Source of the DNA: Anaerolineaceae bacterium
GTDB taxonomy: Bacteria > Chloroflexota > Anaerolineae > Anaerolineales > Anaerolineaceae
Reading direction: 5' to 3'
Length of the DNA: 64,000 bases
Assembly: GCA_016841525.1 (NCBI GenBank)
Contig: JAENYZ010000001.1
Coordinates: 310,001-374,000 of the forward strand
The translations under genes and the position numbers were made by a program. The notes below the pieces were generated by a model. The model searched no databases, was not told where the DNA came from, and worked only from the letters and a program-made list of their open reading frames with translations. Below are positions 1-64,000 of the stretch, piece after piece; within the stretch, counting starts at the first letter, position 1; each line of letters begins with the position of its first letter.

Positions 1-180
1 GATTTTACCTTCCCAATTAAAATGATCAACAATTTGTTTGATGACTTCAATTACCTGCTCAGGTTTACCAGGAGAAGGCGTCGGAATTCGATAACGTTCT
101 ATTAAAAATTCGCCAGTTTTCACATCAACCGGTGCCCCTTTGATTCCTGAACCACCAATATCAATTCCTAAAACTGTCAT
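1..180 (-). CDS. ppgK: Polyphosphate glucokinase (ROK family), N-terminal part
   Basis: Only the first 60 codons are in the window; the gene runs off the left edge. The start is the ATG at 178-180, and translation begins with the ROK/actin-like phosphate-binding loop [15 protein letters not shown]. The following stretch [16 protein letters not shown] is the pattern I know from polyphosphate/ATP glucokinases, which phosphorylate glucose to glucose-6-phosphate in the cytoplasm. It would feed the sugar-phosphate genes just upstream on the same strand (Tal-Pgi, RpiB, transketolase). The polyphosphate donor is inferred from family resemblance of the N-terminus only; another ROK sugar kinase is possible. 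Confidence 0.82.
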
Positions 181-203
181 CTCAGCTCCTTTTATAAATC
201 AAA

Positions 204-1337
204 TTAATCACAGGCATTATTGAGGTGTTCCTCAAAAGTAATCGAAAAATTATGCCGACCTGACCCATCACAGGCTGCCCTGAAATATAAATAGGGCGTT
301 TCAGCCGGAAAAGCAACAGCTCGAAGTGAGCCTAAATCAGGGTTACAAATGGGTGTCGGCGGCAAGCCGTAAACGAGATAAGTGTTATAAGGGGATTCAA
401 CCCCAAGATCAGCGCTTGACAGCGGGGATTTCCACCACGTGGACCACGCCTCACTAAAACCCAGCGCGTATTGCACCGTCGGATCTGTTTCCAATCGCAT
501 ACCCTGTGCCAGGCGGTTATAAAAAACCGAAGCAATCAGCGGTTTCTCATCATCTACTACTGCCTCTTTCTCAACAATGGAGGCTAAGGTCATTGCCTCA
601 TAAATCGAAACGCCCTGTCTTTCGAAACCATTCAGGAGATCTTCATCCATATTGGCGCTAAATTCACTCAAAATTTCGCTTAACACATAGGCTATGCCTT
701 CTTCACGAGGAATCATGTAGGTACCTGGGAATAAAAAACCTTCTAAAGTCGGCGAATTATCAATGGGCAAAAAAGAAAAATATACCGACGAAGGTGCATA
801 GGACTCTGAAATAAATTCCTCTTGGGAAATGGCCAAACCACTACCCGCCACGTTTACTGCAACCTCTTCGATCCGCCAGCCTGGCAAAATGCTGACAACC
901 ACCTCAGTAGGGGTCGCATCCATCAAAGTTGAAGCGATTTGGATGGAGGACATGGATGGAGTAAGCACAAATTGACCTGATTGCAACTGCCGATCCAAAC
1001 CAGTGTAAATGAGATAAGTTCGAAGCAATTCCGCATCCTCAATTAATCCGGATTGCTCCAATCGTATGCAAATCATCGAGACAGACTCGCCCTGGGCAAT
1101 TGTAAAAGGCTGGTCAACCGCTGAGCTGTTTTTAGGATTGGTCAGTGCTTCTCGATGAAGAAATAACTCGATCGGGTAAAGAATTCTCTGGGTAAGGGAG
1201 AGATTTTTCGTCGGTTTCCCAAATTCACTGGTTATCACCTGGTTAATACTAAAAATGCCAACAATCAACACGGCTAAAATTAACAGGAAAAGCAAAATAA
1301 ATAGCGGTAAAATTCGAACTTTTCTCTTTTTAACCAT
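204..1337 (-). CDS. mltG: Endolytic murein transglycosylase MltG (YceG-like)
   Basis: A 377-residue membrane-anchored protein: a basic N-terminus (MVKKRKVR), one transmembrane helix at about residues 9-31, then an extracytoplasmic YceG domain. The family hallmark ASIVEKEA, with the catalytic Glu, is followed by [25 protein letters not shown], the classic C-terminal block. MltG cleaves nascent glycan strands inside the cell wall and is thought to terminate their elongation. The start ATG lies inside the 3' end of ruvX (8-bp overlap), and ruvX-mltG adjacency is common in bacteria. Length fits the family. Confidence 0.94.
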
Positions 1338-1773
1338 GGGTGTCCTCTATATTTTTTACAATGTCTTCGTTGTGAATTAAGAAATCCTGCAGCAGAATAC
1401 TTGCCGCAAGATCATCAAGATGCCCTGATCGTTTTTTCCGAGAAACTCCCATCGCAATCCTTGAATTTATCGCATCCCGTGTTGTACCGCTTTCATCCCA
1501 CATTTTGACAGGTAAATCACAATGATCACGAATAACATCTGCCAAACGTTGAGATTTCCTGGCGCTGTGGCCAACCTCTCCCTGAGAATCGAGTGCCCAT
1601 CCAACCACAATCATCGCTGCACCTTGTTCAATTGCCGCTTCAATAATTTTCTGTGCGTCCTTTTCCCGCGCTTGATGCTTAATGACACACAAGGGCCTTG
1701 AAATCGTCCCCGTTGGGTCGCTGATTGCCAGACCGATGCGCTTGTCTCCAGGATCGACGCCGAGCACTCTCAT
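1330..1773 (-). CDS. ruvX: YqgF/RuvX family Holliday junction resolvase-like nuclease
   Basis: A 147-residue protein with the RNase H-like YqgF fold. It opens with RVLGVDPGDKRIGLA, has a WDESGTTRDA segment matching the usual DERxTT motif, and ends with DDLAASILLQDFL, whose Asp residues correspond to the C-terminal acidic motif. The family acts in 16S rRNA 5'-end maturation and was named for predicted Holliday junction resolution. In the DERxTT motif the Arg is Ser here. It overlaps mltG, so the two are probably one transcript. An extended -10 box lies 66 nt upstream of the ATG. Confidence 0.92.
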   Translation of the reverse strand: MRVLGVDPGDKRIGLAISDPTGTISRPLCVIKHQAREKDAQKIIEAAIEQGAAMIVVGWALDSQGEVGHSARKSQRLADVIRDHCDLPVKMWDESGTTRDAINSRIAMGVSRKKRSGHLDDLAASILLQDFLIHNEDIVKNIEDTHG

Positions 1774-1838
1774 TGATTATCCATCTCCGCATTACCTTGT
1801 GGGTAGCTTAACGCTTTCAAAAATAATATCACTCCAAA

Positions 1839-1847
1839 ATTATACCA
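1839..1847 (-). promoter_or_regulatory. Extended -10 promoter element upstream of ruvX-mltG
   Basis: Read on the minus strand the sequence is TGGTATAAT, a perfect TATAAT preceded by the extended TGn motif. No good -35 box is visible 16-18 nt upstream. It sits 66 nt before the ruvX ATG. Confidence 0.5.
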
Positions 1848-1861
1848 ATAAGAATGCACAA

Positions 1862-1893
1862 ACAAAAAAATTCCCGGGATTTACCCGGGAATT
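1862..1893 (-). terminator. Rho-independent terminator of the tal-pgi transcript
   Basis: A perfect 10-bp inverted repeat, AATTCCCGGG (1869-1878) and CCCGGGAATT (1884-1893), with a 5-nt loop. On the minus strand it is followed by a run of seven T. It lies 24 nt beyond the tal-pgi stop codon. Confidence 0.9.
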
Positions 1894-1916
1894 CAATTTT
1901 AATCTGATATTGATGG

Positions 1917-4682
1917 TTAAACCTCAATCATATCCTCTGGACCTAAATGGATGCGAATAGCACGCCGATCACGAGCCAGCAAGGCTTCCAAATCACCAAG
2001 CGCTTGTGCTCTTGCCAGGACACCAAAGGAATAATCCAGGCCTGGAATTGGCAAATCAGATGGGTCATCCTGAGTGATCTGGATAAAAACGCCGGTGTTT
2101 GCTCCGCCCTTATGTAGCTGACCGGTTGAGTGCAAGAAACGGGGTCCAAATCCCAGGGTTGTTGCCCTACCAGATTCCTGCAAGATATGGTTCCGCAGGA
2201 TTTGAAGCTTTTCTTTTGTATTCTCATTGCGTGGAAGATACGCGTTCAATGCAATATAATCACCATCTTTAGACAGCTTGATAAATTTTTCAATTACCTC
2301 ACCGACCGATTCGCAAGTTGAAAGCCCTTCAAAGTCGACGCCAAAGACCTTCGTTCCACCCCTCTCCCAGATCGCTTCTGGCTCTGCTAATACACCAGTT
2401 TCTAGATATCTGGCAATCTTTTCTTTTGTACGATTCTTGTTATCCTGAACATCAGGCTGGTCGAATGCATTCACCCCAATAATTCCACAGGCAACAGCAA
2501 TGACAATCTCCCATAGATAGAATTGTGCAGCTAAATCATAAGGATCCGAAACATCCAGCGAAACGACAGTATGACCCTTATTTTCCAATCCAGCAAAAAA
2601 GTCGTCATGCTCACCTGTTTCTCGCAGGTAAACAAACAAACGATCCATTCGATAATTTTCCGGGGCAAGAAGGCTTTCTTCATTGATTGGGACAATCCCC
2701 CTGCCCCGTTTGCCGCTGCTCTCAGCAATGAGCTGCTCGAGCCAGGCACCCACAGGCACCAGTCTTTCATCCGCCAAAATAGTTAATTTGTCCTTCCCGT
2801 TGCTGTCACCAAGTCCTACGACAATGCCAAGCAGCGCACCCAAGTTTAATTCAACAGGGATTGATGCTGAACAATTTTCAGCCATTTCCTGTGCCTGACA
2901 CAAAAATCGTTCCAAGTCCACACCCATCAATGCGGCTGGCACCAGTCCAAAATGGCTCAAAGCAGAATACCGACCGCCCACATTTGGGTTAGCAGCAAAA
3001 ACAGCTCGAAAACCTGAAGCCTGTCCCATTTTTGCAAGTTTGCTGCCGGGATCTGTTACCGCAATGAAGTGCAGAGGTCGCTTGTCACCAAGAACAATTT
3101 CAGATTTTTCCCAAAAATAATGGTAGAGGGAGAGAGTCTCTGTTGTCGTGCCGGATTTACTTGCGACGATGAACACGGTTTTCTCGTAATCAACCCAGGC
3201 TTCTGCCTCTCTGACCTGGGTTGGAATCGTTGAATCTAAAATCTTTAGAGACAATCCGTCGATTTTATCACTTAAAACAAGGCTGATTGTTTCTGGTGCC
3301 AAAGAGGAACCGCCCATTCCTAAAAGTAATACTTTTTCGTACCCTTCTGAGCGGCAATCCGTAAGGAGCTTATTCAGTGAGGCTGTCAATGCCATACCTT
3401 CAGCTGGCAGCCCAAGCCACCCTAAACGCGTTTGAACAACCTTTTGTCCATCAGGATCCTCAGTCCAGATTGTGGGATCTGTACGATGCATTCTTCCAAT
3501 CACATCATAGGACTTAAAAGCTTCCACCTCTGTTGGGACCTTTTCAGCCAGGATGCCAAGATTTTTCCTAAATTTATTTTTTTGTTCTTCAATGACAGCC
3601 AGGAGCTTATTGAAGGATTCAGCAAATTTTTGTACGCCTTCATCTTCAAGTTCTTTGGTGATTTCATCAATCGAGATACCCAATTCCGCCAAAATCTCGA
3701 AATCCTTTTCAGCCTGGTCGAGATCATCGTAGATTGTGATTTTCGGATCGCCATGGTCAATAAAAGCGTCCAGCGTCTCTGGGGGAACGGTGTTAATTGA
3801 GTTTTCAGCAACCAGTGACTCTACGTATTTAATATCGCTGTAATTCGGATTTTTTGTGCTGGTTGAAGCCCAAAGCGGCCTTTGCTTCATAGCACCTGCT
3901 TCAGCTAAATTTTTATAGCGGTCTGAACTGAAGAAATCCTCATAATCCCGGTAGGCAAGCTTTGTGTTTGCCACGGCAATTTTCCCCAGCAAGGATTTTG
4001 CATTTTCTGCATTCTCTCCGCCCTGGTCAATGATTTTTTGTAATCGACCGTCCGCTTTATTTTCAAGGCGTGAAACAAAAAACGATCCGACAGACGCAAT
4101 ATTAGAAATGTCTTCGTCAGCCTCTAATCGCTTTTCAAGACCTTGCATGTAGGCGTCCATGACCTCAATATATCTCTTTCGAGAAAAAATCAATGTCACA
4201 TTGACGTTCACACCTGCGGCGATCACCTCAGTGATTGCTGGTAAACCTTCCTTCGTTGCTGGAATTTTTACCAGCAGGTTCGGTCGGTCCACAGTTTCCC
4301 ATAACCAAAGCGCCTCATCAATTGTCCGTTGTGTGTCATAAGCAAGCTTCGGATTGACCTCTAAACTCACAAAACCATCTTTGCCGCCTGTTGATTCAAA
4401 GTATGGCATGAATAAATCTGCCAGGTCCTGAATATCTTTAATGGCTAATCGGTAGAACATTTCCTCAGCTGACAATCCAGCCCAGGACATCGTTTGCAAA
4501 TCATCATGATAGTCTTTAGATGATGAGATGGCTTTTTCAAAGATACTTGGGTTTGATGTTACACCCAAAATTTCACGCTTTTCTATCCTGTTTTTGAGGG
4601 TGCCATCTTGAATTAATGACCTTTGGAGATTGTCATACCAAATAGATTGTCCTAATAGACCTAATTTAATTACGCTGCTCAT
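1917..4682 (-). CDS. tal-pgi: Bifunctional transaldolase / glucose-6-phosphate isomerase
   Basis: A 921-residue fusion. Residues 1 to about 365 are a transaldolase of the long (TalB-like) type, with VKIPATKEGLPAI carrying the Schiff-base Lys and SVGSFFVSRLENKAD following it. From about residue 380 comes a phosphoglucose isomerase with LLLGMGGSSLAPE and FIVASKSGTTTET, the sugar-phosphate binding Ser/Thr segments. Transaldolase moves a dihydroxyacetone unit between sugar phosphates; Pgi interconverts glucose-6-P and fructose-6-P. One polypeptide therefore links the non-oxidative pentose phosphate pathway to glycolysis. The fused gene is known in some bacteria, including Chloroflexota. Its ATG overlaps the rpiB stop by 4 bp, and transketolase is next upstream, so all three are likely co-transcribed. 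Confidence 0.95.
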   Translation of the reverse strand: MSSVIKLGLLGQSIWYDNLQRSLIQDGTLKNRIEKREILGVTSNPSIFEKAISSSKDYHDDLQTMSWAGLSAEEMFYRLAIKDIQDLADLFMPYFESTGGKDGFVSLEVNPKLAYDTQRTIDEALWLWETVDRPNLLVKIPATKEGLPAITEVIAAGVNVNVTLIFSRKRYIEVMDAYMQGLEKRLEADEDISNIASVGSFFVSRLENKADGRLQKIIDQGGENAENAKSLLGKIAVANTKLAYRDYEDFFSSDRYKNLAEAGAMKQRPLWASTSTKNPNYSDIKYVESLVAENSINTVPPETLDAFIDHGDPKITIYDDLDQAEKDFEILAELGISIDEITKELEDEGVQKFAESFNKLLAVIEEQKNKFRKNLGILAEKVPTEVEAFKSYDVIGRMHRTDPTIWTEDPDGQKVVQTRLGWLGLPAEGMALTASLNKLLTDCRSEGYEKVLLLGMGGSSLAPETISLVLSDKIDGLSLKILDSTIPTQVREAEAWVDYEKTVFIVASKSGTTTETLSLYHYFWEKSEIVLGDKRPLHFIAVTDPGSKLAKMGQASGFRAVFAANPNVGGRYSALSHFGLVPAALMGVDLERFLCQAQEMAENCSASIPVELNLGALLGIVVGLGDSNGKDKLTILADERLVPVGAWLEQLIAESSGKRGRGIVPINEESLLAPENYRMDRLFVYLRETGEHDDFFAGLENKGHTVVSLDVSDPYDLAAQFYLWEIVIAVACGIIGVNAFDQPDVQDNKNRTKEKIARYLETGVLAEPEAIWERGGTKVFGVDFEGLSTCESVGEVIEKFIKLSKDGDYIALNAYLPRNENTKEKLQILRNHILQESGRATTLGFGPRFLHSTGQLHKGGANTGVFIQITQDDPSDLPIPGLDYSFGVLARAQALGDLEALLARDRRAIRIHLGPEDMIEV

Positions 4683-5146
4683 TGTCGTCCTTTCATTTCT
4701 TTCGCTTCAATCGTTCGAGTTTTCCCAACTCTTCTCAAATGTCTTGGTTCATCTGAAGGCTCAGCCGTTATGAAGGCTTCCACAATCTTTTTTGCCAATT
4801 CATCACCGATCACCCTTGCACCCAAACACAACATGTTCATATGGTCGTGCTCCACTCCCTGGGCAGCAGAATAGGTGTCATGACACAGGCAAGCATAAAC
4901 ACCATTTATCTTATTGCCTGCGATACAAACGCCAACACCTGAGCCGCAAATTGCGACCGCTCGATCCGCCTCTCCATTAACAATGGCTTTTCCAGCAAGT
5001 TCGGCAAAATCTGGGTAGTCCACACTTGCTGATGAAAATGTACCCAGGTCAATTGGGGTATGCCCCAACTGCTTGAGGGTATTGATAACCACATCTTTCA
5101 AAGGAAATCCACCATGGTCTGCAGCAACTGCTACTCTCATTTTCAA
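4679..5146 (-). CDS. rpiB: Ribose-5-phosphate isomerase B
   Basis: A 155-residue RpiB/LacAB-family protein. MRVAVAADHGGFPLK is the conserved N-terminal Asp-His motif, and AICGSGVGVCIAGNKI contains the active-site Cys and phosphate-binding loop. HDTYSAAQGVEHDHMNMLCLGARVIG matches the conserved C-terminal half. It interconverts ribose-5-phosphate and ribulose-5-phosphate in the cytoplasm. It lies between tkt (10-nt gap) and tal-pgi (4-bp overlap), completing a compact non-oxidative pentose phosphate operon. Confidence 0.95.
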   Translation of the reverse strand: MKMRVAVAADHGGFPLKDVVINTLKQLGHTPIDLGTFSSASVDYPDFAELAGKAIVNGEADRAVAICGSGVGVCIAGNKINGVYACLCHDTYSAAQGVEHDHMNMLCLGARVIGDELAKKIVEAFITAEPSDEPRHLRRVGKTRTIEAKEMKGRQ

Positions 5147-5156
5147 ATACCTTTCT

Positions 5157-7199
5157 TTATTTTTTGCCGTTATTTCGGTTCAATTCATCAAGATGTACTG
5201 ATTTTAATAAATCAAACGCTGTTTCAATCACATTTGCAACTGTAAACCCATATTTTTCCATAACAATGTCACCTGGTGCTGAAGCACCAAATTTATCGAT
5301 GCCAATGACTCTGCCCATATCGCCAACCCAACGATGCCAGCCCATAGAGCTGCCCGCTTCTACTGCGATGCGTGCCTTGACATTTGGTGGTATTACTTGA
5401 TCTTTGTATGCCTGATCCTGTTGTGAAAAAATCTCCCAACTTGGGAAGGACACAACACGGACATTGACACCTTCTGCTGCCAGGTTGCTGGCGGCGCGAA
5501 GGATCAAATCAACTTCTGAGCCGGATGCCATTAAAATCAACTCAGGGTCATCCTGACCCATATCTGCTAAGATATAAGCCCCTTTAAGTAAGCCTTCCGC
5601 TTCAGAAAAGGTATTACGGTCAATGGTGGGTAAATTTTGACGTGAGAGCAACAAAGCTACCGGGCCGTGATGCTTAATTGCAAAACGCCACGCCTGGGCT
5701 GTTTCGTTTGCATCAGCAGGCCTGATTGTAACCAAATTAGGGATAATTCGAAGACTACCGGCATGCTCAACGGGTTGATGAGTTGGTCCATCTTCACCGA
5801 CGCCGATCGAGTCATGGGTAAAGACCCAAATCGTTGGATATTCTGAAAGCGCAGAAAGCCTTACAGCGCCGCGCATATAATCTGAAAACACGAGGAAAGT
5901 GCCGCCATAAGGAATCAAACCCCCGTGAACAGACATACCATTGACAATTGCACCCATGGCATGCTCTCGTACGCCAAAATGCATATTTCGTCCCTGGGGT
6001 GTGTCGGGCTGGAAAGCTAATTCACCGTTAATCCAGGTTTTATTCGATGGCGCAAGATCAGCTGAACCCCCCATCAATTCTGGTAAAGCTTTTGCTAAAG
6101 CATTCAATACTTTCCCTGAGGCGGCTCTTGTTGCCATGCCCTTCTCGTTTCCAGGGAAAATAGGGAGTGATTCTTCCCAATTCTCAGGAAGCGTGCCATT
6201 AATTCGTCGTTTTAATTCTTTTGCCAGCTCTGGAAATGCCTCTTCATATTCAATAAATTGATGCTCCCAGGTCTCTTCACTTTCTCGCCCTGCTTCAATT
6301 CTTGTTGAAAAGTGTGCACGCACATCATCCGGCACATAAAATTTTTTATCAACTGGCCACCCAACGTTTTGCTTTGCCGTTGCGATTTCGTCCCAACCAG
6401 GAGGAGAGCCATGCGCTTCCTCAGTACCTTCAACAGAAGGCAAACCGTGGCCAATCGTTGTCCTGACGATAATCAAAGACGGTCGTTCATCTGCTTTTGC
6501 AACTTCAACGGCTGCCACTATCGCATCAACATCAAAAGGATCATCCACATGGCTTACATGCCAACCATAAGCCTCAAATCGCATGGCTCGATCCTCAGTG
6601 AAGGCGAGGTTTGTGGGACCATCGATTGAAATACGATTGTCATCATAAAAATAAATCAGCTTTCCAAGTTTGAGATGCCCAGCTAAGGAGGCTGCTTCAG
6701 ATGCAACACCCTCCATCAAGTCGCCATCGGTGACAATCGAATAAACATAGTGATCCACCGGGGTATATCCAGGTCGGTTAAACTCTGCTGCCAAATGCGC
6801 CTCAGCTATTGCCATACCGACCCCGTTGGCAAACCCCTGCCCTAAAGGACCCGTTGTGACCTCAACACCAGGGGTCATGCCGTATTCAGGATGCCCGGGG
6901 GTGATGCTTCCCCATTGGCGAAATGATTTCAAATCATCCATTAAGACCTCGTAGCCTGTAAGGTGCAGCATGGTGTATAACAACATTGACCCATGCCCAC
7001 CTGAAAGGACAAACCGATCCCTGTTAAACCATTTTGGATTTTTTGGGTTGTATTTAAGAATTTTCATCCACAATGCATAGGCAATGCCGGAACACCCAAG
7101 GGGTAAACCCGGATGCCCGGAATTAGCATTTTGTACCCCATCAACGGATAAAAATTTTATTGTATTAATTGACTTTTCTTCTATTGAACGATTTTTCAT
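5157..7199 (-). CDS. tkt: Transketolase
   Basis: A 680-residue full-length transketolase. Visible motifs are [18 protein letters not shown] near the N-terminus, the thiamine diphosphate/metal motif beginning [13 protein letters not shown], and the pyrimidine-domain segment [13 protein letters not shown] with the catalytic Glu. [18 protein letters not shown] is also characteristic. It transfers two-carbon ketol units between sugar phosphates. AAAGGA precedes the ATG at a suitable distance. It is the first gene of the tkt-rpiB-tal-pgi operon. Confidence 0.96.
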
Positions 7200-7495
7200 G
7201 GAGTAATCCTTTCAGCTTAAGTATCCAGTTCATTTTACCACGCCGCCTTCTCAATCGACGAATTGAAGCGTATCGCTATTGAATAAATTGGTAGAATTTT
7301 TAATAATCAAAACCTTTTAGAATAATCACAAAATTTCGACGACTTCAACCCGTAGACGCTTTGACATGTTAATAACTTACAAAGCTTTGACAATTTTCCC
7401 ATGACTGCTTTTTGGGTATTATCATTAATGAAAGTATTAAGAAACAAAAATATGTTTTAAAAAGTTATCCAAAGAAAATCGAGAAGTATTGATTT

Positions 7496-8050
7496 ATGAG
7501 TAAAAAAATATTTACAATTATTGTCGTCTCTGTAGTTTTATTGAGCCTGAGCTGGATCATTGTGACTCCCACCCTTTTCCCTATCGTTCAAGCTAAAACA
7601 GACACCGCTGCTGTTCACAAAGGATTCCAGGCTCCGGATTTCACACTTCAAACACCAGATGGTCAAAGTATTTCTCTATCTGATTACGAAGGGCGGCCCG
7701 TACTGGTGTTTTTATGGGCATCCTGGTGTTCCATCTGTAAAAGAACCATGCCGGGGCTGCAATCCATTTATGAAGAATTCGCCCCTGAAGGATTTGAGTT
7801 ACTTGCAATCAACACAAGTTTCCAGGACAGCCTTACGAATGCTATCAGTTATTTCGAATCCCAGGGTTATACCTATACAATGCTGCTAGACCAGGACGGC
7901 AGTTTATCCCGGGACTACCAGCTGCACGCCGTCCCTTTGTCGGTCTTAGTTGGACCTGAAGGAGAAGTGATTGATGTCATAATCGGTTCGGGTATGAGCG
8001 AAGCTTATTTGCGAGCAAAGCTGACTGACATTTACGGTGAAAGGGATTGA
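7496..8050 (+). CDS. Membrane-anchored TlpA/ResA-like thiol-disulfide redoxin
   Basis: A 184-residue protein with an N-terminal signal anchor (hydrophobic residues about 5-30) and an extracytoplasmic AhpC/TSA-redoxin domain. The domain starts at APDFTLQTPDGQSISLSDYEGRPVLVFLWASWC and holds the redox pair in WCSICK, a CxxC thioredoxin-type centre. VPLSVLVGPEG includes the cis-Pro region. The family reduces disulfides of exported proteins or supports cytochrome maturation; the partner here is unknown. It stops 9 nt before the Lgt-like/HPPK fusion gene, so the two are probably one operon. Confidence 0.87.
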   Translation: MSKKIFTIIVVSVVLLSLSWIIVTPTLFPIVQAKTDTAAVHKGFQAPDFTLQTPDGQSISLSDYEGRPVLVFLWASWCSICKRTMPGLQSIYEEFAPEGFELLAINTSFQDSLTNAISYFESQGYTYTMLLDQDGSLSRDYQLHAVPLSVLVGPEGEVIDVIIGSGMSEAYLRAKLTDIYGERD

Positions 8051-8059
8051 GGTAAGCAA

Positions 8060-9301
8060 ATGTTCCCTATGATCAATATCGGTCCACTCTCAATTCAAGC
8101 AGCAGGCTTTATTCTGATAGCAAGCTTATTCATTGGATTATGGACGACAACTTACTTTTCGAAAAATCTCGGCACCAACGGAAATCTGATTGAGAACAGC
8201 ATCCTTTTAGGACTGATCGCCGGTCTCATTACCGCTCGAGTAGGCTTTATCCTTCAAAATCCATCTGCTTTAGCGGGAAATCTCCTGGCAATGTTCTCAT
8301 TAACGCCATCGATGTTAAATCCCAGCTTTGGCATATTTGTAGGTTCACTGACTGCCTTTATCTTTGCACAAAAAAAGCATCTTCCTTTGTGGCCAAGCCT
8401 GGATACCCTAACACCTTTGTTCATATTTCTGTTTGCAGGCAAACACCTTTCAAATTTCGCTATCGGCAATGGCTATGGTTTGCCTACCGAATTCCCCTGG
8501 GGTATCCAATTGTGGAACGAGACCAGGCATCCAGTGAACCTGTATGCACTCATCTTGGTAGCCATTTATTTACTGTGGATGATTATTCACACGAAGGTTT
8601 TTAAAACCACTGGCTTTCTTAGGAGTGGGACATTGTTAAATCTCAGCCTGGGAGTTGTTGGACTTATCACCCTCCTCACACGTGCCTTTGTCGCAGAGAA
8701 AAGCCTGATTGGAAGATTTGATATTTGGCAGCTTTTGGGATTTACCTTACTGATGCTTGGGATTGCATTGATATACAAGAAGCGTTATCAGGTTCACAAG
8801 CATATCCCAGTGTTTATCAGCGTTGGTTCAAATCACAATCATGAAAGAAATCTGACTGAAGCAATTAAAAAACTGAAAGATTTTTCGAAACTCCGAGGGA
8901 TTTCCCATACTTACAAATCGAAAGACGTCCAAAAGGAATCAGATCCAACTTTCTTTTACAACAAGGTTATTGAGATTGACACCAGTCTTTCCTACAATGA
9001 ATTGCGCTCACGACTAAAAAGCATCGAAGTTGATTTAGGCAGGGAACCCGGTAATAAAGTCCAAGTACCAATAGATTTGGATATCCTCACCTATGACAAT
9101 GACGCATTTTTTAATCAAGGTAAACAAATACCCGATCCTAATCTGATAAAATATAATTACATCGCTATCCCGCTAAAAGAGCTTGCACCTGATTTCAGGC
9201 ATCCAGCAAGCGGCATTTCGATTGAAGATATCATTGATCAGTTGACAGACAACCAGAAGATCCAAATCTTGAAAGAGGTGGAAAATGGATTTGAAGCATA
9301 A
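8060..9301 (+). CDS. folK: Fusion of Lgt-like membrane domain and divergent HPPK (FolK)
   Basis: Residues 1 to about 242 form a polytopic membrane domain resembling prolipoprotein diacylglyceryl transferase: LPTEFPWGIQ and RHPVNLY match the Lgt signature region. The usual GRxGNF motif reads KHLSNF (128-133), so the conserved Arg is His and lipoprotein transferase activity is doubtful. Residues about 249-400 are a 6-hydroxymethyl-7,8-dihydropterin pyrophosphokinase domain: SVGSN (254-258), FFYNKV, and the metal-binding DLD (339-341). Canonical ATP-side residues look changed: the GPR before DLD is replaced, and the usual PHP is PDP (358-360). HPPK makes the pyrophosphorylated pterin for dihydropteroate synthesis. 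The gene overlaps the next by 17 bp, and folB and folE are nearby, supporting a folate role. Confidence 0.82.
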   Translation: MFPMINIGPLSIQAAGFILIASLFIGLWTTTYFSKNLGTNGNLIENSILLGLIAGLITARVGFILQNPSALAGNLLAMFSLTPSMLNPSFGIFVGSLTAFIFAQKKHLPLWPSLDTLTPLFIFLFAGKHLSNFAIGNGYGLPTEFPWGIQLWNETRHPVNLYALILVAIYLLWMIIHTKVFKTTGFLRSGTLLNLSLGVVGLITLLTRAFVAEKSLIGRFDIWQLLGFTLLMLGIALIYKKRYQVHKHIPVFISVGSNHNHERNLTEAIKKLKDFSKLRGISHTYKSKDVQKESDPTFFYNKVIEIDTSLSYNELRSRLKSIEVDLGREPGNKVQVPIDLDILTYDNDAFFNQGKQIPDPNLIKYNYIAIPLKELAPDFRHPASGISIEDIIDQLTDNQKIQILKEVENGFEA

Positions 9302-10016
9302 GACGGCACTTGTTACAGGTGGTGGGGTCCGATTAGGCCGAGCATTTGCCCTCGCCTTAGCAAATGAGGGCGCAAATCTTGTAATTCACTACAACAGCTC
9401 CCAGGACCCAGCTGAAGAAACAGCAGAACTTGCGCGAGAAGCAGGTGTTGAAGCAATCACAATTGGTGCAAACTTCAATCATTCAGATGCGGTTAACAAC
9501 ATTTTTCCGCAAATTCACAATCATTTTGATTGTGTGGATATCCTTATAAACAACGCTGCCCTCTACCTCAGTGGAAGCGGTTTAGAAACCAACCGAGAAA
9601 ATTGGGAAAAACAATTTCGTGTTAACTTAAAGACCCCCTTTTTCTTGATCCAGGCATTCGCCAAACAATTACCATCTGATCGACAAGGACGGGTTTTGAA
9701 CATCGCAGATGCCCAAATAATTCAACACAAACCAGATCATTTTGCTTATCGACTGACAAAACTCGCCCTGGTTGAAATGACCCGAATGTACGCCATTGAA
9801 CTTGCACCGCTCATCACAGTCAACGCACTTGGGCTTGGAATTATGCTGCCTTTAGCAGGTAAAGAAGATGTCGATTTAGAAGCCTATGCCAATAAACATG
9901 TTCCCTTAAAAAGGACAGGCAGCCCCGATATTGCTGCTGCAAACGCCATCCACCTGATAAAAAGCGATTTCACTACAGGCGCTTTTTTGCGTGTTGACGG
10001 CGGTCAATACCTTTAA
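9285..10016 (+). CDS. SDR oxidoreductase of pteridine reductase (PTR1/FolM) type
   Basis: A 243-residue short-chain dehydrogenase. The nucleotide-binding motif is TGGGVRLGRAFA, that is TGxxxRxG with Arg in place of the usual Gly, which is typical of pteridine reductases. The catalytic Ser position is Asp (NIADAQ), followed by YRLTK (YxxxK); an Asp-Tyr-Lys triad is the PTR1/FolM signature. These enzymes reduce dihydropterins or dihydrofolate with NADPH. The start overlaps the HPPK fusion gene by 17 bp with a GAAAGAGGTGG ribosome-binding site inside it. The substrate is inferred from motif plus folate neighbours. Confidence 0.8.
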   Translation: MDLKHKTALVTGGGVRLGRAFALALANEGANLVIHYNSSQDPAEETAELAREAGVEAITIGANFNHSDAVNNIFPQIHNHFDCVDILINNAALYLSGSGLETNRENWEKQFRVNLKTPFFLIQAFAKQLPSDRQGRVLNIADAQIIQHKPDHFAYRLTKLALVEMTRMYAIELAPLITVNALGLGIMLPLAGKEDVDLEAYANKHVPLKRTGSPDIAAANAIHLIKSDFTTGAFLRVDGGQYL

Positions 10017-10019
10017 AAC

Positions 10020-10736
10020 CTACAACCTTCCGTACACAGGGAGTGTCGCCCCGCTGATTCCATCTGCAGAGGATGAGGCTAAAAACATAATGGCATCAGT
10101 CACCTGTTCAGGCCTCACCCACTTATCAAAATCAGCATTGGGCATATCCTTACGATTTTGTGGTGTATCAATAATTCCCGGAACAACAGTATTGACTTGA
10201 ATATTTTTCTGCTTCAATTCGACCGCCATACTTTCAGTTAAGCGAAGCAATGCGGCTTTTGCTGCTGAATAAGCCCCTGCGTTTGCCATCCCGAGCAAGG
10301 CGGCTTTAGCGCCAATCGATATCACCTTTCCCCCGCCGGTTTCTATCATCATCGGGACAAATGCCGCTGCAGCATTCAGAAAAGACGTGACATTCAAACT
10401 CATCATGCGCTGCCATGTTTCTTCTGTTATGCCGTATACTGTCTCGCCCATACTGAACCCGCCAACGGTGTTCACAAGGATATTCACGACACCTACTTCA
10501 GACCTTATCCGTTCTGCAAGAGAAAGCATTTTTGTTTTATCCGTCAGATCAATTTCATCAAAAGCATAAAATGATCCACCACTTTCTTTTGAACTCTTAA
10601 ATTTAACCAAACGACCAGATCGATGATCCAAACCACAAACAGTTCCATTATTTTTTAAAAAGCCTTTCACCACTGCCTGGCCCAAATTGCCTGCAGCGCC
10701 AGTAACTACAATAATCTTGCCTGCAAAATCAAACAT
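10020..10736 (-). CDS. SDR family oxidoreductase
   Basis: A 238-residue classical short-chain dehydrogenase. The NAD(P)-binding motif is VTGAAGNLGQAV, NTVGG replaces NNAG, and the catalytic part is SIGAKAALLGMANAGAYSAAKAAL with YSAAK (YxxxK) and Ser of the triad. HRSG after the second strand may indicate cofactor preference but I cannot assign it. The substrate is unknown. It is convergent with the pteridine-reductase-like gene (3-nt gap) and overlaps the upstream glycosyltransferase gene by 8 bp, so it belongs with that gene rather than with folate synthesis. Confidence 0.85.
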   Translation of the reverse strand: MFDFAGKIIVVTGAAGNLGQAVVKGFLKNNGTVCGLDHRSGRLVKFKSSKESGGSFYAFDEIDLTDKTKMLSLAERIRSEVGVVNILVNTVGGFSMGETVYGITEETWQRMMSLNVTSFLNAAAAFVPMMIETGGGKVISIGAKAALLGMANAGAYSAAKAALLRLTESMAVELKQKNIQVNTVVPGIIDTPQNRKDMPNADFDKWVRPEQVTDAIMFLASSSADGISGATLPVYGRL

Positions 10737-12153
10737 ATAACGACTCCTCTTTAAGACCTTCTGGAATAATCCAGCTTTTCCTTATCCATTCTTGCCACAT
10801 CTCCTGAGATATCCCTTCATGCAAGGCCGCCTCTTCACTGAATTTATCTGATCCCCTTACCAAATTCGCCAATTCTGAAGCATTTTCGAATTTTCCATGG
10901 AAATCATGGTAAATATAATCCTCTTTAAAATACACCCACGGCGGTAATTTATAAGTCGTTTCTCCCGATGAATCAGCTGGTGCGAATGTTAATGGTTTCA
11001 GTTTTTCGCAATTGGTAATTATTTCGCTGTAAGATTGAACTTGTTTTTGGATGTCCATTTTGGTTCTTAATGCTTCCAATACCCTGTCAGGATGCCAATC
11101 CTTACCATCAAGGATCGCAAAAATACGTTCTACGACCCCATCAACATCCCCAAAATGTACCTTCTCAATCAATTCATCAGGAAAAAGTGTTCGGTGAACG
11201 CCAACACGGCTGACGATACTGGGTGTACCACAAGCGAGGGATTCGTAGGCAACATTCCCAAATGCCTCTACAATATTCCCCAAACACAGTGTTACATCGC
11301 CCAGACTGTAGAGCTCAGGCATTCGTTCAACGGGCAGCCAGGGAACAAACTTGAAGTTATCAATCAGTTCAAAATCCTGTATCAAATGCATCATTTCGTT
11401 ATAAAAGATTGAATCGCCTGAGCTAACCATTGAACCAATCCATTCAGGAATCAACACTTTTATCTGGCTCAAACCATGCTTATGGACCAGCCGATTCGCC
11501 ACACGAATGGTCTCAGCCAACCCTTTTCCTTGTTCTGGTCGATGTGGGTGTAAGAGGATGATATCTTTTTCAGGATCCAAGCCTAATCGCTTTGCCAGGT
11601 TTGAAGAATCAACATGTTTGAAAAAATCAAAATCAATCCCATTTGTAACGGTATGCATGCGTTTTGATAAACCAGGGAAGAATAAACCTGCTGTATTTTT
11701 TATAACATCGCTGGAATAATCTGACACGCTGATAATTGCATCAGGTTTGCCAACAAAGGTTCCTAAAACCGATTCCGGGTAAATATTGTCACGAAATGAA
11801 GTAATTGTTGGAATACTCTCGTAAACATCAGGGATCAGCCACTCCCCATCATGAATATACAATCGATCTGCATTATTCAAACGCTTGCTGATTCGGCTCA
11901 CGATAATTGATAAGTCTGGCGGACTGACAGCATAGGGCTGGGGAAATGGCAAATTAAACGGCAGTTCTGGAAAGACTTCCACATTGTCGTGCAATACAAA
12001 TGAAGATCCTAATTCATCTGATTCCGGACATAAGACCTCAACTTGGTGTCCCTGATTGCCTAAAAATCTTGTAATATAATAAAGATGTTTAGAAGCACCG
12101 CCGGTAACCTTATCCGGAAATATAGGGTTGATCGTAAATACTGTGATTTTCAT
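10729..12153 (-). CDS. Glycosyltransferase family 4 protein
   Basis: A 474-residue GT-B glycosyltransferase. The N-terminal part has FPDKVTGGASKHLYYITRFLGNQGHQVEVL, the acceptor-domain Gly-rich loop. The C-terminal domain has a donor-binding region with LLHPHRPEQGKGL, and GNIVEAFGNVAYESLACGTPSIVSRVG, the E-x7-E motif of GT4 enzymes. It is followed by an extension of about 90 residues with no assigned domain. The sugar donor and acceptor are unknown; envelope polysaccharide or glycolipid synthesis is likely. AGAGG lies 7 nt before the ATG. It is co-oriented with and overlaps the SDR gene downstream. Confidence 0.88.
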   Translation of the reverse strand: MKITVFTINPIFPDKVTGGASKHLYYITRFLGNQGHQVEVLCPESDELGSSFVLHDNVEVFPELPFNLPFPQPYAVSPPDLSIIVSRISKRLNNADRLYIHDGEWLIPDVYESIPTITSFRDNIYPESVLGTFVGKPDAIISVSDYSSDVIKNTAGLFFPGLSKRMHTVTNGIDFDFFKHVDSSNLAKRLGLDPEKDIILLHPHRPEQGKGLAETIRVANRLVHKHGLSQIKVLIPEWIGSMVSSGDSIFYNEMMHLIQDFELIDNFKFVPWLPVERMPELYSLGDVTLCLGNIVEAFGNVAYESLACGTPSIVSRVGVHRTLFPDELIEKVHFGDVDGVVERIFAILDGKDWHPDRVLEALRTKMDIQKQVQSYSEIITNCEKLKPLTFAPADSSGETTYKLPPWVYFKEDYIYHDFHGKFENASELANLVRGSDKFSEEAALHEGISQEMWQEWIRKSWIIPEGLKEESLYV

Positions 12154-12210
12154 ACAACCTCTAATTCAATTTTTGTCTACTAATTCAATTATATTGGAAA
12201 GAAGGTTAAA

Positions 12211-12561
12211 ATGGACAAAATAATTATTCAAAACCTCAAAGTATTTGGTATCCTTGGAATTCATCCCCATGAACAACGTAAAAAGCAAGAGATTCGTGTC
12301 AGCGTCGAAATAAAAACAGATATCAAAGAGGCTGCAAAAGGCGATGATGTCAATAAGACCATTGATTACTCTGCGCTGTCCGACGACATCATCCAATTTA
12401 TTGATGACAGCAACTTTGGAACCATTGAAGCGCTAATCACTGCTCTGGCTGACAGAATTCTCAAGAATGAGAAAATAAACAGCGTCTGGCTAAAAATTGA
12501 AAAACCAAACGCTGTTCCACAAGCTGATTCCGTTGGTGTGGAAATAAAACGGTCAAAATAG
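12211..12561 (+). CDS. folB: Dihydroneopterin aldolase
   Basis: A 116-residue FolB-type protein. IIIQNLKVFGILGIHPHEQRKKQEIRV is the family N-terminus (xGVxxxExxxxQ), DYSALSDDIIQFI is the conserved mid segment, and TIEALITALADRIL carries the active-site Glu region; VWLKIEKPNA is the final strand with Lys. It cleaves dihydroneopterin to 6-hydroxymethyl-dihydropterin and glycolaldehyde. A GAAGG ribosome-binding site precedes the ATG. It is convergent with folE (2-nt gap) and close to the HPPK fusion, so FolE, FolB and FolK activities lie within about 5 kb. Confidence 0.94.
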   Translation: MDKIIIQNLKVFGILGIHPHEQRKKQEIRVSVEIKTDIKEAAKGDDVNKTIDYSALSDDIIQFIDDSNFGTIEALITALADRILKNEKINSVWLKIEKPNAVPQADSVGVEIKRSK

Positions 12562-12563
12562 AT

Positions 12564-13202
12564 TTAAATATGTAAGCTATTTGCACCTCGTGATATATTG
12601 TCCAGGAACTCTATCCTGGTACTGTTATCATCACGAAATACTCCCAGCATTGCTGAAGTCGTCATCCGCGCGTCTTGCTTTTTGACTCCACGCAGCATCA
12701 TGCACATGTGCAAACCTTCTACGACAACTGCCACCCCTTGCGGCTGCAGCACCACATTTATAAATTCAGCAATTTGCGTGGTCATGCGTTCCTGCACTTG
12801 CAAACGCTTTGAAAACAAATCTACTATTCTGGGGATCTTTGAAAGACCGATGACCTTATCAGATGGGATATACGCTACGTGCGCCCTGCCTATGAAAGGC
12901 AGCATGTGGTGTTCGCACATACTGCTAAATTCGATATCTCTTACAATCACCATTTCATCATAAGCGACATCAAAGACTGCATTATTGATCAAGGCCTTGG
13001 GGTCCATCCGGTAGCCTGCCAGCAATTCGGCGTAACTCTTTGCCACTCTGTGTGGTGTTCTGACCAAACCCTCACGGTCCGGGTCTTCGCCAATTGCCTT
13101 AAGTATCTTCCCAACTGAGGATTCAATCGTATCTAAATCCATATCTTCTTCACAAAATAAATCCGCTGCTTGCGCCAAGGGATCATAACAATCATCAACC
13201 AT
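12564..13202 (-). CDS. folE: GTP cyclohydrolase I
   Basis: A 212-residue type IA GTP cyclohydrolase. [27 protein letters not shown] is the conserved N-terminal segment. [20 protein letters not shown] provides a zinc Cys and His residues, and [13 protein letters not shown] provides the second zinc Cys. It converts GTP to dihydroneopterin triphosphate, the first step of pterin and folate synthesis. GTAGGAGG is an excellent ribosome-binding site before the ATG. The protein is homodecameric in known relatives. Confidence 0.96.
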
Positions 13203-13259
13203 AATAAACCTCCTACGTTTTATAAATATTTTTCTTTAATCATTAAACCAGACTTCAAA

Positions 13260-13303
13260 CAAAAAGAAAACGGCTTGTACAGGGTATGCTGCACAAGCCG
13301 TTT
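13260..13303 (-). terminator. Rho-independent terminator downstream of hpf
   Basis: Inverted repeat AAACGGCTTGT (13268-13278) and ACAAGCCGTTT (13293-13303). On the minus strand it is followed by TCTTTTTGTTT. It lies 15 nt past the hpf stop codon. Confidence 0.85.
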
Positions 13304-13318
13304 CCAAACTTGTAAAAC

Positions 13319-13891
13319 TTACCCAATTTCAGGAATGATAATCCCATAAGAGCCATCCCGACGTTTGTATAGGACATTAAATTCGCTGGTATTGGCATTA
13401 TAAAAAACGAAAAAGTCTTCATGACCGAGCAATTTCATTTGTTCGACAGCTTCCAACTCATCCATTGGCACCAGAATGAAGCGTTTTCGACGAGCAATGA
13501 CAGGGCTTTCTTCAGCTTCTGTCTCGATTTCTTCTGGATAGCCCAAATCGATGGCTTCTGCAATTGTTTGTCCATCTCCCCGACCTCGCGCACGCTTACC
13601 TTTATAACGCCTTATTTGACGCCGCATTTTATCCAGGGCTGCATCAACAGCAGAGAACATACTGTCAGAGCGTTCCTCAGATCGCAGAATAAAACCCCTT
13701 CCCCGCAAGGTTATCTGTGCAACATGCCGATCGTTGGCATTTCTTGCTGTCTTAATATACGAAAGATCTACCCGACACTCATCTACTTCGTCCAGAAATT
13801 TTTCAAGTTTTTCTACTTTTGTTACAACGTAATCATTCAGACGATCACTTAACTCGAGGTTTTTGGTAAAGATATCGATTTTGACAGTCAT
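13319..13891 (-). CDS. hpf: Long-form ribosome hibernation promoting factor
   Basis: A 190-residue long HPF (RaiA/YfiA family). Residues 1-100 form the ribosome-binding domain (KLEKFLDEVDECRVDLSY, HVAQITLRGRGFILRSEERSDSMFSAVDAALDKMRRQIRR region). Residues about 130-190 form the C-terminal dimerisation domain with RFILVPMDELEAVEQMKLLGHEDFFVF. In relatives this protein joins two 70S ribosomes into inactive 100S dimers in stationary phase. TGGAGG precedes the ATG. It has its own terminator, so it is probably a single-gene transcript. Confidence 0.95.
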   Translation of the reverse strand: MTVKIDIFTKNLELSDRLNDYVVTKVEKLEKFLDEVDECRVDLSYIKTARNANDRHVAQITLRGRGFILRSEERSDSMFSAVDAALDKMRRQIRRYKGKRARGRGDGQTIAEAIDLGYPEEIETEAEESPVIARRKRFILVPMDELEAVEQMKLLGHEDFFVFYNANTSEFNVLYKRRDGSYGIIIPEIG

Positions 13892-13950
13892 TTTTTGCCT
13901 CCATTTAATATTTGATAATCAAATTATACTTGAAACAAATGTCCTTATCA

Positions 13951-14679
13951 TCAATGATTAATTCTTAAAAACCTGGCGATCGTGATGCAGTAAACCTTAC
14001 CAGAACCTGCATCCTTTAATGCCTTTACACAGGATTCCATAGTTGACCCTGTAGTCATTACATCGTCAATCAGCAAAATATTTTTACCACTTACTAATTC
14101 TGGAACCGCTCTAAAAGCACCAACAACATTGAGCCGACGCTGTTCACCTGAAAGGCCAACCTGCGACATTGTGTCGCGAATTTGTACCAAACCGAAGGGA
14201 TTGAATGGCTTTTTTAATCCTAAAGCCAGGGGACGAGCAATCGCTGCCGCCTGATTGTATCCGCGCTCTTTGTATCTTTCACGACTCAACGGCACCGGCA
14301 TCACAATGTCAACATGCCATGTCGCATTCATCACAACAGGAAGCATTAACTCTGAAAAATACCTCCCAAGGCTCTGATTATTTTGATATTTCAGAGCGTG
14401 AATGCACTCTCTGACAACCCCACCGTAGAAGGCGACATTACGCATGCCATCATAAGCTGGTCGATGCTCGCAGCATTCCTGGCAAACATCCCGATTTCCA
14501 TGGATTGGTACACCGCAAATAGAGCAGACATTCCCTGATATAAATAAGATTTCTTTGCTGCAGTTCAAACACAAAACGTATCCAGGCTGCCCACAAACAG
14601 CACACGAAGGTGGATATACCCAATCAAGAGCAGTCCAAAAACCCTGATAAAGCCTAGTTGCAATTTGGTTTTTTAGCAC
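13951..14679 (-). CDS. comF: ComF family phosphoribosyltransferase-like protein
   Basis: A 242-residue ComF protein. The N-terminal half has paired Cys motifs (CAVCGQPGYVLCLNC, CSICGVPI, CQECC), a likely zinc ribbon. The C-terminal half is a phosphoribosyltransferase-type domain: YKERGYNQA and the PRPP-loop motif LLIDDVMTTGST. ComF takes part in DNA uptake and single-strand DNA handling in competent bacteria; in non-competent lineages its job is unclear. I chose the GTG start at 14679 because AGGTGA lies 8 nt upstream and the ORF begins just before the conserved region. Confidence 0.9.
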   Translation of the reverse strand: MLKNQIATRLYQGFWTALDWVYPPSCAVCGQPGYVLCLNCSKEILFISGNVCSICGVPIHGNRDVCQECCEHRPAYDGMRNVAFYGGVVRECIHALKYQNNQSLGRYFSELMLPVVMNATWHVDIVMPVPLSRERYKERGYNQAAAIARPLALGLKKPFNPFGLVQIRDTMSQVGLSGEQRRLNVVGAFRAVPELVSGKNILLIDDVMTTGSTMESCVKALKDAGSGKVYCITIARFLRINH

Positions 14680-14701
14680 TGGTTATCACCTGAATATTTA
14701 T

Positions 14702-14851
14702 TTATTGAAGTGACTGAAAAAAATTTTGAATCATGACTGACAATGCAGGTTTCAACAATAAATAAGATGTGATTAAGACCATAATTGCCAAAATAAAGAT
14801 CAAAATCCACTCGATCCATCCTTGCCCCCGCTCGTCAGGGAATTTTGCCAT
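14702..14851 (-). CDS. Small Flp-pilin/TadE-like membrane peptide (49 aa)
   Basis: A short ORF starting at ATG 14849-14851, with a strong GGAGG ribosome-binding site 4 nt upstream, ending TAA 14702-14704. The peptide reads MAKFPDERGQGWIEWILIF followed by further hydrophobic residues, one transmembrane helix, then LLLKPALSVMIQNF. The ERGQGxIE(W/Y) pattern before a hydrophobic stretch resembles class III (Flp/TadE) prepilin N-termini, where processing occurs before the hydrophobic helix with Glu at +5. No pilus assembly genes are nearby, so a pilin role is only a suggestion. Confidence 0.62.
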   Translation of the reverse strand: MAKFPDERGQGWIEWILIFILAIMVLITSYLLLKPALSVMIQNFFQSLQ

Positions 14852-14949
14852 AGGTCCTCCTTCTGATAATTTAATCCAATTATATACTATCTCAAAGATA
14901 CTTTATAATAGATATAGGATAAAAGAGCGAAAATCCCTTAGATTTTCTA

Positions 14950-14978
14950 TTGCTTATCTATTTTGTATTTTATATAAT
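14950..14978 (+). promoter_or_regulatory. Candidate sigma-70 promoter for the SPFH operon
   Basis: TTGCTT (14950-14955), a 17-nt spacer and TATAAT (14973-14978); a second TATAAT overlaps at 14979-14984. It lies about 65 nt before the ATG of the gene at 15044. Confidence 0.55.
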
Positions 14979-15043
14979 TATAATGAAAGTAAATCAGGGA
15001 AAAAACCCTAAATTAGTCCTATTAAACCATAAATGGAGGAACT

Positions 15044-15571
15044 ATGAGTGATATATTAGAAAAAGTGACCGGTGATCAGGATTTTTTCAAAAAAATCTTA
15101 GCGAAGATCCCGGGATTCAAAGGCTACATCGAAAGAGGAGATCGACGTCTTTCTGATAAGATCTTACGAGAAAAGATTGCTGATGAATTTGAGGTCCACT
15201 ATCAACGGGTTTCCAGCTTGCAAAGAGATCTCATAAGCCAGGGGGAGCTTCAATACATTGACGACCTTGAAGCCAGTGCGTTGAAGCTCAGGCAATTCAT
15301 CGATCGTGTCAGGACTGCATCCTACGGTTATGCCGGTATTTTTGATGCCATCAAGATCAAACAAGATGAACTTGACCAGGTCTATCAATATGATTATGCC
15401 CTCTTAGCCCTTTCAGACGAGGTGGCTTCAGCTGTCGACAACGTTGAGACTTCCATTGGTACTGAAGGCCTGGATGCTGCCCTCAGACATCTGAGGACAG
15501 TTAGCCAGCAATGTGTTGATGCATTCAACAAGCGTTCGGAAGTTATGCAAGGTATTACGACCGAAGCATAA
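15044..15571 (+). CDS. Conserved hypothetical alpha-helical protein next to SPFH gene
   Basis: A 175-residue soluble protein that I do not recognise as a named family. It has no signal peptide, transmembrane segment or Cys cluster. The composition is charged and helix-favouring (KILREKIADEFEVHYQRVSSLQRDLIS; LEASALKLRQFIDRVRTASYGYAGIFDAIKIKQDELDQVYQYD), suggesting a helical bundle or coiled coil. GGAGG lies 6 nt upstream of the ATG. It ends 53 nt before the SPFH gene, and the spacing and shared promoter suggest a working partner of that protein. Confidence 0.75.
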   Translation: MSDILEKVTGDQDFFKKILAKIPGFKGYIERGDRRLSDKILREKIADEFEVHYQRVSSLQRDLISQGELQYIDDLEASALKLRQFIDRVRTASYGYAGIFDAIKIKQDELDQVYQYDYALLALSDEVASAVDNVETSIGTEGLDAALRHLRTVSQQCVDAFNKRSEVMQGITTEA

Positions 15572-15624
15572 GTATAATTACTAGATATGTTTGAAAATTA
15601 GAATAAGAATTGGAGTGAATTAAT

Positions 15625-16671
15625 ATGGCCAGAATTTTTGATGTCGTTGAATATCCAAAAGAGATGAAGGACGAGATTGTACATCGTTTTCCGGAAACCG
15701 GCGTTGCCGACTTGCGGATTGGGTCACAAGTCATCGTCCGTGAATCACAAAATGTTGTCTTTATGCGAGATGGTCGGGCTTTAGATGTCCTTGGTCCAGG
15801 TCGACACACGATCACGACCGCAAACATTCCTTTGATAACCGACTTTATTGGCAAAGCCTTTGGCGATCGCACACCTTTTACCGCTGAAGTTTTCTATGTC
15901 TCGATGAAAGAATTTGCCGATCGCAAATGGGGCACTCCCCAACCCATCATTGTCAGAAATCCTGGCGTTGGTCTGGGTGTTGCCTTATTGCAAGGTTTTG
16001 GAACTTACAGCTTCCAGGTGAGCGACCCACAGCAATTTGTCAATCAGATCGTAGGTGCCCAGGGTTACTATCGCACAAGCGATATTGAAAATCGTTTGCG
16101 CACCATGCTGCTCTCAAAATTACAGGACCTCCTGGGCGAAACAACAGCCAAGAGCAATGTCCTCGAATTGATTGGCCTGACGGATGAATTGTCTGCCGGT
16201 GTTCGAGCCAAGACACAGGATGATTTCCTGGCAATCGGTTTACAGCTTAAATCCTTCTATATCGGAAACTTGAAGCCCTCTGATAAATCTGCTGAGGAAC
16301 TGCGGGCAATGGGTATGCTGGACATGCAAACCTACACACAGCTCCAGGCTGCAGATGCCATGCGAGATGCTGCTCAAAATCCTTCTGGCGGTGCCGGCTT
16401 AACAGCAGGCATTGGCGCTGGAATGGGGATTGGGGATGCACTCAGTTCTGCACTGCGAAATCGAGACCAGCAGGATAGTGCTGGTACGCCAACTGGTGCT
16501 GCTGCAGGTGCGATGCCCGATGTTATGACCCCTGCTGAAGCTGCACAATTTCTAAAAGTTGCTGCCGAGGATGTGGTAGCAGCCATTGAAGCTGGCGATT
16601 TGAAAGCACGCAAAATTGGCAGTGCTTATCGCATCAGCAAAGAATCTTTACAGGACTTCCTTAAGGGCTAA
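15625..16671 (+). CDS. SPFH/band-7 protein with C-terminal excisionase-type HTH domain
   Basis: A 348-residue protein. Residues about 20-215 are an SPFH domain of the YdjI/'virion core protein' type (VIVRESQNVVFMRDGRALDVLGPGRHTI; FGTYSFQVSDPQQFVNQIVG). There is no N-terminal membrane helix. A Gly/Ala-rich linker (about 250-298) leads to residues 299-348, MTPAEAAQFLKVAAEDVVAAIEAG then LKARKIGSAYRISKESLQDFL, a MerR/excisionase helix-turn-helix. SPFH proteins of this type often end in a zinc ribbon or another short domain; a DNA-binding module is unusual. TTGGAGTGA precedes the ATG. The molecular role is unknown; possibly it links a membrane-associated scaffold to DNA or protein targets. Confidence 0.85.
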   Translation: MARIFDVVEYPKEMKDEIVHRFPETGVADLRIGSQVIVRESQNVVFMRDGRALDVLGPGRHTITTANIPLITDFIGKAFGDRTPFTAEVFYVSMKEFADRKWGTPQPIIVRNPGVGLGVALLQGFGTYSFQVSDPQQFVNQIVGAQGYYRTSDIENRLRTMLLSKLQDLLGETTAKSNVLELIGLTDELSAGVRAKTQDDFLAIGLQLKSFYIGNLKPSDKSAEELRAMGMLDMQTYTQLQAADAMRDAAQNPSGGAGLTAGIGAGMGIGDALSSALRNRDQQDSAGTPTGAAAGAMPDVMTPAEAAQFLKVAAEDVVAAIEAGDLKARKIGSAYRISKESLQDFLKG

Positions 16672-16694
16672 ATTTCTAAACAACAATAACGACG

Positions 16695-16730
16695 AAAGGA
16701 TGCCAAAGTTGAAAAATGGCATCCTTTTTC
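16695..16730 (+). terminator. Rho-independent terminator of the SPFH operon
   Basis: Stem AGGATGCCA (16697-16705) and TGGCATCCT (16717-16725) with an 11-nt loop, followed by TTTTC and TTT. It is 24 nt after the SPFH stop codon. Confidence 0.92.
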
Positions 16731-16771
16731 TTTAATAAAACAATCATGAACATATCGGCACAACGACCACA

Positions 16772-16780
16772 TGGTATAAT
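16772..16780 (+). promoter_or_regulatory. Extended -10 promoter of sucCD
   Basis: TGGTATAAT, a TGn extended perfect -10 box, 33 nt before the sucC ATG; no convincing -35. Confidence 0.5.
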
Positions 16781-16813
16781 GCTTTAACAATCTATTAACA
16801 ACACAAAAAACCT

Positions 16814-17956
16814 ATGAGACTTCACGAATACCAATCCAAAGAAATTTTTGCCAACCACCAGATTCCTGTACCACGGGGGCGATTAGCTTCCTCACCAGAA
16901 GATGCAAAATTAATAGCAGAAGAATTAAATCGACCAGTTGTATTAAAAGCCCAGGTGCTTGTAGGCGGCAGGGGAAAATCTGGCGGAATCCGTTTGGTAA
17001 AATCTCCTGGAGAAGCCAGTGATGAAGCCTCAAAAATCCTTGGCAGCAAAATAAAAGAGATCCCTGTCAGGCGTCTGCTGGTTGAAGAAGCCGTCAACAT
17101 CCAGCAAGAAATTTACATCGGAATGACAATCGATCGAGATTCTGCATCGACCTTATTGATCGCCAGCGGAGAAGGCGGCGTCGATATTGAAGAAATAGCA
17201 AAAATGTGTCCAGAAAAAATTGCCAGGGTTTGTGTTGACCCCTTATTAGGCTTAAAAGATTACCAGGCACGCAATTTGGCTGCAGAAATAGAATTACCAA
17301 GGCCGCTTTGGCGTTCATTCATCAGCATTATTAAAGGTCTGTATCAATCCTACCAGGAATTGGATGCTACCCTTGCGGAGATCAACCCGCTCGTGATTAC
17401 TGCAGATGGACGTTTGATCGCACTTGATGGAAAAATGATCATCGATGATAATGCCCTGTTCCGCCACCCTGACCTGGTTGAAAAGCGGGATTTATCTGCA
17501 GAAGCACCGGAAGAAATCGAAGCGCACAAATTCTCCCTGGAATACATCAAGCTTCCTGGCGATATCGGCTGCCTTGTCAACGGCGCAGGCCTGGCAATGG
17601 CTACCATGGATATTATTCAACACAACGGCGGTCAGCCAGCAAATTTCCTTGATATTGGGGGCGGTGCAAGCGCTGAAAAGGTCGCAGCTGCGCTGAGAAT
17701 TATTCTTCAGGACCCACAAGTTAAAACCGTCCTGATCAACATTTTTGGTGGGATCACTCGCTGTGACGAGGTGGCAATTGGCATAAAGAAAATCCTTGAT
17801 CAGATAAAAACAGATATACCTTTCATCATTCGCCTGGTCGGCACCAACGAAAAAGAAGGTCGGGAGATATTGGCAAGCGCAAACCTTGAAACAGCAGACA
17901 CATTACAGGAAGCAGCGGAAAAAGCTGTTCAAAAATCCCTGGAGTATGCACCATGA
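16814..17956 (+). CDS. sucC: Succinyl-CoA synthetase (ADP/GDP-forming), beta subunit
   Basis: A 380-residue ATP-grasp subunit. [22 protein letters not shown] is the standard N-terminus; [16 protein letters not shown] is the nucleotide-binding loop; LAEINPLVI contains a metal-binding Glu/Asn; and [13 protein letters not shown] is the CoA-ligase domain signature. It works with SucD to interconvert succinyl-CoA and succinate with substrate-level phosphorylation. There is no clear Shine-Dalgarno before this ATG (AACACAAAAAACCT), but the protein starts exactly where the family does. It overlaps sucD by 4 bp (ATGA). The methylmalonyl-CoA genes at 54-56 kb would supply or consume succinyl-CoA. Confidence 0.96.
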
Positions 17957-18822
17957 GTATTTTAGTTAACACGGAAACAAGGCTGCTGGTTCAGGGGATT
18001 ACAGGTCACGAGGGCGGCTTTCACGCCGTTCAAATGCTCAAATACGGTACCAACATCGTAGCAGGTGTGACACCTGGAAAAGGCGGTGAATGGGTCTTAA
18101 ACGGCAAAATTCCCGTGTTCGATTCCGTTCAAACCGCAGCAGAGTTCACAGGTGCTGATGCCAGCATCATCTTTGTGCCTGCCCGTTTTGCAGGGGATGC
18201 CATCCTTGAAGCCGCAGATGCAGACATCAAATTGATCGTATGCATTACCGAAGGACTCCCTGTCAAAGAAATGCTTCAAATCAAACGTGCCATCAGCCAC
18301 AAAGACGTCCGATTAATTGGGCCGAACTCACCTGGCATTATCTCACCACCTTTCACAAAAGTTGGCATTATTCCAGGGAGCATCACCAAACCTGGAAATG
18401 TGGGAGTCGTATCACGTTCTGGCACACTGACTTACGAAGTCGTTTACGCCCTCAAACAAGCGGATATTGGTACGAGCACCTGTGTGGGAATCGGGGGCGA
18501 CCCTATTGTAGGCACAGATTTTATTGACATCCTTTCACACTTTGAGGGTGATTCCCAAACGGATGTGGTCGTGATGATTGGTGAAATCGGGGGTTCTGAG
18601 GAGGAAAAGGCAGCAGCTTATGTTGCGAACCACATGACAAAACCGGTGATTGGTTTCATTGCCGGTCAGGCAGCACCACCGAATAAACGCATGGGGCACG
18701 CTGGGGCAATCATCGAAGGCGGCGTTGGCACGGCGGAATCCAAAATCACAGCCTTGAAAAATGCAGGCATACAAGTTGCCCATTATCCAGAAGAAATCCC
18801 TGAATTAATCAAAAAATTATAA
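17953..18822 (+). CDS. sucD: Succinyl-CoA synthetase, alpha subunit
   Basis: A 289-residue CoA-binding and phosphohistidine subunit. [33 protein letters not shown] is the CoA-binding Rossmann start; [10 protein letters not shown] and [13 protein letters not shown] are conserved; [17 protein letters not shown] carries the phosphorylated His. It forms the enzyme with SucC, whose gene overlaps by 4 bp, so translation is coupled. It acts in the TCA cycle or the fermentative succinate/propionate route. Confidence 0.97.
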
Positions 18823-18860
18823 ACAGGCAATTAATTTCATATAACAAGTAGTGATTAAAT

Positions 18861-18892
18861 AAAAAAACCCACCTTGTAGATGGGCTTTTTTT
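18861..18892. terminator. Bidirectional rho-independent terminator
   Basis: A 7-bp stem, CCCACCT (18868-18874) and AGATGGG (18878-18884), flanked by A7 on the left and CT7 on the right. On the minus strand the central mismatch becomes a G-U wobble, so the hairpin is better there. It separates the convergent sucCD and sigma/poly-Asp genes. Confidence 0.85.
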
Positions 18893-18944
18893 GGATTTGC
18901 TAAACTTCAGAATTTAATTCTTATACATGCTGAAGACTTTTTGA

Positions 18945-20360
18945 TTAATCGTTGTCATCGTCATACATGTCGTCGGTATCATCGTCATCGTCGTACATGT
19001 CATCATCGTCATCGTCATACATGTCGTCGGCATCATCGTCCATGTCGTCATCATCATCGTCATACATGTCGTCATCATCATCGTCCATGTCGTCATCATC
19101 ATCGTCATACATGTCGTCGGCATCATCGTCATCGTCGTACATGTCATCATCATCGTCGTCTATGACGTCGTCATCATCATCGTCGTCTATGACGTCGTCA
19201 TCATCGTCCATGTCGTCGTCATCGTCGTCGTACATGTCGTCGTAATCATCCTCGATCTCAATTTCTACGATATAGAAGACACCGTTCCCAAGCATGCCCC
19301 CTTCGACTTTTACAAAATCACCAACTTCGATGTCATCTTCAATCTCTGAGTTTGGTGTGAGTTCAAAGCGCATACCGTTGATCATTAAGTAGCCATCCCC
19401 AACTTCACTGACGATGCCTTTGACTTCATATTCGCCTTTGTAGGACATTTCATCGTCTGTTTCATGTCCAATCTCTTTAGCAAATATCGTGCCCTGGTCA
19501 TCAACCCAGGCTTCAACTTTTACGAAATCATCGACACTGATTTGCCCTTCAATTTCCGTTGCTGATGTCACAATTATTTGATACCCTGAGATTGTCCAAA
19601 GATTGCCGCTTACATTTTCAACATAGCCCTTGAATTCAATTTCTCCGCTGTAAGCACCGGCCGATTCAGAAAATCGGATAACATCATCAAAGGACGGAAG
19701 CTCGTTGCTCTGTGAACTTCCGGAAACGTTCTCAAAAGCCATTGCAAAGGATTTCAATGAACTGGCAATTTGGCTGAATAATACTTGTGCCCGTTCAGGA
19801 TCTGATTGGCTCAGTTTTCCCAATTCTGAAAGTGCTCTTTGAATATATTGTTCATAGGCTTTCACAGCTTCACCAATATCGTTGAATCTTCCCTGACCGA
19901 TCAATGATTGAATCTCTACTAATCGCATTTGTGCGTATTGGAGATTGAGCTGAACCTTATCTTCAGTTTCACCTGCCAGCTGAACTCTGGCTTTTTCAAT
20001 GCCAGACTTTACGGCATATAAGCGATCCCCCGGCAGAGAATTCGAGGAAGCTGCAGCTGTAATCCCTGCGCCACCGAACAATAGTGCGACAACGACAATC
20101 GCAATTGCTGCTGTTTGATATACTTTTTTCATTTTTGGTGTTGCCATTTTAAAATACTCCTTTATTTGTCTTACAAAATTCGTTTGATTTTCTTGAGCGC
20201 TAATTCGCTCTTCTTTATTGATTTTTTCAATTTCTGCTAAAAATCTGGCTTTTGATTTTTCAGCTTTTTCCGGGTCACGTTGTGGAACTTGCCGCAGCTC
20301 TGCAAGCATTGCTTCAAGCTCCGGATCGATATGATTGTTTTGATACTCGTAATCTTTCAT
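18945..20360 (-). CDS. Membrane protein with DUF5667, two DUF5666-like domains and poly-Asp tail; putative anti-sigma
   Basis: A 471-residue protein from ATG 20360, which overlaps the sigma-factor stop as ATGA; a GTG three codons earlier is the alternative. Residues 1-80 are cytoplasmic and charged; a transmembrane helix spans about 81-103; then comes a DUF5667-like region (SNSLPGDRLYAVKSGIEKARVQLA) to about 212. Two related OB-like repeats follow: about 243-297 (KGYVENVSGNLWTISGYQI) and 311-369 (VKGIVSEVGDGYLMINGMRF). Residues 371-471 are almost only Asp, with MY, M, VI and A interruptions. Coupling to an ECF sigma factor suggests the cytoplasmic N-terminus restrains it while the outer part senses the surface. 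The acidic tail could bind cations. Function is inferred from context. Confidence 0.8.
   Translation of the reverse strand: MKDYEYQNNHIDPELEAMLAELRQVPQRDPEKAEKSKARFLAEIEKINKEERISAQENQTNFVRQIKEYFKMATPKMKKVYQTAAIAIVVVALLFGGAGITAAASSNSLPGDRLYAVKSGIEKARVQLAGETEDKVQLNLQYAQMRLVEIQSLIGQGRFNDIGEAVKAYEQYIQRALSELGKLSQSDPERAQVLFSQIASSLKSFAMAFENVSGSSQSNELPSFDDVIRFSESAGAYSGEIEFKGYVENVSGNLWTISGYQIIVTSATEIEGQISVDDFVKVEAWVDDQGTIFAKEIGHETDDEMSYKGEYEVKGIVSEVGDGYLMINGMRFELTPNSEIEDDIEVGDFVKVEGGMLGNGVFYIVEIEIEDDYDDMYDDDDDDMDDDDDVIDDDDDDDVIDDDDDDMYDDDDDADDMYDDDDDDMDDDDDDMYDDDDDDMDDDADDMYDDDDDDMYDDDDDTDDMYDDDND
18948..19250. repeat. Low-complexity GAY tandem tract encoding poly-Asp
   Basis: About 300 bp of nearly pure GAT/GAC triplets (plus-strand ATC/GTC), interrupted by ATG TAC or ATG about every 24 bp, so the DNA forms imperfect 24-48 bp tandem units. 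It encodes the Asp-rich tail of the gene at 18945-20360. Such tracts can change length by slippage; every interruption keeps the frame open. The plus strand reads as a Ser-rich frame, which I regard as a shadow. Confidence 0.9.
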
Positions 20361-20893
20361 CGTTTCCACTTCCCGATACCATCTAATGTTTTTCGCAATT
20401 GTTTGACTGCTCGATACTGCATTGCTCTGCTTGCTTCAACTGTTTTGCCAAGATGTTCAGCCACTTCTTCATGTGACCATTCTTCCATAATTCGCAACTC
20501 GATCACCATTCTTTGTTCTTCAGGCAGCTTTAGCAAGGCTTTCCGTAACCGTTCTTGCATTTGTTTATTTGAGAAAAGCAGTTCCGGGTTTGTTTTTTGA
20601 TCTGGTACAAGGTCCTCGCCGACATTTTCATCGGGCTTTCTTTTTCGGTAATAGTCAACGATCCAATTATGTGCTATTCGATAAAGATAAGCCTTCGTGT
20701 GTCCATTTGGAGATTTTCCAGACTGTAGAACTTGTAAATATCTTGTAAAAACCTCAGAAACACATTCCTCAGCCAGATCCTGGTTACTTAAGTAACGGTA
20801 TGCATATCTATAAAGCGCTTCATTGTTTTCTTCATACAGCTTGATAAGTTTTTCCTTATCAAGCTGACCTGTTTGATCTTTGTTTTTTTCCAT
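20357..20893 (-). CDS. ECF-type RNA polymerase sigma factor
   Basis: A 178-residue sigma-70 family protein with only regions 2 and 4. Region 2: YRYAYRYLSNQDLAEECVSEVFTRYLQ and KAYLYRIAHNWIVDYYRKRK. Region 4: LLKLPEEQRMVIELRIMEEWSHEEVAEHLGKTVEASRAMQYRAVKQLRK, a helix-turn-helix for -35 recognition. Its stop overlaps the start of the poly-Asp membrane protein gene (ATGA), the usual arrangement of a sigma factor with its membrane regulator. The stimulus and regulon are unknown. Confidence 0.93.
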   Translation of the reverse strand: MEKNKDQTGQLDKEKLIKLYEENNEALYRYAYRYLSNQDLAEECVSEVFTRYLQVLQSGKSPNGHTKAYLYRIAHNWIVDYYRKRKPDENVGEDLVPDQKTNPELLFSNKQMQERLRKALLKLPEEQRMVIELRIMEEWSHEEVAEHLGKTVEASRAMQYRAVKQLRKTLDGIGKWKR

Positions 20894-21043
20894 AGCTGCT
20901 ATCTCACTTATTACAACGTAATCCCACCTAAAACGTGACGGGGTAATTTTATTTCCATTATAAACTTCAAACGCTCATACTCAATATTCATAAGATGATG
21001 TTTCTGGAATAAAAGTAACTCGCGAGGGGTAATTATCTGGGAT

Positions 21044-21061
21044 TTGTTTAATGTTAAACAA
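21044..21061. promoter_or_regulatory. Perfect palindrome, candidate operator
   Basis: TTGTTTAATGTTAAACAA has two perfect 8-bp arms around a 2-bp centre. It lies 151 nt upstream of the ECF sigma gene and just past the acpP terminator. The size and symmetry suit a dimeric repressor; no T-run follows, so it is not a terminator. The binding protein is unknown. Confidence 0.35.
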
Positions 21062-21085
21062 GAATAAATTCGGCTATTAAATGCA

Positions 21086-21133
21086 AAAAGAGGTTAGCGC
21101 TCCTCTCTTTTTGACGAGTTGCTAACCTCTTTT
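21086..21133 (-). terminator. Rho-independent terminator of acpP
   Basis: A perfect 13-bp stem, AAAAGAGGTTAGC (21086-21098) and GCTAACCTCTTTT (21121-21133), with a 22-nt loop. T-rich flanks occur in both directions. It is 21 nt beyond the acpP stop. Confidence 0.9.
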
Positions 21134-21154
21134 AATTCAAATTCGAATTGAGTA

Positions 21155-21388
21155 TTACAACTTACCTTCTATAAAGGTCACTGCATCGCCAACAGTCTGG
21201 ATCTGCCGTGCTTCCTCATCAGTGATGGTGATGTCAAATTTCTCGCAAAAACCGTCAATCAAAAAGAACTGGTCCATTGAATCAGCTTTTAAATCTTCAA
21301 TGAAACGGGTTTCCGCGGTAATATTATCATCATTGACCTTTAAAACATCTACTATGACTTCTTTGACCTCATTTAATGTGTCTGACAT
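21155..21388 (-). CDS. acpP: Acyl carrier protein
   Basis: A 77-residue ACP. The phosphopantetheine site is DSMDQFFLIDGF: Ser follows Asp as in the usual DSL motif, with Met in place of Leu. VKEVIVDVL and the acidic helix DITITDEEARQIQTVGDAVTFI are typical. It carries acyl chains in fatty-acid or polyketide-like synthesis; the phospho-site deviation and FFLIDGFCEKF region are a little unusual, so a specialised ACP is possible. GGAGGC precedes the ATG. It has its own promoter and terminator and no fatty-acid synthesis genes nearby. Confidence 0.9.
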   Translation of the reverse strand: MSDTLNEVKEVIVDVLKVNDDNITAETRFIEDLKADSMDQFFLIDGFCEKFDITITDEEARQIQTVGDAVTFIEGKL

Positions 21389-21419
21389 AAAGCCTCCTAT
21401 CTGAAAAAGTGTTACTCAC

Positions 21420-21447
21420 ATTCTAACGCGCCTTGAAAAACTGTCAA
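21420..21447 (-). promoter_or_regulatory. Sigma-70 promoter of acpP
   Basis: On the minus strand: TTGACA (21442-21447), a 16-nt spacer and TAGAAT (21420-21425), 31 nt before the acpP ATG. The best complete -35/-10 pair seen in the window. Confidence 0.7.
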
Positions 21448-21467
21448 GGATTATACCGTAATTCATA

Positions 21468-21473
21468 TATAAT
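21468..21473 (+). promoter_or_regulatory. -10 box of fni with very short leader
   Basis: TATAAT ends 12 nt before the fni ATG, giving an expected leader of only about 5 nt. No Shine-Dalgarno is visible before that ATG. Divergent from the acpP promoter. Confidence 0.45.
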
Positions 21474-21485
21474 AAACACAGACTG

Positions 21486-22517
21486 ATGAGAAAAGATACG
21501 AATATTTCCAATCGCAAAGACGACCACATCCGGATTAATTTGGAAGAGGATGTGAAATCTTCATTGTCTACGGGGCTTGAAAAATATCAGCTCGTTCATC
21601 AGGCACTGCCTGAGATTTCTCTATCAGATGTCGACATGAACCAGAACCTTTTTGGAAAAGTTCTACCTGTGCCCTTGCTGATATCCTCCATGACGGGCGG
21701 CACAGATCAGGCTGACCAAATCAATCGCAATCTCGCCACAGCAGCGCAGGAAATCGGCTGCTGCATGGGTGTGGGATCCCAGCGAGCAGCAATCGAAAAC
21801 CCGGAAGTCACAGATACATTCAACATTCGCAAGTATGCCCCTGGTATTCTCGCTTTTGCAAATATCGGTGCAGTTCAGCTAAACTATGATTATGGGGTCG
21901 ACCAGTGCCAGAAAGCCGTGGATATGATTGAAGCGGATGCCCTGGTGCTTCACCTCAATCCTTTACAAGAAGCTCTCCAATTGGAAGGGAATACCAATTT
22001 CAGTAAGCTGGCAATGAAGATCGCTGAGATTAAAAAAAGCCTGACTGTTCCACTGATCGTTAAAGAAGTCGGTTGGGGCATATCCAAGGAGACAGCAAAA
22101 CGTCTCTTTGAAGCAGGGGTTGACGCGATTGATGTGGCGGGTGCAGGTGGAACATCCTGGTCACAGGTTGAGATGCACCGTATGAAGGACCCTTACCAAG
22201 GTCAAACAGCTGCTGCTTTTAGGGACTGGGGAATACCAACAGCAATTTCAATTGAAAATGCACGTTGGGCTAGTGAAGATTGGCCGATTTTTGCATCTGG
22301 GGGGTTGCGCACCGGCGTAGATATTACAAAATGCCTGGCTTTAGGCGCGACATTAGGCGGTATGGCGGGAGTCTTCTTGAAGGCAGCAAACCAAAATCTT
22401 GAAACGACCATTAATGTGATGAAGATGATTGTCGAGCAAATAAGAATCGCAATGTTTGCCTCCGGTTCAAAAGACCTTCGGTCCCTAAATCGGGATAAAA
22501 TTCAAGAAATTAACTGA
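21486..22517 (+). CDS. fni: Type 2 isopentenyl-diphosphate delta-isomerase
   Basis: A 343-residue FMN-dependent IPP isomerase. Family blocks: [14 protein letters not shown] at the N-terminus, [11 protein letters not shown] (flavin binding), [29 protein letters not shown] with the catalytic Gln/Glu region, and [20 protein letters not shown] for phosphate binding. It interconverts IPP and DMAPP for isoprenoid synthesis. The polyprenyl synthase gene follows after 11 nt, so both act in the same pathway from one transcript. Confidence 0.95.
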
Positions 22518-22528
22518 AGGTAAAATTT

Positions 22529-23536
22529 ATGTCCCTGACTGTTTTACAAAAGCAGCTCCTCCCAGAAATCGAAACCCACCTAAAAATTTTTCTGCAGTCA
22601 CTGGATTTCGGACAAAGTCAGACTTTATATGAAATGATCAGCTACCATATGGGTTGGGAAGATGTCGGAGCAAACCATGGGAAACGGATTCGTCCATTTT
22701 TAAGCTTGCTGTGTGCAGGTGCCCTGAATGGGACCATCCAAAACACGATGCCCGGTGCCGTTGCAATCGAGTACCTGCATAATTTCACCCTGATTCACGA
22801 TGATATTGAAGACAATTCGCCTATTCGACACGGCAAGCCAACCCTCTGGCGAAAATGGGGATTAGCCCAGGCTGTAAACGCAGGGGATGCCTTATTCAGC
22901 ATTGCTCAACTTTCGATGCTTTCCCTGAATGAAACCTGTGATGAAGCGATTGCCCTGAAGGCGCTAGAGGCTTTTAATCACACCTGCCTGAATCTGACGC
23001 AGGGACAATACCTGGATATTGCCTTTGAATCATCACAGGATATTGATATAAGCACGTATTTGGATATGATCGGTGGGAAAACAGCCGCTTTAATTGGATT
23101 CTCTACCTTTCTGGGTGGTTTAACCGCACATGTGGGGGAAAGGCAATTAGAATTACTGGAGGCGTTTGGTTCAAGTTTAGGAATGGCTTTTCAAATTCAG
23201 GATGATTACCTTGGCATTTGGGGTGATCCCCAGGAAACTGGAAAATCTGCTGCAACAGATTTATTGACCAGGAAAAAGTCCCTGCCGATATTATTCGGTT
23301 TGAAGCAGAGCGATGATTTCAAGAACTTTTGGAATAACGAAGAAATTTCACCAGAAAATGTTGATACATTAGCCCATATGTTAATTGCCTGCGGCGCCCA
23401 GGATTTTGTCCAAACCAAAGCGGGACAATTCACAGAAAAAGCCTTCAAAGCTCTTGATCAGCTTTTTCCAGTAAAAAATGACTATAACATCGCGTTACAC
23501 GAATTGACTGAAACACTGCTAAACCGGAATTATTAA
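22529..23536 (+). CDS. Polyprenyl synthetase (trans-isoprenyl diphosphate synthase)
   Basis: A 335-residue class I prenyltransferase. KRIRPFLSLL is the N-terminal binding segment; LIHDDIEDNSPIRHGKPTLW contains the first Asp-rich motif (DDxxD); FQIQDDYLGIWGD contains the second, and GKSAATDLLTRKKSLP follows it. It condenses IPP with an allylic diphosphate, making quinone side chains, carotenoid precursors or lipid carriers. Chain length cannot be fixed from the sequence. It follows fni directly. Confidence 0.93.
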   Translation: MSLTVLQKQLLPEIETHLKIFLQSLDFGQSQTLYEMISYHMGWEDVGANHGKRIRPFLSLLCAGALNGTIQNTMPGAVAIEYLHNFTLIHDDIEDNSPIRHGKPTLWRKWGLAQAVNAGDALFSIAQLSMLSLNETCDEAIALKALEAFNHTCLNLTQGQYLDIAFESSQDIDISTYLDMIGGKTAALIGFSTFLGGLTAHVGERQLELLEAFGSSLGMAFQIQDDYLGIWGDPQETGKSAATDLLTRKKSLPILFGLKQSDDFKNFWNNEEISPENVDTLAHMLIACGAQDFVQTKAGQFTEKAFKALDQLFPVKNDYNIALHELTETLLNRNY

Positions 23537-23549
23537 CATCCATCAAACT

Positions 23550-24884
23550 TCATCCCCCTGCCAGCACTCGACGCTGCTTTCGGCTTCGCATCATCAACCA
23601 CAAGGTTTGTGTCAGGTGTGCCGCTGAATAGGCAACAGCTGCAAAATATACGCCCTTAGCAATGTTTGTAATCACACCAATTAAAAGCAAGATGCTGATC
23701 GTTGCCAGGAAAACAGCAACTGCCTCTGCGACTGGGCCGGTTTTTTCCCGATCAACAATGATCCCCTGGTAAAAACTGATATAAAACGACAGAAATGCCA
23801 GCGGAAGGCCTAAAATCATCGTATTTCTGGCAATAGGCACATCCAAAGCCTGAATATTTGCGCCATAAGTAAACCACAAGCTAGACAGCGGTGTCGCGAC
23901 AAACAAAATCGCAATCCCAATCGATACGAATGATCCTATCCGTGCAAATTTCTTTAGCATTGTGAAGGATTTTGGTTCCTCAAGTAAAGCCACAACAGCC
24001 TCATTGAAGGCAACACCAGGGCTGCGAAACATAAATAATAAGCCAGTAACAACTGACCAGATAGCCAGGGACTCAATCGGATCTGGCATCCGGGACAATG
24101 AACCGCTCATGATGGGCTGCCACAACAACCAGAGCGTTGAGGTAAGCGCCAGTGGTGCATAGAAAACAATGAATCGGTTTATTGTCAGTTGTTTTTCCGG
24201 TTTGGGGGCAGTTTTCATTTCTGGAATGATCTTTCGAATTCTTATACCTGCATAGATCGCCTCGGAAGTTACCCCCAGGCCTTGTGCAAGACCCGCCAGA
24301 ACAGCCCCAGGTAAGGCTTTTGTCGTGATGCCAACCGCCAGAACGATCGAAACTGTGATCAAACGAATGAATGTCGTTTCCCCAACCGCTCGTGAATGGC
24401 CAAATCGAATCATCGCCCCCTGCTGGAATCGCCGGTAAGCTATAGAAAATGTCCAGGGCGTCAGCATCAAAAAAGCAGAACGACCCGGTTCCACAAGAGC
24501 AGGCGGCACTCTCAGAATGACATTGGCAATAAAATCAAATAAGGGTGTGAGTGCAATCACCAGGTGTAACAAAGACAAACCCCCACCCATCCAGATGGTA
24601 ATCTTCCTCAGTCGGCGATACGACTGCCAGTCTCTGCTCAAAGCTGTGGAACCCGCCAGCAGCATGATGATCGGTGCTTCGATAGTCAGGGCAATGGGAT
24701 AAACAAAACCACCATAAGCAGCCAGGTTGGTCTCTGGGTTGGATAAACGAGCAATGATCGCATTGACAACCGGTATTTCCAGGCTCATCAACGTCCAGCT
24801 GGCAACCAGGGGCAGCCAGGTCACCAATACTTTTTTTATGCTTAATTTTTCCGATGGAATTTGGTCGCTCTCAAGCTCATTCAA
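23550..24884 (-). CDS. MATE-like multidrug/polysaccharide-type membrane transporter
   Basis: A 444-residue polytopic membrane protein with about 12 hydrophobic segments. The N-terminus WLPLVASWTLMSLEIPVVNAIIARLSNPETNLAAYGG looks like a MATE/MOP superfamily first helix pair, and the second half repeats this (FYAPLALTSTLWLLWQPIMSGSLSRM). The substrate is unknown. It is convergent with the isoprenoid genes. AAGGAAA precedes the ATG by 11 nt. Relation to MATE is by pattern only, so a related flippase is possible. Confidence 0.7.
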   Translation of the reverse strand: MNELESDQIPSEKLSIKKVLVTWLPLVASWTLMSLEIPVVNAIIARLSNPETNLAAYGGFVYPIALTIEAPIIMLLAGSTALSRDWQSYRRLRKITIWMGGGLSLLHLVIALTPLFDFIANVILRVPPALVEPGRSAFLMLTPWTFSIAYRRFQQGAMIRFGHSRAVGETTFIRLITVSIVLAVGITTKALPGAVLAGLAQGLGVTSEAIYAGIRIRKIIPEMKTAPKPEKQLTINRFIVFYAPLALTSTLWLLWQPIMSGSLSRMPDPIESLAIWSVVTGLLFMFRSPGVAFNEAVVALLEEPKSFTMLKKFARIGSFVSIGIAILFVATPLSSLWFTYGANIQALDVPIARNTMILGLPLAFLSFYISFYQGIIVDREKTGPVAEAVAVFLATISILLLIGVITNIAKGVYFAAVAYSAAHLTQTLWLMMRSRKQRRVLAGG

Positions 24885-24983
24885 TGATGATTTCCTTGTC
24901 CAATATTAATTAAAAGGTATAAAAAATCACTATTTGACGCGATAAACAAAAGAGGATTATACCCTCTTGGTAAACCCCAAAAA

Positions 24984-25017
24984 CAAAAAACCTGGTCATT
25001 TGAATTAATGTCCAGGT
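24984..25017 (-). terminator. Rho-independent terminator of the M20 amidohydrolase transcript
   Basis: Stem ACCTGGTCATT (24990-25000) and AATGTCCAGGT (25007-25017), one mismatch, followed on the minus strand by TTTTTTG. It is 22 nt beyond the stop codon. Confidence 0.85.
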
Positions 25018-25039
25018 CGATTTTTGGATTTTAAGTTTA

Positions 25040-26227
25040 CTATTTTGATTTTGGATGTTTACTAAGGATGTCTACCGCTCCACTTGCAAGTATTGCAACC
25101 GCGTAAGGCAGACATGCTTCATCAATGTCAAATTTTGGGTGGTGATGACCATAATTCAGACCCATCTCAGGATTCGCCGATCCAATCATTACAAAACAAC
25201 CTGGAATTTCATGCATCATAAAGGAGAAATCTTCTGAACCCATGGTCTGAAGTGAAAAATCAATCACGGCATCAGCATCCACAGCATGGACGGCATTTGC
25301 CATCAGGTCAACCAGTGTCGGGTCATTGACCACAGGATAGGTAATGCGCTTGATAGAAATGTCAGCCTGGCAGTCAAATGCCCTGGCAACATCATTCACG
25401 ATCGATGTAAAGCGTTGTTTGACCCTTTCAAAAACTTCCGGTTTAAAGGTCCGAATTGTGCCTGAGAAATTTGCCTGCTGAGGGATGATATTGAAGGCTG
25501 TTCCCGAATCCACCTGGCAGACTGATACCACGACACTTTCCAAAGGCGGCACATTCCTTGATAAGATCGTTTGTAAGGCTGTAATGATTTGTGCAGCAGC
25601 CACCACCGGGTCAACGCCCTGGTGCGGTGAAGCTGCATGCGCACCCTTACCTTCCAATTTGACTGAAAATATTTCAGCCCCAGCCATAACTGGACCTTTT
25701 GTAAGCCCATACCAACCGACAGGTTTATCATTCCAAACGTGAACACCCATGGAATAATCAGGTTTTGGATTTTCCAGTACACCTTCATCAAGCATCCGTT
25801 CTGCACCACCGCCCCCTTCTTCAGCTGGTTGAAAAACAAATTTCACCGTTCCCTGGAGTGTTTCGCGTTTTGCTGCAAGTAGTTTTGCCACACTTAAACC
25901 AATCGCCACATGGCTGTCATGTCCGCAAGCGTGCATTACCCCTGGATTTTGCGAAGCATAATCCACATCATTCTCTTCAAGTATGGGAAGCGCATCCATG
26001 TCAAAGCGAAGTAAAAGCACAGGGGTGTCCTTTTTGCCTTCCAGGATCCCGACAACACCAGTTTCAGCAATACCTCGCGTGACCGTCAAGCCAAGAGATT
26101 CAAGCCTATCAGCAACAATTTTTGAGGTTCTTTTTTCCTCAAAGCCCAGTTCTGGGTGACTGTGAATATCACGTCGAAGCGCAATAATTTCTTCTTTGAT
26201 CTTAAATGCTTCGTCAAGAAAGGTCAT
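25040..26227 (-). CDS. M20 family amidohydrolase (N-acyl amino acid/hippurate hydrolase type)
   Basis: A 395-residue dimetal peptidase-family hydrolase. RRDIHSHPELGFEEKRTS, MHACGHDSHVAIGLSVAKLL and FVFQPAEEGGGGAERML provide the metal-binding His/Asp/Glu residues, and TMGSEDFSFMMHEIPG is the C-terminal block. The family removes acyl groups from amino acids or peptidoglycan-type diaminopimelate derivatives. The exact substrate is unknown. Its ATG overlaps the stop of the PIG-L deacetylase gene (ATGA), suggesting paired action on an N-acylated compound. Confidence 0.92.
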   Translation of the reverse strand: MTFLDEAFKIKEEIIALRRDIHSHPELGFEEKRTSKIVADRLESLGLTVTRGIAETGVVGILEGKKDTPVLLLRFDMDALPILEENDVDYASQNPGVMHACGHDSHVAIGLSVAKLLAAKRETLQGTVKFVFQPAEEGGGGAERMLDEGVLENPKPDYSMGVHVWNDKPVGWYGLTKGPVMAGAEIFSVKLEGKGAHAASPHQGVDPVVAAAQIITALQTILSRNVPPLESVVVSVCQVDSGTAFNIIPQQANFSGTIRTFKPEVFERVKQRFTSIVNDVARAFDCQADISIKRITYPVVNDPTLVDLMANAVHAVDADAVIDFSLQTMGSEDFSFMMHEIPGCFVMIGSANPEMGLNYGHHHPKFDIDEACLPYAVAILASGAVDILSKHPKSK

Positions 26228-26952
26228 TCTGGTTTTCTCCTGAATTTAATCACTCTGAATTTTTCCTCGTACTTAAATGGCTCCCCTTCAGGGATGCCCA
26301 GTCGCGCCAGCATATATTCTTCAAATGCCTGGGGCTCGCCAACTTGTGATGCGTGCTTTTTAAGCGCATAAAGCCGAGCCTGCCAATATTCTGTAACGTC
26401 CAGCACATGATCCGGCTGTATCGTTAAGCTCATCCAAACTTCTTCGACTTCGTGAGGGTTATACCCTTCAGACAAAAGTTCCGGGAAAAAGAAATGGTTC
26501 CCCGCTGCAGGAAAGACAGCATCAATAACAGCCTGCCCAGTATAACGGTGATCTGGATGGTTAATATACCGTTCGCTTGGGAAAATATTGGTCGGATCAC
26601 AGGTAACCAGGATATCAGGCCGCAGCTTTCGAATTTCACGAACGATCATCTTTCTCAGGGCAAGGTCCGGGTAGATGTAACCATCTTCATAATCGAGATA
26701 TTCAACGGACTTGACACCAAGGGACCTGGCTGCGTTTCCTTGCTCACTGATTCGTGTCCTTGCGATGGCATCAAAATCAAGGTTAATATCATTTGCCCCC
26801 TTATCCCCCTTCGTCAACAACAGGTAACGGACTTGATGCCCAGCTTTTATCCACCTGGCTATGGCGCCACCAAGAAAAAATTCCGGGTCATCTGGGTGGG
26901 CTAATATCACAAGTATTTCTTTAGATCCTACCCATCCTTCAATATTTTCCAT
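26224..26952 (-). CDS. PIG-L family N-deacetylase
   Basis: A 242-residue LmbE/PIG-L protein. ILVILAHPDDPEFFLGGAIARW has the zinc-binding HPDD motif, and NHPDHRYTGQAV supplies the third ligand. The family removes acetyl groups from GlcNAc-containing substrates (glycolipids, mycothiol or bacillithiol precursors). The open frame extends upstream to 27177, inside ricT, but the conserved domain starts right after ATG 26952 and AGAGG is upstream, so I use that start. It overlaps the M20 gene by 4 bp. Confidence 0.9.
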   Translation of the reverse strand: MENIEGWVGSKEILVILAHPDDPEFFLGGAIARWIKAGHQVRYLLLTKGDKGANDINLDFDAIARTRISEQGNAARSLGVKSVEYLDYEDGYIYPDLALRKMIVREIRKLRPDILVTCDPTNIFPSERYINHPDHRYTGQAVIDAVFPAAGNHFFFPELLSEGYNPHEVEEVWMSLTIQPDHVLDVTEYWQARLYALKKHASQVGEPQAFEEYMLARLGIPEGEPFKYEEKFRVIKFRRKPE

Positions 26953-26989
26953 ACGCTGTGAGTCCTCTTTGCTGGAAATTTTCTTTCTT

Positions 26990-27982
26990 TTAACTATCTT
27001 TAGACCACCGAGATGACCGTCCGCGCCGCTTTCGGGAGGCGTGTTGATCACCCTCCTTAGTAGAGGATTGTGTCCTATCGGGATCATCAGGTCGACCCAT
27101 TTGACCCCCGTGTTTAGGTTTGTCATCAGGAAGAGGCTCAACCGCTTCACCCCTGGCAATCTTTTCTGCACGATCAAGGTCTTCTATGGTGAATTGTCGG
27201 GGGCCTATCTCAGGGATGTCTACAATCACAGACTGCCGCAAAGGCAAAATCTGCACAACCCTTCCCTCACCCATCGGCGTTTGGACTTTACGCTTTCGTT
27301 TTGGTAAGGTTTTAATCGCTTCAACATATTGATCGTATTCGTACATCAAACAGCAGCGAAGCCGGCCGCACATACCCGTTATTTCAGACGGAGTCAGAGA
27401 AATATCCTGCGTTTTCGCCATTCGAATCGAAATTGAGCTGAATTCAGTCAGGAATTTCGAACAGCACCGGGTTTCCATACCGCAGGCACCCATGCCCCCT
27501 ATCAATTTCGCTGCATCCCTGGGACCAATCTGACGAAGCTCAAGTTGTACATCCTTCAACATCTTCTGGATATCCTGGTGGACGCGCTTGATGTTGTAAT
27601 TGATTGAGGATTCACTATTAATTAACACAAATAAGCGATTCCCATCAAGGGAATATTCAGCAGAAACGACTTTTACTGCGCTCAAATTGTTTTCATTAAA
27701 ATAGTTTCGAATTTGCACTTTCGTTTCTTCTTCCTGTATCGACAGCGCTTTTCGCTGCAGCAAATCCCTGGGCGTCGCGGGTCGCTCAACGGACTTAAAT
27801 GAATTAAAGTCCAGATCGTCAACGTCGATCCTGACCTGGGAAATCGTCGCCAATTGAAGTCCGCGGCTCGTGCGAACAACAACCGGGTCGCCAATCTTTA
27901 AATCAGGATAGCGGGAAGCATCAAAGTAATAGATCTTCCCAACTTCTTCAAATTGAACACCAATAATATTGTTTTGAGTCAT
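26990..27982 (-). CDS. ricT: PSP1/RicT-like (YaaT) regulatory protein
   Basis: A 330-residue PSP1-domain protein. GVQFEEVGKIYYFDASRYPDLKIGDPVVV is the N-terminus; ACGMETRCCSKFL and MCGRLRCCLMYE hold the conserved Cys clusters that in RicT bind an iron-sulfur cluster. The last 60 residues are a basic, Pro/Gly/Ser-rich tail (GGQMGRPDDPDRTQSS, RKRRGRSSRWSK). In Bacillus the Ric complex assists RNase Y processing; the partner proteins RicA and RicF are not in this window. An extended -10 box lies 6 nt before the ATG with no ribosome-binding site, suggesting a leaderless mRNA. Confidence 0.9.
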   Translation of the reverse strand: MTQNNIIGVQFEEVGKIYYFDASRYPDLKIGDPVVVRTSRGLQLATISQVRIDVDDLDFNSFKSVERPATPRDLLQRKALSIQEEETKVQIRNYFNENNLSAVKVVSAEYSLDGNRLFVLINSESSINYNIKRVHQDIQKMLKDVQLELRQIGPRDAAKLIGGMGACGMETRCCSKFLTEFSSISIRMAKTQDISLTPSEITGMCGRLRCCLMYEYDQYVEAIKTLPKRKRKVQTPMGEGRVVQILPLRQSVIVDIPEIGPRQFTIEDLDRAEKIARGEAVEPLPDDKPKHGGQMGRPDDPDRTQSSTKEGDQHASRKRRGRSSRWSKDS

Positions 27983-27988
27983 GAATGT

Positions 27989-27997
27989 ATTATAACA
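27989..27997 (-). promoter_or_regulatory. Extended -10 promoter giving a leaderless ricT mRNA
   Basis: On the minus strand TGTTATAAT followed by ACATTC and the start ATG; only 6 nt separate the -10 box from the start, so transcription should begin at or within 1-2 nt of the A of ATG. Confidence 0.6.
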
Positions 27998-28014
27998 CGC
28001 AGCAAATCTGCGAA

Positions 28015-29052
28015 TTATTGATAGATCTCCATACTCATTCGCGCGGCAATGGATTGGGCGAGGCTGTTCATAGCCAAAGCGCCGGGGGACTCAGGCATTG
28101 CTATCACCACTGGGTCACCCTGGTCACCGCCAGCCTGAATGTTCTCATCAATCGGGATATTGCTCAGAAGCGGCGCCCCTGCCATTTGCGCCAGTTTTTC
28201 ACCGCCGCCTTCACCAAAAATCCGACGCCTGGTGCCATCCTCCATTTCGAGGTAGCTCATATTTTCAACAATACCCAAGATGGGTACGTCCATCTTCTTG
28301 AACATGGATACTGCACGTGCAGCGTCGTCAAATGAAACTTGCTGGGGCATAGTCACGACCACACCACCGCTCAAGGGCACTGTCTGAACCAAAGAAAGCT
28401 GAACATCACCCGTTCCGGGGGGCAGGTCCACAATCAGGTAATCAAGTTCGCCCCAATCGACATCCATCAAAAACTGCTTGATGGCTGAATGGAGCATGGG
28501 TCCACGCCAGATCAAAGGCTGACCGGGGGTGACCATAAAGCCAATGGACATCACTTTTACGCCGTATGCCATGGCTGGTTGAATTTTCATATTTTGCGGG
28601 GTTGGCGGCAAGCCCTCCACACCCATCATCATCGGCACATTCGGGCCGTAGATATCCGCATCCATTAAACCAACTTTTGCACCCTGTTTTGCCAGTGCAA
28701 CAGCCAAATTAACAGCAATTGTGGATTTACCAACACCACCCTTGCCGGAGCCAACAGCAATGATATTTTTAATATCTAAATCCTTAATTTTTTCATCTTT
28801 GGGGACTCTTGCACCCATCGTAATATCCACCGATGCTACACCATCGATTGCTAAAACAGCGTTTTCGGCATCTTGTTTGATTTGTGCCTTCAAGGGGCAG
28901 GCGGGGGTGGTCAGTTCGATAGTAAAGCTAACTTTTGAATCCTGGACCTGAACATCCTTGATCATATTTAGCGTTACCAGGTCTTTTCGCAGTTCCGGGT
29001 CCTGGACATTACCCAGGGCTTTTAATACAGTTTCTTTTGTCACAATAGACAT
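28015..29052 (-). CDS. mrp: Mrp/NBP35 family P-loop ATPase, iron-sulfur carrier
   Basis: 345 residues from ATG 29050-29052, chosen because AAAGGA lies 9 nt upstream and the MIP18 (DUF59) domain begins at once: LKALGNVQDPELRKDLVTLNMI. The ATPase domain has the deviant Walker A GKGGVGKSTIAVNLA, DADIYGPNVPMMMG, and LIVDLPPGTGD. The protein carries iron-sulfur clusters to apoproteins. The CxxC seen in many relatives near the C-terminus is not evident in the segment MSYLEMEDGTRRRIFGEGG. The molybdenum hydroxylases and RicT in this window are possible clients. Confidence 0.93.
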   Translation of the reverse strand: MSIVTKETVLKALGNVQDPELRKDLVTLNMIKDVQVQDSKVSFTIELTTPACPLKAQIKQDAENAVLAIDGVASVDITMGARVPKDEKIKDLDIKNIIAVGSGKGGVGKSTIAVNLAVALAKQGAKVGLMDADIYGPNVPMMMGVEGLPPTPQNMKIQPAMAYGVKVMSIGFMVTPGQPLIWRGPMLHSAIKQFLMDVDWGELDYLIVDLPPGTGDVQLSLVQTVPLSGGVVVTMPQQVSFDDAARAVSMFKKMDVPILGIVENMSYLEMEDGTRRRIFGEGGGEKLAQMAGAPLLSNIPIDENIQAGGDQGDPVVIAMPESPGALAMNSLAQSIAARMSMEIYQ

Positions 29053-29388
29053 CAAAAATTTCCTTTCGAAATTCATGTATGATTGTTTTGGTTTGAATGA
29101 AGAAACTTTACTCCTGAAGCGTTTTGATATTCCACATTCAATACCTACCCAATTTTACCCACTCCTATCAAAAACACCAATCCTGAAGAAGCTTAAGTGA
29201 CTTCGATCTCCAAAATAGAGAAAATCTCTAAAAGTACTTCTGATTTTTGGTAGGAAAGCTAAGCTTAGACAAAATTATTATTAGCAATTCCTAATTTGGT
29301 AGAATTTATTGAACAAATCAAAAAATTACATCTAAGAAAAATTCTTAATTTCTTCAGTGTAATTATAAAAAAGGATCATTATCTACTT
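29053..29388. other. Divergent intergenic region, no gene seen
   Basis: 336 AT-rich bases between mrp (minus) and an SDR gene (plus). The longer in-frame extensions of both genes into it look untranslated, because the ribosome-binding sites and domain starts favour the inner starts. TTGGTAGAAT (29295-29304) is an extended -10-like box for the plus strand. No RNA structure stood out. Confidence 0.5.
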
Positions 29389-30261
29389 ATGGAAAACAAT
29401 CATTGGTCATTAAAAGACAAAAATATTCTGATTACAGGCAGCAGTCGGGGAATAGGTTTTTACACAGCCCTGGGATTAGCAGATAAAGGTGCCCATGTAA
29501 TTATCGTCAGCCATGATGAAGAACGTAGCAAGCAGGCTGTTGATGAAATTAATAATAAATGTAAAACAGGATCAGCCTGTTATTATGTAGCTGATCTTTC
29601 CTCGCAAAGAGAAGTTCGAGAATTAGAAGAAAAAGTGAAACAGGACTACGATCAACTGGATGTGCTGATTAATAATGTGGGCGGATGGTTCAGCCGACAT
29701 CATGAGAGTTCAGATGGCATCGAAAAAACCTTCGCCCTCAATCATCTCAGTTACTTTTTGCTGACCGGTTTATTATTAGATTTATTAAAAAAGAGTACAC
29801 CTGCTCGGATTATTAACGTCTCTTCAGATGCACATAGAGCCATCGACAGGATCCATTTTGAAGATCTTGGTTTCGAAAAAGGCTACCGCCCCTTCCTTAC
29901 CTATGCCCAATCTAAATTAGCAAACCTGATGTTCACTTACGAATTATCAGAACGATTAGAAGCCACAAATATCACGGTGAATGCCCTACATCCAGGCGCG
30001 GTCGCCTCTAAACTTTACAGAAATTTTGGCATATTGGAACCACTGATCAATCTGTGGATAAAAATTGCAGGGAAAACCTCGGAAGAAGGAGCTAAAACTT
30101 CCATCTATCTTTCCAGCTCAGCGAATGTTTCAGATATTACCGGCAAGTATTTTGCAGATGAAGAACAAAAACGCTCAACAGACGCATCTCATGATAAAGA
30201 AAGCTGGCAGTGGTTGTGGAAGCTTAGTGAAGAGATGACGGGATTTGAATATCCAATTTAG
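29389..30261 (+). CDS. SDR family oxidoreductase (retinol dehydrogenase-like)
   Basis: 290 residues from ATG 29389, with AAGGATC upstream; a longer frame starts at 29296 but adds an unrelated basic stretch. NILITGSSRGIGFYTALGLADKGAHVII is the NAD(P) site (TGxxxGIG), INNVGGW the second motif, INVSSDAHRAI the catalytic Ser region, and YAQSK the YxxxK. HPGAVASKLYRNFG is typical of the retinol dehydrogenase/WW-oxidoreductase-like branch. The substrate is unknown. The gene stands alone. Confidence 0.87.
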   Translation: MENNHWSLKDKNILITGSSRGIGFYTALGLADKGAHVIIVSHDEERSKQAVDEINNKCKTGSACYYVADLSSQREVRELEEKVKQDYDQLDVLINNVGGWFSRHHESSDGIEKTFALNHLSYFLLTGLLLDLLKKSTPARIINVSSDAHRAIDRIHFEDLGFEKGYRPFLTYAQSKLANLMFTYELSERLEATNITVNALHPGAVASKLYRNFGILEPLINLWIKIAGKTSEEGAKTSIYLSSSANVSDITGKYFADEEQKRSTDASHDKESWQWLWKLSEEMTGFEYPI

Positions 30262-30440
30262 CCAAATCAACCTGCCTCAAGTGAGCAGAGCATAGGTAAA
30301 AAGAAAGTTGATCGCTGACCAAGAATTCATATAATAGCTCATCACTGGCATACTTATGGGTACAAACTCAGAAGTAAACATGTTCATTTGCCAAGTTTGG
30401 ATATTGCAATTTTTCCTTGTGACAATTTGCAATTATTAAT

Positions 30441-32282
30441 TTATTCAACCGTGACGCTTTTTGCTAAATTTCGAGGTTGATCAACATCCAGCCCCAACAA
30501 AGCGGCGATATGATAGGCAAATAACTGCAAGGGGATACTGGTCACCACCGGACTCAACAACCAGGGTGTTTTCGGAACCCACAGAATATTTTCCGTCAAA
30601 TCGGGAATGCGCTGATCGCCATCCGTAGCCACAGCAATCACTTCCCCACCGCGTGCCATCGCCTGTTCGATCTGGCTGATCATCTTGTCGTACCAGGGAT
30701 CCATAGGCGCAAGCGCCATTACAGGCATACTTTTATCAATCAAGGCAATCGGTCCGTGCTTCATCTCCCCGGCAGGATAACCCTCAGCATGAATATACGA
30801 AATTTCCTTAAGTTTCAGGGCACCTTCATAAGCAATGGGCATATTGATCCCACGACCCAAATAGAGCATGTGGCTGGTATCCTTGAATTTATGCGCTAAT
30901 TCAATGACGTCCTTTTCACGGCTTAAACATTCGCCCACAAGGGCAGGGATTCCCATCAAATCATTCACCAATGAATAACGTTTGTCCTCACCCAGGGAGC
31001 CGCGTTTGTCGCCCAGGTAAACTGCCAGCAAGTACATGTCAATTAAAGGTGCTGTAAATGCTTTTGTCGATGCAACCCCTATCTCCGGTCCGACCTGCAT
31101 CGAAATACAGCCGTCTGCGACCCGCATTGCCTGGGAGCCAATTGCGTTAACATTCGACCACAGAATAGCGCCTTTTTTGCGCCCCTCTTCCATCGCCGCC
31201 AGGGTATCTGCAGTCTCCCCTGACTGACTGATGGCAAGCACAACGGTATCCTTATCCACAATTGGATCCGCATAGCGGAATTCTGAGGCAATTGCCACCT
31301 CAACGGGTATCCTGGCAATCCTTTCAATCAAAATCTTACCGACCATACCCGCATGGGCTGCTGTTCCGCAGGCTGTGATAATTATATTTTTAATGCGCTT
31401 TGCTTTTCCATTATCCAGATTTAATTCGTGAAGGTAAACTTCGCCCCGGTCAAAATCCACCCTGCCAGCCAGGGTATCGGTAAGTGAGCGAACCTGCTCG
31501 TGAATTTCTTTTTGCATAAAATGTCGGTATTCACCCTTCTCAGCAGCCACCGGGTCCCATGCAATGTTCTGAACTTGAAGTTTGACCGGATTCCCTTGAA
31601 TATCCGACACCTCCACTTTATCCTTGGTGATCAAAGCCATTTGGTGTGATTCAAGGAAAACGGCGCGGCGTGTATGCTGGAGGATGGCAGGCAAATCAGA
31701 TGCCACAAAATTTTCTCCCTCACCCAATCCAATCACGACACCGCCTGCATTTCCGACACGGGCAGCAACAATTTTGTCCGGCTCGCGCGAAGACATCACG
31801 ACGATGCCGTGCGCACCCTTCAACTGCCGCAATGTTTTCCTGACAGCCTCAATCAGGGACCCCTCGTTTGAATAAAACTTTTCAACCAGGTGGACAATGG
31901 TCTCGGTATCTGTTTCAGATTTAAAAACCGTGCCTTCAGCAACCAATTCCTCTTTGAGGGCAAGGTAATTTTCAACAATGCCATTGTGGACGACAACAAA
32001 ATCACCCGTGCTGCCGATATGCGGGTGCGCATTTCGAGCGTTGGGTTCGCCGTGTGTCGCCCATCGTGTGTGACCGATCCCAATTTTGCCATGCAGTGGC
32101 GTTTCGCTGACCAGGGCTTCCAGGTGGGCTAACTTACCTGCATCACGCCGGATCTCGATGTGTCCGTTAGCCAAAACAGCAATGCCCGCCGAATCATACC
32201 CGCGGTATTCAAGCCGTTTCAATCCTTTTAAAATAATCGGGGTTGAATCTTGTTCACCAATGTAACCAACAATACCGCACAT
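30441..32282 (-). CDS. glmS: Glutamine-fructose-6-phosphate aminotransferase (isomerizing)
   Basis: A 613-residue full-length GlmS. It starts MCGIVGYIG, with the N-terminal nucleophile Cys2 of the class II glutaminase, and GHTRWATHGEPN follows. The two SIS isomerase domains carry TACGTAAHAG and ISQSGETADTLAAM. The C-terminus LAKSVTVE is canonical. It makes glucosamine-6-phosphate, the entry to UDP-GlcNAc, peptidoglycan and glycolipids. The leader holds a glmS ribozyme, so expression should fall when glucosamine-6-phosphate is plentiful. Confidence 0.97.
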   Translation of the reverse strand: MCGIVGYIGEQDSTPIILKGLKRLEYRGYDSAGIAVLANGHIEIRRDAGKLAHLEALVSETPLHGKIGIGHTRWATHGEPNARNAHPHIGSTGDFVVVHNGIVENYLALKEELVAEGTVFKSETDTETIVHLVEKFYSNEGSLIEAVRKTLRQLKGAHGIVVMSSREPDKIVAARVGNAGGVVIGLGEGENFVASDLPAILQHTRRAVFLESHQMALITKDKVEVSDIQGNPVKLQVQNIAWDPVAAEKGEYRHFMQKEIHEQVRSLTDTLAGRVDFDRGEVYLHELNLDNGKAKRIKNIIITACGTAAHAGMVGKILIERIARIPVEVAIASEFRYADPIVDKDTVVLAISQSGETADTLAAMEEGRKKGAILWSNVNAIGSQAMRVADGCISMQVGPEIGVASTKAFTAPLIDMYLLAVYLGDKRGSLGEDKRYSLVNDLMGIPALVGECLSREKDVIELAHKFKDTSHMLYLGRGINMPIAYEGALKLKEISYIHAEGYPAGEMKHGPIALIDKSMPVMALAPMDPWYDKMISQIEQAMARGGEVIAVATDGDQRIPDLTENILWVPKTPWLLSPVVTSIPLQLFAYHIAALLGLDVDQPRNLAKSVTVE

Positions 32283-32349
32283 AGACGAATGCCTCCAATG
32301 CTCATAACTGAGCTTAAGATCTGAAAATCAATAAAGACATTGACCGCTT

Positions 32350-32512
32350 CAGACTTTTTGAAATTTTTATCGCTATGGGAATCCAACTGCACTTTGCAGC
32401 GGGAGGCATCCGCCGATCTCTCGATTTTCCTGGAACCGTTCCAGTTAGCCCTGGTTCGCACCAGGGAACCTCCATCCTCGTCACCACTCCCACAAGGGAT
32501 TGGCCAGGCGCT
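32350..32512 (-). ncRNA. glmS ribozyme (glucosamine-6-phosphate-activated self-cleaving riboswitch)
   Basis: On the minus strand, 68 nt or more upstream of glmS. The conserved core is present: AAAAGCGCC with the expected cleavage between A32512 and G32511; P1 arms CCAATCCC (32503-32496) and GGGAGTGG (32491-32484); TGACGAGG (32483-32476); P2 GGAGG (32473-32469) and CCTCC (32406-32402); ATCGA (32425-32421); GGCGGATGCC (32414-32405); and a P3-like hairpin CTGCA/TGCAG (32399-32387). The known ribozyme has GGAGG-UUUA-UCGA; here about 40 nt with two hairpins (CCCTGG/CCAGGG and CTGGAA/TTCCAG) interrupts that joint. The 3' limit (P4 region) is uncertain. Confidence 0.85.
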
Positions 32513-32532
32513 TTTATCCCATTAATTAATCC

Positions 32533-32538
32533 ATTATA
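32533..32538 (-). promoter_or_regulatory. -10 box of glmS
   Basis: TATAAT on the minus strand, 20 nt before the ribozyme cleavage site, leaving a leader of about 14 nt ahead of the ribozyme. No strong -35 is seen. The same DNA also reads TATAAT on the plus strand (32535-32540), and another lies at 32561-32566, which may serve the divergent peptidase gene. Confidence 0.5.
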
Positions 32539-32613
32539 ATGCACCGAGTTCAAGCATCAGTATAATGGAATGAAAATATTATACCTGATTCAGAAAAACA
32601 AGAAAGTAAAGAG

Positions 32614-33762
32614 ATGAATAAAACAAATCTTCCAGAAAATATAAAACAATGGCTTTTCATGGGACTTCAAGTGATGATCGTGCTTCTAGCCATGGCGATC
32701 GGTTATTTTGGGCATCGCTATATTTTGCAATCTGAGGAAGATTTGGGCATATTGAAACAAGCTCGAAGCATTATAAAAGAAAATGCGATCTTTGAATTAC
32801 CATCGGATGAAAAATTAAAGCACGGGATGGTGCGTGGTATGCTTGAAACCCTCAATGACCCTTATACCTTCTTTGTCGAACCTGCAGCACACGAAATTCA
32901 AACGGATGAATTGGCTGGAAGCTTTGGCGGCATCGGTGTCCGGCTGGAGAGAGATACAGAACTGAACTGGCGCCTTTTCCCATTTCCAGACTCCCCGGCG
33001 GTCCAAGCAGGTGTTCATGATGGTGACATCCTGATAGAAGTTGACAATCTTGCCATCACAACAAGCACAGATGACATCAGGTTACTTGCCGCACTTCGCG
33101 GACCAATTGGCGAGCAAGTCCAAATTTCTGTCAGACGAGGATCGCAAACATTAAATTTCGCCATTAACCGGCAGGACTTCCCTCTACCCACGGTCAGCTG
33201 GAATCTCTTACCAGAAGCTGCAGATATCGGTTTGTTAAAGGTTAATCACATTGCAGAAACCACTGCCGATGAGATGCGTGAAGCAATCAAAGATCTCCAG
33301 GATCGTGGGGGAAAATATCTCATTCTTGACCTGAGGGATAATGGCGGCGGGTTGGTTGAAGCTGGTGTTGATATGGTGAGGTTATTCCTGAACGACGGAG
33401 AGGTTCTTTACCAGCAATTCAAAGATCAAGAAGTTGAAATCTTCGAGGTGCGCGAAGAAGGTGAATTTTCTCACATTCCATTAGTTCTCCTGGTCAATGG
33501 GAACACAGCCAGTTCTGCGGAAATCGTCGCCGGTGCATTGAAAAAACATGAGCGTGCACAAGTTATCGGTGTACCGACCTATGGAAAAACCAGTATTCAA
33601 TACATCTTCGATCTGCAAGATGGCTCCAGCATCCATGTGACAAGCGGACGCTGGTGGATACCCGGGGTGAGCTTTCCCCTGGTGCCCGATTACCCCGTGA
33701 CAGAGGATCTTTCTGGTATTGCTGCATTACAAAAGGCAGTCGAAATTCTTCGAGACGAATAA
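32614..33762 (+). CDS. S41 family C-terminal processing peptidase
   Basis: A 382-residue exported protease. A transmembrane helix at about residues 13-33 anchors it. NDPYTFFVEP and FGGIGVRLE precede a PDZ domain (about 100-175, with DGDILIEVDNLAI). The catalytic domain has LDLRDNGGGLVEAG, NGNTASSAEIVAGAL with the nucleophile Ser, and GKTSIQ with the general-base Lys. Members trim or degrade extracytoplasmic proteins. It lies alone, divergent from glmS. AAAGAG precedes the ATG. Confidence 0.93.
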   Translation: MNKTNLPENIKQWLFMGLQVMIVLLAMAIGYFGHRYILQSEEDLGILKQARSIIKENAIFELPSDEKLKHGMVRGMLETLNDPYTFFVEPAAHEIQTDELAGSFGGIGVRLERDTELNWRLFPFPDSPAVQAGVHDGDILIEVDNLAITTSTDDIRLLAALRGPIGEQVQISVRRGSQTLNFAINRQDFPLPTVSWNLLPEAADIGLLKVNHIAETTADEMREAIKDLQDRGGKYLILDLRDNGGGLVEAGVDMVRLFLNDGEVLYQQFKDQEVEIFEVREEGEFSHIPLVLLVNGNTASSAEIVAGALKKHERAQVIGVPTYGKTSIQYIFDLQDGSSIHVTSGRWWIPGVSFPLVPDYPVTEDLSGIAALQKAVEILRDE

Positions 33763-33771
33763 TTTAATCAG

Positions 33772-34233
33772 CTAATCAACTGCTTTTTTCAACTTAATTT
33801 CTTCTGGACAGCTCGGGTTATCCGTTTGTGAACGTTGGTAGATTACAAAACCAAGAGAATAATAAAAAGCTCTGGTTGAATCATAAGGCTCATACGCCAC
33901 CGATTCACCAAGGGTATAGGTGGCTAATTCTTCAATCCCCTTCTGCTTACAATAATCCTCTGCGGCTCCTATTAAAGCGCTCCCAACGCCCTGGTGATGA
34001 TAATCAGGATGAACTCCCATACAGCCGATATTAACACGTCCTTCCGCAACGAACAGGGTGATAAACCCAATCACCTGCTTACCTTTCAACGCAACAAAAC
34101 CATCCTGATACCATAAATCGGTAGGAATTGCCCGTCGGCGAGAATCCGCATCAAACCAGGCTGGCAGAGATTCTGCTACCGCAGCAGCACCATTAACATA
34201 TTTTTGTGACAGTTCTTTGACTTCAAAATTCAA
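33772..34233 (-). CDS. GNAT family N-acetyltransferase
   Basis: 153 residues from a TTG start at 34233; a GGGAGG ribosome-binding site lies 8 nt upstream, and the longer ATG frame (34341) would run 94 nt into the YqeC-MocA gene. ALKGKQVIGFITLFVAEGRVNIGCMGVHPDYHHQGVGSALIGAAEDYCKQKG contains the acetyl-CoA binding motif Q/RxxGxG/A. YSLGFVIYQR is the usual C-terminal strand. The substrate is unknown. It is the last gene of the large molybdenum/F420 operon, 14 nt after the preceding stop. Confidence 0.85.
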   Translation of the reverse strand: MNFEVKELSQKYVNGAAAVAESLPAWFDADSRRRAIPTDLWYQDGFVALKGKQVIGFITLFVAEGRVNIGCMGVHPDYHHQGVGSALIGAAEDYCKQKGIEELATYTLGESVAYEPYDSTRAFYYSLGFVIYQRSQTDNPSCPEEIKLKKAVD

Positions 34234-34247
34234 TATTAGTACCCTCC

Positions 34248-35588
34248 CTATTCGGATATCGCATATGCATTCAAGAGCCGCTCGTAATCTCCTGCCTGAT
34301 CCACATCCAGTAAAATCCTGCGATCCTCCCAGGGCAGCCAATCCACCTCAAACTGGTTGATCACAGCTCTCCCTCCACGATCGCCTTTGACTTCAGCAAG
34401 GGCAGGGAAAGCCGATCGGTCAAATAACAAAGGATTTCCGCGCTGACCATTCACCATCGGTGCGGTTATAGCTTTTCTGTTTTGAAAATAACGATCCGTT
34501 AATTGTTTAATCAATTCAGATGAGATTTGCGGCTGGTCACTCAACAGGAATATCACGCTTTCACATCTCTCAGGGAGCGATTTCAGACCTGCTTTCACCG
34601 ATATCGATTGTCCTTGCTGCCAATCAGGGTTGTGAACAATTTCTACCGGCAAACCCGCAAGAGCTTGCACAACCTGGTCGTGGTAAGCGCCTGTGACCAC
34701 GATTAGCGGCGCTAAGCCGGCATCTAAGGCTTGTTGTGCCACATGATAAGCAAAGGGTTTCCCCTGCCAATCTAAGAGCTGCTTGGGGGTACTCAAGCGT
34801 TCGCTTCCACCTGCTGCCAGGATAATACCTGCTGTTTGGCTGAAAACGCTGAAGATCTCACCTGAAGCGCCGGGGTACTCTAATGATCCTACAAGAACCC
34901 GGTCAAATCTATCTAAGAGGTTCTTTGCAATCCAACCGCCTTCCGACTGCAGAACCAGGTCATCAGCCTGGTTGAGAAACAAGACCTTCATGCAATTATC
35001 GGGAACCCCTTTCAAACCTCCCTGTTCAGAACCCAATAAAGCCACAAGCTCCTCCGCTTGGATAATTTCGTTCTCTTTTTGACCGGTGACGTGTGTAAAA
35101 TTTTCAGGACGGTGAACAACAGTATCATTCATCCGCTTTCCTAATGCTGCCAGGCCTGCAAGCATAACCACACAATCCACATCTTTGGGAATAACAGGTT
35201 CATAATGCGCTGGTGCTTTTACAGGCCGCTGGTTCGCACCATCGGCTTCAATTAATAAATGCACTTTGGATTGCTTACATAACAATTGCAATTTCTCTAA
35301 AGATTCCCCGCTTAAACCATGCAGACGATCATCATCCCCTGCCGGACCGGTGACAAGAATAATTTTCTTTCCCTTTGGGAGACCAGGAAGAATATCTTCC
35401 GGTTTAGTGACGACTAGATGGAAATCAGCAAAATCAGCCTGCCACACGCCTAAATGGGTGGTTGTGGTCAGGACAACTGGCGGACTAAGTTCTATTGCAA
35501 GTGCAATCATGGCGCTTGTTTTGCCACCCGCACCTGCGAAGGCAACCGAGTCGCCAGAGCTTAAATTCAATGCTTTGGCAAGCTTCAT
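34248..35588 (-). CDS. yqeC-mocA: YqeC-MocA fusion: selenium-dependent hydroxylase accessory protein and molybdenum cofactor nucleotidyltransferase
   Basis: A 446-residue fusion. Residues 1 to about 245 are YqeC: the P-loop-like AGAGGKTSAM (18-27), TTTTHLG, and LIEADGANQRPVKAPA. YqeC is a marker of selenium-dependent molybdenum hydroxylase systems. Residues about 252-446 are a MobA-like transferase of the MocA group: GIILAAGGSERLSTPKQLL (nucleotide-binding loop with Lys), LLSDQPQ, and RGNPLLFDR. MocA-type enzymes add CMP to molybdopterin for xanthine-dehydrogenase-type enzymes. Fusing the two makes sense for maturing the hydroxylases encoded upstream. It is 6 nt from yqeB. Confidence 0.9.
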   Translation of the reverse strand: MKLAKALNLSSGDSVAFAGAGGKTSAMIALAIELSPPVVLTTTTHLGVWQADFADFHLVVTKPEDILPGLPKGKKIILVTGPAGDDDRLHGLSGESLEKLQLLCKQSKVHLLIEADGANQRPVKAPAHYEPVIPKDVDCVVMLAGLAALGKRMNDTVVHRPENFTHVTGQKENEIIQAEELVALLGSEQGGLKGVPDNCMKVLFLNQADDLVLQSEGGWIAKNLLDRFDRVLVGSLEYPGASGEIFSVFSQTAGIILAAGGSERLSTPKQLLDWQGKPFAYHVAQQALDAGLAPLIVVTGAYHDQVVQALAGLPVEIVHNPDWQQGQSISVKAGLKSLPERCESVIFLLSDQPQISSELIKQLTDRYFQNRKAITAPMVNGQRGNPLLFDRSAFPALAEVKGDRGGRAVINQFEVDWLPWEDRRILLDVDQAGDYERLLNAYAISE

Positions 35589-35594
35589 CGAAAA

Positions 35595-36407
35595 TTACCT
35601 GTTCCAAATTTTCGATCGAATCGTTTCTTTGGTCAGAATAGCTTCCAGAACACCACCGCCGATAGCAAGAGATTTTTCGGAAACAGTCCAGCAGCGGAAG
35701 GTCTCAGGTCTTGGGTCAATATCGCCAACCTTCATCCCCTCTCGGACCTTGATTCCCTCGTGAATCAGTCCCCTAACGACGCCATCGAATGGTGCTCTTA
35801 CGTTAGCTCCTTCAACGGATAAAATGACAGCCCCTTGCTCAACAAGTTCACCAATTTTGACATGGGTTGTCACTTTCCCTTCAGCCGGCGCATGCAAAAC
35901 TCGTTCCTTTGTGTATGACTGAACCTTACCGGGGATCCCTGTATCCGCTTCAGGACTGCCTTCCCTGTAAACCCGTCCTAAAAAATGTCCCCTGTTAGTT
36001 TCCACCGCCGCATGGCAATTCTCCCCAACCACAAATCCCGGACCGAGACCAACAACCATTTCTGCCATATCCAGTGGTAGATCAACATACCTTTTTCGCA
36101 TCCGGGCATCGACGATTACAACCGGCTGAAATTCTTCTACCAAATCCAAAAACGGATCAACAATCACCGGGATAATACCATTATTCCAATATGTGGACAT
36201 TTCCGACGGCTCCCCGATCAGTTTACCTTTCACGCCTTCAATTTGTGTTTCACCATCATAAACCGCTTGCGCAAATGATACAGATCGACGGACTGCCAAA
36301 GGTTGATTTGTTTCAACAACCAGCACTCGAATGCCTGATCGGTATAATCTCAGGGCTACACCAGTGGCAAGATCTCCGCCGCCCCATATCAAGACATAGG
36401 ACGTCAT
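35595..36407 (-). CDS. yqeB: YqeB family selenium-dependent molybdenum hydroxylase accessory protein
   Basis: A 270-residue YqeB/EF2563-type protein. VLIWGGGDLATGVALRLYRSGIRVLVVE is a Rossmann-like N-terminus; VDARMRKR, VGLGPGFVVGENCHAAVETNRGH and the C-terminal GVVRGLIHEGIKVREGMKVGDIDPR are the conserved blocks. YqeB occurs with YqeC and SelD in genomes predicted to use labile selenium in molybdenum hydroxylases. Its biochemical step is not known to me. It overlaps the upstream molybdenum subunit gene (ATGA) and precedes the YqeC-MocA fusion. Confidence 0.9.
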   Translation of the reverse strand: MTSYVLIWGGGDLATGVALRLYRSGIRVLVVETNQPLAVRRSVSFAQAVYDGETQIEGVKGKLIGEPSEMSTYWNNGIIPVIVDPFLDLVEEFQPVVIVDARMRKRYVDLPLDMAEMVVGLGPGFVVGENCHAAVETNRGHFLGRVYREGSPEADTGIPGKVQSYTKERVLHAPAEGKVTTHVKIGELVEQGAVILSVEGANVRAPFDGVVRGLIHEGIKVREGMKVGDIDPRPETFRCWTVSEKSLAIGGGVLEAILTKETIRSKIWNR

Positions 36408-38614
36408 TTTATCTTTCCCAAACCTCGTAAAACTCTTTCAGGTGTCAACGGGAAATCGTGGAACCAAACACCCGTCGCGTCAAAAAGGGCATGAACAATC
36501 GCAGGGGCTAAAGGAAGATAGGGCATCTCAGCCATACCGCGTGCGCCGTATGGGCCAAGCGGATCTGCCAATTCCAAGAGAATGGATTCAACCTCAAAAG
36601 GAATGTCCTTGACCGTTGGAATCAAGTATTTAGACAGCATGTCCGTCACCACGTAACCATCTTTTTCGATGAAGTTTTCCATCAAAACATAGCCCGCAGC
36701 CTGAACAATGCAGCCTTCAATTTGACCTACAACCTGCATCGGGTTGATCGCTTTCCCTACATCATCAGCACAGTACACTTTTAACAACCGGATTTCTCCC
36801 GTTTCCGTATCAACTTCTAAATCAACTGCCTCAGCCACGTAACCATAAGTGATATTTGGATAACATTCGCCGGTTACAGGGTCCATATGAGTTGTGGGCG
36901 GCGCGTGATAGGTGTATTCAGCGATAACCGGACGTTCCTCAGCCCGCCATTTTTCTAATGCCTTTTCTGCTGCACCTTTGATTGAATTGCCAGCCATAAA
37001 TGTCATTCTTGAAGCGGAGGTGCTGCCAGAATTTCCCGTAAATGCCGTATCGGATGCGATTAAATCGATTTTTTCTGGGGGCACATTCAAGGCTTCTGCT
37101 GCAAATTGCTTAAAAGCCATATGCGCACCCTGTCCCACATCAGCACCAGCATGATGCAAAATGACACGTTCTATCTCTTCATCACCGTACAATTCAATAA
37201 TCGCATGGCATGTCTCAACCCCACCATATGAAAAACCAACGTTTTTGTAAGCGGCTGCAATACCTCGCCCGCGCTTGATGCTGCCTTCGCTCTTCACTCG
37301 CTGAGGCGCCTGCCAACCATCCTCGCCATGAATCCAGCCGGAATGCACTGCACATGCTTTTAAAACGGGTCGAATGGTTACTCCTTTGGGCAATTCTGAA
37401 TTCAGCGAAAGAATTGATCCCTCTTTAAATAAATTTCTCATCCGAAATTCAACCGGGTCCATACCCAAGGCTTCGGCCAATTTTGATATTTGAAGTTCAG
37501 CCTCAAATGTACCCTGTGGTCCACCAAAACCGCGGAAGGCACCACCGGGCACATGATTGGTATAAATTGAATCTGCATCAACCCAAACATTGGGAATTTC
37601 ATAAGGCCCTGTACATTGCAAGAATGCGTTTGCCATAACTTTTGTTGAAGTATAGGCATAGGCGCCGCCATCTGCATCAATTTTCACCTTTGCAGCAAGG
37701 ATTTTCCCATCTTTTGTTGCACCCCATTTCCCCTTAAGTCGATACGCATGCCTTTTATGATGCCCAATGATGGATTGCTCGCGGCTCCACACGATCTTGA
37801 CCGGACGATCAATGCCGCGTTCATGCAGTCGCATCACGGCCAATGCGAGGACAATCTGCACAGACATATCTTCTCGACCCCCAAAAGCACCGCCAATGGC
37901 TGGATAAATCACACGTACTTTTTCTTCCGGGAGGTTCAGTGCGTGCGAGATTTGTTCACGATCTTCATGTGCCCATTGTCCCGCTACAACAACGGTGATT
38001 CTATCCTGTTCATCGAGATATGCAATGCCTGCTTCAGGCTGTAGATAGGCATGCTCCTGAACCGGTGTGTGGTATTCACCTTCAACAATGACATCACATT
38101 GGTCAAAAGCCTTATCAACATCTCCATAACGAATTTGATAATGACAGAAAATGTTAGATTTTTGATCAGGATGAAGTAAAACAGGATCCTCTGCAAGGGC
38201 TTTATCGATGCTGTCTACGAGCGGCAGGTCTTCATAAGAAACCTTGATCAGATCTCGCGCATGGTCGGCGATTTCTTCAGTTTCAGCAACCACCAGGGCG
38301 ACCTGGTCGCCAACAAATCGCACACGATCGGCATAAGGTTTGGAGGATCCGGGTCCGCACAAAACGGGTTGATCTGGCATGATCAAACCATACTCGTTTA
38401 CAGGGATGTCTTTGGCTGTCAAAACTGCCAATACACCCGGGTACGCCTCTGCCTCAGATGTATCAATTGATTTGATGATCGCGTGAGGGCGATTGGCAAA
38501 AAGAATTTTCATATGAAGCTGGTCAGGCAGGTTGTAATCACCCGGATAAAGGGCTTCGCCTGTCGCTTTATCTTTGACGTCAAATCTTTTAAAGGATTTC
38601 CCGATATAAGCCAT
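36404..38614 (-). CDS. Xanthine dehydrogenase-family molybdenum-binding subunit (set B)
   Basis: A 736-residue aldehyde oxidase/xanthine dehydrogenase large subunit. Domain 1 starts KRFDVKDKATGEALYPGDYNLPDQLHMKILFANRPHA. AIGGAFGGREDM and GGAFRGFGGPQGTFEAE are molybdopterin-binding loops. GARGMAEMPYLPLAPAIVHALFDATG contains the conserved active-site Glu, with AE in place of the usual GE. Together with the fused FAD/iron-sulfur subunit encoded just upstream it would form a complete hydroxylase of a heterocycle or aldehyde. The substrate is not predictable; purine is suggested by the neighbouring SsnA and YqeB/C families. Confidence 0.93.
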   Translation of the reverse strand: MAYIGKSFKRFDVKDKATGEALYPGDYNLPDQLHMKILFANRPHAIIKSIDTSEAEAYPGVLAVLTAKDIPVNEYGLIMPDQPVLCGPGSSKPYADRVRFVGDQVALVVAETEEIADHARDLIKVSYEDLPLVDSIDKALAEDPVLLHPDQKSNIFCHYQIRYGDVDKAFDQCDVIVEGEYHTPVQEHAYLQPEAGIAYLDEQDRITVVVAGQWAHEDREQISHALNLPEEKVRVIYPAIGGAFGGREDMSVQIVLALAVMRLHERGIDRPVKIVWSREQSIIGHHKRHAYRLKGKWGATKDGKILAAKVKIDADGGAYAYTSTKVMANAFLQCTGPYEIPNVWVDADSIYTNHVPGGAFRGFGGPQGTFEAELQISKLAEALGMDPVEFRMRNLFKEGSILSLNSELPKGVTIRPVLKACAVHSGWIHGEDGWQAPQRVKSEGSIKRGRGIAAAYKNVGFSYGGVETCHAIIELYGDEEIERVILHHAGADVGQGAHMAFKQFAAEALNVPPEKIDLIASDTAFTGNSGSTSASRMTFMAGNSIKGAAEKALEKWRAEERPVIAEYTYHAPPTTHMDPVTGECYPNITYGYVAEAVDLEVDTETGEIRLLKVYCADDVGKAINPMQVVGQIEGCIVQAAGYVLMENFIEKDGYVVTDMLSKYLIPTVKDIPFEVESILLELADPLGPYGARGMAEMPYLPLAPAIVHALFDATGVWFHDFPLTPERVLRGLGKIK

Positions 38615-38616
38615 CT

Positions 38617-40044
38617 CTACTCCTCTTGATCCTTTTCTGATACCAACATCGCCTGACTGGCGTGTTCGATTGCTTCAATGATTTTATAGTAACCCGTACA
38701 GCGGCATAAATTGCCTGAGATTGCCAGTCGAATCTCCTCCTGCGAAGGTGTGCGCCTTTCTTCCAGGAGCTTTGTCGCAGACATAATAAAGCCAGGCGTG
38801 CAAAATCCGCATTGAATTGCTCCGTATTCTACAAAAGCCTCCTGCATGGGATGCAGTTGATCTTCCGAATGCAGTCCTTCAATCGTAATGATTTCTGAGC
38901 CGTGTGCCCTTTCTGCAGGTACAAGGCAGCTCATCACGGCACGTCCATCAAGAAATACTGTACAGGCGCCGCATTCACCTTCGCCGCAGCCTTCTTTTGT
39001 GCCGGAAAGACTAGCTTCATCACGGATCAAATTCAACAGCGTTTTATTGAAACCTGTCGTAAAGCGAAATTCTCGGCCGTTAATCCAGGTATGAATTTCT
39101 TCCCCCGTCCAGGCTTCTTTAAGTGATTTTGTTTCCACACCAGTACCCATCAAAAGGACTGGATTTTCTGGAATCTCGTTCTTATCAACACCCTTTTGAA
39201 TTGCAATTAACGCTCGCTTCGCGATCACCCCGACCATGTAACTTCGATAATCCGCAGATCCCCTCAAATCCGAAATCGGGCTGGCTGCTTGCGCTGTTAA
39301 TGAAGCAGTTTCAGCAATGACTTCATCTGTCAGGTCTTTTCCAACAATGAACTCTTCTGCACCCTCAGCATGGATGATTGTGGGTGCAGTGGCACCTAAA
39401 GTGATTTTTGCATCCTTTGCTATTCCGTTTTCGAGATCAACCAGCACGCTGATGTTGATAACGGATATTGCCTGCGCTTTGCGTAATGCAGTCTTAATAA
39501 AATATGAATGTTCAGATGGACCTGGGGCATCAAAGAAAATATTGGTGACAATTTCATCCGCTTCCATCACGGTTTTTCGCACGCCAAGGTAAAAATCATC
39601 CAGAGCAACAATCCGTTCACCGCGAACCGATTGTAAAACCAGCTTTGCATCCAATGCCATCAATGGGCTGATAGCATCATTTGCTGGCGAAGCAGTGATC
39701 AGGTTGCCAACAACGGTGCCCCGATTCCGGATTTGCGGAGAACCGATCTCCCAGCAAGCTTGTAACAAGCAAAAGGCTTTTTTTCGGATCAGTGGCGAAG
39801 CAACAATATGATTGTGAGTGACAAGCGGTCCAATGTGAATAAGACCATCCTCATCCTCCATAATCCTGTCCAATCCCGGGATTTTCGTGATGTCAATGAT
39901 CGTGGAGATTCCTTTTCGTGTGCCGCGTTTCAGTTCCAAAATCAGATCAGTACCACCTGCAATGATGCGCCCTTTTTCACCCGCTTCTGCAAGTATTGTG
40001 ACGGCTTCTTCAATTGATTCAGCTAAATGGTAATTCTGCCACAT
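38617..40044 (-). CDS. Fused FAD-binding and [2Fe-2S] subunit of molybdenum hydroxylase (set B)
   Basis: 475 residues from ATG 40044, preceded by TTTGGAG; an ATG at 40068 overlapping the XdhC-like stop is the alternative. Residues 1-285 are a CoxM/XdhB-like FAD domain: IIAGGTDLILELKRG and GSPQIRNRGTVVGNLITASPAND. Residues about 330-470 are a XdhC/CoxS-like domain with two [2Fe-2S] sites: Cys 353, 358, 361, 373 (CGEGECGAC) and Cys 412, 415, 447, 449 (CGFC, CRC). These pass electrons from molybdenum to flavin. In most relatives these are two separate proteins or all three are fused. Confidence 0.92.
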   Translation of the reverse strand: MWQNYHLAESIEEAVTILAEAGEKGRIIAGGTDLILELKRGTRKGISTIIDITKIPGLDRIMEDEDGLIHIGPLVTHNHIVASPLIRKKAFCLLQACWEIGSPQIRNRGTVVGNLITASPANDAISPLMALDAKLVLQSVRGERIVALDDFYLGVRKTVMEADEIVTNIFFDAPGPSEHSYFIKTALRKAQAISVINISVLVDLENGIAKDAKITLGATAPTIIHAEGAEEFIVGKDLTDEVIAETASLTAQAASPISDLRGSADYRSYMVGVIAKRALIAIQKGVDKNEIPENPVLLMGTGVETKSLKEAWTGEEIHTWINGREFRFTTGFNKTLLNLIRDEASLSGTKEGCGEGECGACTVFLDGRAVMSCLVPAERAHGSEIITIEGLHSEDQLHPMQEAFVEYGAIQCGFCTPGFIMSATKLLEERRTPSQEEIRLAISGNLCRCTGYYKIIEAIEHASQAMLVSEKDQEE

Positions 40045-40067
40045 AATTGATATACTCCAAATTCTCA

Positions 40068-40853
40068 TTATTTGCCCAAATGGCGTTTGTCTTCATTTCG
40101 CCGACTGACAATTTCAGCCATAATGCTGACTGCAATCTCCTCCGGCGTTTCAGCATTGATGTCCAGCCCAATCGGAGATTTAATCCGTCCGATATCTTTT
40201 TGTGATACGCCGATTTCATGTAATTTTTCTTTCGTGTGAGACCAGCGGCGTTTTGATCCAATCAAACCAATGTAAGGGGTATCTGTTTTCAAGATTGAAG
40301 GCAAACCTGCAACATCCACATCCACGCTCCGTGTCACAAGCACCATATAAGTCTGTGAATCGATCCTCATTTCATCAGGAAGACTAGCCATTGAAGTGGG
40401 CAAATAGACATCACCGCCAGGTGAATTCTCTGGTGTGCATAAGTCCTTGCGGTCGTCAGAGATCACAACCCGAAAACCCAACCAGGACGCCAGGTGAGCA
40501 ACAGCTCTTCCCACATGACCAGCCCCCACAACCACCAGTGTCGCTGGATGCAAATAAGGTTCCACAAAAATCGAAACCGATCCACCGCATAAACCTGGGT
40601 CACCCTTTTCAACATCGATCAGATCATAATTTAAGAAGCGGGTTTTACCATCTTTAATGGCATCAAGCGCTTCCTTAAGAACGAGATTTTCCACCTCGCC
40701 TCCACCAACAGTACCTTCTGCGGTGCCGTCCCTGTACACAATCATTTTCGTTCCGGCATGCCTTGGCACTGCACCTTTTGTATTTACAACCGTACATAAT
40801 GCAACGTGTTTATCTTCTGCAACTGCTTTATTTAACTGGTCAAGAATTTCCAT
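40068..40853 (-). CDS. XdhC/CoxI family molybdenum cofactor maturation protein
   Basis: A 261-residue XdhC-family protein. ALCTVVNTKGAVPRHAGTKMIVYRDGTAEGTVGGGEVE is the XdhC/CoxI domain, and LVVVGAGHVGRAVAHLASWLGFRVVISDDR is the Rossmann domain. IGLIGSKRR and IGLDINAETPEEIAVSIMAEIV complete the pattern. XdhC in Rhodobacter binds molybdenum cofactor, promotes its sulfuration and delivers it to xanthine dehydrogenase. Here it sits between the two hydroxylases and may load sulfur or selenium onto both. Confidence 0.93.
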   Translation of the reverse strand: MEILDQLNKAVAEDKHVALCTVVNTKGAVPRHAGTKMIVYRDGTAEGTVGGGEVENLVLKEALDAIKDGKTRFLNYDLIDVEKGDPGLCGGSVSIFVEPYLHPATLVVVGAGHVGRAVAHLASWLGFRVVISDDRKDLCTPENSPGGDVYLPTSMASLPDEMRIDSQTYMVLVTRSVDVDVAGLPSILKTDTPYIGLIGSKRRWSHTKEKLHEIGVSQKDIGRIKSPIGLDINAETPEEIAVSIMAEIVSRRNEDKRHLGK

Positions 40854-40924
40854 ATCAATCTTTCACAGAACCACATAGTTCAATTCACATCGTGACATCA
40901 AAAGAAACAAATGGATCTAAATAT

Positions 40925-43900
40925 TTAATTTTCTTCCAGCCCTTGCAATTTTCGCCAAATTCTTTCGGGTATCGCAGGAATGGTCGTCAGAGATGCACCA
41001 CAAGCATCCAAAATCGCATTTCCTACTGCCGGGGCAACACCATCCAAAGGAATCTCAGCCACAGCTTTCGCCCCGTAGGGGTGTGAAGGCTCATAAGTTT
41101 CCACAAAAATTGTAGTTAAATCTGGCATTTCATCTGATCTAAAAATATGATAGTTATCGAAATCTTTCTCTCTTGGCTGCCCTTTTTCGTTATAAACCAT
41201 TTCCTCACTCACAGCATAACCCAAAGCCTGCGCCATCCCACCCTCAATCTGGCCTGAGGCTGTCACAGGATTAATGATGACGCCAGAATCCACAGCCATT
41301 ACCAATTTATCAACCACCACCATACCTGTTTCTGTATCAACAGTCACTTCTGCAAATTGTGCAGCAAAAGGCGGCGGCGCAACGGGTGAGACATGGGAAG
41401 CAACAGCCATAATTTGTTCCTGGTTTGTTTGATGAAGGGCATTAAGTGCGATCTCTTCCATTGTATAAAACTTACCATCAGGCGCAATTGCCTTTCGGTC
41501 TTCCAGAACAATTTCCGATGGGTCAACTTCAATGCCGTCTTCACGCAGCATCATAGCTGCCCGAACCCTGATTCGCTCAGCCACTTTTTCAGCGGCTTTA
41601 ACCGTTGCGGTTCCTGAAATATAGGTTGTACTTGAGGCATAAGCCCCTTTGTCAAAAGGTGTGAAATCTGTATCTGACGAATACACAAGCATATCCTCAA
41701 GAGGGACACCCAGCGTTTCCGCTGCCATCTGTGCCAGAACAGTGTCTGAACCCGTACCAAGATCCGTGGCGCCGACCAGCAGGTTGAATGAGCCGTCATC
41801 GTTCATCTTGATGCTGGCACCGCCCATATCAAGGTAAGGAATTGCCGTTCCCTGCATGACCATCGCAACACCGATGCCCTTTCGCAAGTGCTTTTTGCCG
41901 GGGACAATGTGCCACTGGTCAATGTTGAATTTTTCATCCCAACCAATCACCATTCGCCCCTGGTCCACACATTCTTCCAGGCCAATCGTAAAGAGGGTTT
42001 CTGGTTGAGGCTCTCTACCTTCACTCCAAACCTTACTGAATGGATGAATTTCTCCGGGTCGTATTGCATTTTTCAAGCGAAACGCCAACGGATCCAACTT
42101 TAATTCACGGGCAATTTTTTCCATATGACGTTCCACCGGCCAAAATCCCTGGGGAACACCGTAACCGCGATACGCACCAGAGGGAACGGTGTTGGTATAC
42201 ACTACGTCTGAATAGAAACGAATATTGGGCGATTCCCGATATGGTCCATCACCAACATACAGCGCCATGGCTTTATGCCCGGTGTTACCCGCAACGGTTA
42301 GCGCGTGACAGCCGTAAGCACCTGTATCACTCAAACAGTACATTTCATTGGCTGTAATTGTGCCGTCGTTTTTCACACCCGTGCGCATTTTTATTCGCAT
42401 CGGGTGCCGGGTCCGGGCAGCAGTAAATTCTTCTTCACGTGTCATTTCGTAAAGCACCGGGCGTCCTGTTGCAATCGTCAGGTGGGCAGCGACATCTTCA
42501 ACCAATACTTCCTGTTTTCCTCCAAATCCTCCACCGGTGCGCGGCTTGATCACACGGATACGCTTTATCGGCAGCCCTAAAACCGGTGCAATTTGCCGAC
42601 GAACATGGAAGGGTACCTGCGTACTGGTGCGAATGACGAGACGATCATCTTCATCCCAATAGGTTACCACCACATGGGGTTCAATATGAGCCATCTGTAC
42701 TTTTGGTACTTCATACTCTTCCTCAAAAATATGATCCGCTTCAGAAAAGCCCTTATTTATATCACCTATGTCTATTCGGATTTCAGCAGCTAGATTTCTC
42801 GAAGGGTCAGAATTATCAAAGTTAACATATTCAGGTTCATCATGAATAATGGGTGCACCATCATCCATGGCTTGTTCTGGATCCAAAACAGTGGGCAAAA
42901 CCTCATAATCAACATTGATCAACTTTAGTGCTGCCTCGGCAATCTCCGCTGTCTCAGCAGCAACAAAAGCCACACGGTCCCCAACAAATCGGACTTTTCG
43001 GTCAAGGGAGAACATGTCTAAGGGCCCTGGGATCGGATGTGATTGCCCTGCAGTTGAATAAACAACCCTTGGAAGGTCTTTCCAGGTCAGTACTGCCGCC
43101 ACCCCTTCCAACGCTTCCGCTTCGGAAGTGTCAATATTCTTGATCAAAGCATGTGCGTGGGGGCTGTGCAAAACCTTGGCGACCAGCATGTCCCGTTTTT
43201 CAAAATCAGCTGTAAAAGCGGGTTTTCCCTGCACTAGTTTAATGGCATCGACTTTAGGCTCTGGATGGCCAACCGTTTTCAGCTTTTCAGGACGATCAAC
43301 AACTTTCAGTCTTGGGAAAACCTTTGTCTCTGTTAATACGCCTCCGCTGCCTGATGCAGGCGTTCCTTTACCATCATCATCTTTGTTAAAATCAATAACA
43401 TCGGTAATTTCAAAAGGTTCATCAATCGGTGGCACTTGTTCCCCACGTAATATTGCAGCAGCACGCAATACTGCCTGAACTGGCTTGAGATAGCCGGTAC
43501 AACGGCATAAAACACCTGACAGCGCATCGCGAACCTGCTCTTCACTTGGGTAAGGTTCTTTTTCAAGCAAGGCTTTGGCAACAAGCACCATGGCAGGGGT
43601 GCAGTAACCACATTGAATAGCGCCAGTTTCAACAAAAGCTTGCTGAATGACATGCAAGCCTTCTGATTCCTTCCATCCATGTTGAGGATGTTCTCCCATA
43701 TTTTCAACGGTCTCAATGCGATGCCCTTCAGCCTGCGCCGTTAACATCGTACAGCTGTTGACCGGACGTCCATCAAACAAAATCGTGCAGGCACCGCACT
43801 CACCTTTTTCACAGCCGCCGCTCTTGATACTAAAAAATCCTAACCGTCGTAAAGTATCCAACAAACGTTCACTTTCTGGCACTTTCAAAGGATAATCTTG

Positions 43901-43927
43901 ATGATTAATATTCAGGGTGATCTTCAC
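40925..43927 (-). CDS. Fused [2Fe-2S] and molybdenum-binding subunit of xanthine dehydrogenase-family enzyme (set A)
   Basis: 1000 residues from the GTG at 43927, one base past the TAA stop of the FAD-subunit gene, with GAGG upstream; a longer frame to 44158 lies inside that gene. Residues 1-165 are the iron-sulfur domain: Cys 39, 44, 47, 59 and Cys 106, 109, 141, 143. A linker rich in Gly/Ser (about 180-197) leads to the molybdenum domain from about 205: GGGFGGKQE, GAYRGYGVPQGFWPVE, and GAKAVAEIPLDGVAPAVGNAILDACG with the active-site Glu. Fusion of XdhC-type and XdhA-type parts without the FAD part is less common. It pairs with the FAD subunit encoded upstream. Confidence 0.93.
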   Translation of the reverse strand: MKITLNINHQDYPLKVPESERLLDTLRRLGFFSIKSGGCEKGECGACTILFDGRPVNSCTMLTAQAEGHRIETVENMGEHPQHGWKESEGLHVIQQAFVETGAIQCGYCTPAMVLVAKALLEKEPYPSEEQVRDALSGVLCRCTGYLKPVQAVLRAAAILRGEQVPPIDEPFEITDVIDFNKDDDGKGTPASGSGGVLTETKVFPRLKVVDRPEKLKTVGHPEPKVDAIKLVQGKPAFTADFEKRDMLVAKVLHSPHAHALIKNIDTSEAEALEGVAAVLTWKDLPRVVYSTAGQSHPIPGPLDMFSLDRKVRFVGDRVAFVAAETAEIAEAALKLINVDYEVLPTVLDPEQAMDDGAPIIHDEPEYVNFDNSDPSRNLAAEIRIDIGDINKGFSEADHIFEEEYEVPKVQMAHIEPHVVVTYWDEDDRLVIRTSTQVPFHVRRQIAPVLGLPIKRIRVIKPRTGGGFGGKQEVLVEDVAAHLTIATGRPVLYEMTREEEFTAARTRHPMRIKMRTGVKNDGTITANEMYCLSDTGAYGCHALTVAGNTGHKAMALYVGDGPYRESPNIRFYSDVVYTNTVPSGAYRGYGVPQGFWPVERHMEKIARELKLDPLAFRLKNAIRPGEIHPFSKVWSEGREPQPETLFTIGLEECVDQGRMVIGWDEKFNIDQWHIVPGKKHLRKGIGVAMVMQGTAIPYLDMGGASIKMNDDGSFNLLVGATDLGTGSDTVLAQMAAETLGVPLEDMLVYSSDTDFTPFDKGAYASSTTYISGTATVKAAEKVAERIRVRAAMMLREDGIEVDPSEIVLEDRKAIAPDGKFYTMEEIALNALHQTNQEQIMAVASHVSPVAPPPFAAQFAEVTVDTETGMVVVDKLVMAVDSGVIINPVTASGQIEGGMAQALGYAVSEEMVYNEKGQPREKDFDNYHIFRSDEMPDLTTIFVETYEPSHPYGAKAVAEIPLDGVAPAVGNAILDACGASLTTIPAIPERIWRKLQGLEEN

Positions 43928-43928
43928 C

Positions 43929-44702
43929 TTAAACCTCGCTTTCCCTAATTGCATCAATGCGGTCCAGACACCGAAGCGCCAGCTTGGCCGCAACTTGTAT
44001 ACGGTATTGCGCTGAAGCCCACTCATCTTCCGCTTCAGAATAAGCATCCCGACAAGCCACATCCACACCCATGTCATTCGGCCCATCCATTGCAACAATC
44101 GGATTTTTTCCATAGCCGCCCAAAACAACCCTGGTCCTACCTGAGCCCCATTGAGCAACAGCAGCTATTAATATCGACTTGTCTTTGGGTGACCTGGCGA
44201 CATATTCAAAGGCAAGATGCGGCCGAAGCCACCATTCTGCTTCGGTCATCAATACACCTGGTGGTTCTATTTCACGCAAAGGCAGCCAATTCCCCATGCG
44301 AACCCGGTTGTTTCCCGGCTCCCATGTCAGGCTTGTGTCTAAAGCAAGCAAAAGACTCGATGTAATTGACCGCCCAGACGAGCTGATCAACCAGCCGCCC
44401 AATGTCGCCATATTCCGGATATTCTCACTGGCATCGATCATGATGGCTCTTTGTATTTCAGGGTGAATATCAGGGTGACCAACCAGGTCATTTAGCCGCA
44501 CCATCGCGCCTACCTGGATCCTTTGTCCCTGAATTTTGATCTGGTCCAGATCGGCCTCCTGCAAGTCAACGACACCTTGATATTCGTGACGCTGGCGGCT
44601 AATCGTGGTTCCACCCCCAAGAGGTGTTAACCCCTTTTTGGAATCCATTAATAAATCCAATACCTCTTCCACACTTTGAGGCCGAAAATATTTTTCGATC
44701 AT
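43929..44702 (-). CDS. FAD-binding subunit of molybdenum hydroxylase (set A)
   Basis: A 257-residue CoxM/XdhB-like protein. YFRPQSVEEVLDLLMDSKKGLTPLGGGTTISRQ is the first FAD contact region; ENIRNMATLGGWLISSSGRS matches the RNxGTxGGN-type second motif, here altered. The C-terminal domain is small. It ends directly before the fused iron-sulfur/molybdenum gene (translational coupling) and overlaps the thioesterase gene upstream by 4 bp. The flavin motifs deviate from textbook forms (GGT, RNMATLGG), so flavin binding may be modified. Confidence 0.87.
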   Translation of the reverse strand: MIEKYFRPQSVEEVLDLLMDSKKGLTPLGGGTTISRQRHEYQGVVDLQEADLDQIKIQGQRIQVGAMVRLNDLVGHPDIHPEIQRAIMIDASENIRNMATLGGWLISSSGRSITSSLLLALDTSLTWEPGNNRVRMGNWLPLREIEPPGVLMTEAEWWLRPHLAFEYVARSPKDKSILIAAVAQWGSGRTRVVLGGYGKNPIVAMDGPNDMGVDVACRDAYSEAEDEWASAQYRIQVAAKLALRCLDRIDAIRESEV

Positions 44703-45172
44703 GCTTCCTCCTTATCAGGGTAAACACGCCAGCCTAATTCTTCAGGGTCTATACCCTCAAACTTTTCTTCAGGGATGTCCACCAGAACTAATTCCGCTTC
44801 AGCAAGCACATCACCATCTAATGTTTGTATTTCACTATGGGCATTTGAAACCCTGCCCTTCCTACCAGTGGCTTTTCCTAAAACAATCAACGGCGTTTTA
44901 ATCGGAACAGGTTTACGATAACGCACATTTAATTGACCTGTCACCATAAAAGGATGAGAACCATCCATGTAAGCTCTACCCCCGGTTTCATCTAAAATTG
45001 CAGCTATGATTCCCCCATGGACAATGCCAGGATATCCCTCGTACTTAATAGGAACAATGATCTCCGTACGCACCTGTCCTTGTGCAGTTGTAAAAAAATC
45101 CAGCTTCAATCCCGCAGGGTTTTCCCTGCCGCACACAAAACAATTTTTAGAGCCAGGTTGTTTCTTATGCAT
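44699..45172 (-). CDS. PaaI/hotdog-fold thioesterase
   Basis: A 157-residue hotdog thioesterase. CFVCGRENPAGLKLDFF is an N-terminal Cys pair, YPGIVHGGIIAAILDETGGRAYM is the active-site HGG segment of PaaI-type enzymes, and LNVRYRKPVPIKTPLIVLGK is the second conserved block. It hydrolyses an acyl- or aryl-CoA; the substrate is unknown. It is 1 nt from the LLM oxidoreductase gene and overlaps the FAD subunit gene, so it belongs to the operon and may act on a product of ring cleavage. Confidence 0.86.
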   Translation of the reverse strand: MHKKQPGSKNCFVCGRENPAGLKLDFFTTAQGQVRTEIIVPIKYEGYPGIVHGGIIAAILDETGGRAYMDGSHPFMVTGQLNVRYRKPVPIKTPLIVLGKATGRKGRVSNAHSEIQTLDGDVLAEAELVLVDIPEEKFEGIDPEELGWRVYPDKEEA

Positions 45173-45173
45173 T

Positions 45174-46172
45174 TTATTTTATAGCAAATGTATCGATTAA
45201 TACCTTCACATTGCCGCCAACCGGGTAAAGAATTGGGCAGGTTGCACCATTGTCGATGTACTGCTGAACCTTTGCCCGAGCTTCATCCGGCGTGCCGCTG
45301 GCTGTAATGCGATGAACAAGATCATCAGGCACAAGATATTTCGCCTTTTGAATTTGCTCATGAGTTGCAGGCCAACCAAGGATCGATTGAATTTCTTTTA
45401 CGACATCCATTGAAACACCGGATGCCTTTGCAATATGAGGCTGCTGAGCCAAATACTGGGTAAGTAATTCCCGACTGGTATCAATTGCTTTATCGCCATC
45501 CTCATCAACAGAGCAAACAACAAGCTGTGGGCGGTCAAGGTCATCAAAGCTTCGTCCAGATTCTTTTAAGCCTTTTTTCAGTTCATCAAGTGCTTTTTCG
45601 TTGTATGCAGGCGGCACACAATAATTCAGTACAACGCCATCCGCAATCCTGCCTGTTAACTGAAGCATTTTGGGGCCTGTTGCACCGATATAAATCGGTA
45701 CGTTGCGGGGTTCTCTTCGTCCGTGAACGACATCTAACTCAATGCCGTTGACGTGTACAAAATCGCCGTCAAAACTCACACGTTCCATATTTAACAACCG
45801 TCTCAAAACAATAACTGTTTCTTCCATCGCTGTTAACGGGCTTTCCCGGTTGATGCCTACATTTTTTGCTAAAGGATCCCACCAGGCGCCAATCCCACAA
45901 ATGATCCGGTCTGGCGCAAGATCATCCAATGTCAAAAAGGTCGCAGCCAGCAAGCCAATATTACGCGTCCAGTTATTGATCACACCAGAGCCAACCTGGA
46001 TCTCATCTGTTACCGCTGCATATGCTGCCATTGGGACGATTGCATCACGGACCAGCCTGCTTTCAGCCTGCCAAACTGCTTCAAAACCACGATCTTCAGC
46101 ATATTTGACATAATCCAATCCATCTCTAAGGTCATGCGCATCCTGTAAATATAAAGCAACTCTCTCAATCAT
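45174..46172 (-). CDS. LLM class F420-dependent oxidoreductase (Mer-like)
   Basis: A 332-residue luciferase-like TIM barrel. [77 protein letters not shown] is typical of the F420-dependent group related to methylenetetrahydromethanopterin reductase, and [21 protein letters not shown] is the conserved mid region. It would transfer hydride between F420H2 and an organic substrate. Its position between the cof genes and the molybdenum hydroxylases supports F420 rather than FMN as the cofactor. AAAGGAAAA precedes the ATG. Confidence 0.88.
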
Positions 46173-46205
46173 TTTGATATTTTCCTTTTAACTAGAGACC
46201 GATCA

Positions 46206-46820
46206 TCAGGGGAAAACCGGGAGTACCGCTTTTTCCCTTAAAATAGTGTAATCTTCCGGCACATCCAGATCTAAAGCAATTCGCTCGTTTTCATAAACAA
46301 CCAGCCTTGCCCCCTTTTCCTCCACAAGCGCACAGTGAATATCAAAGGATGCCTGCCCAAAAGAGAAGGTAATCAAATCTGCCGGGTCAATCAGCAGCAT
46401 ATTTGTGCCTTCCCGCCTTCGATCGGGTGAAATCACACCAGAAGGCGGTGTAGGCTTGCTATCCAAAAAACCATTGACGTCATCAGGCGTTAGCAAAGGT
46501 AAGTCAGCTGGAACGATCAAAACACCTTCCGTTGAAAAGACCGTTGAAAATAACGAGGCACGCCTTAACGCGTTGTTTAACTCCGGTGTGCCATTTTCTG
46601 TAACCGTACGTACATCCAGATCCCTTGCTTCAGTCAGCACATCAGAATCGCGGCTGACAACAAGGATATCGGAAATACCCTCTACCTTTTTCAGTACATC
46701 AATTGTGTGAATAAATAAAAAGTGATTAAGTTGGTAACGCTCGTCTTCTGATAAAATTTCTGAAAGTCGGGACTTCCCCCGACGAAGGGGTTTTACGGGG
46801 ACAATTGCCCAAAGGCTCAT
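46206..46820 (-). CDS. cofC: 2-phospho-L-lactate (or PEP) guanylyltransferase
   Basis: A 204-residue CofC/FbiD-type protein. AIVPVKPLRRGKSRLSEILSEDER is the nucleotide-binding N-terminus, ILVVSRDSDVLTEARDLDV and LIVPADLPLLTPDDVN are the conserved core, and DRRREGTNMLLI is the C-terminal signature. It activates phospholactate or phosphoenolpyruvate with GTP in F420 synthesis. It follows cofD by 4 nt. Which three-carbon acid is used cannot be read from the sequence. Confidence 0.93.
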   Translation of the reverse strand: MSLWAIVPVKPLRRGKSRLSEILSEDERYQLNHFLFIHTIDVLKKVEGISDILVVSRDSDVLTEARDLDVRTVTENGTPELNNALRRASLFSTVFSTEGVLIVPADLPLLTPDDVNGFLDSKPTPPSGVISPDRRREGTNMLLIDPADLITFSFGQASFDIHCALVEEKGARLVVYENERIALDLDVPEDYTILREKAVLPVFP

Positions 46821-46824
46821 TTGG

Positions 46825-47769
46825 TTATCGGCTCCTGTTGAGGATCGTTTCGCAAAACCTGAGCACCTCTTCAGCTAAACGAAACCGATCCTGATCATTT
46901 TTCATTAATATGTCAGTAACTAAGGCAATTATACGCCATCGCTCAATTTTTTCCAATTCATGATGGTCTTGTTCATCAAAAATAAAACCTGTCAGGATGT
47001 CCTTATAATGTGACGCGACAGCCCATGCTGAAGGGGTTACACCCAACTCTGCGTATATCTTTGCAGCAGGCCCTTTTAGTGCTTTGCCGCCGATTAGAGG
47101 TGACACAGCAACCAAAGGTTTTTCTCGAATTGATTCGACATATCCCGGGATCTTCAAAATCGGGTCGATGCTCACCCAGGGATTGGATGGGCTGATGACC
47201 ACAACATCGCATGCTTCGATTGCATTAATTGCCTGGGGAAGAGGGCGGGCATCTTCAATGCCCACAAACTCAAAATGCTCGACCACTGGTTCACAAGCCT
47301 GATGCACGAAATATTCTTGAAATCCCAAAGCCTCACCCTCTGCTGTATGGACCACCGTCCGCACCGATTGATCACTCATTGGGAAAACAGGGTGCTTTAC
47401 ACCCCAGCACCTGCAAAATTCGGCAGTAATCTCAGATAGTGTGAGACCTTGATTTAATTTGTAAGTTCTAAGGATGTGTGTTGCCAGATCTTTATCGCCA
47501 ATATGAAACCACTTCGGACCATCTAATGCAGCTATTTCTTGATAAATCGTCCAGCATTCATCTTTTCTTCCCCATCCTGTTACCGGGTTAGCCAGCTCTG
47601 CCAGGGTGTAACAAACTGTATCCAGATCAGGGCTGATATTCAATCCCAGGTATTCAAAATCATCCCCGGTATTGACGATCACGCTTAATTCATCTGGCGG
47701 TAAAAGCTTTGCCAGCCCATGGATTAATTTCGCGCCACCGACACCACCTGCTAAAGCTGCTATTTTCAA
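46825..47769 (-). CDS. cofD: 2-phospho-L-lactate transferase
   Basis: A 314-residue CofD/FbiA protein. AALAGGVGGAKLIHGLA is the N-terminal signature, VNTGDDFEYLGLNISPDLDTVCYTLA follows, and ISPSNPWVSIDPILKIPG and VAVSPLIGGKALKGPAAK are conserved phosphate-binding regions. It transfers the phospholactyl group to the deazaflavin Fo, giving F420-0. Fo synthase (CofG/CofH) is not in this window. It lies 12 nt after the 2'-5' RNA ligase-like gene. Confidence 0.95.
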   Translation of the reverse strand: MKIAALAGGVGGAKLIHGLAKLLPPDELSVIVNTGDDFEYLGLNISPDLDTVCYTLAELANPVTGWGRKDECWTIYQEIAALDGPKWFHIGDKDLATHILRTYKLNQGLTLSEITAEFCRCWGVKHPVFPMSDQSVRTVVHTAEGEALGFQEYFVHQACEPVVEHFEFVGIEDARPLPQAINAIEACDVVVISPSNPWVSIDPILKIPGYVESIREKPLVAVSPLIGGKALKGPAAKIYAELGVTPSAWAVASHYKDILTGFIFDEQDHHELEKIERWRIIALVTDILMKNDQDRFRLAEEVLRFCETILNRSR

Positions 47770-47781
47770 AGATTCCTGCCT

Positions 47782-48321
47782 TTAGTTTTTCACCGGGAAC
47801 CGCTCAAGGATGGTCCCAATTTTTTCATCCTCATGTTCTGCAATTGCTAAGCTGGTCATTGAAACATTTAATTCAATCTTCTCAAAACCAATTTCATTAA
47901 TTGCGCAGGCGAGATTTTCCCGGTTGATATCTTTTAATGCCAAAGTGATATGGGGCAGCCAAAAGTCAGAAGAATAATACATGTTCAGATCTTTGCAGTG
48001 AGGTGAAATTTTATCCCAAATTCGTTGATGAATGTTGATCATCTCAATCGTCTTGACCAACGGGAGAAAAAGGACCGGATGTACACCAGAAAATATTCCT
48101 ATGCCAAAAGTATGCGTGCTGATATCCGGTGAATTTTTTGCTAATGTTGATAAAATTAATTTTGTTTTTTCAACATCCAATTCTTCAGCCGTAAGCCATG
48201 TGAAATGGGGCGTTGGTGTTGCATAAATGGCGCCCAAACCGCATGCCTCGCACAATTTTTGCCATATGTGGTTGACCTTTTCACCCGATTGTTCATCAAT
48301 TTCACTGATAATTGCATACAT
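47782..48321 (-). CDS. 2'-5' RNA ligase/cyclic phosphodiesterase superfamily protein
   Basis: A 179-residue 2H phosphoesterase-fold protein. Two His-x-Thr motifs are visible: PHFTWL near residue 38 and PHITLAL near residue 127, separated by the usual interval. Superfamily members act on 2',3'-cyclic phosphates or 2'-5' bonds of RNA or nucleotides. It is placed exactly between cofE and cofD with 3- and 12-nt gaps. This position suggests a role linked to F420 metabolism or to a nucleotide by-product, but no such function is established to my knowledge. Confidence 0.82.
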   Translation of the reverse strand: MYAIISEIDEQSGEKVNHIWQKLCEACGLGAIYATPTPHFTWLTAEELDVEKTKLILSTLAKNSPDISTHTFGIGIFSGVHPVLFLPLVKTIEMINIHQRIWDKISPHCKDLNMYYSSDFWLPHITLALKDINRENLACAINEIGFEKIELNVSMTSLAIAEHEDEKIGTILERFPVKN

Positions 48322-48324
48322 ATC

Positions 48325-49092
48325 TCACCTGAATAAATCCCTCTCCTTTGGTCGGATCAATTCATCCAAATGGCTTTCACGCAAGGGATAAGGAAAACCC
48401 CTTACTAAAACAACCGGCGTGCCCTCATGTGCCTGCCCCATCATCAAAGAAGCACCAGCTGCCAACTCATCCGCTGCAGCGACCTGTGTTACCCGCAGGC
48501 GATAATTGAACAGGTCTGATTCCCCTCGCAAATCCACCAGCGCTGGCAGTCCTGATAAGCCAATGGTCACACCAACGGTGCCATTTCGCCAGGCACGCCC
48601 ATGGGAATCAATGATCAGAACCCCAATTTTTACCTCAAAACGGTCTTCAAGTGCTTGCCGGATCGCCCTTGCAGAAGCGTCTGGATTTTCAGGCAGCAGC
48701 AGCACCCAATCATCAGGATCGCCCCAGGGACCATCCACATTGGAATGGTCGATACCGGCATTGGCACTGATAAAGCCCAGCTTATGCTGAACGATGATGA
48801 TGCCCTTCTGTGCGCGCAGAACTTCCTGGCTCTCAGACAATATCAACTCGATCAGACGGGGATTTTTATCCGTAATCGCTGCATAATGGAGAGCTTCCTC
48901 AGAAAGTTTGACACTCGACAGGTTAACCAATCGCCCTTCGGATTTCGAAACAATCTTCTGAGCAAGAACAAGGATGTCCCCATTCAGTAATGCTAATCCA
49001 TTATTTTCCAAGGCCGCTGCAATAATTTCGGGCAGCTTATCCCCGGGATGAATTAATGGAAATCCCTGTAAAGGGATCAAACTCAATGTCAT
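48325..49092 (-). CDS. cofE: Coenzyme F420-0:L-glutamate ligase
   Basis: A 255-residue CofE/FbiB N-terminal-type protein. IHPGDKLPEIIAAALENNGLALLNGDILVLAQKIVSKSEGR is the family N-terminus; GFISANAGIDHSNVDGPWG and IIDSHGRAWRNGTVGVTIGLSGLPAL are the metal and GTP-binding blocks. It adds glutamates to F420-0. There is no nitroreductase domain as in mycobacterial FbiB. The gene is 1 nt from npdG. Confidence 0.95.
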   Translation of the reverse strand: MTLSLIPLQGFPLIHPGDKLPEIIAAALENNGLALLNGDILVLAQKIVSKSEGRLVNLSSVKLSEEALHYAAITDKNPRLIELILSESQEVLRAQKGIIIVQHKLGFISANAGIDHSNVDGPWGDPDDWVLLLPENPDASARAIRQALEDRFEVKIGVLIIDSHGRAWRNGTVGVTIGLSGLPALVDLRGESDLFNYRLRVTQVAAADELAAGASLMMGQAHEGTPVVLVRGFPYPLRESHLDELIRPKERDLFR

Positions 49093-49093
49093 C

Positions 49094-49780
49094 TCAGTCC
49101 TGGTCCGGGATGCCCGTTATACGAATGCCAGAAGCATGAACATGATGTTGAATATTCAAACCGATTAAAACCGACGTCAAACCCTCAACAATAACACAAT
49201 TCTCAATGACGCCAGCATCCCAGCCTTTCAGACCGGTGTCTTCAACCAGCCCCAGAACAAGCTGCCGTGCCGCTTTGCCCTTGCCAGCAACCAGCACATC
49301 ACAATCCACATCCCCATCTGATAACAATCGCTCATGAGAAATATTTTGGAAGGCATCGACCACATTGCAGCTGTCGCCCAATATCGCCTGTGCTTCCTGT
49401 GCGACGGACCCTTCCGGGGGCATTTGTACCTTGGTTACCTTTGGTGGGACAATCGGCACAACCACATCAACCACAATTTTACCGGCTAAAACATCCTTCA
49501 AAGATTCAAGCGTCAGCCTGTGTGCTGAATAGGGCACCGTGATTACTGCAATATCACAGGCCTCAACAGCATCTCGATTTTCCATCCCCTTCAATAATTC
49601 TGATTCCTCGCCCAATAATTCTTTGACAGTTTCGACAGCTTTTTGTGCCTTCTCATATTGCCTTGAGCCGATAATCACCTTATGCCCTGCCAGCACCCAG
49701 CGATACGCCAGGCCTTTGCCTTCCTTACCCGTGCCGCCGACAATCCCTATCCGATAAAATTGTTTCGTGTCTTCTGTCAT
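49094..49780 (-). CDS. npdG: NADPH-dependent F420 reductase
   Basis: A 228-residue F420:NADP oxidoreductase. IGIVGGTGKEGKGLAYRWVLAGHKVIIGSR is the Rossmann fold with NADP-preferring SR after strand 2; AVITVPYSAHRLTLESLKD and GDCDVLVAGKGKAARQLV-like segments (here DVDCDVLVAGKGKAARQLVLGL) are conserved. It exchanges hydride between F420 and NADP. GAGGATC precedes the ATG. It connects the F420 pool of the LLM enzyme with NADPH. Confidence 0.94.
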   Translation of the reverse strand: MTEDTKQFYRIGIVGGTGKEGKGLAYRWVLAGHKVIIGSRQYEKAQKAVETVKELLGEESELLKGMENRDAVEACDIAVITVPYSAHRLTLESLKDVLAGKIVVDVVVPIVPPKVTKVQMPPEGSVAQEAQAILGDSCNVVDAFQNISHERLLSDGDVDCDVLVAGKGKAARQLVLGLVEDTGLKGWDAGVIENCVIVEGLTSVLIGLNIQHHVHASGIRITGIPDQD

Positions 49781-49790
49781 TTAAAGATCC

Positions 49791-51149
49791 TCATTTCTTA
49801 TTTGCTATCATTCTAAAATGCTCCCAGGTGTTTTCAGATATCACCAGGGCTTTTGCCATAATTTCTTTTTCATCAAGGGTCAATAATTCTCGGTGATACA
49901 TCAAAGGTTTGCCGGCCACAATCGTAGCGGTGACCATGCTTTCCTGGAAGCCAAACAAAATATGCCATGGTAAATTATCCGCGCTCATCGGGGTAAAGGG
50001 TGAATAATCAACAAAGATCAGGTCTGCTGCAGCCCCCTCACTGATCTCACCAACTGGCAATCCATTGAAAATGCTTGTAATCAAGGATCCATTGTTTTCA
50101 ACAGCAATTTTCCGAACGGCATACCCGCCCATGCGCTGAGGATCACCATGCGCACTCTTGTGAAGTAAATAAGCTGTCTTCCATTCCTGCCACATGGTAT
50201 TCGAAAAGCCGTCATTCCCCATGCCAACACGAACACCAGCATCAAGCATATTCTCAATTGGGGCAACGCCCACAGCATTATTCATATTCGACCTTGGCTG
50301 ATGTGTTAGCCAGGAACCTCGTTCTGCCAAGAGTTCAATCTCACCCTCATCAAGGTGGACGCCGTGGGCAAGGATTGTCTCTGGGCGTAAAATGTCAAAT
50401 TGGTCCAATCGGTGAAGAACACGCTTTCCAGACTTCTTAAGACTATCCTCCTGATCTGCCTCGCCCTCAGCAGCATGGATATGAAAACCAATGCCTTCCG
50501 GGCAAAGTTCAGCAACTCGCTTCAGGGTTTCATCGGAAAGCGTCAGGCTTGCATGAAGTCCAAAATGCGCCCTCAGATTCCGATCTGACGATGCTTTTTC
50601 CTTTATTCTATGGATAAATCGGAGGTTTTCCTGGATACCCGCCTCCGCCTTTTCAGGACCATCCCGATCCGTCACCTCGTAACACAGCGACGCCCTCAAG
50701 CCCGATTGGTTGACCGCGTCTGCAATGACGTCCAGTGAATTTTCAATCGCATTTGGTGAGGCATGATGGTCAATCAATGTCGTTGTGCCGTGCCGGATCG
50801 CATCAACAAGGAAAACCAGAGCAGAATAACGGACCCCATCCTCATCTAATGCCTTATCTAAATTCCACCACAATTTATCAAGGATTTCAGTAAAGGTTCG
50901 TGGCGCATCGCCAGGAATGCCCAAGCCCCGGGAAAAAGCCCCATAAAAATGCGTATGCGCACAAATATTTCCGGGCATAATATATTGCCCTTCAGCATCA
51001 AGCTGCTCTTCCTCAGGATATGCTTTAACCAGTTCTGATTGCGGCGCGATTTTCTCAATGATGCCGCCACGAACCAGCAATCCCCAATCATCTGTTAATA
51101 TTTGGTTTGCCGTCCCCCAGGTAATCAATTTTCCATTGATAATGAGCAT
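49791..51149 (-). CDS. ssnA: SsnA-family aminohydrolase (selenium metabolism-associated)
   Basis: 452 residues from ATG 51149, with AAGAGGAG upstream; the frame extends to 51212 without support. It is an amidohydrolase-superfamily TIM barrel: ICAHTHFYGAFSRG (HxH), FHIHAAEGE, ILAHGVHL, and GNDGFSNTMWQEWK. LWWNLDKALDEDGVRYSALV and LIDHHASPNAIENSLD closely match SsnA, a protein family found with selenium-dependent molybdenum hydroxylases. It probably deaminates a purine-like or other N-heterocycle. It is the first gene of the 17-kb operon. Confidence 0.88.
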   Translation of the reverse strand: MLIINGKLITWGTANQILTDDWGLLVRGGIIEKIAPQSELVKAYPEEEQLDAEGQYIMPGNICAHTHFYGAFSRGLGIPGDAPRTFTEILDKLWWNLDKALDEDGVRYSALVFLVDAIRHGTTTLIDHHASPNAIENSLDVIADAVNQSGLRASLCYEVTDRDGPEKAEAGIQENLRFIHRIKEKASSDRNLRAHFGLHASLTLSDETLKRVAELCPEGIGFHIHAAEGEADQEDSLKKSGKRVLHRLDQFDILRPETILAHGVHLDEGEIELLAERGSWLTHQPRSNMNNAVGVAPIENMLDAGVRVGMGNDGFSNTMWQEWKTAYLLHKSAHGDPQRMGGYAVRKIAVENNGSLITSIFNGLPVGEISEGAAADLIFVDYSPFTPMSADNLPWHILFGFQESMVTATIVAGKPLMYHRELLTLDEKEIMAKALVISENTWEHFRMIANKK

Positions 51150-51200
51150 AATCTCCTCTTGTTCACAAATGGTCGCAAGTAACAATTTGGATATTTGAAA

Positions 51201-51209
51201 ATTATAGCA
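51201..51209 (-). promoter_or_regulatory. Extended -10 promoter of the ssnA-cof-xdh operon
   Basis: TGCTATAAT on the minus strand, 51 nt before the ssnA ATG; no clear -35. Divergent from a matching TGCTATAAT for the DUF309 gene. Confidence 0.55.
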
Positions 51210-51281
51210 CAAGCCTAATAAGACATTCGAAATTCCACAGCTCCAAAGTACCCAAAATGATCCCTCCTGTACCGGTTAGGA

Positions 51282-51290
51282 TGCTATAAT
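51282..51290 (+). promoter_or_regulatory. Extended -10 promoter of the DUF309-pcp-M24 operon
   Basis: TGCTATAAT, 24 nt before the start ATG at 51315, which has an AAGGA ribosome-binding site. Confidence 0.55.
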
Positions 51291-51314
51291 CAAAAAACAA
51301 AATTAAGGATTTCA

Positions 51315-51704
51315 ATGACAAAAAGAAAAGAAGAATATCCACGGGAAGTCAACGAAGGAATTCAACTTCTCAATCAAGATCAATTTTATGAAGCGCATGA
51401 AGCCTTTGAGACGGCCTGGCGAAGGACGCAAGACCCTTCGAAAGAGTTTTATCGCGCTTTACTGCAGGTCAGCGGCGGCTTTTTCCGATTGAGCCAGGGC
51501 AAACCGCAAGCTGCAAAGAAATTTTTCACACTCGCACTGAAATGGTTGGCCACTTTTCCAAGTCCACACCTCGGATTTGATACAGAAACCCTTATTAAAG
51601 ATATCCAAAAGATCATCCTTGAAATCGAAAATAATCACCTGGATATCCAAGAACTAAAAGAAATGCTGCATATGCTAGACAAATCAGAAATGAGCACAAA
51701 ATGA
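51315..51704 (+). CDS. DUF309 family protein
   Basis: A 129-residue small helical protein. GIQLLNQDQFYEAHEAFETAWRR with FYRALLQVSGGFFRLSQGKPQAAKKFFTLALKWLATFPSPHLGFD is the DUF309 signature (YxxHExxE-W). The His-Glu pattern could bind a metal, but the function is unknown. AAGGA lies 7 nt before the ATG. It overlaps pcp by 4 bp. Confidence 0.88.
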   Translation: MTKRKEEYPREVNEGIQLLNQDQFYEAHEAFETAWRRTQDPSKEFYRALLQVSGGFFRLSQGKPQAAKKFFTLALKWLATFPSPHLGFDTETLIKDIQKIILEIENNHLDIQELKEMLHMLDKSEMSTK

Positions 51705-52339
51705 AAATCCTTTTAACAGGCTTTGAACCCTTCGGAGATAACCCAATCAATGCAAGCCAAAGATTAATAGAAGCCCTCCCCATTACCCTGAATGAAAACA
51801 TTCATCTTCAAAAACTGATCCTGCCCGTTGACGAAAAACGAGCCCCTGAGATTGTGAAGCAGGCAATGGACGAAGGGAAGCCAGACGGGGTGATGGCATT
51901 CGGATTGGCAGCTGGACGGACAGATATATCCATTGAACGTGTTGCAATCAATCTGATGGACTTTCAAATTCCTGACAATACGGGTGCAAGCATTTCAGAC
52001 ACAGCGGTGGTGCAAAATGGACCTGCAGCTTACTTCAGCACACTCCCCGTTCGTAATATGCTCAATAAACTGACAAAGGTTGGAATACCAGCGAGTTTAT
52101 CCTTGAGCGCTGGCGCATTCCTTTGCAACCAGGTTTTTTATTCAGTCATGCATCAAATTACCATCAACAAGTGGGGGATTTCAGCAGGCTTCATTCACCT
52201 TCCCACATTGCCCGAAGCTGCAGCACAGAACAAGAAACCCACACCGTCGATGAGTTTGGATTTGATGCTTAAAGCGGCAAAGATCATGATCACATGTTTA
52301 TATGAAGAAATAACGCTTCTCAATAATGACCCAAAATAA
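51701..52339 (+). CDS. pcp: Pyrrolidone-carboxylate (pyroglutamyl) peptidase
   Basis: A 212-residue C15 cysteine peptidase. ILLTGFEPFGDNPINASQ is the N-terminus; GLAAGRTDISIERVAINLMD contains the catalytic Glu; LSLSAGAFLCNQVFYSVMH contains the nucleophile Cys; and AGFIHLPTLPE contains the His. It removes N-terminal pyroglutamate from peptides in the cytoplasm. It lies between the DUF309 and M24 peptidase genes, forming a small peptide-breakdown operon. Confidence 0.95.
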   Translation: MKILLTGFEPFGDNPINASQRLIEALPITLNENIHLQKLILPVDEKRAPEIVKQAMDEGKPDGVMAFGLAAGRTDISIERVAINLMDFQIPDNTGASISDTAVVQNGPAAYFSTLPVRNMLNKLTKVGIPASLSLSAGAFLCNQVFYSVMHQITINKWGISAGFIHLPTLPEAAAQNKKPTPSMSLDLMLKAAKIMITCLYEEITLLNNDPK

Positions 52340-52360
52340 TCACCAAGCTGGAGGTAAGCA

Positions 52361-53551
52361 ATGAACCGGATCGTCTTAGAAAAAACAAATCAAATCAAAT
52401 CAATTCTTTCTGACCTTGGTATTGATCTCTGGCTGACCTTTGTACGCGAAACCAGCGCAAATATGGACCCAATCCTACCGTTGATCTACGGAGATTCGGA
52501 TCTGACCTGGCAGAGCGTACTGCTTTTCACACCTGAAGGTGATAAGCTTGCCATTGTCGGCCGTTTTGAGCTTGAGACCGCTCAAAACACGGGTGCTTTC
52601 GACCAGGTCATTCCTTATGATGAAGGGATCAAATCTGTTTTATTAAAGGAACTTCATCGTATCAATCCCCAAAAAATTGCCGTCAATTTTTCAATAAATG
52701 ACGTACTGGCTGACGGACTTTCCCACGGCATGTACCTTGTTCTGATGGAAATGCTCGAAGGCACGCCTTTTGAAGATCGAATCGTGCCGGCCGAATCGAT
52801 CATCCGTGCCCTTCGAGGGAAAAAGACAAATACCGAAATTGAGCGAATCAAAAAAGCCATCGGTTCCACCCTTGAAATTTATGAAGACACCTTTATCAAG
52901 CTAAAAACAGGAATGCGAGAAATAGATGTTGCTGAATTAATGCACACCGAGGTTGAAAGGCTTGGTCTGGATTATGCCTGGCCAAAAAACAACAACCCCG
53001 CAGTAAATACCGGCCCCGATTCCCCGGTCGGACATAATGCACCGACCGATCTGCGTATCGAACCGGGTCATTTACTGCATTTTGATTTTGGTATTAAAGA
53101 AAATGATTATTGTGCAGATATTCAACGCATGGTTTATTTCACCAAACCCGGTGAAAAACATGTCCCCGACCCGGTTAATAAAGGATTTGAAACGATTGTC
53201 AAAGCTGTACAGGCTGCCTTTTCAAGCATCAAACCAGGTGTGCCAGGGATTGAAGTAGATACGACTGCACGAAAAGTGGTTACAGATGCCGGTTATCCGG
53301 AATACAAGTACGCAACCGGGCACCAATTAGGACGCCTTGCGCATGATGGCGGCGGCCTGCTTGGACCAGCCTGGCCGAGGTACGGGAGCACACCTTTTAT
53401 GCCTGTTGAGGTGAACCAGGTCTACACGATAGAACCCGGTTTAATGGTGCCAGGTTATGGATATATTGGCCTGGAAGAAGACATCCTTGTCACGGAGAAT
53501 GGCGCCCTTTTTCTCTCACCACCACAAACGGAATTGATCATCATCGAATAA
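52361..53551 (+). CDS. M24 family Xaa-Pro peptidase
   Basis: A 396-residue creatinase/prolidase-fold protein. The N-terminal domain (1 to about 150) is creatinase-like; the C-terminal pita-bread domain has HFDFGIKENDYCADIQRMVYF with metal-binding Asp residues, YKYATGHQLGRLAHDGG with His, and VYTIEPGLMVPGYGYIGLEEDI with Glu. It cleaves Xaa-Pro or related peptides. GGAGG lies 6 nt before the ATG. Function beyond peptidase is not indicated. Confidence 0.92.
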   Translation: MNRIVLEKTNQIKSILSDLGIDLWLTFVRETSANMDPILPLIYGDSDLTWQSVLLFTPEGDKLAIVGRFELETAQNTGAFDQVIPYDEGIKSVLLKELHRINPQKIAVNFSINDVLADGLSHGMYLVLMEMLEGTPFEDRIVPAESIIRALRGKKTNTEIERIKKAIGSTLEIYEDTFIKLKTGMREIDVAELMHTEVERLGLDYAWPKNNNPAVNTGPDSPVGHNAPTDLRIEPGHLLHFDFGIKENDYCADIQRMVYFTKPGEKHVPDPVNKGFETIVKAVQAAFSSIKPGVPGIEVDTTARKVVTDAGYPEYKYATGHQLGRLAHDGGGLLGPAWPRYGSTPFMPVEVNQVYTIEPGLMVPGYGYIGLEEDILVTENGALFLSPPQTELIIIE

Positions 53552-53582
53552 ATACACAGCTTAGTTAGAACAGTGATCAAAA

Positions 53583-53615
53583 AAGAGAGACTTGACTGTG
53601 AGTTAAGTCTCTCTT
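53583..53615. terminator. Bidirectional terminator between M24 peptidase and cyclophilin genes
   Basis: A perfect 11-bp stem, AAGAGAGACTT (53583-53593) and AAGTCTCTCTT (53605-53615). On the minus strand TCTTTTTTG follows, so it is a good terminator for the cyclophilin transcript; on the plus strand the T-run is short. Confidence 0.85.
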
Positions 53616-53636
53616 CATAGTATCGAAAAAACTCGA

Positions 53637-54155
53637 TTAAGCTTCAATGATATCAATAGAATTAATCGTTATGCCATCATATTCAGGGTGGATAGGGTCG
53701 CGTTGAGGAATTGAAAAAACAACTTCCATTCCCTCTTCAACCTCACCAAACACAGCATGTTTATCGTCCAACCAGGGTGTAGGCACATGGGTTATGAAAA
53801 ATTGTGAGCCGTTCGTATTCGGCCCTGCATTTGCCATTGAAAGGATCCCCGGTTTGTTATGCCGAAGGTCGGGGTGGAATTCATCCTTGAATCGATAACC
53901 AGGACCGCCAGATCCCGTACCTGTAGGATCACCGCCCTGTACCATAAAGTTCATAATCACACGATGGAATATCGTGTTGTCGTAAAATCCTTCTCGTGAT
54001 AAAAATACAAAATTGTTGACAGTCCTTGGCGCTTTATCTTGAAATAAATCGACTTTAAAATCACCCTTTTCTGTGTGGAATACTGCTTTGTAATCTTTTT
54101 CCGGATCAATAATCATTTCCGGCGGGGCTGCCCATCTTTTCTTTTCATTTAGCAT
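53637..54155 (-). CDS. Cyclophilin-type peptidyl-prolyl cis-trans isomerase
   Basis: A 172-residue cytoplasmic cyclophilin without signal peptide. [54 protein letters not shown] (active-site Arg, Phe, Gln) and [37 protein letters not shown] are the textbook blocks. It speeds proline isomerisation during folding. It is the third gene after the mutase and epimerase, 38 nt from the epimerase start side, and ends at the bidirectional terminator. Confidence 0.96.
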
Positions 54156-54193
54156 AATAACCTTTCTTCGTAATTTGATTTGAGAGTAGGGTC

Positions 54194-54601
54194 TTATTCA
54201 ATAATTTCATATAATTCTATCAGAACACCATTGGCAGCTTTTGGGTGAATAAAAGCCATTCGCCGCCCTGGTAGATCCACCGGGCTTTCATTGATCAGCC
54301 TGACGTCCTTTTCTTTAAGCAAATCAAGCATAGCCTCGATATCATCGACTTGAAAACACAGATGATGCATCCCTTCACCGCGTTTTTCAAGATATTTCGC
54401 CAGCCCGGATTCAGGATCAGTGGGTTCAACCAGCTCGACCTCCCCTTCTCCAACCGGTAAAAATGCAACTTTAGAAGCTTGAGATGGCACATCTTCGATA
54501 TGGTCCAGGGTCAAACCAAGTTGACCCTGCCAAAACTCAAGCGCATTCTCAATGTTTTCAACAACGATCGCGATATGATTCACCTTTTTTATTTGTGACA
54601 T
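54194..54601 (-). CDS. mce: Methylmalonyl-CoA epimerase
   Basis: A 135-residue vicinal oxygen chelate protein. [36 protein letters not shown] gives the first metal His; [17 protein letters not shown] gives the second; VLIELYEI contains the metal Glu. It interconverts the 2R and 2S forms of methylmalonyl-CoA. It follows the mutase gene by 15 nt, matching the succinyl-CoA/propionyl-CoA route. Confidence 0.95.
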
Positions 54602-54616
54602 AAAAATTACTCCCTG

Positions 54617-56269
54617 TTAAATAAATGTTGGTGGTCGGTATTGTCCCCAAACATCCCTGAGAACATTGCAAATTTCGCCCAGTGTCACATCGTTCTCCGC
54701 ACAGGTAATGAACAACGGCATTAAAGGCTCATCGCCTCTTGCAGCCGATTCCAGTTGTGAAAGAAGGGCATTAACTTTTTGTTCATCCCGGGATTCACGT
54801 AATTCAGCTAATTTCTGTATTTGGTTTTCTTCGACCTTGGGGTCCACCTTAAGCGCTTCAAGATCAATTTCTTCATCCACCTGGAAATCATTAACACCAA
54901 CAACGATATCTTCCCCTGTTTCAATCGCTCGCTGGGCATGGTAAGCTGCCTCCTGGATTTCACGCTGCATGAATCCATGTTTTATCGCTGGCAAAGCACC
55001 GCCAAGCGTGTCAATTTTCTCAATATAGTCATTTGCAATTGACTCAATCTGGTCTGTGAGGGATTCGATCACATAAGAACCACCAAGGGGATCAACAGTA
55101 TCAGCAACGCCCGATTCATGGGCAATGATTTGCTGGGTACGCAGCGCTATGCGCACCGATTTTTCCGTCGGCAGCCACAGGGCTTCATCCATACTATTGG
55201 TATGTAAGGATTGGGTTCCCCCTAACACCGCTGCAAGCGCCTGTAATGTAACACGAACAATATTATTCTCTGGCTGCTGCGCTGTCAGTGTTGAACCGGC
55301 AGTCTGGGTGTGAAAACGCAGCCGGCAGGATTTTTCATCCTGCGCATTAAACCGCTCTTTCATGATCCTGGCATATAAACGCCGCGCTGCCCTGAATTTT
55401 GCAACTTCTTCAAGGAAATTATTATGCGCATTAAAGAAGAAGGAGAGTTGACCAGCGAAATCATCCACGGCTAAACCTACATCGATTGCAGCCTGGATAT
55501 AAGCAATCGCATTTGCCAATGTGAACGCAACCTCCTGCGCTGCCGTCGAACCAGCCTCACGAATGTGATACCCGGAAATACTGATCGTATTCCATCGAGG
55601 GACATTATCTTTACAGAATTTAAACACATCCGTGATTAAACGCATCGATGGTTCAGGAGGGAAAATATAGGTTCCCCGGGCGACATATTCCTTCAGGATG
55701 TCATTTTGTATCGTTCCCCGCAGTTTATTCAGAGATACGCCCTGTTTCTTCGCAACAGCAATATAAAATGCCAGAAGAATTGATGCAGGCGCATTGATGG
55801 TCATACTCGTCGAGACCTTATCCAGCGGGATGTCTTTAAAGAGTGTTTCCATATCATGGACTGAAGAAATCGAAACGCCAACCTTGCCCACCTCACCCTG
55901 CGCCATTGGGTCATCTGCGTCATAGCCTATCTGGGTAGGCAGGTCAAAAGCAACGGACAGTCCTGTTTGACCCTGGTCTAAAAGATAGCGGTAACGTTCA
56001 TTTGATTCTTCCGCTGTTGCATAACCTGCGTATTGCCGCATAGTCCACAAACGTCCGCGGTACATATTTGCCTGAACACCGCGGGTGAAAGGATATTCTC
56101 CCGGAAAGCCAGAATCCTCAAGATACTCTTCAGCCCCAGATGGAACCAATACTGGCGGTAGTTCAATGCCAGAAGAGGTTTTAAAAGCTGGCTTCCTTTC
56201 TGGGAAACGTTCCACAAGGGGTTCAAAGGTTTCTTTTTCCCAACGATGTTGTTCTTTTTCCAATGACAT
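54617..56269 (-). CDS. Methylmalonyl-CoA mutase, large (catalytic) subunit without B12 domain
   Basis: 550 residues from ATG 56269, preceded by GAGG; a GTG two codons earlier is the alternative. [77 protein letters not shown] and [17 protein letters not shown] are the substrate-binding TIM barrel blocks of acyl-CoA mutases. The C-terminal cobalamin-binding domain (DxHxxG) is missing, as in split archaeal and many bacterial mutases, so a separate small subunit must be encoded elsewhere. It converts methylmalonyl-CoA and succinyl-CoA. The Tyr in RQYAG favours methylmalonyl- over isobutyryl-CoA. Confidence 0.92.
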
Positions 56270-56384
56270 TTGCACCTCAAAATTAAATCAGTGAATTCTC
56301 AAATAGTATACCCGAATTCGGCATTCTCTCCTGAAGCAAATCAAAATTCCAGAATTTTCCTTTCTTAAGAATTTAGCAAAAAGA

Positions 56385-56413
56385 TTGCCGATCACTTGCA
56401 TTAAGGGTAAAAT
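56385..56413 (+). promoter_or_regulatory. Sigma-70 promoter of rplI
   Basis: TTGCCG (56385-56390), a 17-nt spacer and TAAAAT (56408-56413), about 65 nt before the rplI start. The leader contains a possible hairpin CTTGTCC/GGGCAAG. Confidence 0.5.
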
Positions 56414-56478
56414 CTTTTAGCTTGTCCGTTGTACCCTTCGGGCAAGACTAATCTACGAAAGCAGAAAGGGCTTGAAAA

Positions 56479-57084
56479 ATGAAAGTACTGTTAATTAAAG
56501 ATGTTTATAAATTAGGTCGAGCTGGCGAAATCAAAAAGGTTGCTGCTGGCTATGGCCGCAACTACCTCATCCCCAAGGGCTTTGCACTTCCAGCAACGCC
56601 GGGTGCGTTCCAGCAAGCTGAACGGATTAAGGTAAAAGCCACAGAACGTCGAGCTGCCCTCAATGAAGAACTTGGCGATGTTGCCGAAGTTCTCGATGGC
56701 AAGAAGCTCACTTTTGCCGTCAAAGCTGGCGAAACAGGTCGATTATACGGCTCTGTCAGTGATGATGACATCATTGAAGCCATTCAAGCTAATTTTGAAA
56801 TCGAGCTTGAAAAACGACAGGTGGAAACAGAACCCATCCGTCAATTAGGCACTTACAAGGTTCCGATTCACCTGACCATGGACTTGATGCCGGAAATCAC
56901 CGTCATCGTCCACAGAGAAGGCGAAGCACCTGAAGATCAGGTAGAAACCAAAGAAGCAATGCCTGAAAAAGCTGAAACAACAACCGTTTTGGAGGATTCT
57001 GACTCCCTTGCCATTGAAAATGTTGGCATTGTTGAGGAAAGCTTCGAACAAACGGAAGTAGAAGAGAGCACCGAAGCCGAATAA
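56479..57084 (+). CDS. rplI: 50S ribosomal protein L9 with acidic C-terminal extension
   Basis: A 201-residue L9. The rRNA-binding N-domain VLLIKDVYKLGRAGEIKKVAAGYGRNYLIPKGFA is canonical, and the C-domain ends near residue 150 (TVIVHREGEAP). The last 51 residues (from EDQVETKEAM) are an extra acidic, Glu/Thr-rich tail; standard L9 is about 148 residues. AAAGGG lies before the ATG. L9 bridges ribosomes and affects frame maintenance; the tail's role is unknown. Confidence 0.95.
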   Translation: MKVLLIKDVYKLGRAGEIKKVAAGYGRNYLIPKGFALPATPGAFQQAERIKVKATERRAALNEELGDVAEVLDGKKLTFAVKAGETGRLYGSVSDDDIIEAIQANFEIELEKRQVETEPIRQLGTYKVPIHLTMDLMPEITVIVHREGEAPEDQVETKEAMPEKAETTTVLEDSDSLAIENVGIVEESFEQTEVEESTEAE

Positions 57085-57110
57085 TTCTTCACAATACAAG
57101 TTTCAACGAT

Positions 57111-57150
57111 AACCGGCCATTGAATTATCGATTCTTCAGGCCGGTTTTCT
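57111..57150 (+). terminator. Rho-independent terminator of rplI
   Basis: Stem AACCGGCC (57111-57118) and GGCCGGTT (57139-57146) with a 20-nt loop, followed by TTCTTAT; it is 26 nt after the rplI stop and directly ahead of the next promoter. Confidence 0.75.
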
Positions 57151-57157
57151 TATAGAA

Positions 57158-57163
57158 TATAAT
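57158..57163 (+). promoter_or_regulatory. -10 box for a leaderless mRNA
   Basis: TATAATACATTCATG: the box ends 6 nt before the start ATG and no Shine-Dalgarno exists. The same 15-mer occurs before ricT. Confidence 0.55.
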
Positions 57164-57169
57164 ACATTC

Positions 57170-58591
57170 ATGTCACAGACACCTGGACAAAAATTAAAAC
57201 AAATACGCGAGTCTCTGGGGATTTCTCTTGAGGAAATTGCTCAAAAGACGCGCATACGCTTGAATTATCTTGAAGCAATTGAAACTGATGACGACGATAC
57301 ACTCCCTTCCAAAGTTCATAAACGCGGATTCTTAAGGCTTTATGCTGCTGAGCTGGGGATAAACCTGGAGGAACTTCAGATACAAGCGGATTACCATGTA
57401 ACTGCAAGCGATCTGTCCAAAACTTCGGAAGATTTGTCAGCCCCACAGGATGAAGAATCCATACTTGAAAATGAGATTGAGCAAAGCTTCGACAGCGACG
57501 ATGAAGATGCAATTGAAAAAGAAATCTCTCAAGACATCGAAGATGAATCCCACCCCAAACCAAAATCACGCGAAACAAATATTCCTAACTTTAAACCCCA
57601 TGCACAACCAGAAACCAAAAAGACAGAACATGCGACCGCGATTTTTAAAGCTATCGGGGCAAAATTACAGGCTCGCCGAAGATTGCTGAGCCTTTCCTAC
57701 GAGGACCTTGCCAATCATCTTCATATACGTCAAACATTCTTAAAAGCTCTTGATGCTGGAGAATTCGAAGCACTGCCGTCACATGTGCAGGCTCGAGGGA
57801 TGCTGGCAAATTATGCTGAGTTTCTCAATTTGGATGTCGATGCCATCTTGCTGGAATACGCGGATGGATTACAGGTGAAAAGACTGGAGAAACAAAGTCA
57901 AGAAGAGTCACAGAACAAAAAAGCTTCAAAAGAATTATCACCAACGGGCCTCCGATTAAAGAACTTCTTTTCGCTTGATTTGCTTGTCATTACAGGGTTA
58001 ATCTTTGGCTTTGCAGGATTTCTAATCTGGGGTGTAAATCGCATCATGAATACAGACAATCCCAATATCGAAGCAACGGATATTCCGGAGGTTGCAGATG
58101 TCCTGCTCGCCACCGGATCCCCCACACCTCAAATCACCATGACCACGGATGGCGATCAGGTTAATCAAGAAATAATTGAAACATCCGAAATTGAACCGAC
58201 ACCCATCTTCACTCCCCTGCCCGGTAACAATCAAATCAACATTGTTATCATCCCAAGACAAAGAACCTGGGTTCAGATAACAGAGGACGGTCAAATTACC
58301 TTTGAGGGACGCCTGATCTCAGGAAATGTTTATGATTTTTCAGGTGATGATTCGGTTGAAATTCTAACTGGCAACGCCGGCGCCCTGCAAATTTATTTCA
58401 ATGACCAGGATATGGGATCACCAGGTTTAATCGGGCAGGTGATCAACCTGGTTTTTACAGAATCAGGTCTGGTCCTGCCAACCCCCACCAACACACCAAC
58501 CATAACTGAAACCCCAAGACCATCACCCTCGTCTACAGCGACGCCAACGCCGACCCAGACGAGAATGCCCACACTTACACCAACGGAATAA
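57170..58591 (+). CDS. RodZ-like protein with two helix-turn-helix domains and Thr/Pro tail
   Basis: A 473-residue protein. Residues 3-70 are a RodZ-type HTH (LKQIRESLGISLEEIAQKTRIRLNYLEAIE then HKRGFLRLYAAELGI). An acidic linker follows, and residues 158-232 are a second such HTH (LQARRRLLSLSYEDLANHLHIRQTFLKALDAGEF then ARGMLANYAEFLNL). A transmembrane helix lies at 269-290, an extracytoplasmic DUF4115-like beta domain at about 355-430 (TWVQITEDGQITFEGRLISG), and a Thr/Pro tail at 436-473. RodZ links MreB to the envelope. The duplicated HTH is unusual. It ends 1 nt before rimO. Confidence 0.88.
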   Translation: MSQTPGQKLKQIRESLGISLEEIAQKTRIRLNYLEAIETDDDDTLPSKVHKRGFLRLYAAELGINLEELQIQADYHVTASDLSKTSEDLSAPQDEESILENEIEQSFDSDDEDAIEKEISQDIEDESHPKPKSRETNIPNFKPHAQPETKKTEHATAIFKAIGAKLQARRRLLSLSYEDLANHLHIRQTFLKALDAGEFEALPSHVQARGMLANYAEFLNLDVDAILLEYADGLQVKRLEKQSQEESQNKKASKELSPTGLRLKNFFSLDLLVITGLIFGFAGFLIWGVNRIMNTDNPNIEATDIPEVADVLLATGSPTPQITMTTDGDQVNQEIIETSEIEPTPIFTPLPGNNQINIVIIPRQRTWVQITEDGQITFEGRLISGNVYDFSGDDSVEILTGNAGALQIYFNDQDMGSPGLIGQVINLVFTESGLVLPTPTNTPTITETPRPSPSSTATPTPTQTRMPTLTPTE

Positions 58592-58592
58592 T

Positions 58593-59945
58593 ATGATAAA
58601 ACGCGCAAAAGGAACCTATCACCTGATATCCCTTGGATGTCCTAAGAACCTGGTTGATTCAGAATCAATGGCACAAATTCTCAACAAGGAGGGTTATGTC
58701 CCTGCCAGCAGCCCGGAAGATGCCGCTTTTCTAATTGTAAACACCTGCGGCTTTTTGAAAGCTGCTCGAGAAGAAGCCATCATGGTCCTGACGGACTTAG
58801 CCAGTGAAAAATTACCATGGCAAAAATTGATTGCTGCAGGCTGCATGACTGAACTTCATCGAAACGAAATACTCGAAGCGGTACCCGGAATAGATGGCCT
58901 GATTGGTACTCGTCGCTGGATGGATATCCTGAACCTGATCAAGGAAATGGACGATAAACGTCAGCAAATTCCGTACAGCTACTTCCCTGAGGTCTCAACC
59001 GTTGGACAGAACGAAAAAGGCACGAACCGTGCTGCAGTTCAGGGCGGCAGCGCATACTTAAAAATTGCCGACGGCTGCCGACGAAGCTGTGCTTACTGCA
59101 TGATCCCGTTAATCAAGGGAAGCCTGGTCAGCCGCCCTGTTGACAAAATTGTCCATGACGCAAAAACCTTGCAGGATAGTGGGATGAAAGAAATCATCCT
59201 GATTGCACAGGATATCACAGACTATGGACATGATCTCAACCTGCGGGATGGCATAACGACTCTGCTCGAAAACATACTCAAAGCGGTACCGGACATCCCA
59301 TGGATTCGCCTGATGTACACCTTCCCGGGATACGTGACTGAACCCTTGATCCAATTGATGCACGACGAGTCTCAAATTTTGCCATATCTCGATATGCCCT
59401 TGCAGCATGCCGATCCGGAAATACTTCGTTCAATGCGCCGCCCAAGCGACATTTCTGGTGTCAGAAAAACACTCTCATACATTCGCTCGATTATGCCTGA
59501 TATCACGCTGCGAACAACATTTATCGTCGGTTATCCTGGTGAAGATGAAAAGGCTTTTCAAAACCTGGTCAACTTCGTTCAAGAAGTCAGATTTGATCAC
59601 ATGGGCGTCTTTCCCTATTCTTTCGAAACTGGTTCTCCTGCAGAATCCCTTGGCGATCCCATCCCGGAACATGTCAAAATCGAACGTATTGAACACCTGA
59701 TGCAAATCCAGGGTGAAATATCTCTGGAAGGCAACCAGCGGTTTATTGGCAAAACTTTGGATGTATTGATCGAAGGTGTGGATGAAGAAAACCAGATTTC
59801 AATTGGGCGATCTTACCGGGATGCGCCAGAAATCGACGGCCTGGTAATTATTGAGGGACTGGCACCGATTGGTGAGATCGTTCCAGTAAAAATCAACAGT
59901 GCAATAACACATGACCTGGTTGGGGAATTAGCAGGGAAAAATTAA
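58593..59945 (+). CDS. rimO: Ribosomal protein S12 methylthiotransferase RimO
   Basis: A 450-residue radical SAM methylthiotransferase. The N-terminal UPF0004 domain has SLGCPKNLVDSE and VNTCGFLKAAREEA, with Cys ligands of the auxiliary cluster; the radical SAM motif is DGCRRSCAYCMIPLIKG (CxxxCxxC). A TRAM domain occupies the last 65 residues. It methylthiolates an Asp of S12. ATG 58593 follows the RodZ-like stop at once, so the two are co-transcribed. Confidence 0.95.
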   Translation: MIKRAKGTYHLISLGCPKNLVDSESMAQILNKEGYVPASSPEDAAFLIVNTCGFLKAAREEAIMVLTDLASEKLPWQKLIAAGCMTELHRNEILEAVPGIDGLIGTRRWMDILNLIKEMDDKRQQIPYSYFPEVSTVGQNEKGTNRAAVQGGSAYLKIADGCRRSCAYCMIPLIKGSLVSRPVDKIVHDAKTLQDSGMKEIILIAQDITDYGHDLNLRDGITTLLENILKAVPDIPWIRLMYTFPGYVTEPLIQLMHDESQILPYLDMPLQHADPEILRSMRRPSDISGVRKTLSYIRSIMPDITLRTTFIVGYPGEDEKAFQNLVNFVQEVRFDHMGVFPYSFETGSPAESLGDPIPEHVKIERIEHLMQIQGEISLEGNQRFIGKTLDVLIEGVDEENQISIGRSYRDAPEIDGLVIIEGLAPIGEIVPVKINSAITHDLVGELAGKN

Positions 59946-59946
59946 C

Positions 59947-59977
59947 AAAAAAAGCCATCCGATTTCACTAGATGGCT
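59947..59977 (-). terminator. Rho-independent terminator of the Thr/Pro-tailed protein gene
   Basis: Stem AGCCATC (59953-59959) and GATGGCT (59971-59977) followed on the minus strand by TTTTTTTG; it is 21 nt after the stop codon of the gene at 59998. Confidence 0.8.
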
Positions 59978-59997
59978 AATAAAAATTTATATTTCAG

Positions 59998-61152
59998 TTA
60001 AGGTGTTGGTGTTGGCGTCGGGGTCGGTTCTACCGTCGGTTCTGAAGTAGGTTCCGCTGTTGGTTCAATTGTGGGCTCCTGGGTTGGCACAGCCGTCGGA
60101 TTGGCTGTTGTCGGTGCCGGTGTGGGGGTATTTTTCGGTTCTTCACGCTCAGGCTTGCTTTCTTCCTCACATTCCTCAGCAACCCATTGTGCCGTTGGTT
60201 GAACTACTGGGTCTGGTGCGATCTCAAAAGACAATTCAAAATATTCCAATGCTTCACACACCTCACCGTTATTTGCCAGCTGCGTGCCGTATTCATACAG
60301 GGCAATCCGGTAGCGTTCGATGGTGGTCATATTAGTGCCGTCACGTAAGTATGGCAATTGGGGATAAACCTGCTCAAAATAAAAAATGACCTGTGCCCAA
60401 TCCACATTCCAATAACTTGCGCCTGTCAAATACATGCGGGTCCATGTTCGCACACCCTCAGCACTCGAATCGAGAGGGGCAAAACCTTCAGCCAATGTCA
60501 AATCATAGATCCCCGGCTCAAGATTTCCTTCAATCAGGATCTTATCCAAGCCACGATTACGTAATGCCACATAAAGCATCCCATCCACCTGAACCGTCCG
60601 ATAGGATAAATTCTTTTGCCTTAATGTTTCCAATGTTTTTATTGCTTCGTCCCAGGACTCTTCAGCGAGTAGTTGTTTTGCAGTTTCAAATAAATCTTCC
60701 TCGCCCCTTAAGTCTGGCGTTGGTGTAAAAGGAGGCTCAGTCGGTGTCTGTGATGGCTCTGGTGTTGGTGTGCGATAAGTTGAAATACGCAACAAGGTTT
60801 GGCTGTATAATTCGCCAACTTCTTCTACTTCTTCTTCGCTGAGGTAAGGGGACATTTCTTCCAGGATCCAGTCCAAACGGTCCAGGGCTACTTCGTAACG
60901 TCCTTCTTCAATATCTTGTTTAGCATTCATTAATTGCGACTGGATTTTCGGCGCGGCTTGTGTCTCTGCCAAATTGACCCTTTGGTTGATGCCGCGTTGA
61001 ATACCTGCAATCGCCCCAATGAAAACAATCAAAAGGGCGAGAAGAATCCCCAATATGTACCATGAGGAGCGCCGTTCAAGGAATTTTTTCTTCTTTTTAT
61101 CAACTGTTTCTTCATAAACAGTATCTGTTTTCGCAATCTCTTTTTCATCCAT
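59998..61152 (-). CDS. Membrane-anchored TPR-like protein with Thr/Pro-rich tail
   Basis: A 384-residue protein not matched to a named family. A charged N-terminus (KKKKKFLERR) precedes one transmembrane helix (about 32-51). The outer part has helical pairs resembling tetratricopeptide repeats (AKQDIEEGRYEVALDRLDWILEE, AKQLLAEESWDEAIKTLETLRQK, EVCEALEYFELSFEIAPDP). The last 48 residues are Thr/Pro/Glu repeats (TPTPAPTTANPTAVPTQEP), as is a short linker at about 128-145. A -10 box 8 nt from the ATG and no ribosome-binding site suggest a leaderless message. Probably an envelope scaffold; function unknown. Confidence 0.8.
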   Translation of the reverse strand: MDEKEIAKTDTVYEETVDKKKKKFLERRSSWYILGILLALLIVFIGAIAGIQRGINQRVNLAETQAAPKIQSQLMNAKQDIEEGRYEVALDRLDWILEEMSPYLSEEEVEEVGELYSQTLLRISTYRTPTPEPSQTPTEPPFTPTPDLRGEEDLFETAKQLLAEESWDEAIKTLETLRQKNLSYRTVQVDGMLYVALRNRGLDKILIEGNLEPGIYDLTLAEGFAPLDSSAEGVRTWTRMYLTGASYWNVDWAQVIFYFEQVYPQLPYLRDGTNMTTIERYRIALYEYGTQLANNGEVCEALEYFELSFEIAPDPVVQPTAQWVAEECEEESKPEREEPKNTPTPAPTTANPTAVPTQEPTIEPTAEPTSEPTVEPTPTPTPTP

Positions 61153-61160
61153 AGGGTGAA

Positions 61161-61166
61161 ATTATA
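61161..61166 (-). promoter_or_regulatory. -10 box for a leaderless mRNA
   Basis: TATAAT on the minus strand, 8 nt before the start ATG at 61152; the spacer TTCACCCT has no Shine-Dalgarno. Confidence 0.5.
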
Positions 61167-61325
61167 CCTTTATTGAATGGAAAGGTGAAACAGAGGAGAT
61201 TGCAAGAAAGTTATATGCTTTATGAGATTTAATTTTGTGGTTTTGGAACAGGTGAATGGTGATTGGTGAAAAGTAAATAAATTTTTTACAGATGTTCTGT
61301 TGAAATTAGTTCTCTAAAATATGTT

Positions 61326-62867
61326 TTATAAATTCACCAGAGATCGAATTTCAGGCCAAATCGGGATTACACCAATCAGCCCCCCCACCGTCATCCCCAC
61401 AATAGACAAGAACAGCGGCGAAAGGGGAATCGGGAGCACAGAAAGCATCAGCCATACACCTAATCCCGCACCGATGCCGCTCAATAAACTGCGTAAAAAG
61501 GTGCTTCCCAAATTGAATTTTTGTGGGAGTGTTCTGTTTAATAAGACAAACAACAACAAGCCTTGAATACTATACGAAATGGAATTCGCCAATGCAATCC
61601 CCCCTGCCCCTAAAGGTGATATCAGGGTAACAGCCAGGCCGATATACATCAACAAACCCAAGCCTGAGACCATCATCGGCACACGTGCATTCTGCCTGGC
61701 ATAAAATGAGCGAACGCCCAATTCAACAAGGCTGTGGCCCAACAAGCCAACCAGATATCCCTGGCTTGCCCACAGGATCATTTGGGCATCTTCGATCGAA
61801 AATCCAAAGGCAAACTGGATTAAAGGCAAACTTGCCAGTGAAAGGATGACGGTGATCGGGAGAGACAATGCAATCATCACTTTTAAGGATCTTTCAATTG
61901 TGTCTTTGAACCTGCCGTGATCTTCTGAAGCGATATGCTCCGAGAGTGTTGGTAATAAAGCGGTGGCAATCGCTGTGCCGATCAGGGTTTCTGGCACCTG
62001 TTGAATCCACCAACCGTAACTCAAAGCCGTGACAGACCCGACTGGCAGCCTTGAAGCCAAATTGTCCCTTGCTAAAAAGATCAGCTGGATAAATCCCATA
62101 CTAACCAGGCGCGGTCCCATCAAACGCAGCACTTTCTGAAATGCGGCATCCTTAAGGTCAATTTTCGCAAACCAGCGAAAACGGTATTTGATCAAACCTG
62201 GGATTTGGATCAACAAATGCAGCGTTGCACCAATGATCACGCCATAGACCAGTCCATGGATACCCAATCCAAAAGCTGGCAGTCGAAAACCAGCAATCCG
62301 GTATCCTTCCGCTGGTGCCAAGACAACAGCGCCAAATATTTGTCCCAGGTCATAAAGGAGCGGTGCTAAAGCAGGCAGTAAAAAATGTTGATTTGCCTGA
62401 AGACCAGCCATGACAAGGCCGCTGATAGAAAATAATAAAGTCGAGACCAGGTTATAACGCATCAACTCGATCGCTAAATCTTGCTGACCGGGGCTGAACC
62501 CGGGTGCAATTCCTAATTGACCGCGGACCAAAGGCCCCGCAAGCAAAGCAACTAGAATTGCCAACCCACCTGTGACGATGAAGGCTAAATTTGCAACACC
62601 GGAGAACAAACGCCAGGAGGACTCACGTCCCTCTTTTGATAAGACCGCTGATAGAACCGGGATAAAAGCGATCGCCAGCGCACCGCCGGAGATCAACGCA
62701 AACAGCATATCAGGCAGATTATTGGCTGCGTTAAACACATCTAATTCTTCTGAAAGACCAAATTGGCGGCCAATTATCACCGTTCGCAAAACCCCCAATA
62801 ATTTATCTGCGCCAAACAGGACGGCCAGCATCAACGAGATGCGCGTCAGCCGGCTGGTTTTCTTCAT
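61326..62867 (-). CDS. murJ: Lipid II flippase MurJ
   Basis: A 513-residue MOP-superfamily membrane protein with about 14 hydrophobic helices. LFGADKLLGVLRTVIIGRQFGLSEELDVFNAANNLPDMLFALISGGALAIAFIPVLSAVLSKEGRE is the MurJ N-terminal signature, with the charged residues of helix 1, and PVGSVTALSYGWWIQQVPETLIGTAIATALLPTLSEH is the second repeat. It moves lipid-linked peptidoglycan precursors across the membrane. AAAGGG precedes the ATG. It fits with MltG and GlmS in this window. Confidence 0.94.
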   Translation of the reverse strand: MKKTSRLTRISLMLAVLFGADKLLGVLRTVIIGRQFGLSEELDVFNAANNLPDMLFALISGGALAIAFIPVLSAVLSKEGRESSWRLFSGVANLAFIVTGGLAILVALLAGPLVRGQLGIAPGFSPGQQDLAIELMRYNLVSTLLFSISGLVMAGLQANQHFLLPALAPLLYDLGQIFGAVVLAPAEGYRIAGFRLPAFGLGIHGLVYGVIIGATLHLLIQIPGLIKYRFRWFAKIDLKDAAFQKVLRLMGPRLVSMGFIQLIFLARDNLASRLPVGSVTALSYGWWIQQVPETLIGTAIATALLPTLSEHIASEDHGRFKDTIERSLKVMIALSLPITVILSLASLPLIQFAFGFSIEDAQMILWASQGYLVGLLGHSLVELGVRSFYARQNARVPMMVSGLGLLMYIGLAVTLISPLGAGGIALANSISYSIQGLLLFVLLNRTLPQKFNLGSTFLRSLLSGIGAGLGVWLMLSVLPIPLSPLFLSIVGMTVGGLIGVIPIWPEIRSLVNL

Positions 62868-62954
62868 AGATACCCTTTCAATCGATACCTTGCAATATGT
62901 AGATTATGCCATAATCCTGATTGACTGACCAGTACTGCAAAAATGCTGCAAATG

Positions 62955-62987
62955 CCCCTTCCGTTTAAAGAGGTGTCAGAGGCAGGT
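62955..62987. repeat. Degenerate intergenic repeat, copy 1
   Basis: CCCCTTCCGTTTAAAGAGG then TGTCAGAGGCAGGT. It aligns with copy 2 at 63034-63068 along its whole length, with several substitutions and two short gaps. Confidence 0.5.
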
Positions 62988-63033
62988 TCAGATTTGTCTT
63001 TGATCCACATTGGAAAAAGCATTGGGTTTAGAA

Positions 63034-63068
63034 CCCCTTCCATTCAGGGAGGGGGTCAGGGGGTAGGT
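63034..63068. repeat. Intergenic repeat, copy 2, partly palindromic
   Basis: CCCCTTCCATTCAGGGAGG then GGGTCAGGGGGTAGGT. The left part can fold (ACCCCTTCC with GGGAGGGGGT, one mismatch). Similar C/G-rich snippets are common dispersed repeats in some bacteria; that is recollection, not a search. Confidence 0.5.
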
Positions 63069-63180
63069 AAGAATTAAGAACCAAAGTCGCTTACATAATG
63101 GATTTCAACAATGATTTAAGTAACAAATTATCCTCTTCCCAACTATCCACGCAATTCTCTTTTCTTATTAAAGCCGGGGA

Positions 63181-63189
63181 TGTTACAAT
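63181..63189 (+). promoter_or_regulatory. Extended -10 for leaderless rsmI mRNA
   Basis: TGTTACAAT followed by TAACAAA and ATG: 7 nt from box to start. It supports the inner rsmI start. Confidence 0.45.
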
Positions 63190-63196
63190 TAACAAA

Positions 63197-63898
63197 ATGG
63201 AAAAACAGACGAAACCAGGCAGACTTTATATCGTCGCCACACCCATCGGCAATCCAAAAGACATCACCCTCAGGGCATTGGACGTGCTCAAGAAGGTTGA
63301 TGCTGTCATCTGCGAAGAATTCCGCCAGGGCAGCCGGCTGCTGCATAAATTGGATATTGAAAATGAATTGATCCCCCTCAACGAACACAACGAAGCTGAA
63401 GAAGCGCAAAACATCATGGTGCGTTTAGCTAAAGGCGAGACCATGGCGATCATCTCTGACGCTGGCACCCCGGTGTTCGCTGATCCGGGACAGCACTTAC
63501 TTGAACTGCTTTATCAGATGAAGATCCCTGTTTCACCGGTGCCCGGGCCAGCTTCCCTGACCTCAGCCCTTTCTCTTTGCGATTTTTCCATCGAACGCTT
63601 CGTATTCGCCGGTTTTCCTCCCCGAAAAAGCGAACAGCGCGAGGGATTCCTGGCGAAATATCGCAGCGAATCAGTACCTGTCATCCTGATGGATACACCC
63701 TATCGATTGACTAAACTCCTGGAAGAAGTCACATCAGTATTTGGTAAAAACCAGGACATCCTGCTGGCATGTGACATGACACTGAAGAAAGAAGCTATCT
63801 TTCGCGGTCCCGTTTCAGAAATTTTGCCAAAAGTGTCCGGGCAAAAACGGGAATTCATGCTGATACTCAATATGAACAAAGGCAGAAGGCATCATTAA
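63197..63898 (+). CDS. rsmI: 16S rRNA (cytidine1402-2'-O)-methyltransferase
   Basis: 233 residues from ATG 63197, chosen because the family begins about here (GRLYIVATPIGNPKDITLRALDVLKKVDAVICEE) and a -10 box lies just upstream; an ATG at 63098 would add 33 unrelated residues. AIISDAGTPVFADPG and VSPVPGPASLTSALSLCDF are the SAM-binding tetrapyrrole-methylase blocks, and FAGFPPRKSEQR is conserved. It methylates the ribose of C1402 in the ribosomal P site. The protein is shorter than the 280-residue E. coli form, lacking the C-terminal domain. The next gene starts 1 nt later. Confidence 0.92.
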   Translation: MEKQTKPGRLYIVATPIGNPKDITLRALDVLKKVDAVICEEFRQGSRLLHKLDIENELIPLNEHNEAEEAQNIMVRLAKGETMAIISDAGTPVFADPGQHLLELLYQMKIPVSPVPGPASLTSALSLCDFSIERFVFAGFPPRKSEQREGFLAKYRSESVPVILMDTPYRLTKLLEEVTSVFGKNQDILLACDMTLKKEAIFRGPVSEILPKVSGQKREFMLILNMNKGRRHH

Positions 63899-63899
63899 G

Positions 63900-64000
63900 A
63901 TGATCAAACCCGAATTATTGAACATCAGGGACAAAACACTGAAACTGCCTGCCTTCCTGCCAGACGCAACCTCCGGTTACGTCCGTGCTGTCGACTCACA
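63900..64000 (+). CDS. tRNA-guanine transglycosylase-like protein, N-terminal part
   Basis: Only the first 33 codons are inside the window. ATG 63900 comes 1 nt after the rsmI stop. Translation, MIKPELLNIRDKTLKLPAF then LPDATSGYVRAVDS, resembles the start of TGT-family proteins (a PAFLPxATxGxV pattern, as in PVFMPVGTQGTVK of classical TGT). The family exchanges a guanine in tRNA for a queuosine precursor. The assignment rests on this short segment only. Confidence 0.5.
   Translation, partial: MIKPELLNIRDKTLKLPAFLPDATSGYVRAVDS

Follow-up and report, generated by a model that had tools for sequence, protein, structure and literature searches.

The window, a 64,000-nt stretch of an Anaerolineaceae genome (contig JAENYZ010000001.1, positions 310,001 to 374,000), carried on its minus strand a glmS gene for a glutamine--fructose-6-phosphate aminotransferase of 613 aa (30441-32282, start ATG at 32282), identified by the NCBIfam glmS profile with 784.9 bits against a cut-off of 418. 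A leader of about 230 nt preceded the gene on the same strand. In cmscan over 421 nt, minus 32523-32313 was aligned to the whole of the RF00234 model with E 5.9e-7; its 35.9 bits lie 1.1 under the curated Rfam gathering cut-off of 37, and no RNA family came up when the whole window was scanned at curated gathering thresholds. The printed alignment set an interior stretch of 44 nt against 4 in the model and matched P4 poorly, indicating that the score fell short because P2 and P2.1 are separated by about 40 additional nt and a recognisable P4 domain is lacking. The initial annotation had held that a covariance score below threshold would speak against a ribozyme here. The score was indeed low by that narrow amount, at a small E-value and with 42.9 bits for a sister copy of the same genome; because the model penalises the insertion and the absent P4, a sub-threshold score is a poor test for refutation.

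The RF00234 alignment placed the predicted cleavage site, within AGCG, between positions 32512 (A(-1)) and 32511 (G1). It was followed by the P2.2 5' strand CGCC[U]G with position 6 bulged (32505-32510), the P1 hairpin (32483-32504; RF00234 alignment, fold and covariation), the ACGAGG joint (32476-32481) with the P2.1 5' strand CGA (32478-32480), and the P2 5' strand GGAGG (32469-32473). The insertion began with hairpin 1, CCCUGGU-GCGA-ACCAGGG with a GNRA loop (32449-32466), and continued through a CUAA linker (32445-32448) to hairpin 2, CUGGAA-CGG-UUCCAG (32430-32444). Next came GAAAAUCGA (32421-32429), an A-rich strand leading into the P2.1 3' strand UCG (32422-32424), then the P2.2 3' strand CGGCG (32411-32415), the P2 3' strand CCUCC (32402-32406) and the P3 hairpin CUGCA-AAG-UGCAG (32387-32399; fold and helix covariation). 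The rest of the leader (32283-32374) gave no hit with the P4 detector.

Every element named in the initial annotation was present in order on the minus strand (cleavage site, P1, UGACGAGG, GGAGG/CCUCC, AUCGA, GGCGGAUG, then glmS), and the roughly 40 extra nt with CCCUGG/CCAGGG (32466-32461 / 32454-32449) and CUGGAA/UUCCAG (32444-32439 / 32435-32430) were confirmed. The conserved core motifs ACGAGG, AUCGA and GCGGA and the A|GCG cleavage site were retained, as was P3. Complementary strands of the double pseudoknot P2/P2.1/P2.2 were in place; P2 covaried, as did the P2.2 register, and P2.1 was nearly invariant and so gave no covariation evidence. The single-sequence fold energy of the leader was uninformative (z -0.55, from a fold program that excludes pseudoknots), and promoter and terminator scans of the leader found nothing. 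Judged from sequence and its conservation, the RNA is very likely a true glmS ribozyme that senses a sugar and cuts itself.

A covarying insertion between P2 and P2.1

The covariance model R1, which comprised P0, P1, P2, the two insertion hairpins and P3, was built from 19 glnA-associated copies. These alone were used because a combined MAFFT alignment of glmS and glnA copies set P2 of one class a base off from P2 of the other; that mixed alignment was dropped, and RNAalifold on it recovered little besides the two insertion hairpins. R1 matched in 113 of the 147 genomes of the family. Alignments to R1 held 59 (A5), 100 (A6) and 60 (A7) rows, and pairs were counted on A5 and A7. Paired cells amounted to 94.6% in A5 and 94.9% in A7, and both partners had changed in 32 and 34 of 35 pairs, respectively; these are upper bounds that overstate independence, since the alignments were fitted to the R1 structure, A5 holds the 19 sequences of R1 and the rows are related. 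None of 500 shuffles reached the observed covariation scores in A5 and A7, and when partners were slid by one base, pairing fell to 56-59% and the signal was gone.

The insertion was laid out as two covarying hairpins with a (C/U)UAA linker, followed by an AAAA run before P2.1. Hairpin 1 was paired in 96.6% (A5) and 98.3% (A7) of cells, and hairpin 2 in 97.6% and 94.7%. With a search pattern that presupposed a (C/U)(U/C)AA linker, 175 of 217 distinct copies were parsed; the linker read CUAAC in 94 and UUAAC in 36 of these, and GGAAAAUCG followed hairpin 2 in 113. Under the same pattern the loop of hairpin 1 was GNRA in 114 of 169 parsed copies, the others having non-GNRA loops. In an alignment of 47 copies, the linker columns were near-invariant, the AAAAUCGA columns were invariant and the length of hairpin 2 varied widely; the 47 had been collected from a set of 61 genomes by the motifs AGCG, ACGAGG and CNGCGGANG, so the invariance of those motifs was built in, and the filter missed three copies (L015, L019, L037). 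The double hairpin was found in 46 of the 47, with a single hairpin in L001.

RF00234 was found in 50 of the 61 genomes searched, including the window's own (E <= 0.001), and exceeded the cut-off in 21 of the 61. Two matches were present in 23 of the 50, including 11 of the 16 genomes of the window's genus. Across the class, 199 of 396 sampled genomes had a match at E <= 0.01. Fifteen parsed copies from class members had 0-1 nt in place of the insertion. Among phylum genomes outside the class, 10 of 12 loci parsed with an insertion of 42-107 nt; two did not parse. The insertion pattern was found at no fewer than 117 loci in named GTDB genomes, and of the 80 titled loci among the matches listed, all but two were Chloroflexota by name; the two exceptions ('Paludibacter' and 'Actinomycetes' assemblies) are perhaps mis-binned. 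On this distribution the insertion is a clade-wide domain found across the Anaerolineae and in the Chloroflexaceae, covarying and not peculiar to one genome. The chief finding of the initial annotation, a Chloroflexota glmS ribozyme in which an inserted pair of hairpins separates P2 from P2.1, was real and had been read correctly.

Two variants were seen elsewhere. In L060, L064, L069, L070 and L077, the P2/P2.1 insertion was missing by eye and a hairpin lay between P2.1 and P2.2 instead. At L181 (10651-11010, minus strand), two weak adjacent matches preceded glmS; the pair could well be a single ribozyme with a greatly lengthened second hairpin in its insertion.

Genomes of Chloroflexus and Roseiflexus were already public in 2011 and 2012. 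For that reason McCown, Roth and Breaker (2011) or McCown (2012) may already describe the insertion itself; no description of a Chloroflexota insertion was found in the searchable literature. By itself the insertion is a lineage variant, and the P0 helix, the loss of P4 and a glnA subclass with a shifted register are the parts worth following.

The P0 helix and the P4 domain

The stretch just 5' of the cleavage site (AUGGGA, 32517-32522) was complementary to one just after P3 (UCCCAU, 32375-32380), forming a helix that we call P0. In 198 of the 217 distinct copies, the mean duplex energy was -9.87 kcal/mol with the copy's own partner and -7.54 kcal/mol with permuted partners (swap test z -18.7); a control stretch farther upstream gave -5.83 kcal/mol. 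The z value was -15.8 for glmS copies alone, -5.9 for glnA copies alone and -2.9 for 12 ada copies. Each of the five P0 pairs had double changes in both alignments, A5 and A7, where 91.9% and 93.3% of the P0 cells, respectively, were paired. By contrast, these positions are unpaired in the RF00234 consensus, and the Rfam model has no such helix. No obvious P0 was seen by eye in copies from outside the class, and the canonical pattern gave 0 matches in the viral contigs taken as an outgroup; with that outgroup empty, the absence of P0 outside the Chloroflexota is read from Rfam's unpaired consensus. No account of the helix was found in the searchable literature. P0 would keep the cut-off leader beside the 3' end of the ribozyme, where it may either aid folding or slow the release of the product. 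In the glnA leader of the same genome (L031, 6954-6980), P3 together with the U-run of the P0 3' strand resembled an intrinsic terminator, and by this resemblance P0 and termination could be mutually exclusive there.

According to PMC11602151, the GNRA loop of P4 in the Bacillus ribozyme docks on P1, its internal-loop adenines pack on P2.1, and some P4 mutations harm the ribozyme. Here, the P4 motif was taken as AAAAC, a GNRA hairpin and GACAA. Counts are given for a relaxed detector, which found the motif falsely in 7 of 210 shuffled tails; a stricter first version missed diverged P4s. The detector was applied to copies parsed for insertion and P4, which were all but 7 of the 217. It detected no motif in the 11 glmS copies belonging to the window's genus, nor in 7 that came from two further Anaerolineaceae genera. 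The motif was present in 68 of 82 insertion-bearing glnA copies and in 48 of the 68 remaining insertion-bearing glmS copies; at least three of the detector's 20 negatives in the latter group (L227, L232, L237) had a diverged P4 by eye, and others among these negatives, the Anaerolineaceae copies L008, L010, L017, L028 and L176, showed none. Copies without the insertion had P4 in 13 of 15 cases by the detector, and in the other two by eye with CAG for CAA. In three g15 copies, only 52-58 nt separated the core from the start codon, leaving too little room for P4.

Within this sample, P4 was missing only where the insertion was present. The notion that P4 is lacking across the whole family was rejected, the glnA copies and many other glmS copies having kept it. 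The initial annotation had called the 3' P4 region hard to recognise; this held for the window copy and can now be put more sharply, the motif having been detected in none of the 11 glmS copies of the genus. Since most insertion-bearing copies retain P4, the insertion did not originate as a substitute for it. In all 11 P4-less copies of the genus, P0 and the hairpins of the insertion were retained along with the core motifs. We infer that in the window's genus the insertion, with its GNRA hairpin and its adenine run by P2.1, probably stands in for P4. Loss of P4 with the insertion kept, as in the glmS copies of this genus and of other Anaerolineaceae, was not found in the searchable literature. 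Such copies offer a natural experiment on how one peripheral domain can serve in place of another, close to the question of core and periphery studied in PMC11602151.

Copies ahead of glnA and other genes, and the P2.2 bulge

The second copy in the window's own genome (contig C1, 114824-114997) lay ahead of glnA and scored 42.9 bits with RF00234. The gene after it encodes a type I glutamine synthetase (533.7 bits, the cut-off being 429), and the RNA is hence not the leader of a glucosamine-6-phosphate (GlcN6P) synthase. This copy (L009) had a core with GCGGCUG/UCAGCG, and its P4 motif was present. The next gene among the 217 distinct copies was glmS in 108, glnA in 83, ada-like in 14, glutamate synthase in 1 and YvcK/GlmR-like in 1, with none assigned in 10 (L058, L062, L210 and L114 among them); these counts are not frequencies, since many loci were picked with the glnA-copy model, and the 108 glmS assignments were made by tblastn, with L068, where a GTPase-SIS fusion follows, apparently among them; the single glutamate synthase (gltB) is the query itself. 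A scan of named genomes, some of its loci being shared with the 217 set, gave glmS in 85, glnA in 20 and no gene in 12 among at least 117 matches listed. No link between the glmS ribozyme and glnA was found in the searchable literature.

The two groups differed in the P2.2 bulge. In the numbering of PMC7125110, with P2.2 parsed in 204 of the 217 copies (13 were not), position 4 was a purine in 90 of the 93 glnA or ada copies parsed and in 1 of 101 glmS copies. In the named set, GCU at positions 4-6 was present in 17 of 20 glnA and 1 of 85 glmS copies among the matches listed. All 57 copies with G53 had C5 or U5, and 135 of the 147 with A53 had U6; within the A53 group, all 95 copies with a purine at 4 had C5, and 51 of the 52 with C or U at 4 had A5. 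The twelve A53 copies with C or A at 6 matched none of three registers. Read from these base combinations, the bulge lies at position 6 in the window copy, at 5 in many other glmS copies and at 4 in nearly all glnA and ada copies.

PMC7125110 proposes that P2.2 positions the cleavage site and the cofactor and that positions 4, 5, 6 and 53 covary because the bulge is movable. It also reports that C4G alone is highly detrimental and that engineered shifts of the bulge to 4 and 5 partly restore activity. G at 4, as found here, differs from that C4G mutant in being accompanied by U6 and A53. The natural sequences show the proposed covariation of 4, 5, 6 and 53, and the registers 6, 5 and 4 bear directly on the hypothesis of a movable bulge. 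A glnA subclass with a shifted P2.2 bulge was not found in the searchable literature. The split of registers by gene may reflect one old duplication.

Ribozymes were also found beside other genes. In family f12, position-4 copies preceded an ada-like gene at 14 loci (L187-L193, L195-L197, L199, L202-L204); the ada-like gene of L188 encodes an AraC HTH and an O6-methylguanine methyltransferase domain. A 13-pair hairpin with a T-run lay between ribozyme and gene at the two f12 loci scanned, where shuffles gave about one such match per region, and the hairpin appears conserved at other f12 ada loci; attenuators or RNAs that stand alone are conceivable roles for these copies. In Longilinea arvoryzae and two relatives, three genomes of a single genus, the copies L126 (982-1152), L127 (879-1048) and L174 (2426-2584) had no same-strand downstream gene that we could find and were aimed into the 3' end of an opposite-strand livF-like ABC operon; by their placement they are candidate orphan or antisense copies. 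L158, beside uvrC, was a similar case.

A glmS-type ribozyme preceded a glutamate synthase gene in L205 (2551-2727; Pfam Glu_synthase, 332 bits), and the gene after another such ribozyme (L114, 1496-1662) shared its N-terminus with that glutamate synthase. Insertion-bearing ribozymes were found ahead of a YvcK/GlmR-like gene (Pfam CofD) in L073 (1506-1681) and, with P4, ahead of an FAD-linked oxidase gene in L112 (1552-1737; Pfam FAD_binding_4, 65.5 bits). A GTPase-SIS fusion protein followed in L068, L334, L326 and L355; that of L068 matched SIS (52.5 bits) and MMR_HSR1 (40.7 bits), its best NCBIfam match being MurNAc-6-P etherase, below the cut-off. In genus g15 (L115/L123, L160), a ribozyme-glnA unit was followed by a ribozyme-glmS unit within about 2 kb.

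Proposed function and relation to known ribozymes

We consider it likely that the leader is a working glmS ribozyme of a Chloroflexota type, in which P0 and the insertion give support, the role of P4 has been taken over and a sister copy serves glnA. PMC11602151 gives GlcN6P as the cofactor and mRNA turnover as the result of cleavage. We infer a corresponding course here: the double pseudoknot core (P2, P2.1, P2.2) would bind GlcN6P, held by the two-hairpin domain and by P0, which would clamp the leader to the RNA after P3. The RNA would be cut between 32512 and 32511, and the 5'-OH glmS mRNA would then be degraded, probably by RNase J, so that plentiful GlcN6P would turn glmS off. A protein of TIGR00649, the RNase J family, is encoded in the genome (581.5 bits, with 400 as the cut-off); matches to this family occurred in 13 of 14 control genomes, over the cut-off in 9, and its presence therefore says little. 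The glnA sister ribozyme, with its bulge moved from 6 to 4, would act likewise, lowering the supply of glutamine together with its use by GlmS. Most likely, GlcN6P-triggered self-cleavage would thus lower glmS and glnA mRNA jointly. Joint control of glmS and glutamate synthase (which use glutamine), glnA (which makes it) and the YvcK-like gene would make sense as one GlcN6P feedback; a simple GlcN6P regulon does not account for the copies beside ada-like and FAD-oxidase genes or for the orphan antisense ones.

A chance resemblance to the glmS ribozyme would agree with the lack of a gathering-level match in the window, but it is refuted by the comparative data (the E-value of 5.9e-7, the place before glmS and the matches in 50 of 61 genomes), and we give it practically no weight. 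Decay of the window copy into an inactive ribozyme after the loss of P4 is very improbable: the sub-threshold score, the missing motif and the harm done by some P4 mutations in Bacillus (PMC11602151) are what it would predict, yet core motifs, insertion hairpins and P0 persist in all 11 P4-less copies of the genus. It is more conceivable, although still unlikely, that the insertion is a tolerated expansion with no gain in folding or catalysis and that the loss of P4 in the genus is unrelated to it, a short core being sufficient. A 66-nt core construct was active in vitro in PMC7125110, for which reason P4 is not treated here as defining, and both the joint occurrence of insertion and P4 in 48 of 68 other glmS copies and the wide length variation of hairpin 2 suit such an expansion. 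The strong covariation of both hairpins, the near-invariant linker and invariant AAAAUCGA columns of the 47 copies and the presence of P4 in insertion-less copies (13 of 15 by the detector, two by eye) argue against it.

We also doubt that the position-4 subclass ahead of glnA has ceased to be a GlcN6P ribozyme and uses another amine cofactor or acts without cleavage. The sharp split of the P2.2 register by gene, the role proposed for P2.2 in placing cleavage site and cofactor (PMC7125110) and the position-4 register ahead of an ada-like gene in one family, which is hard to tie to GlcN6P, would be explained in this way. However, the remaining core motifs are kept, in copies that were collected by such motifs or by models of the core; bulges engineered at position 4 regained activity with GlcN6P (also PMC7125110); and glnA, glmS, glutamate synthase and the YvcK/GlmR-like gene all lie around glutamine and amino sugar. 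A bolder combination, possible but on the unlikely side, is that the position-4 copies (glnA in the Anaerolineaceae, ada-like in a sister family) form a ribozyme-riboswitch subclass of their own, possibly with its own cofactor, that arose by duplication from the glmS ribozyme, and that the insertion replaced P4 in the window's lineage. If GlcN6P does act on both leaders, the glmS ribozyme would not be a one-gene device but would have been duplicated in one lineage, and a self-cleaving RNA would tie glutamine synthesis to amino-sugar supply.

Among known systems, the glnA RNA RF01739, a glutamine riboswitch (PMC3766115), is likewise a cis-regulatory RNA named for glnA; the glnA leader here differs in having the RF00234 architecture (42.9 bits, the RF00234 match alone being considered). 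The engineered mutants of PMC7125110 likewise carry the bulge at 5 or 4 instead of 6 and re-pair to 53 and 54, whereas the registers here are natural and fixed, at 5 in many Anaerolineae glmS copies and at 4 in the glnA and ada copies. With the RF00234 ribozymes of Bacillus and Thermoanaerobacter, the window copy shares the cleavage site, P1, the P2/P2.1/P2.2 core, P3 and the place before glmS; it differs from them in adding a two-hairpin domain of about 40 nt between P2 and P2.1 and a P0 helix around the whole RNA, and in lacking the P4 motif.
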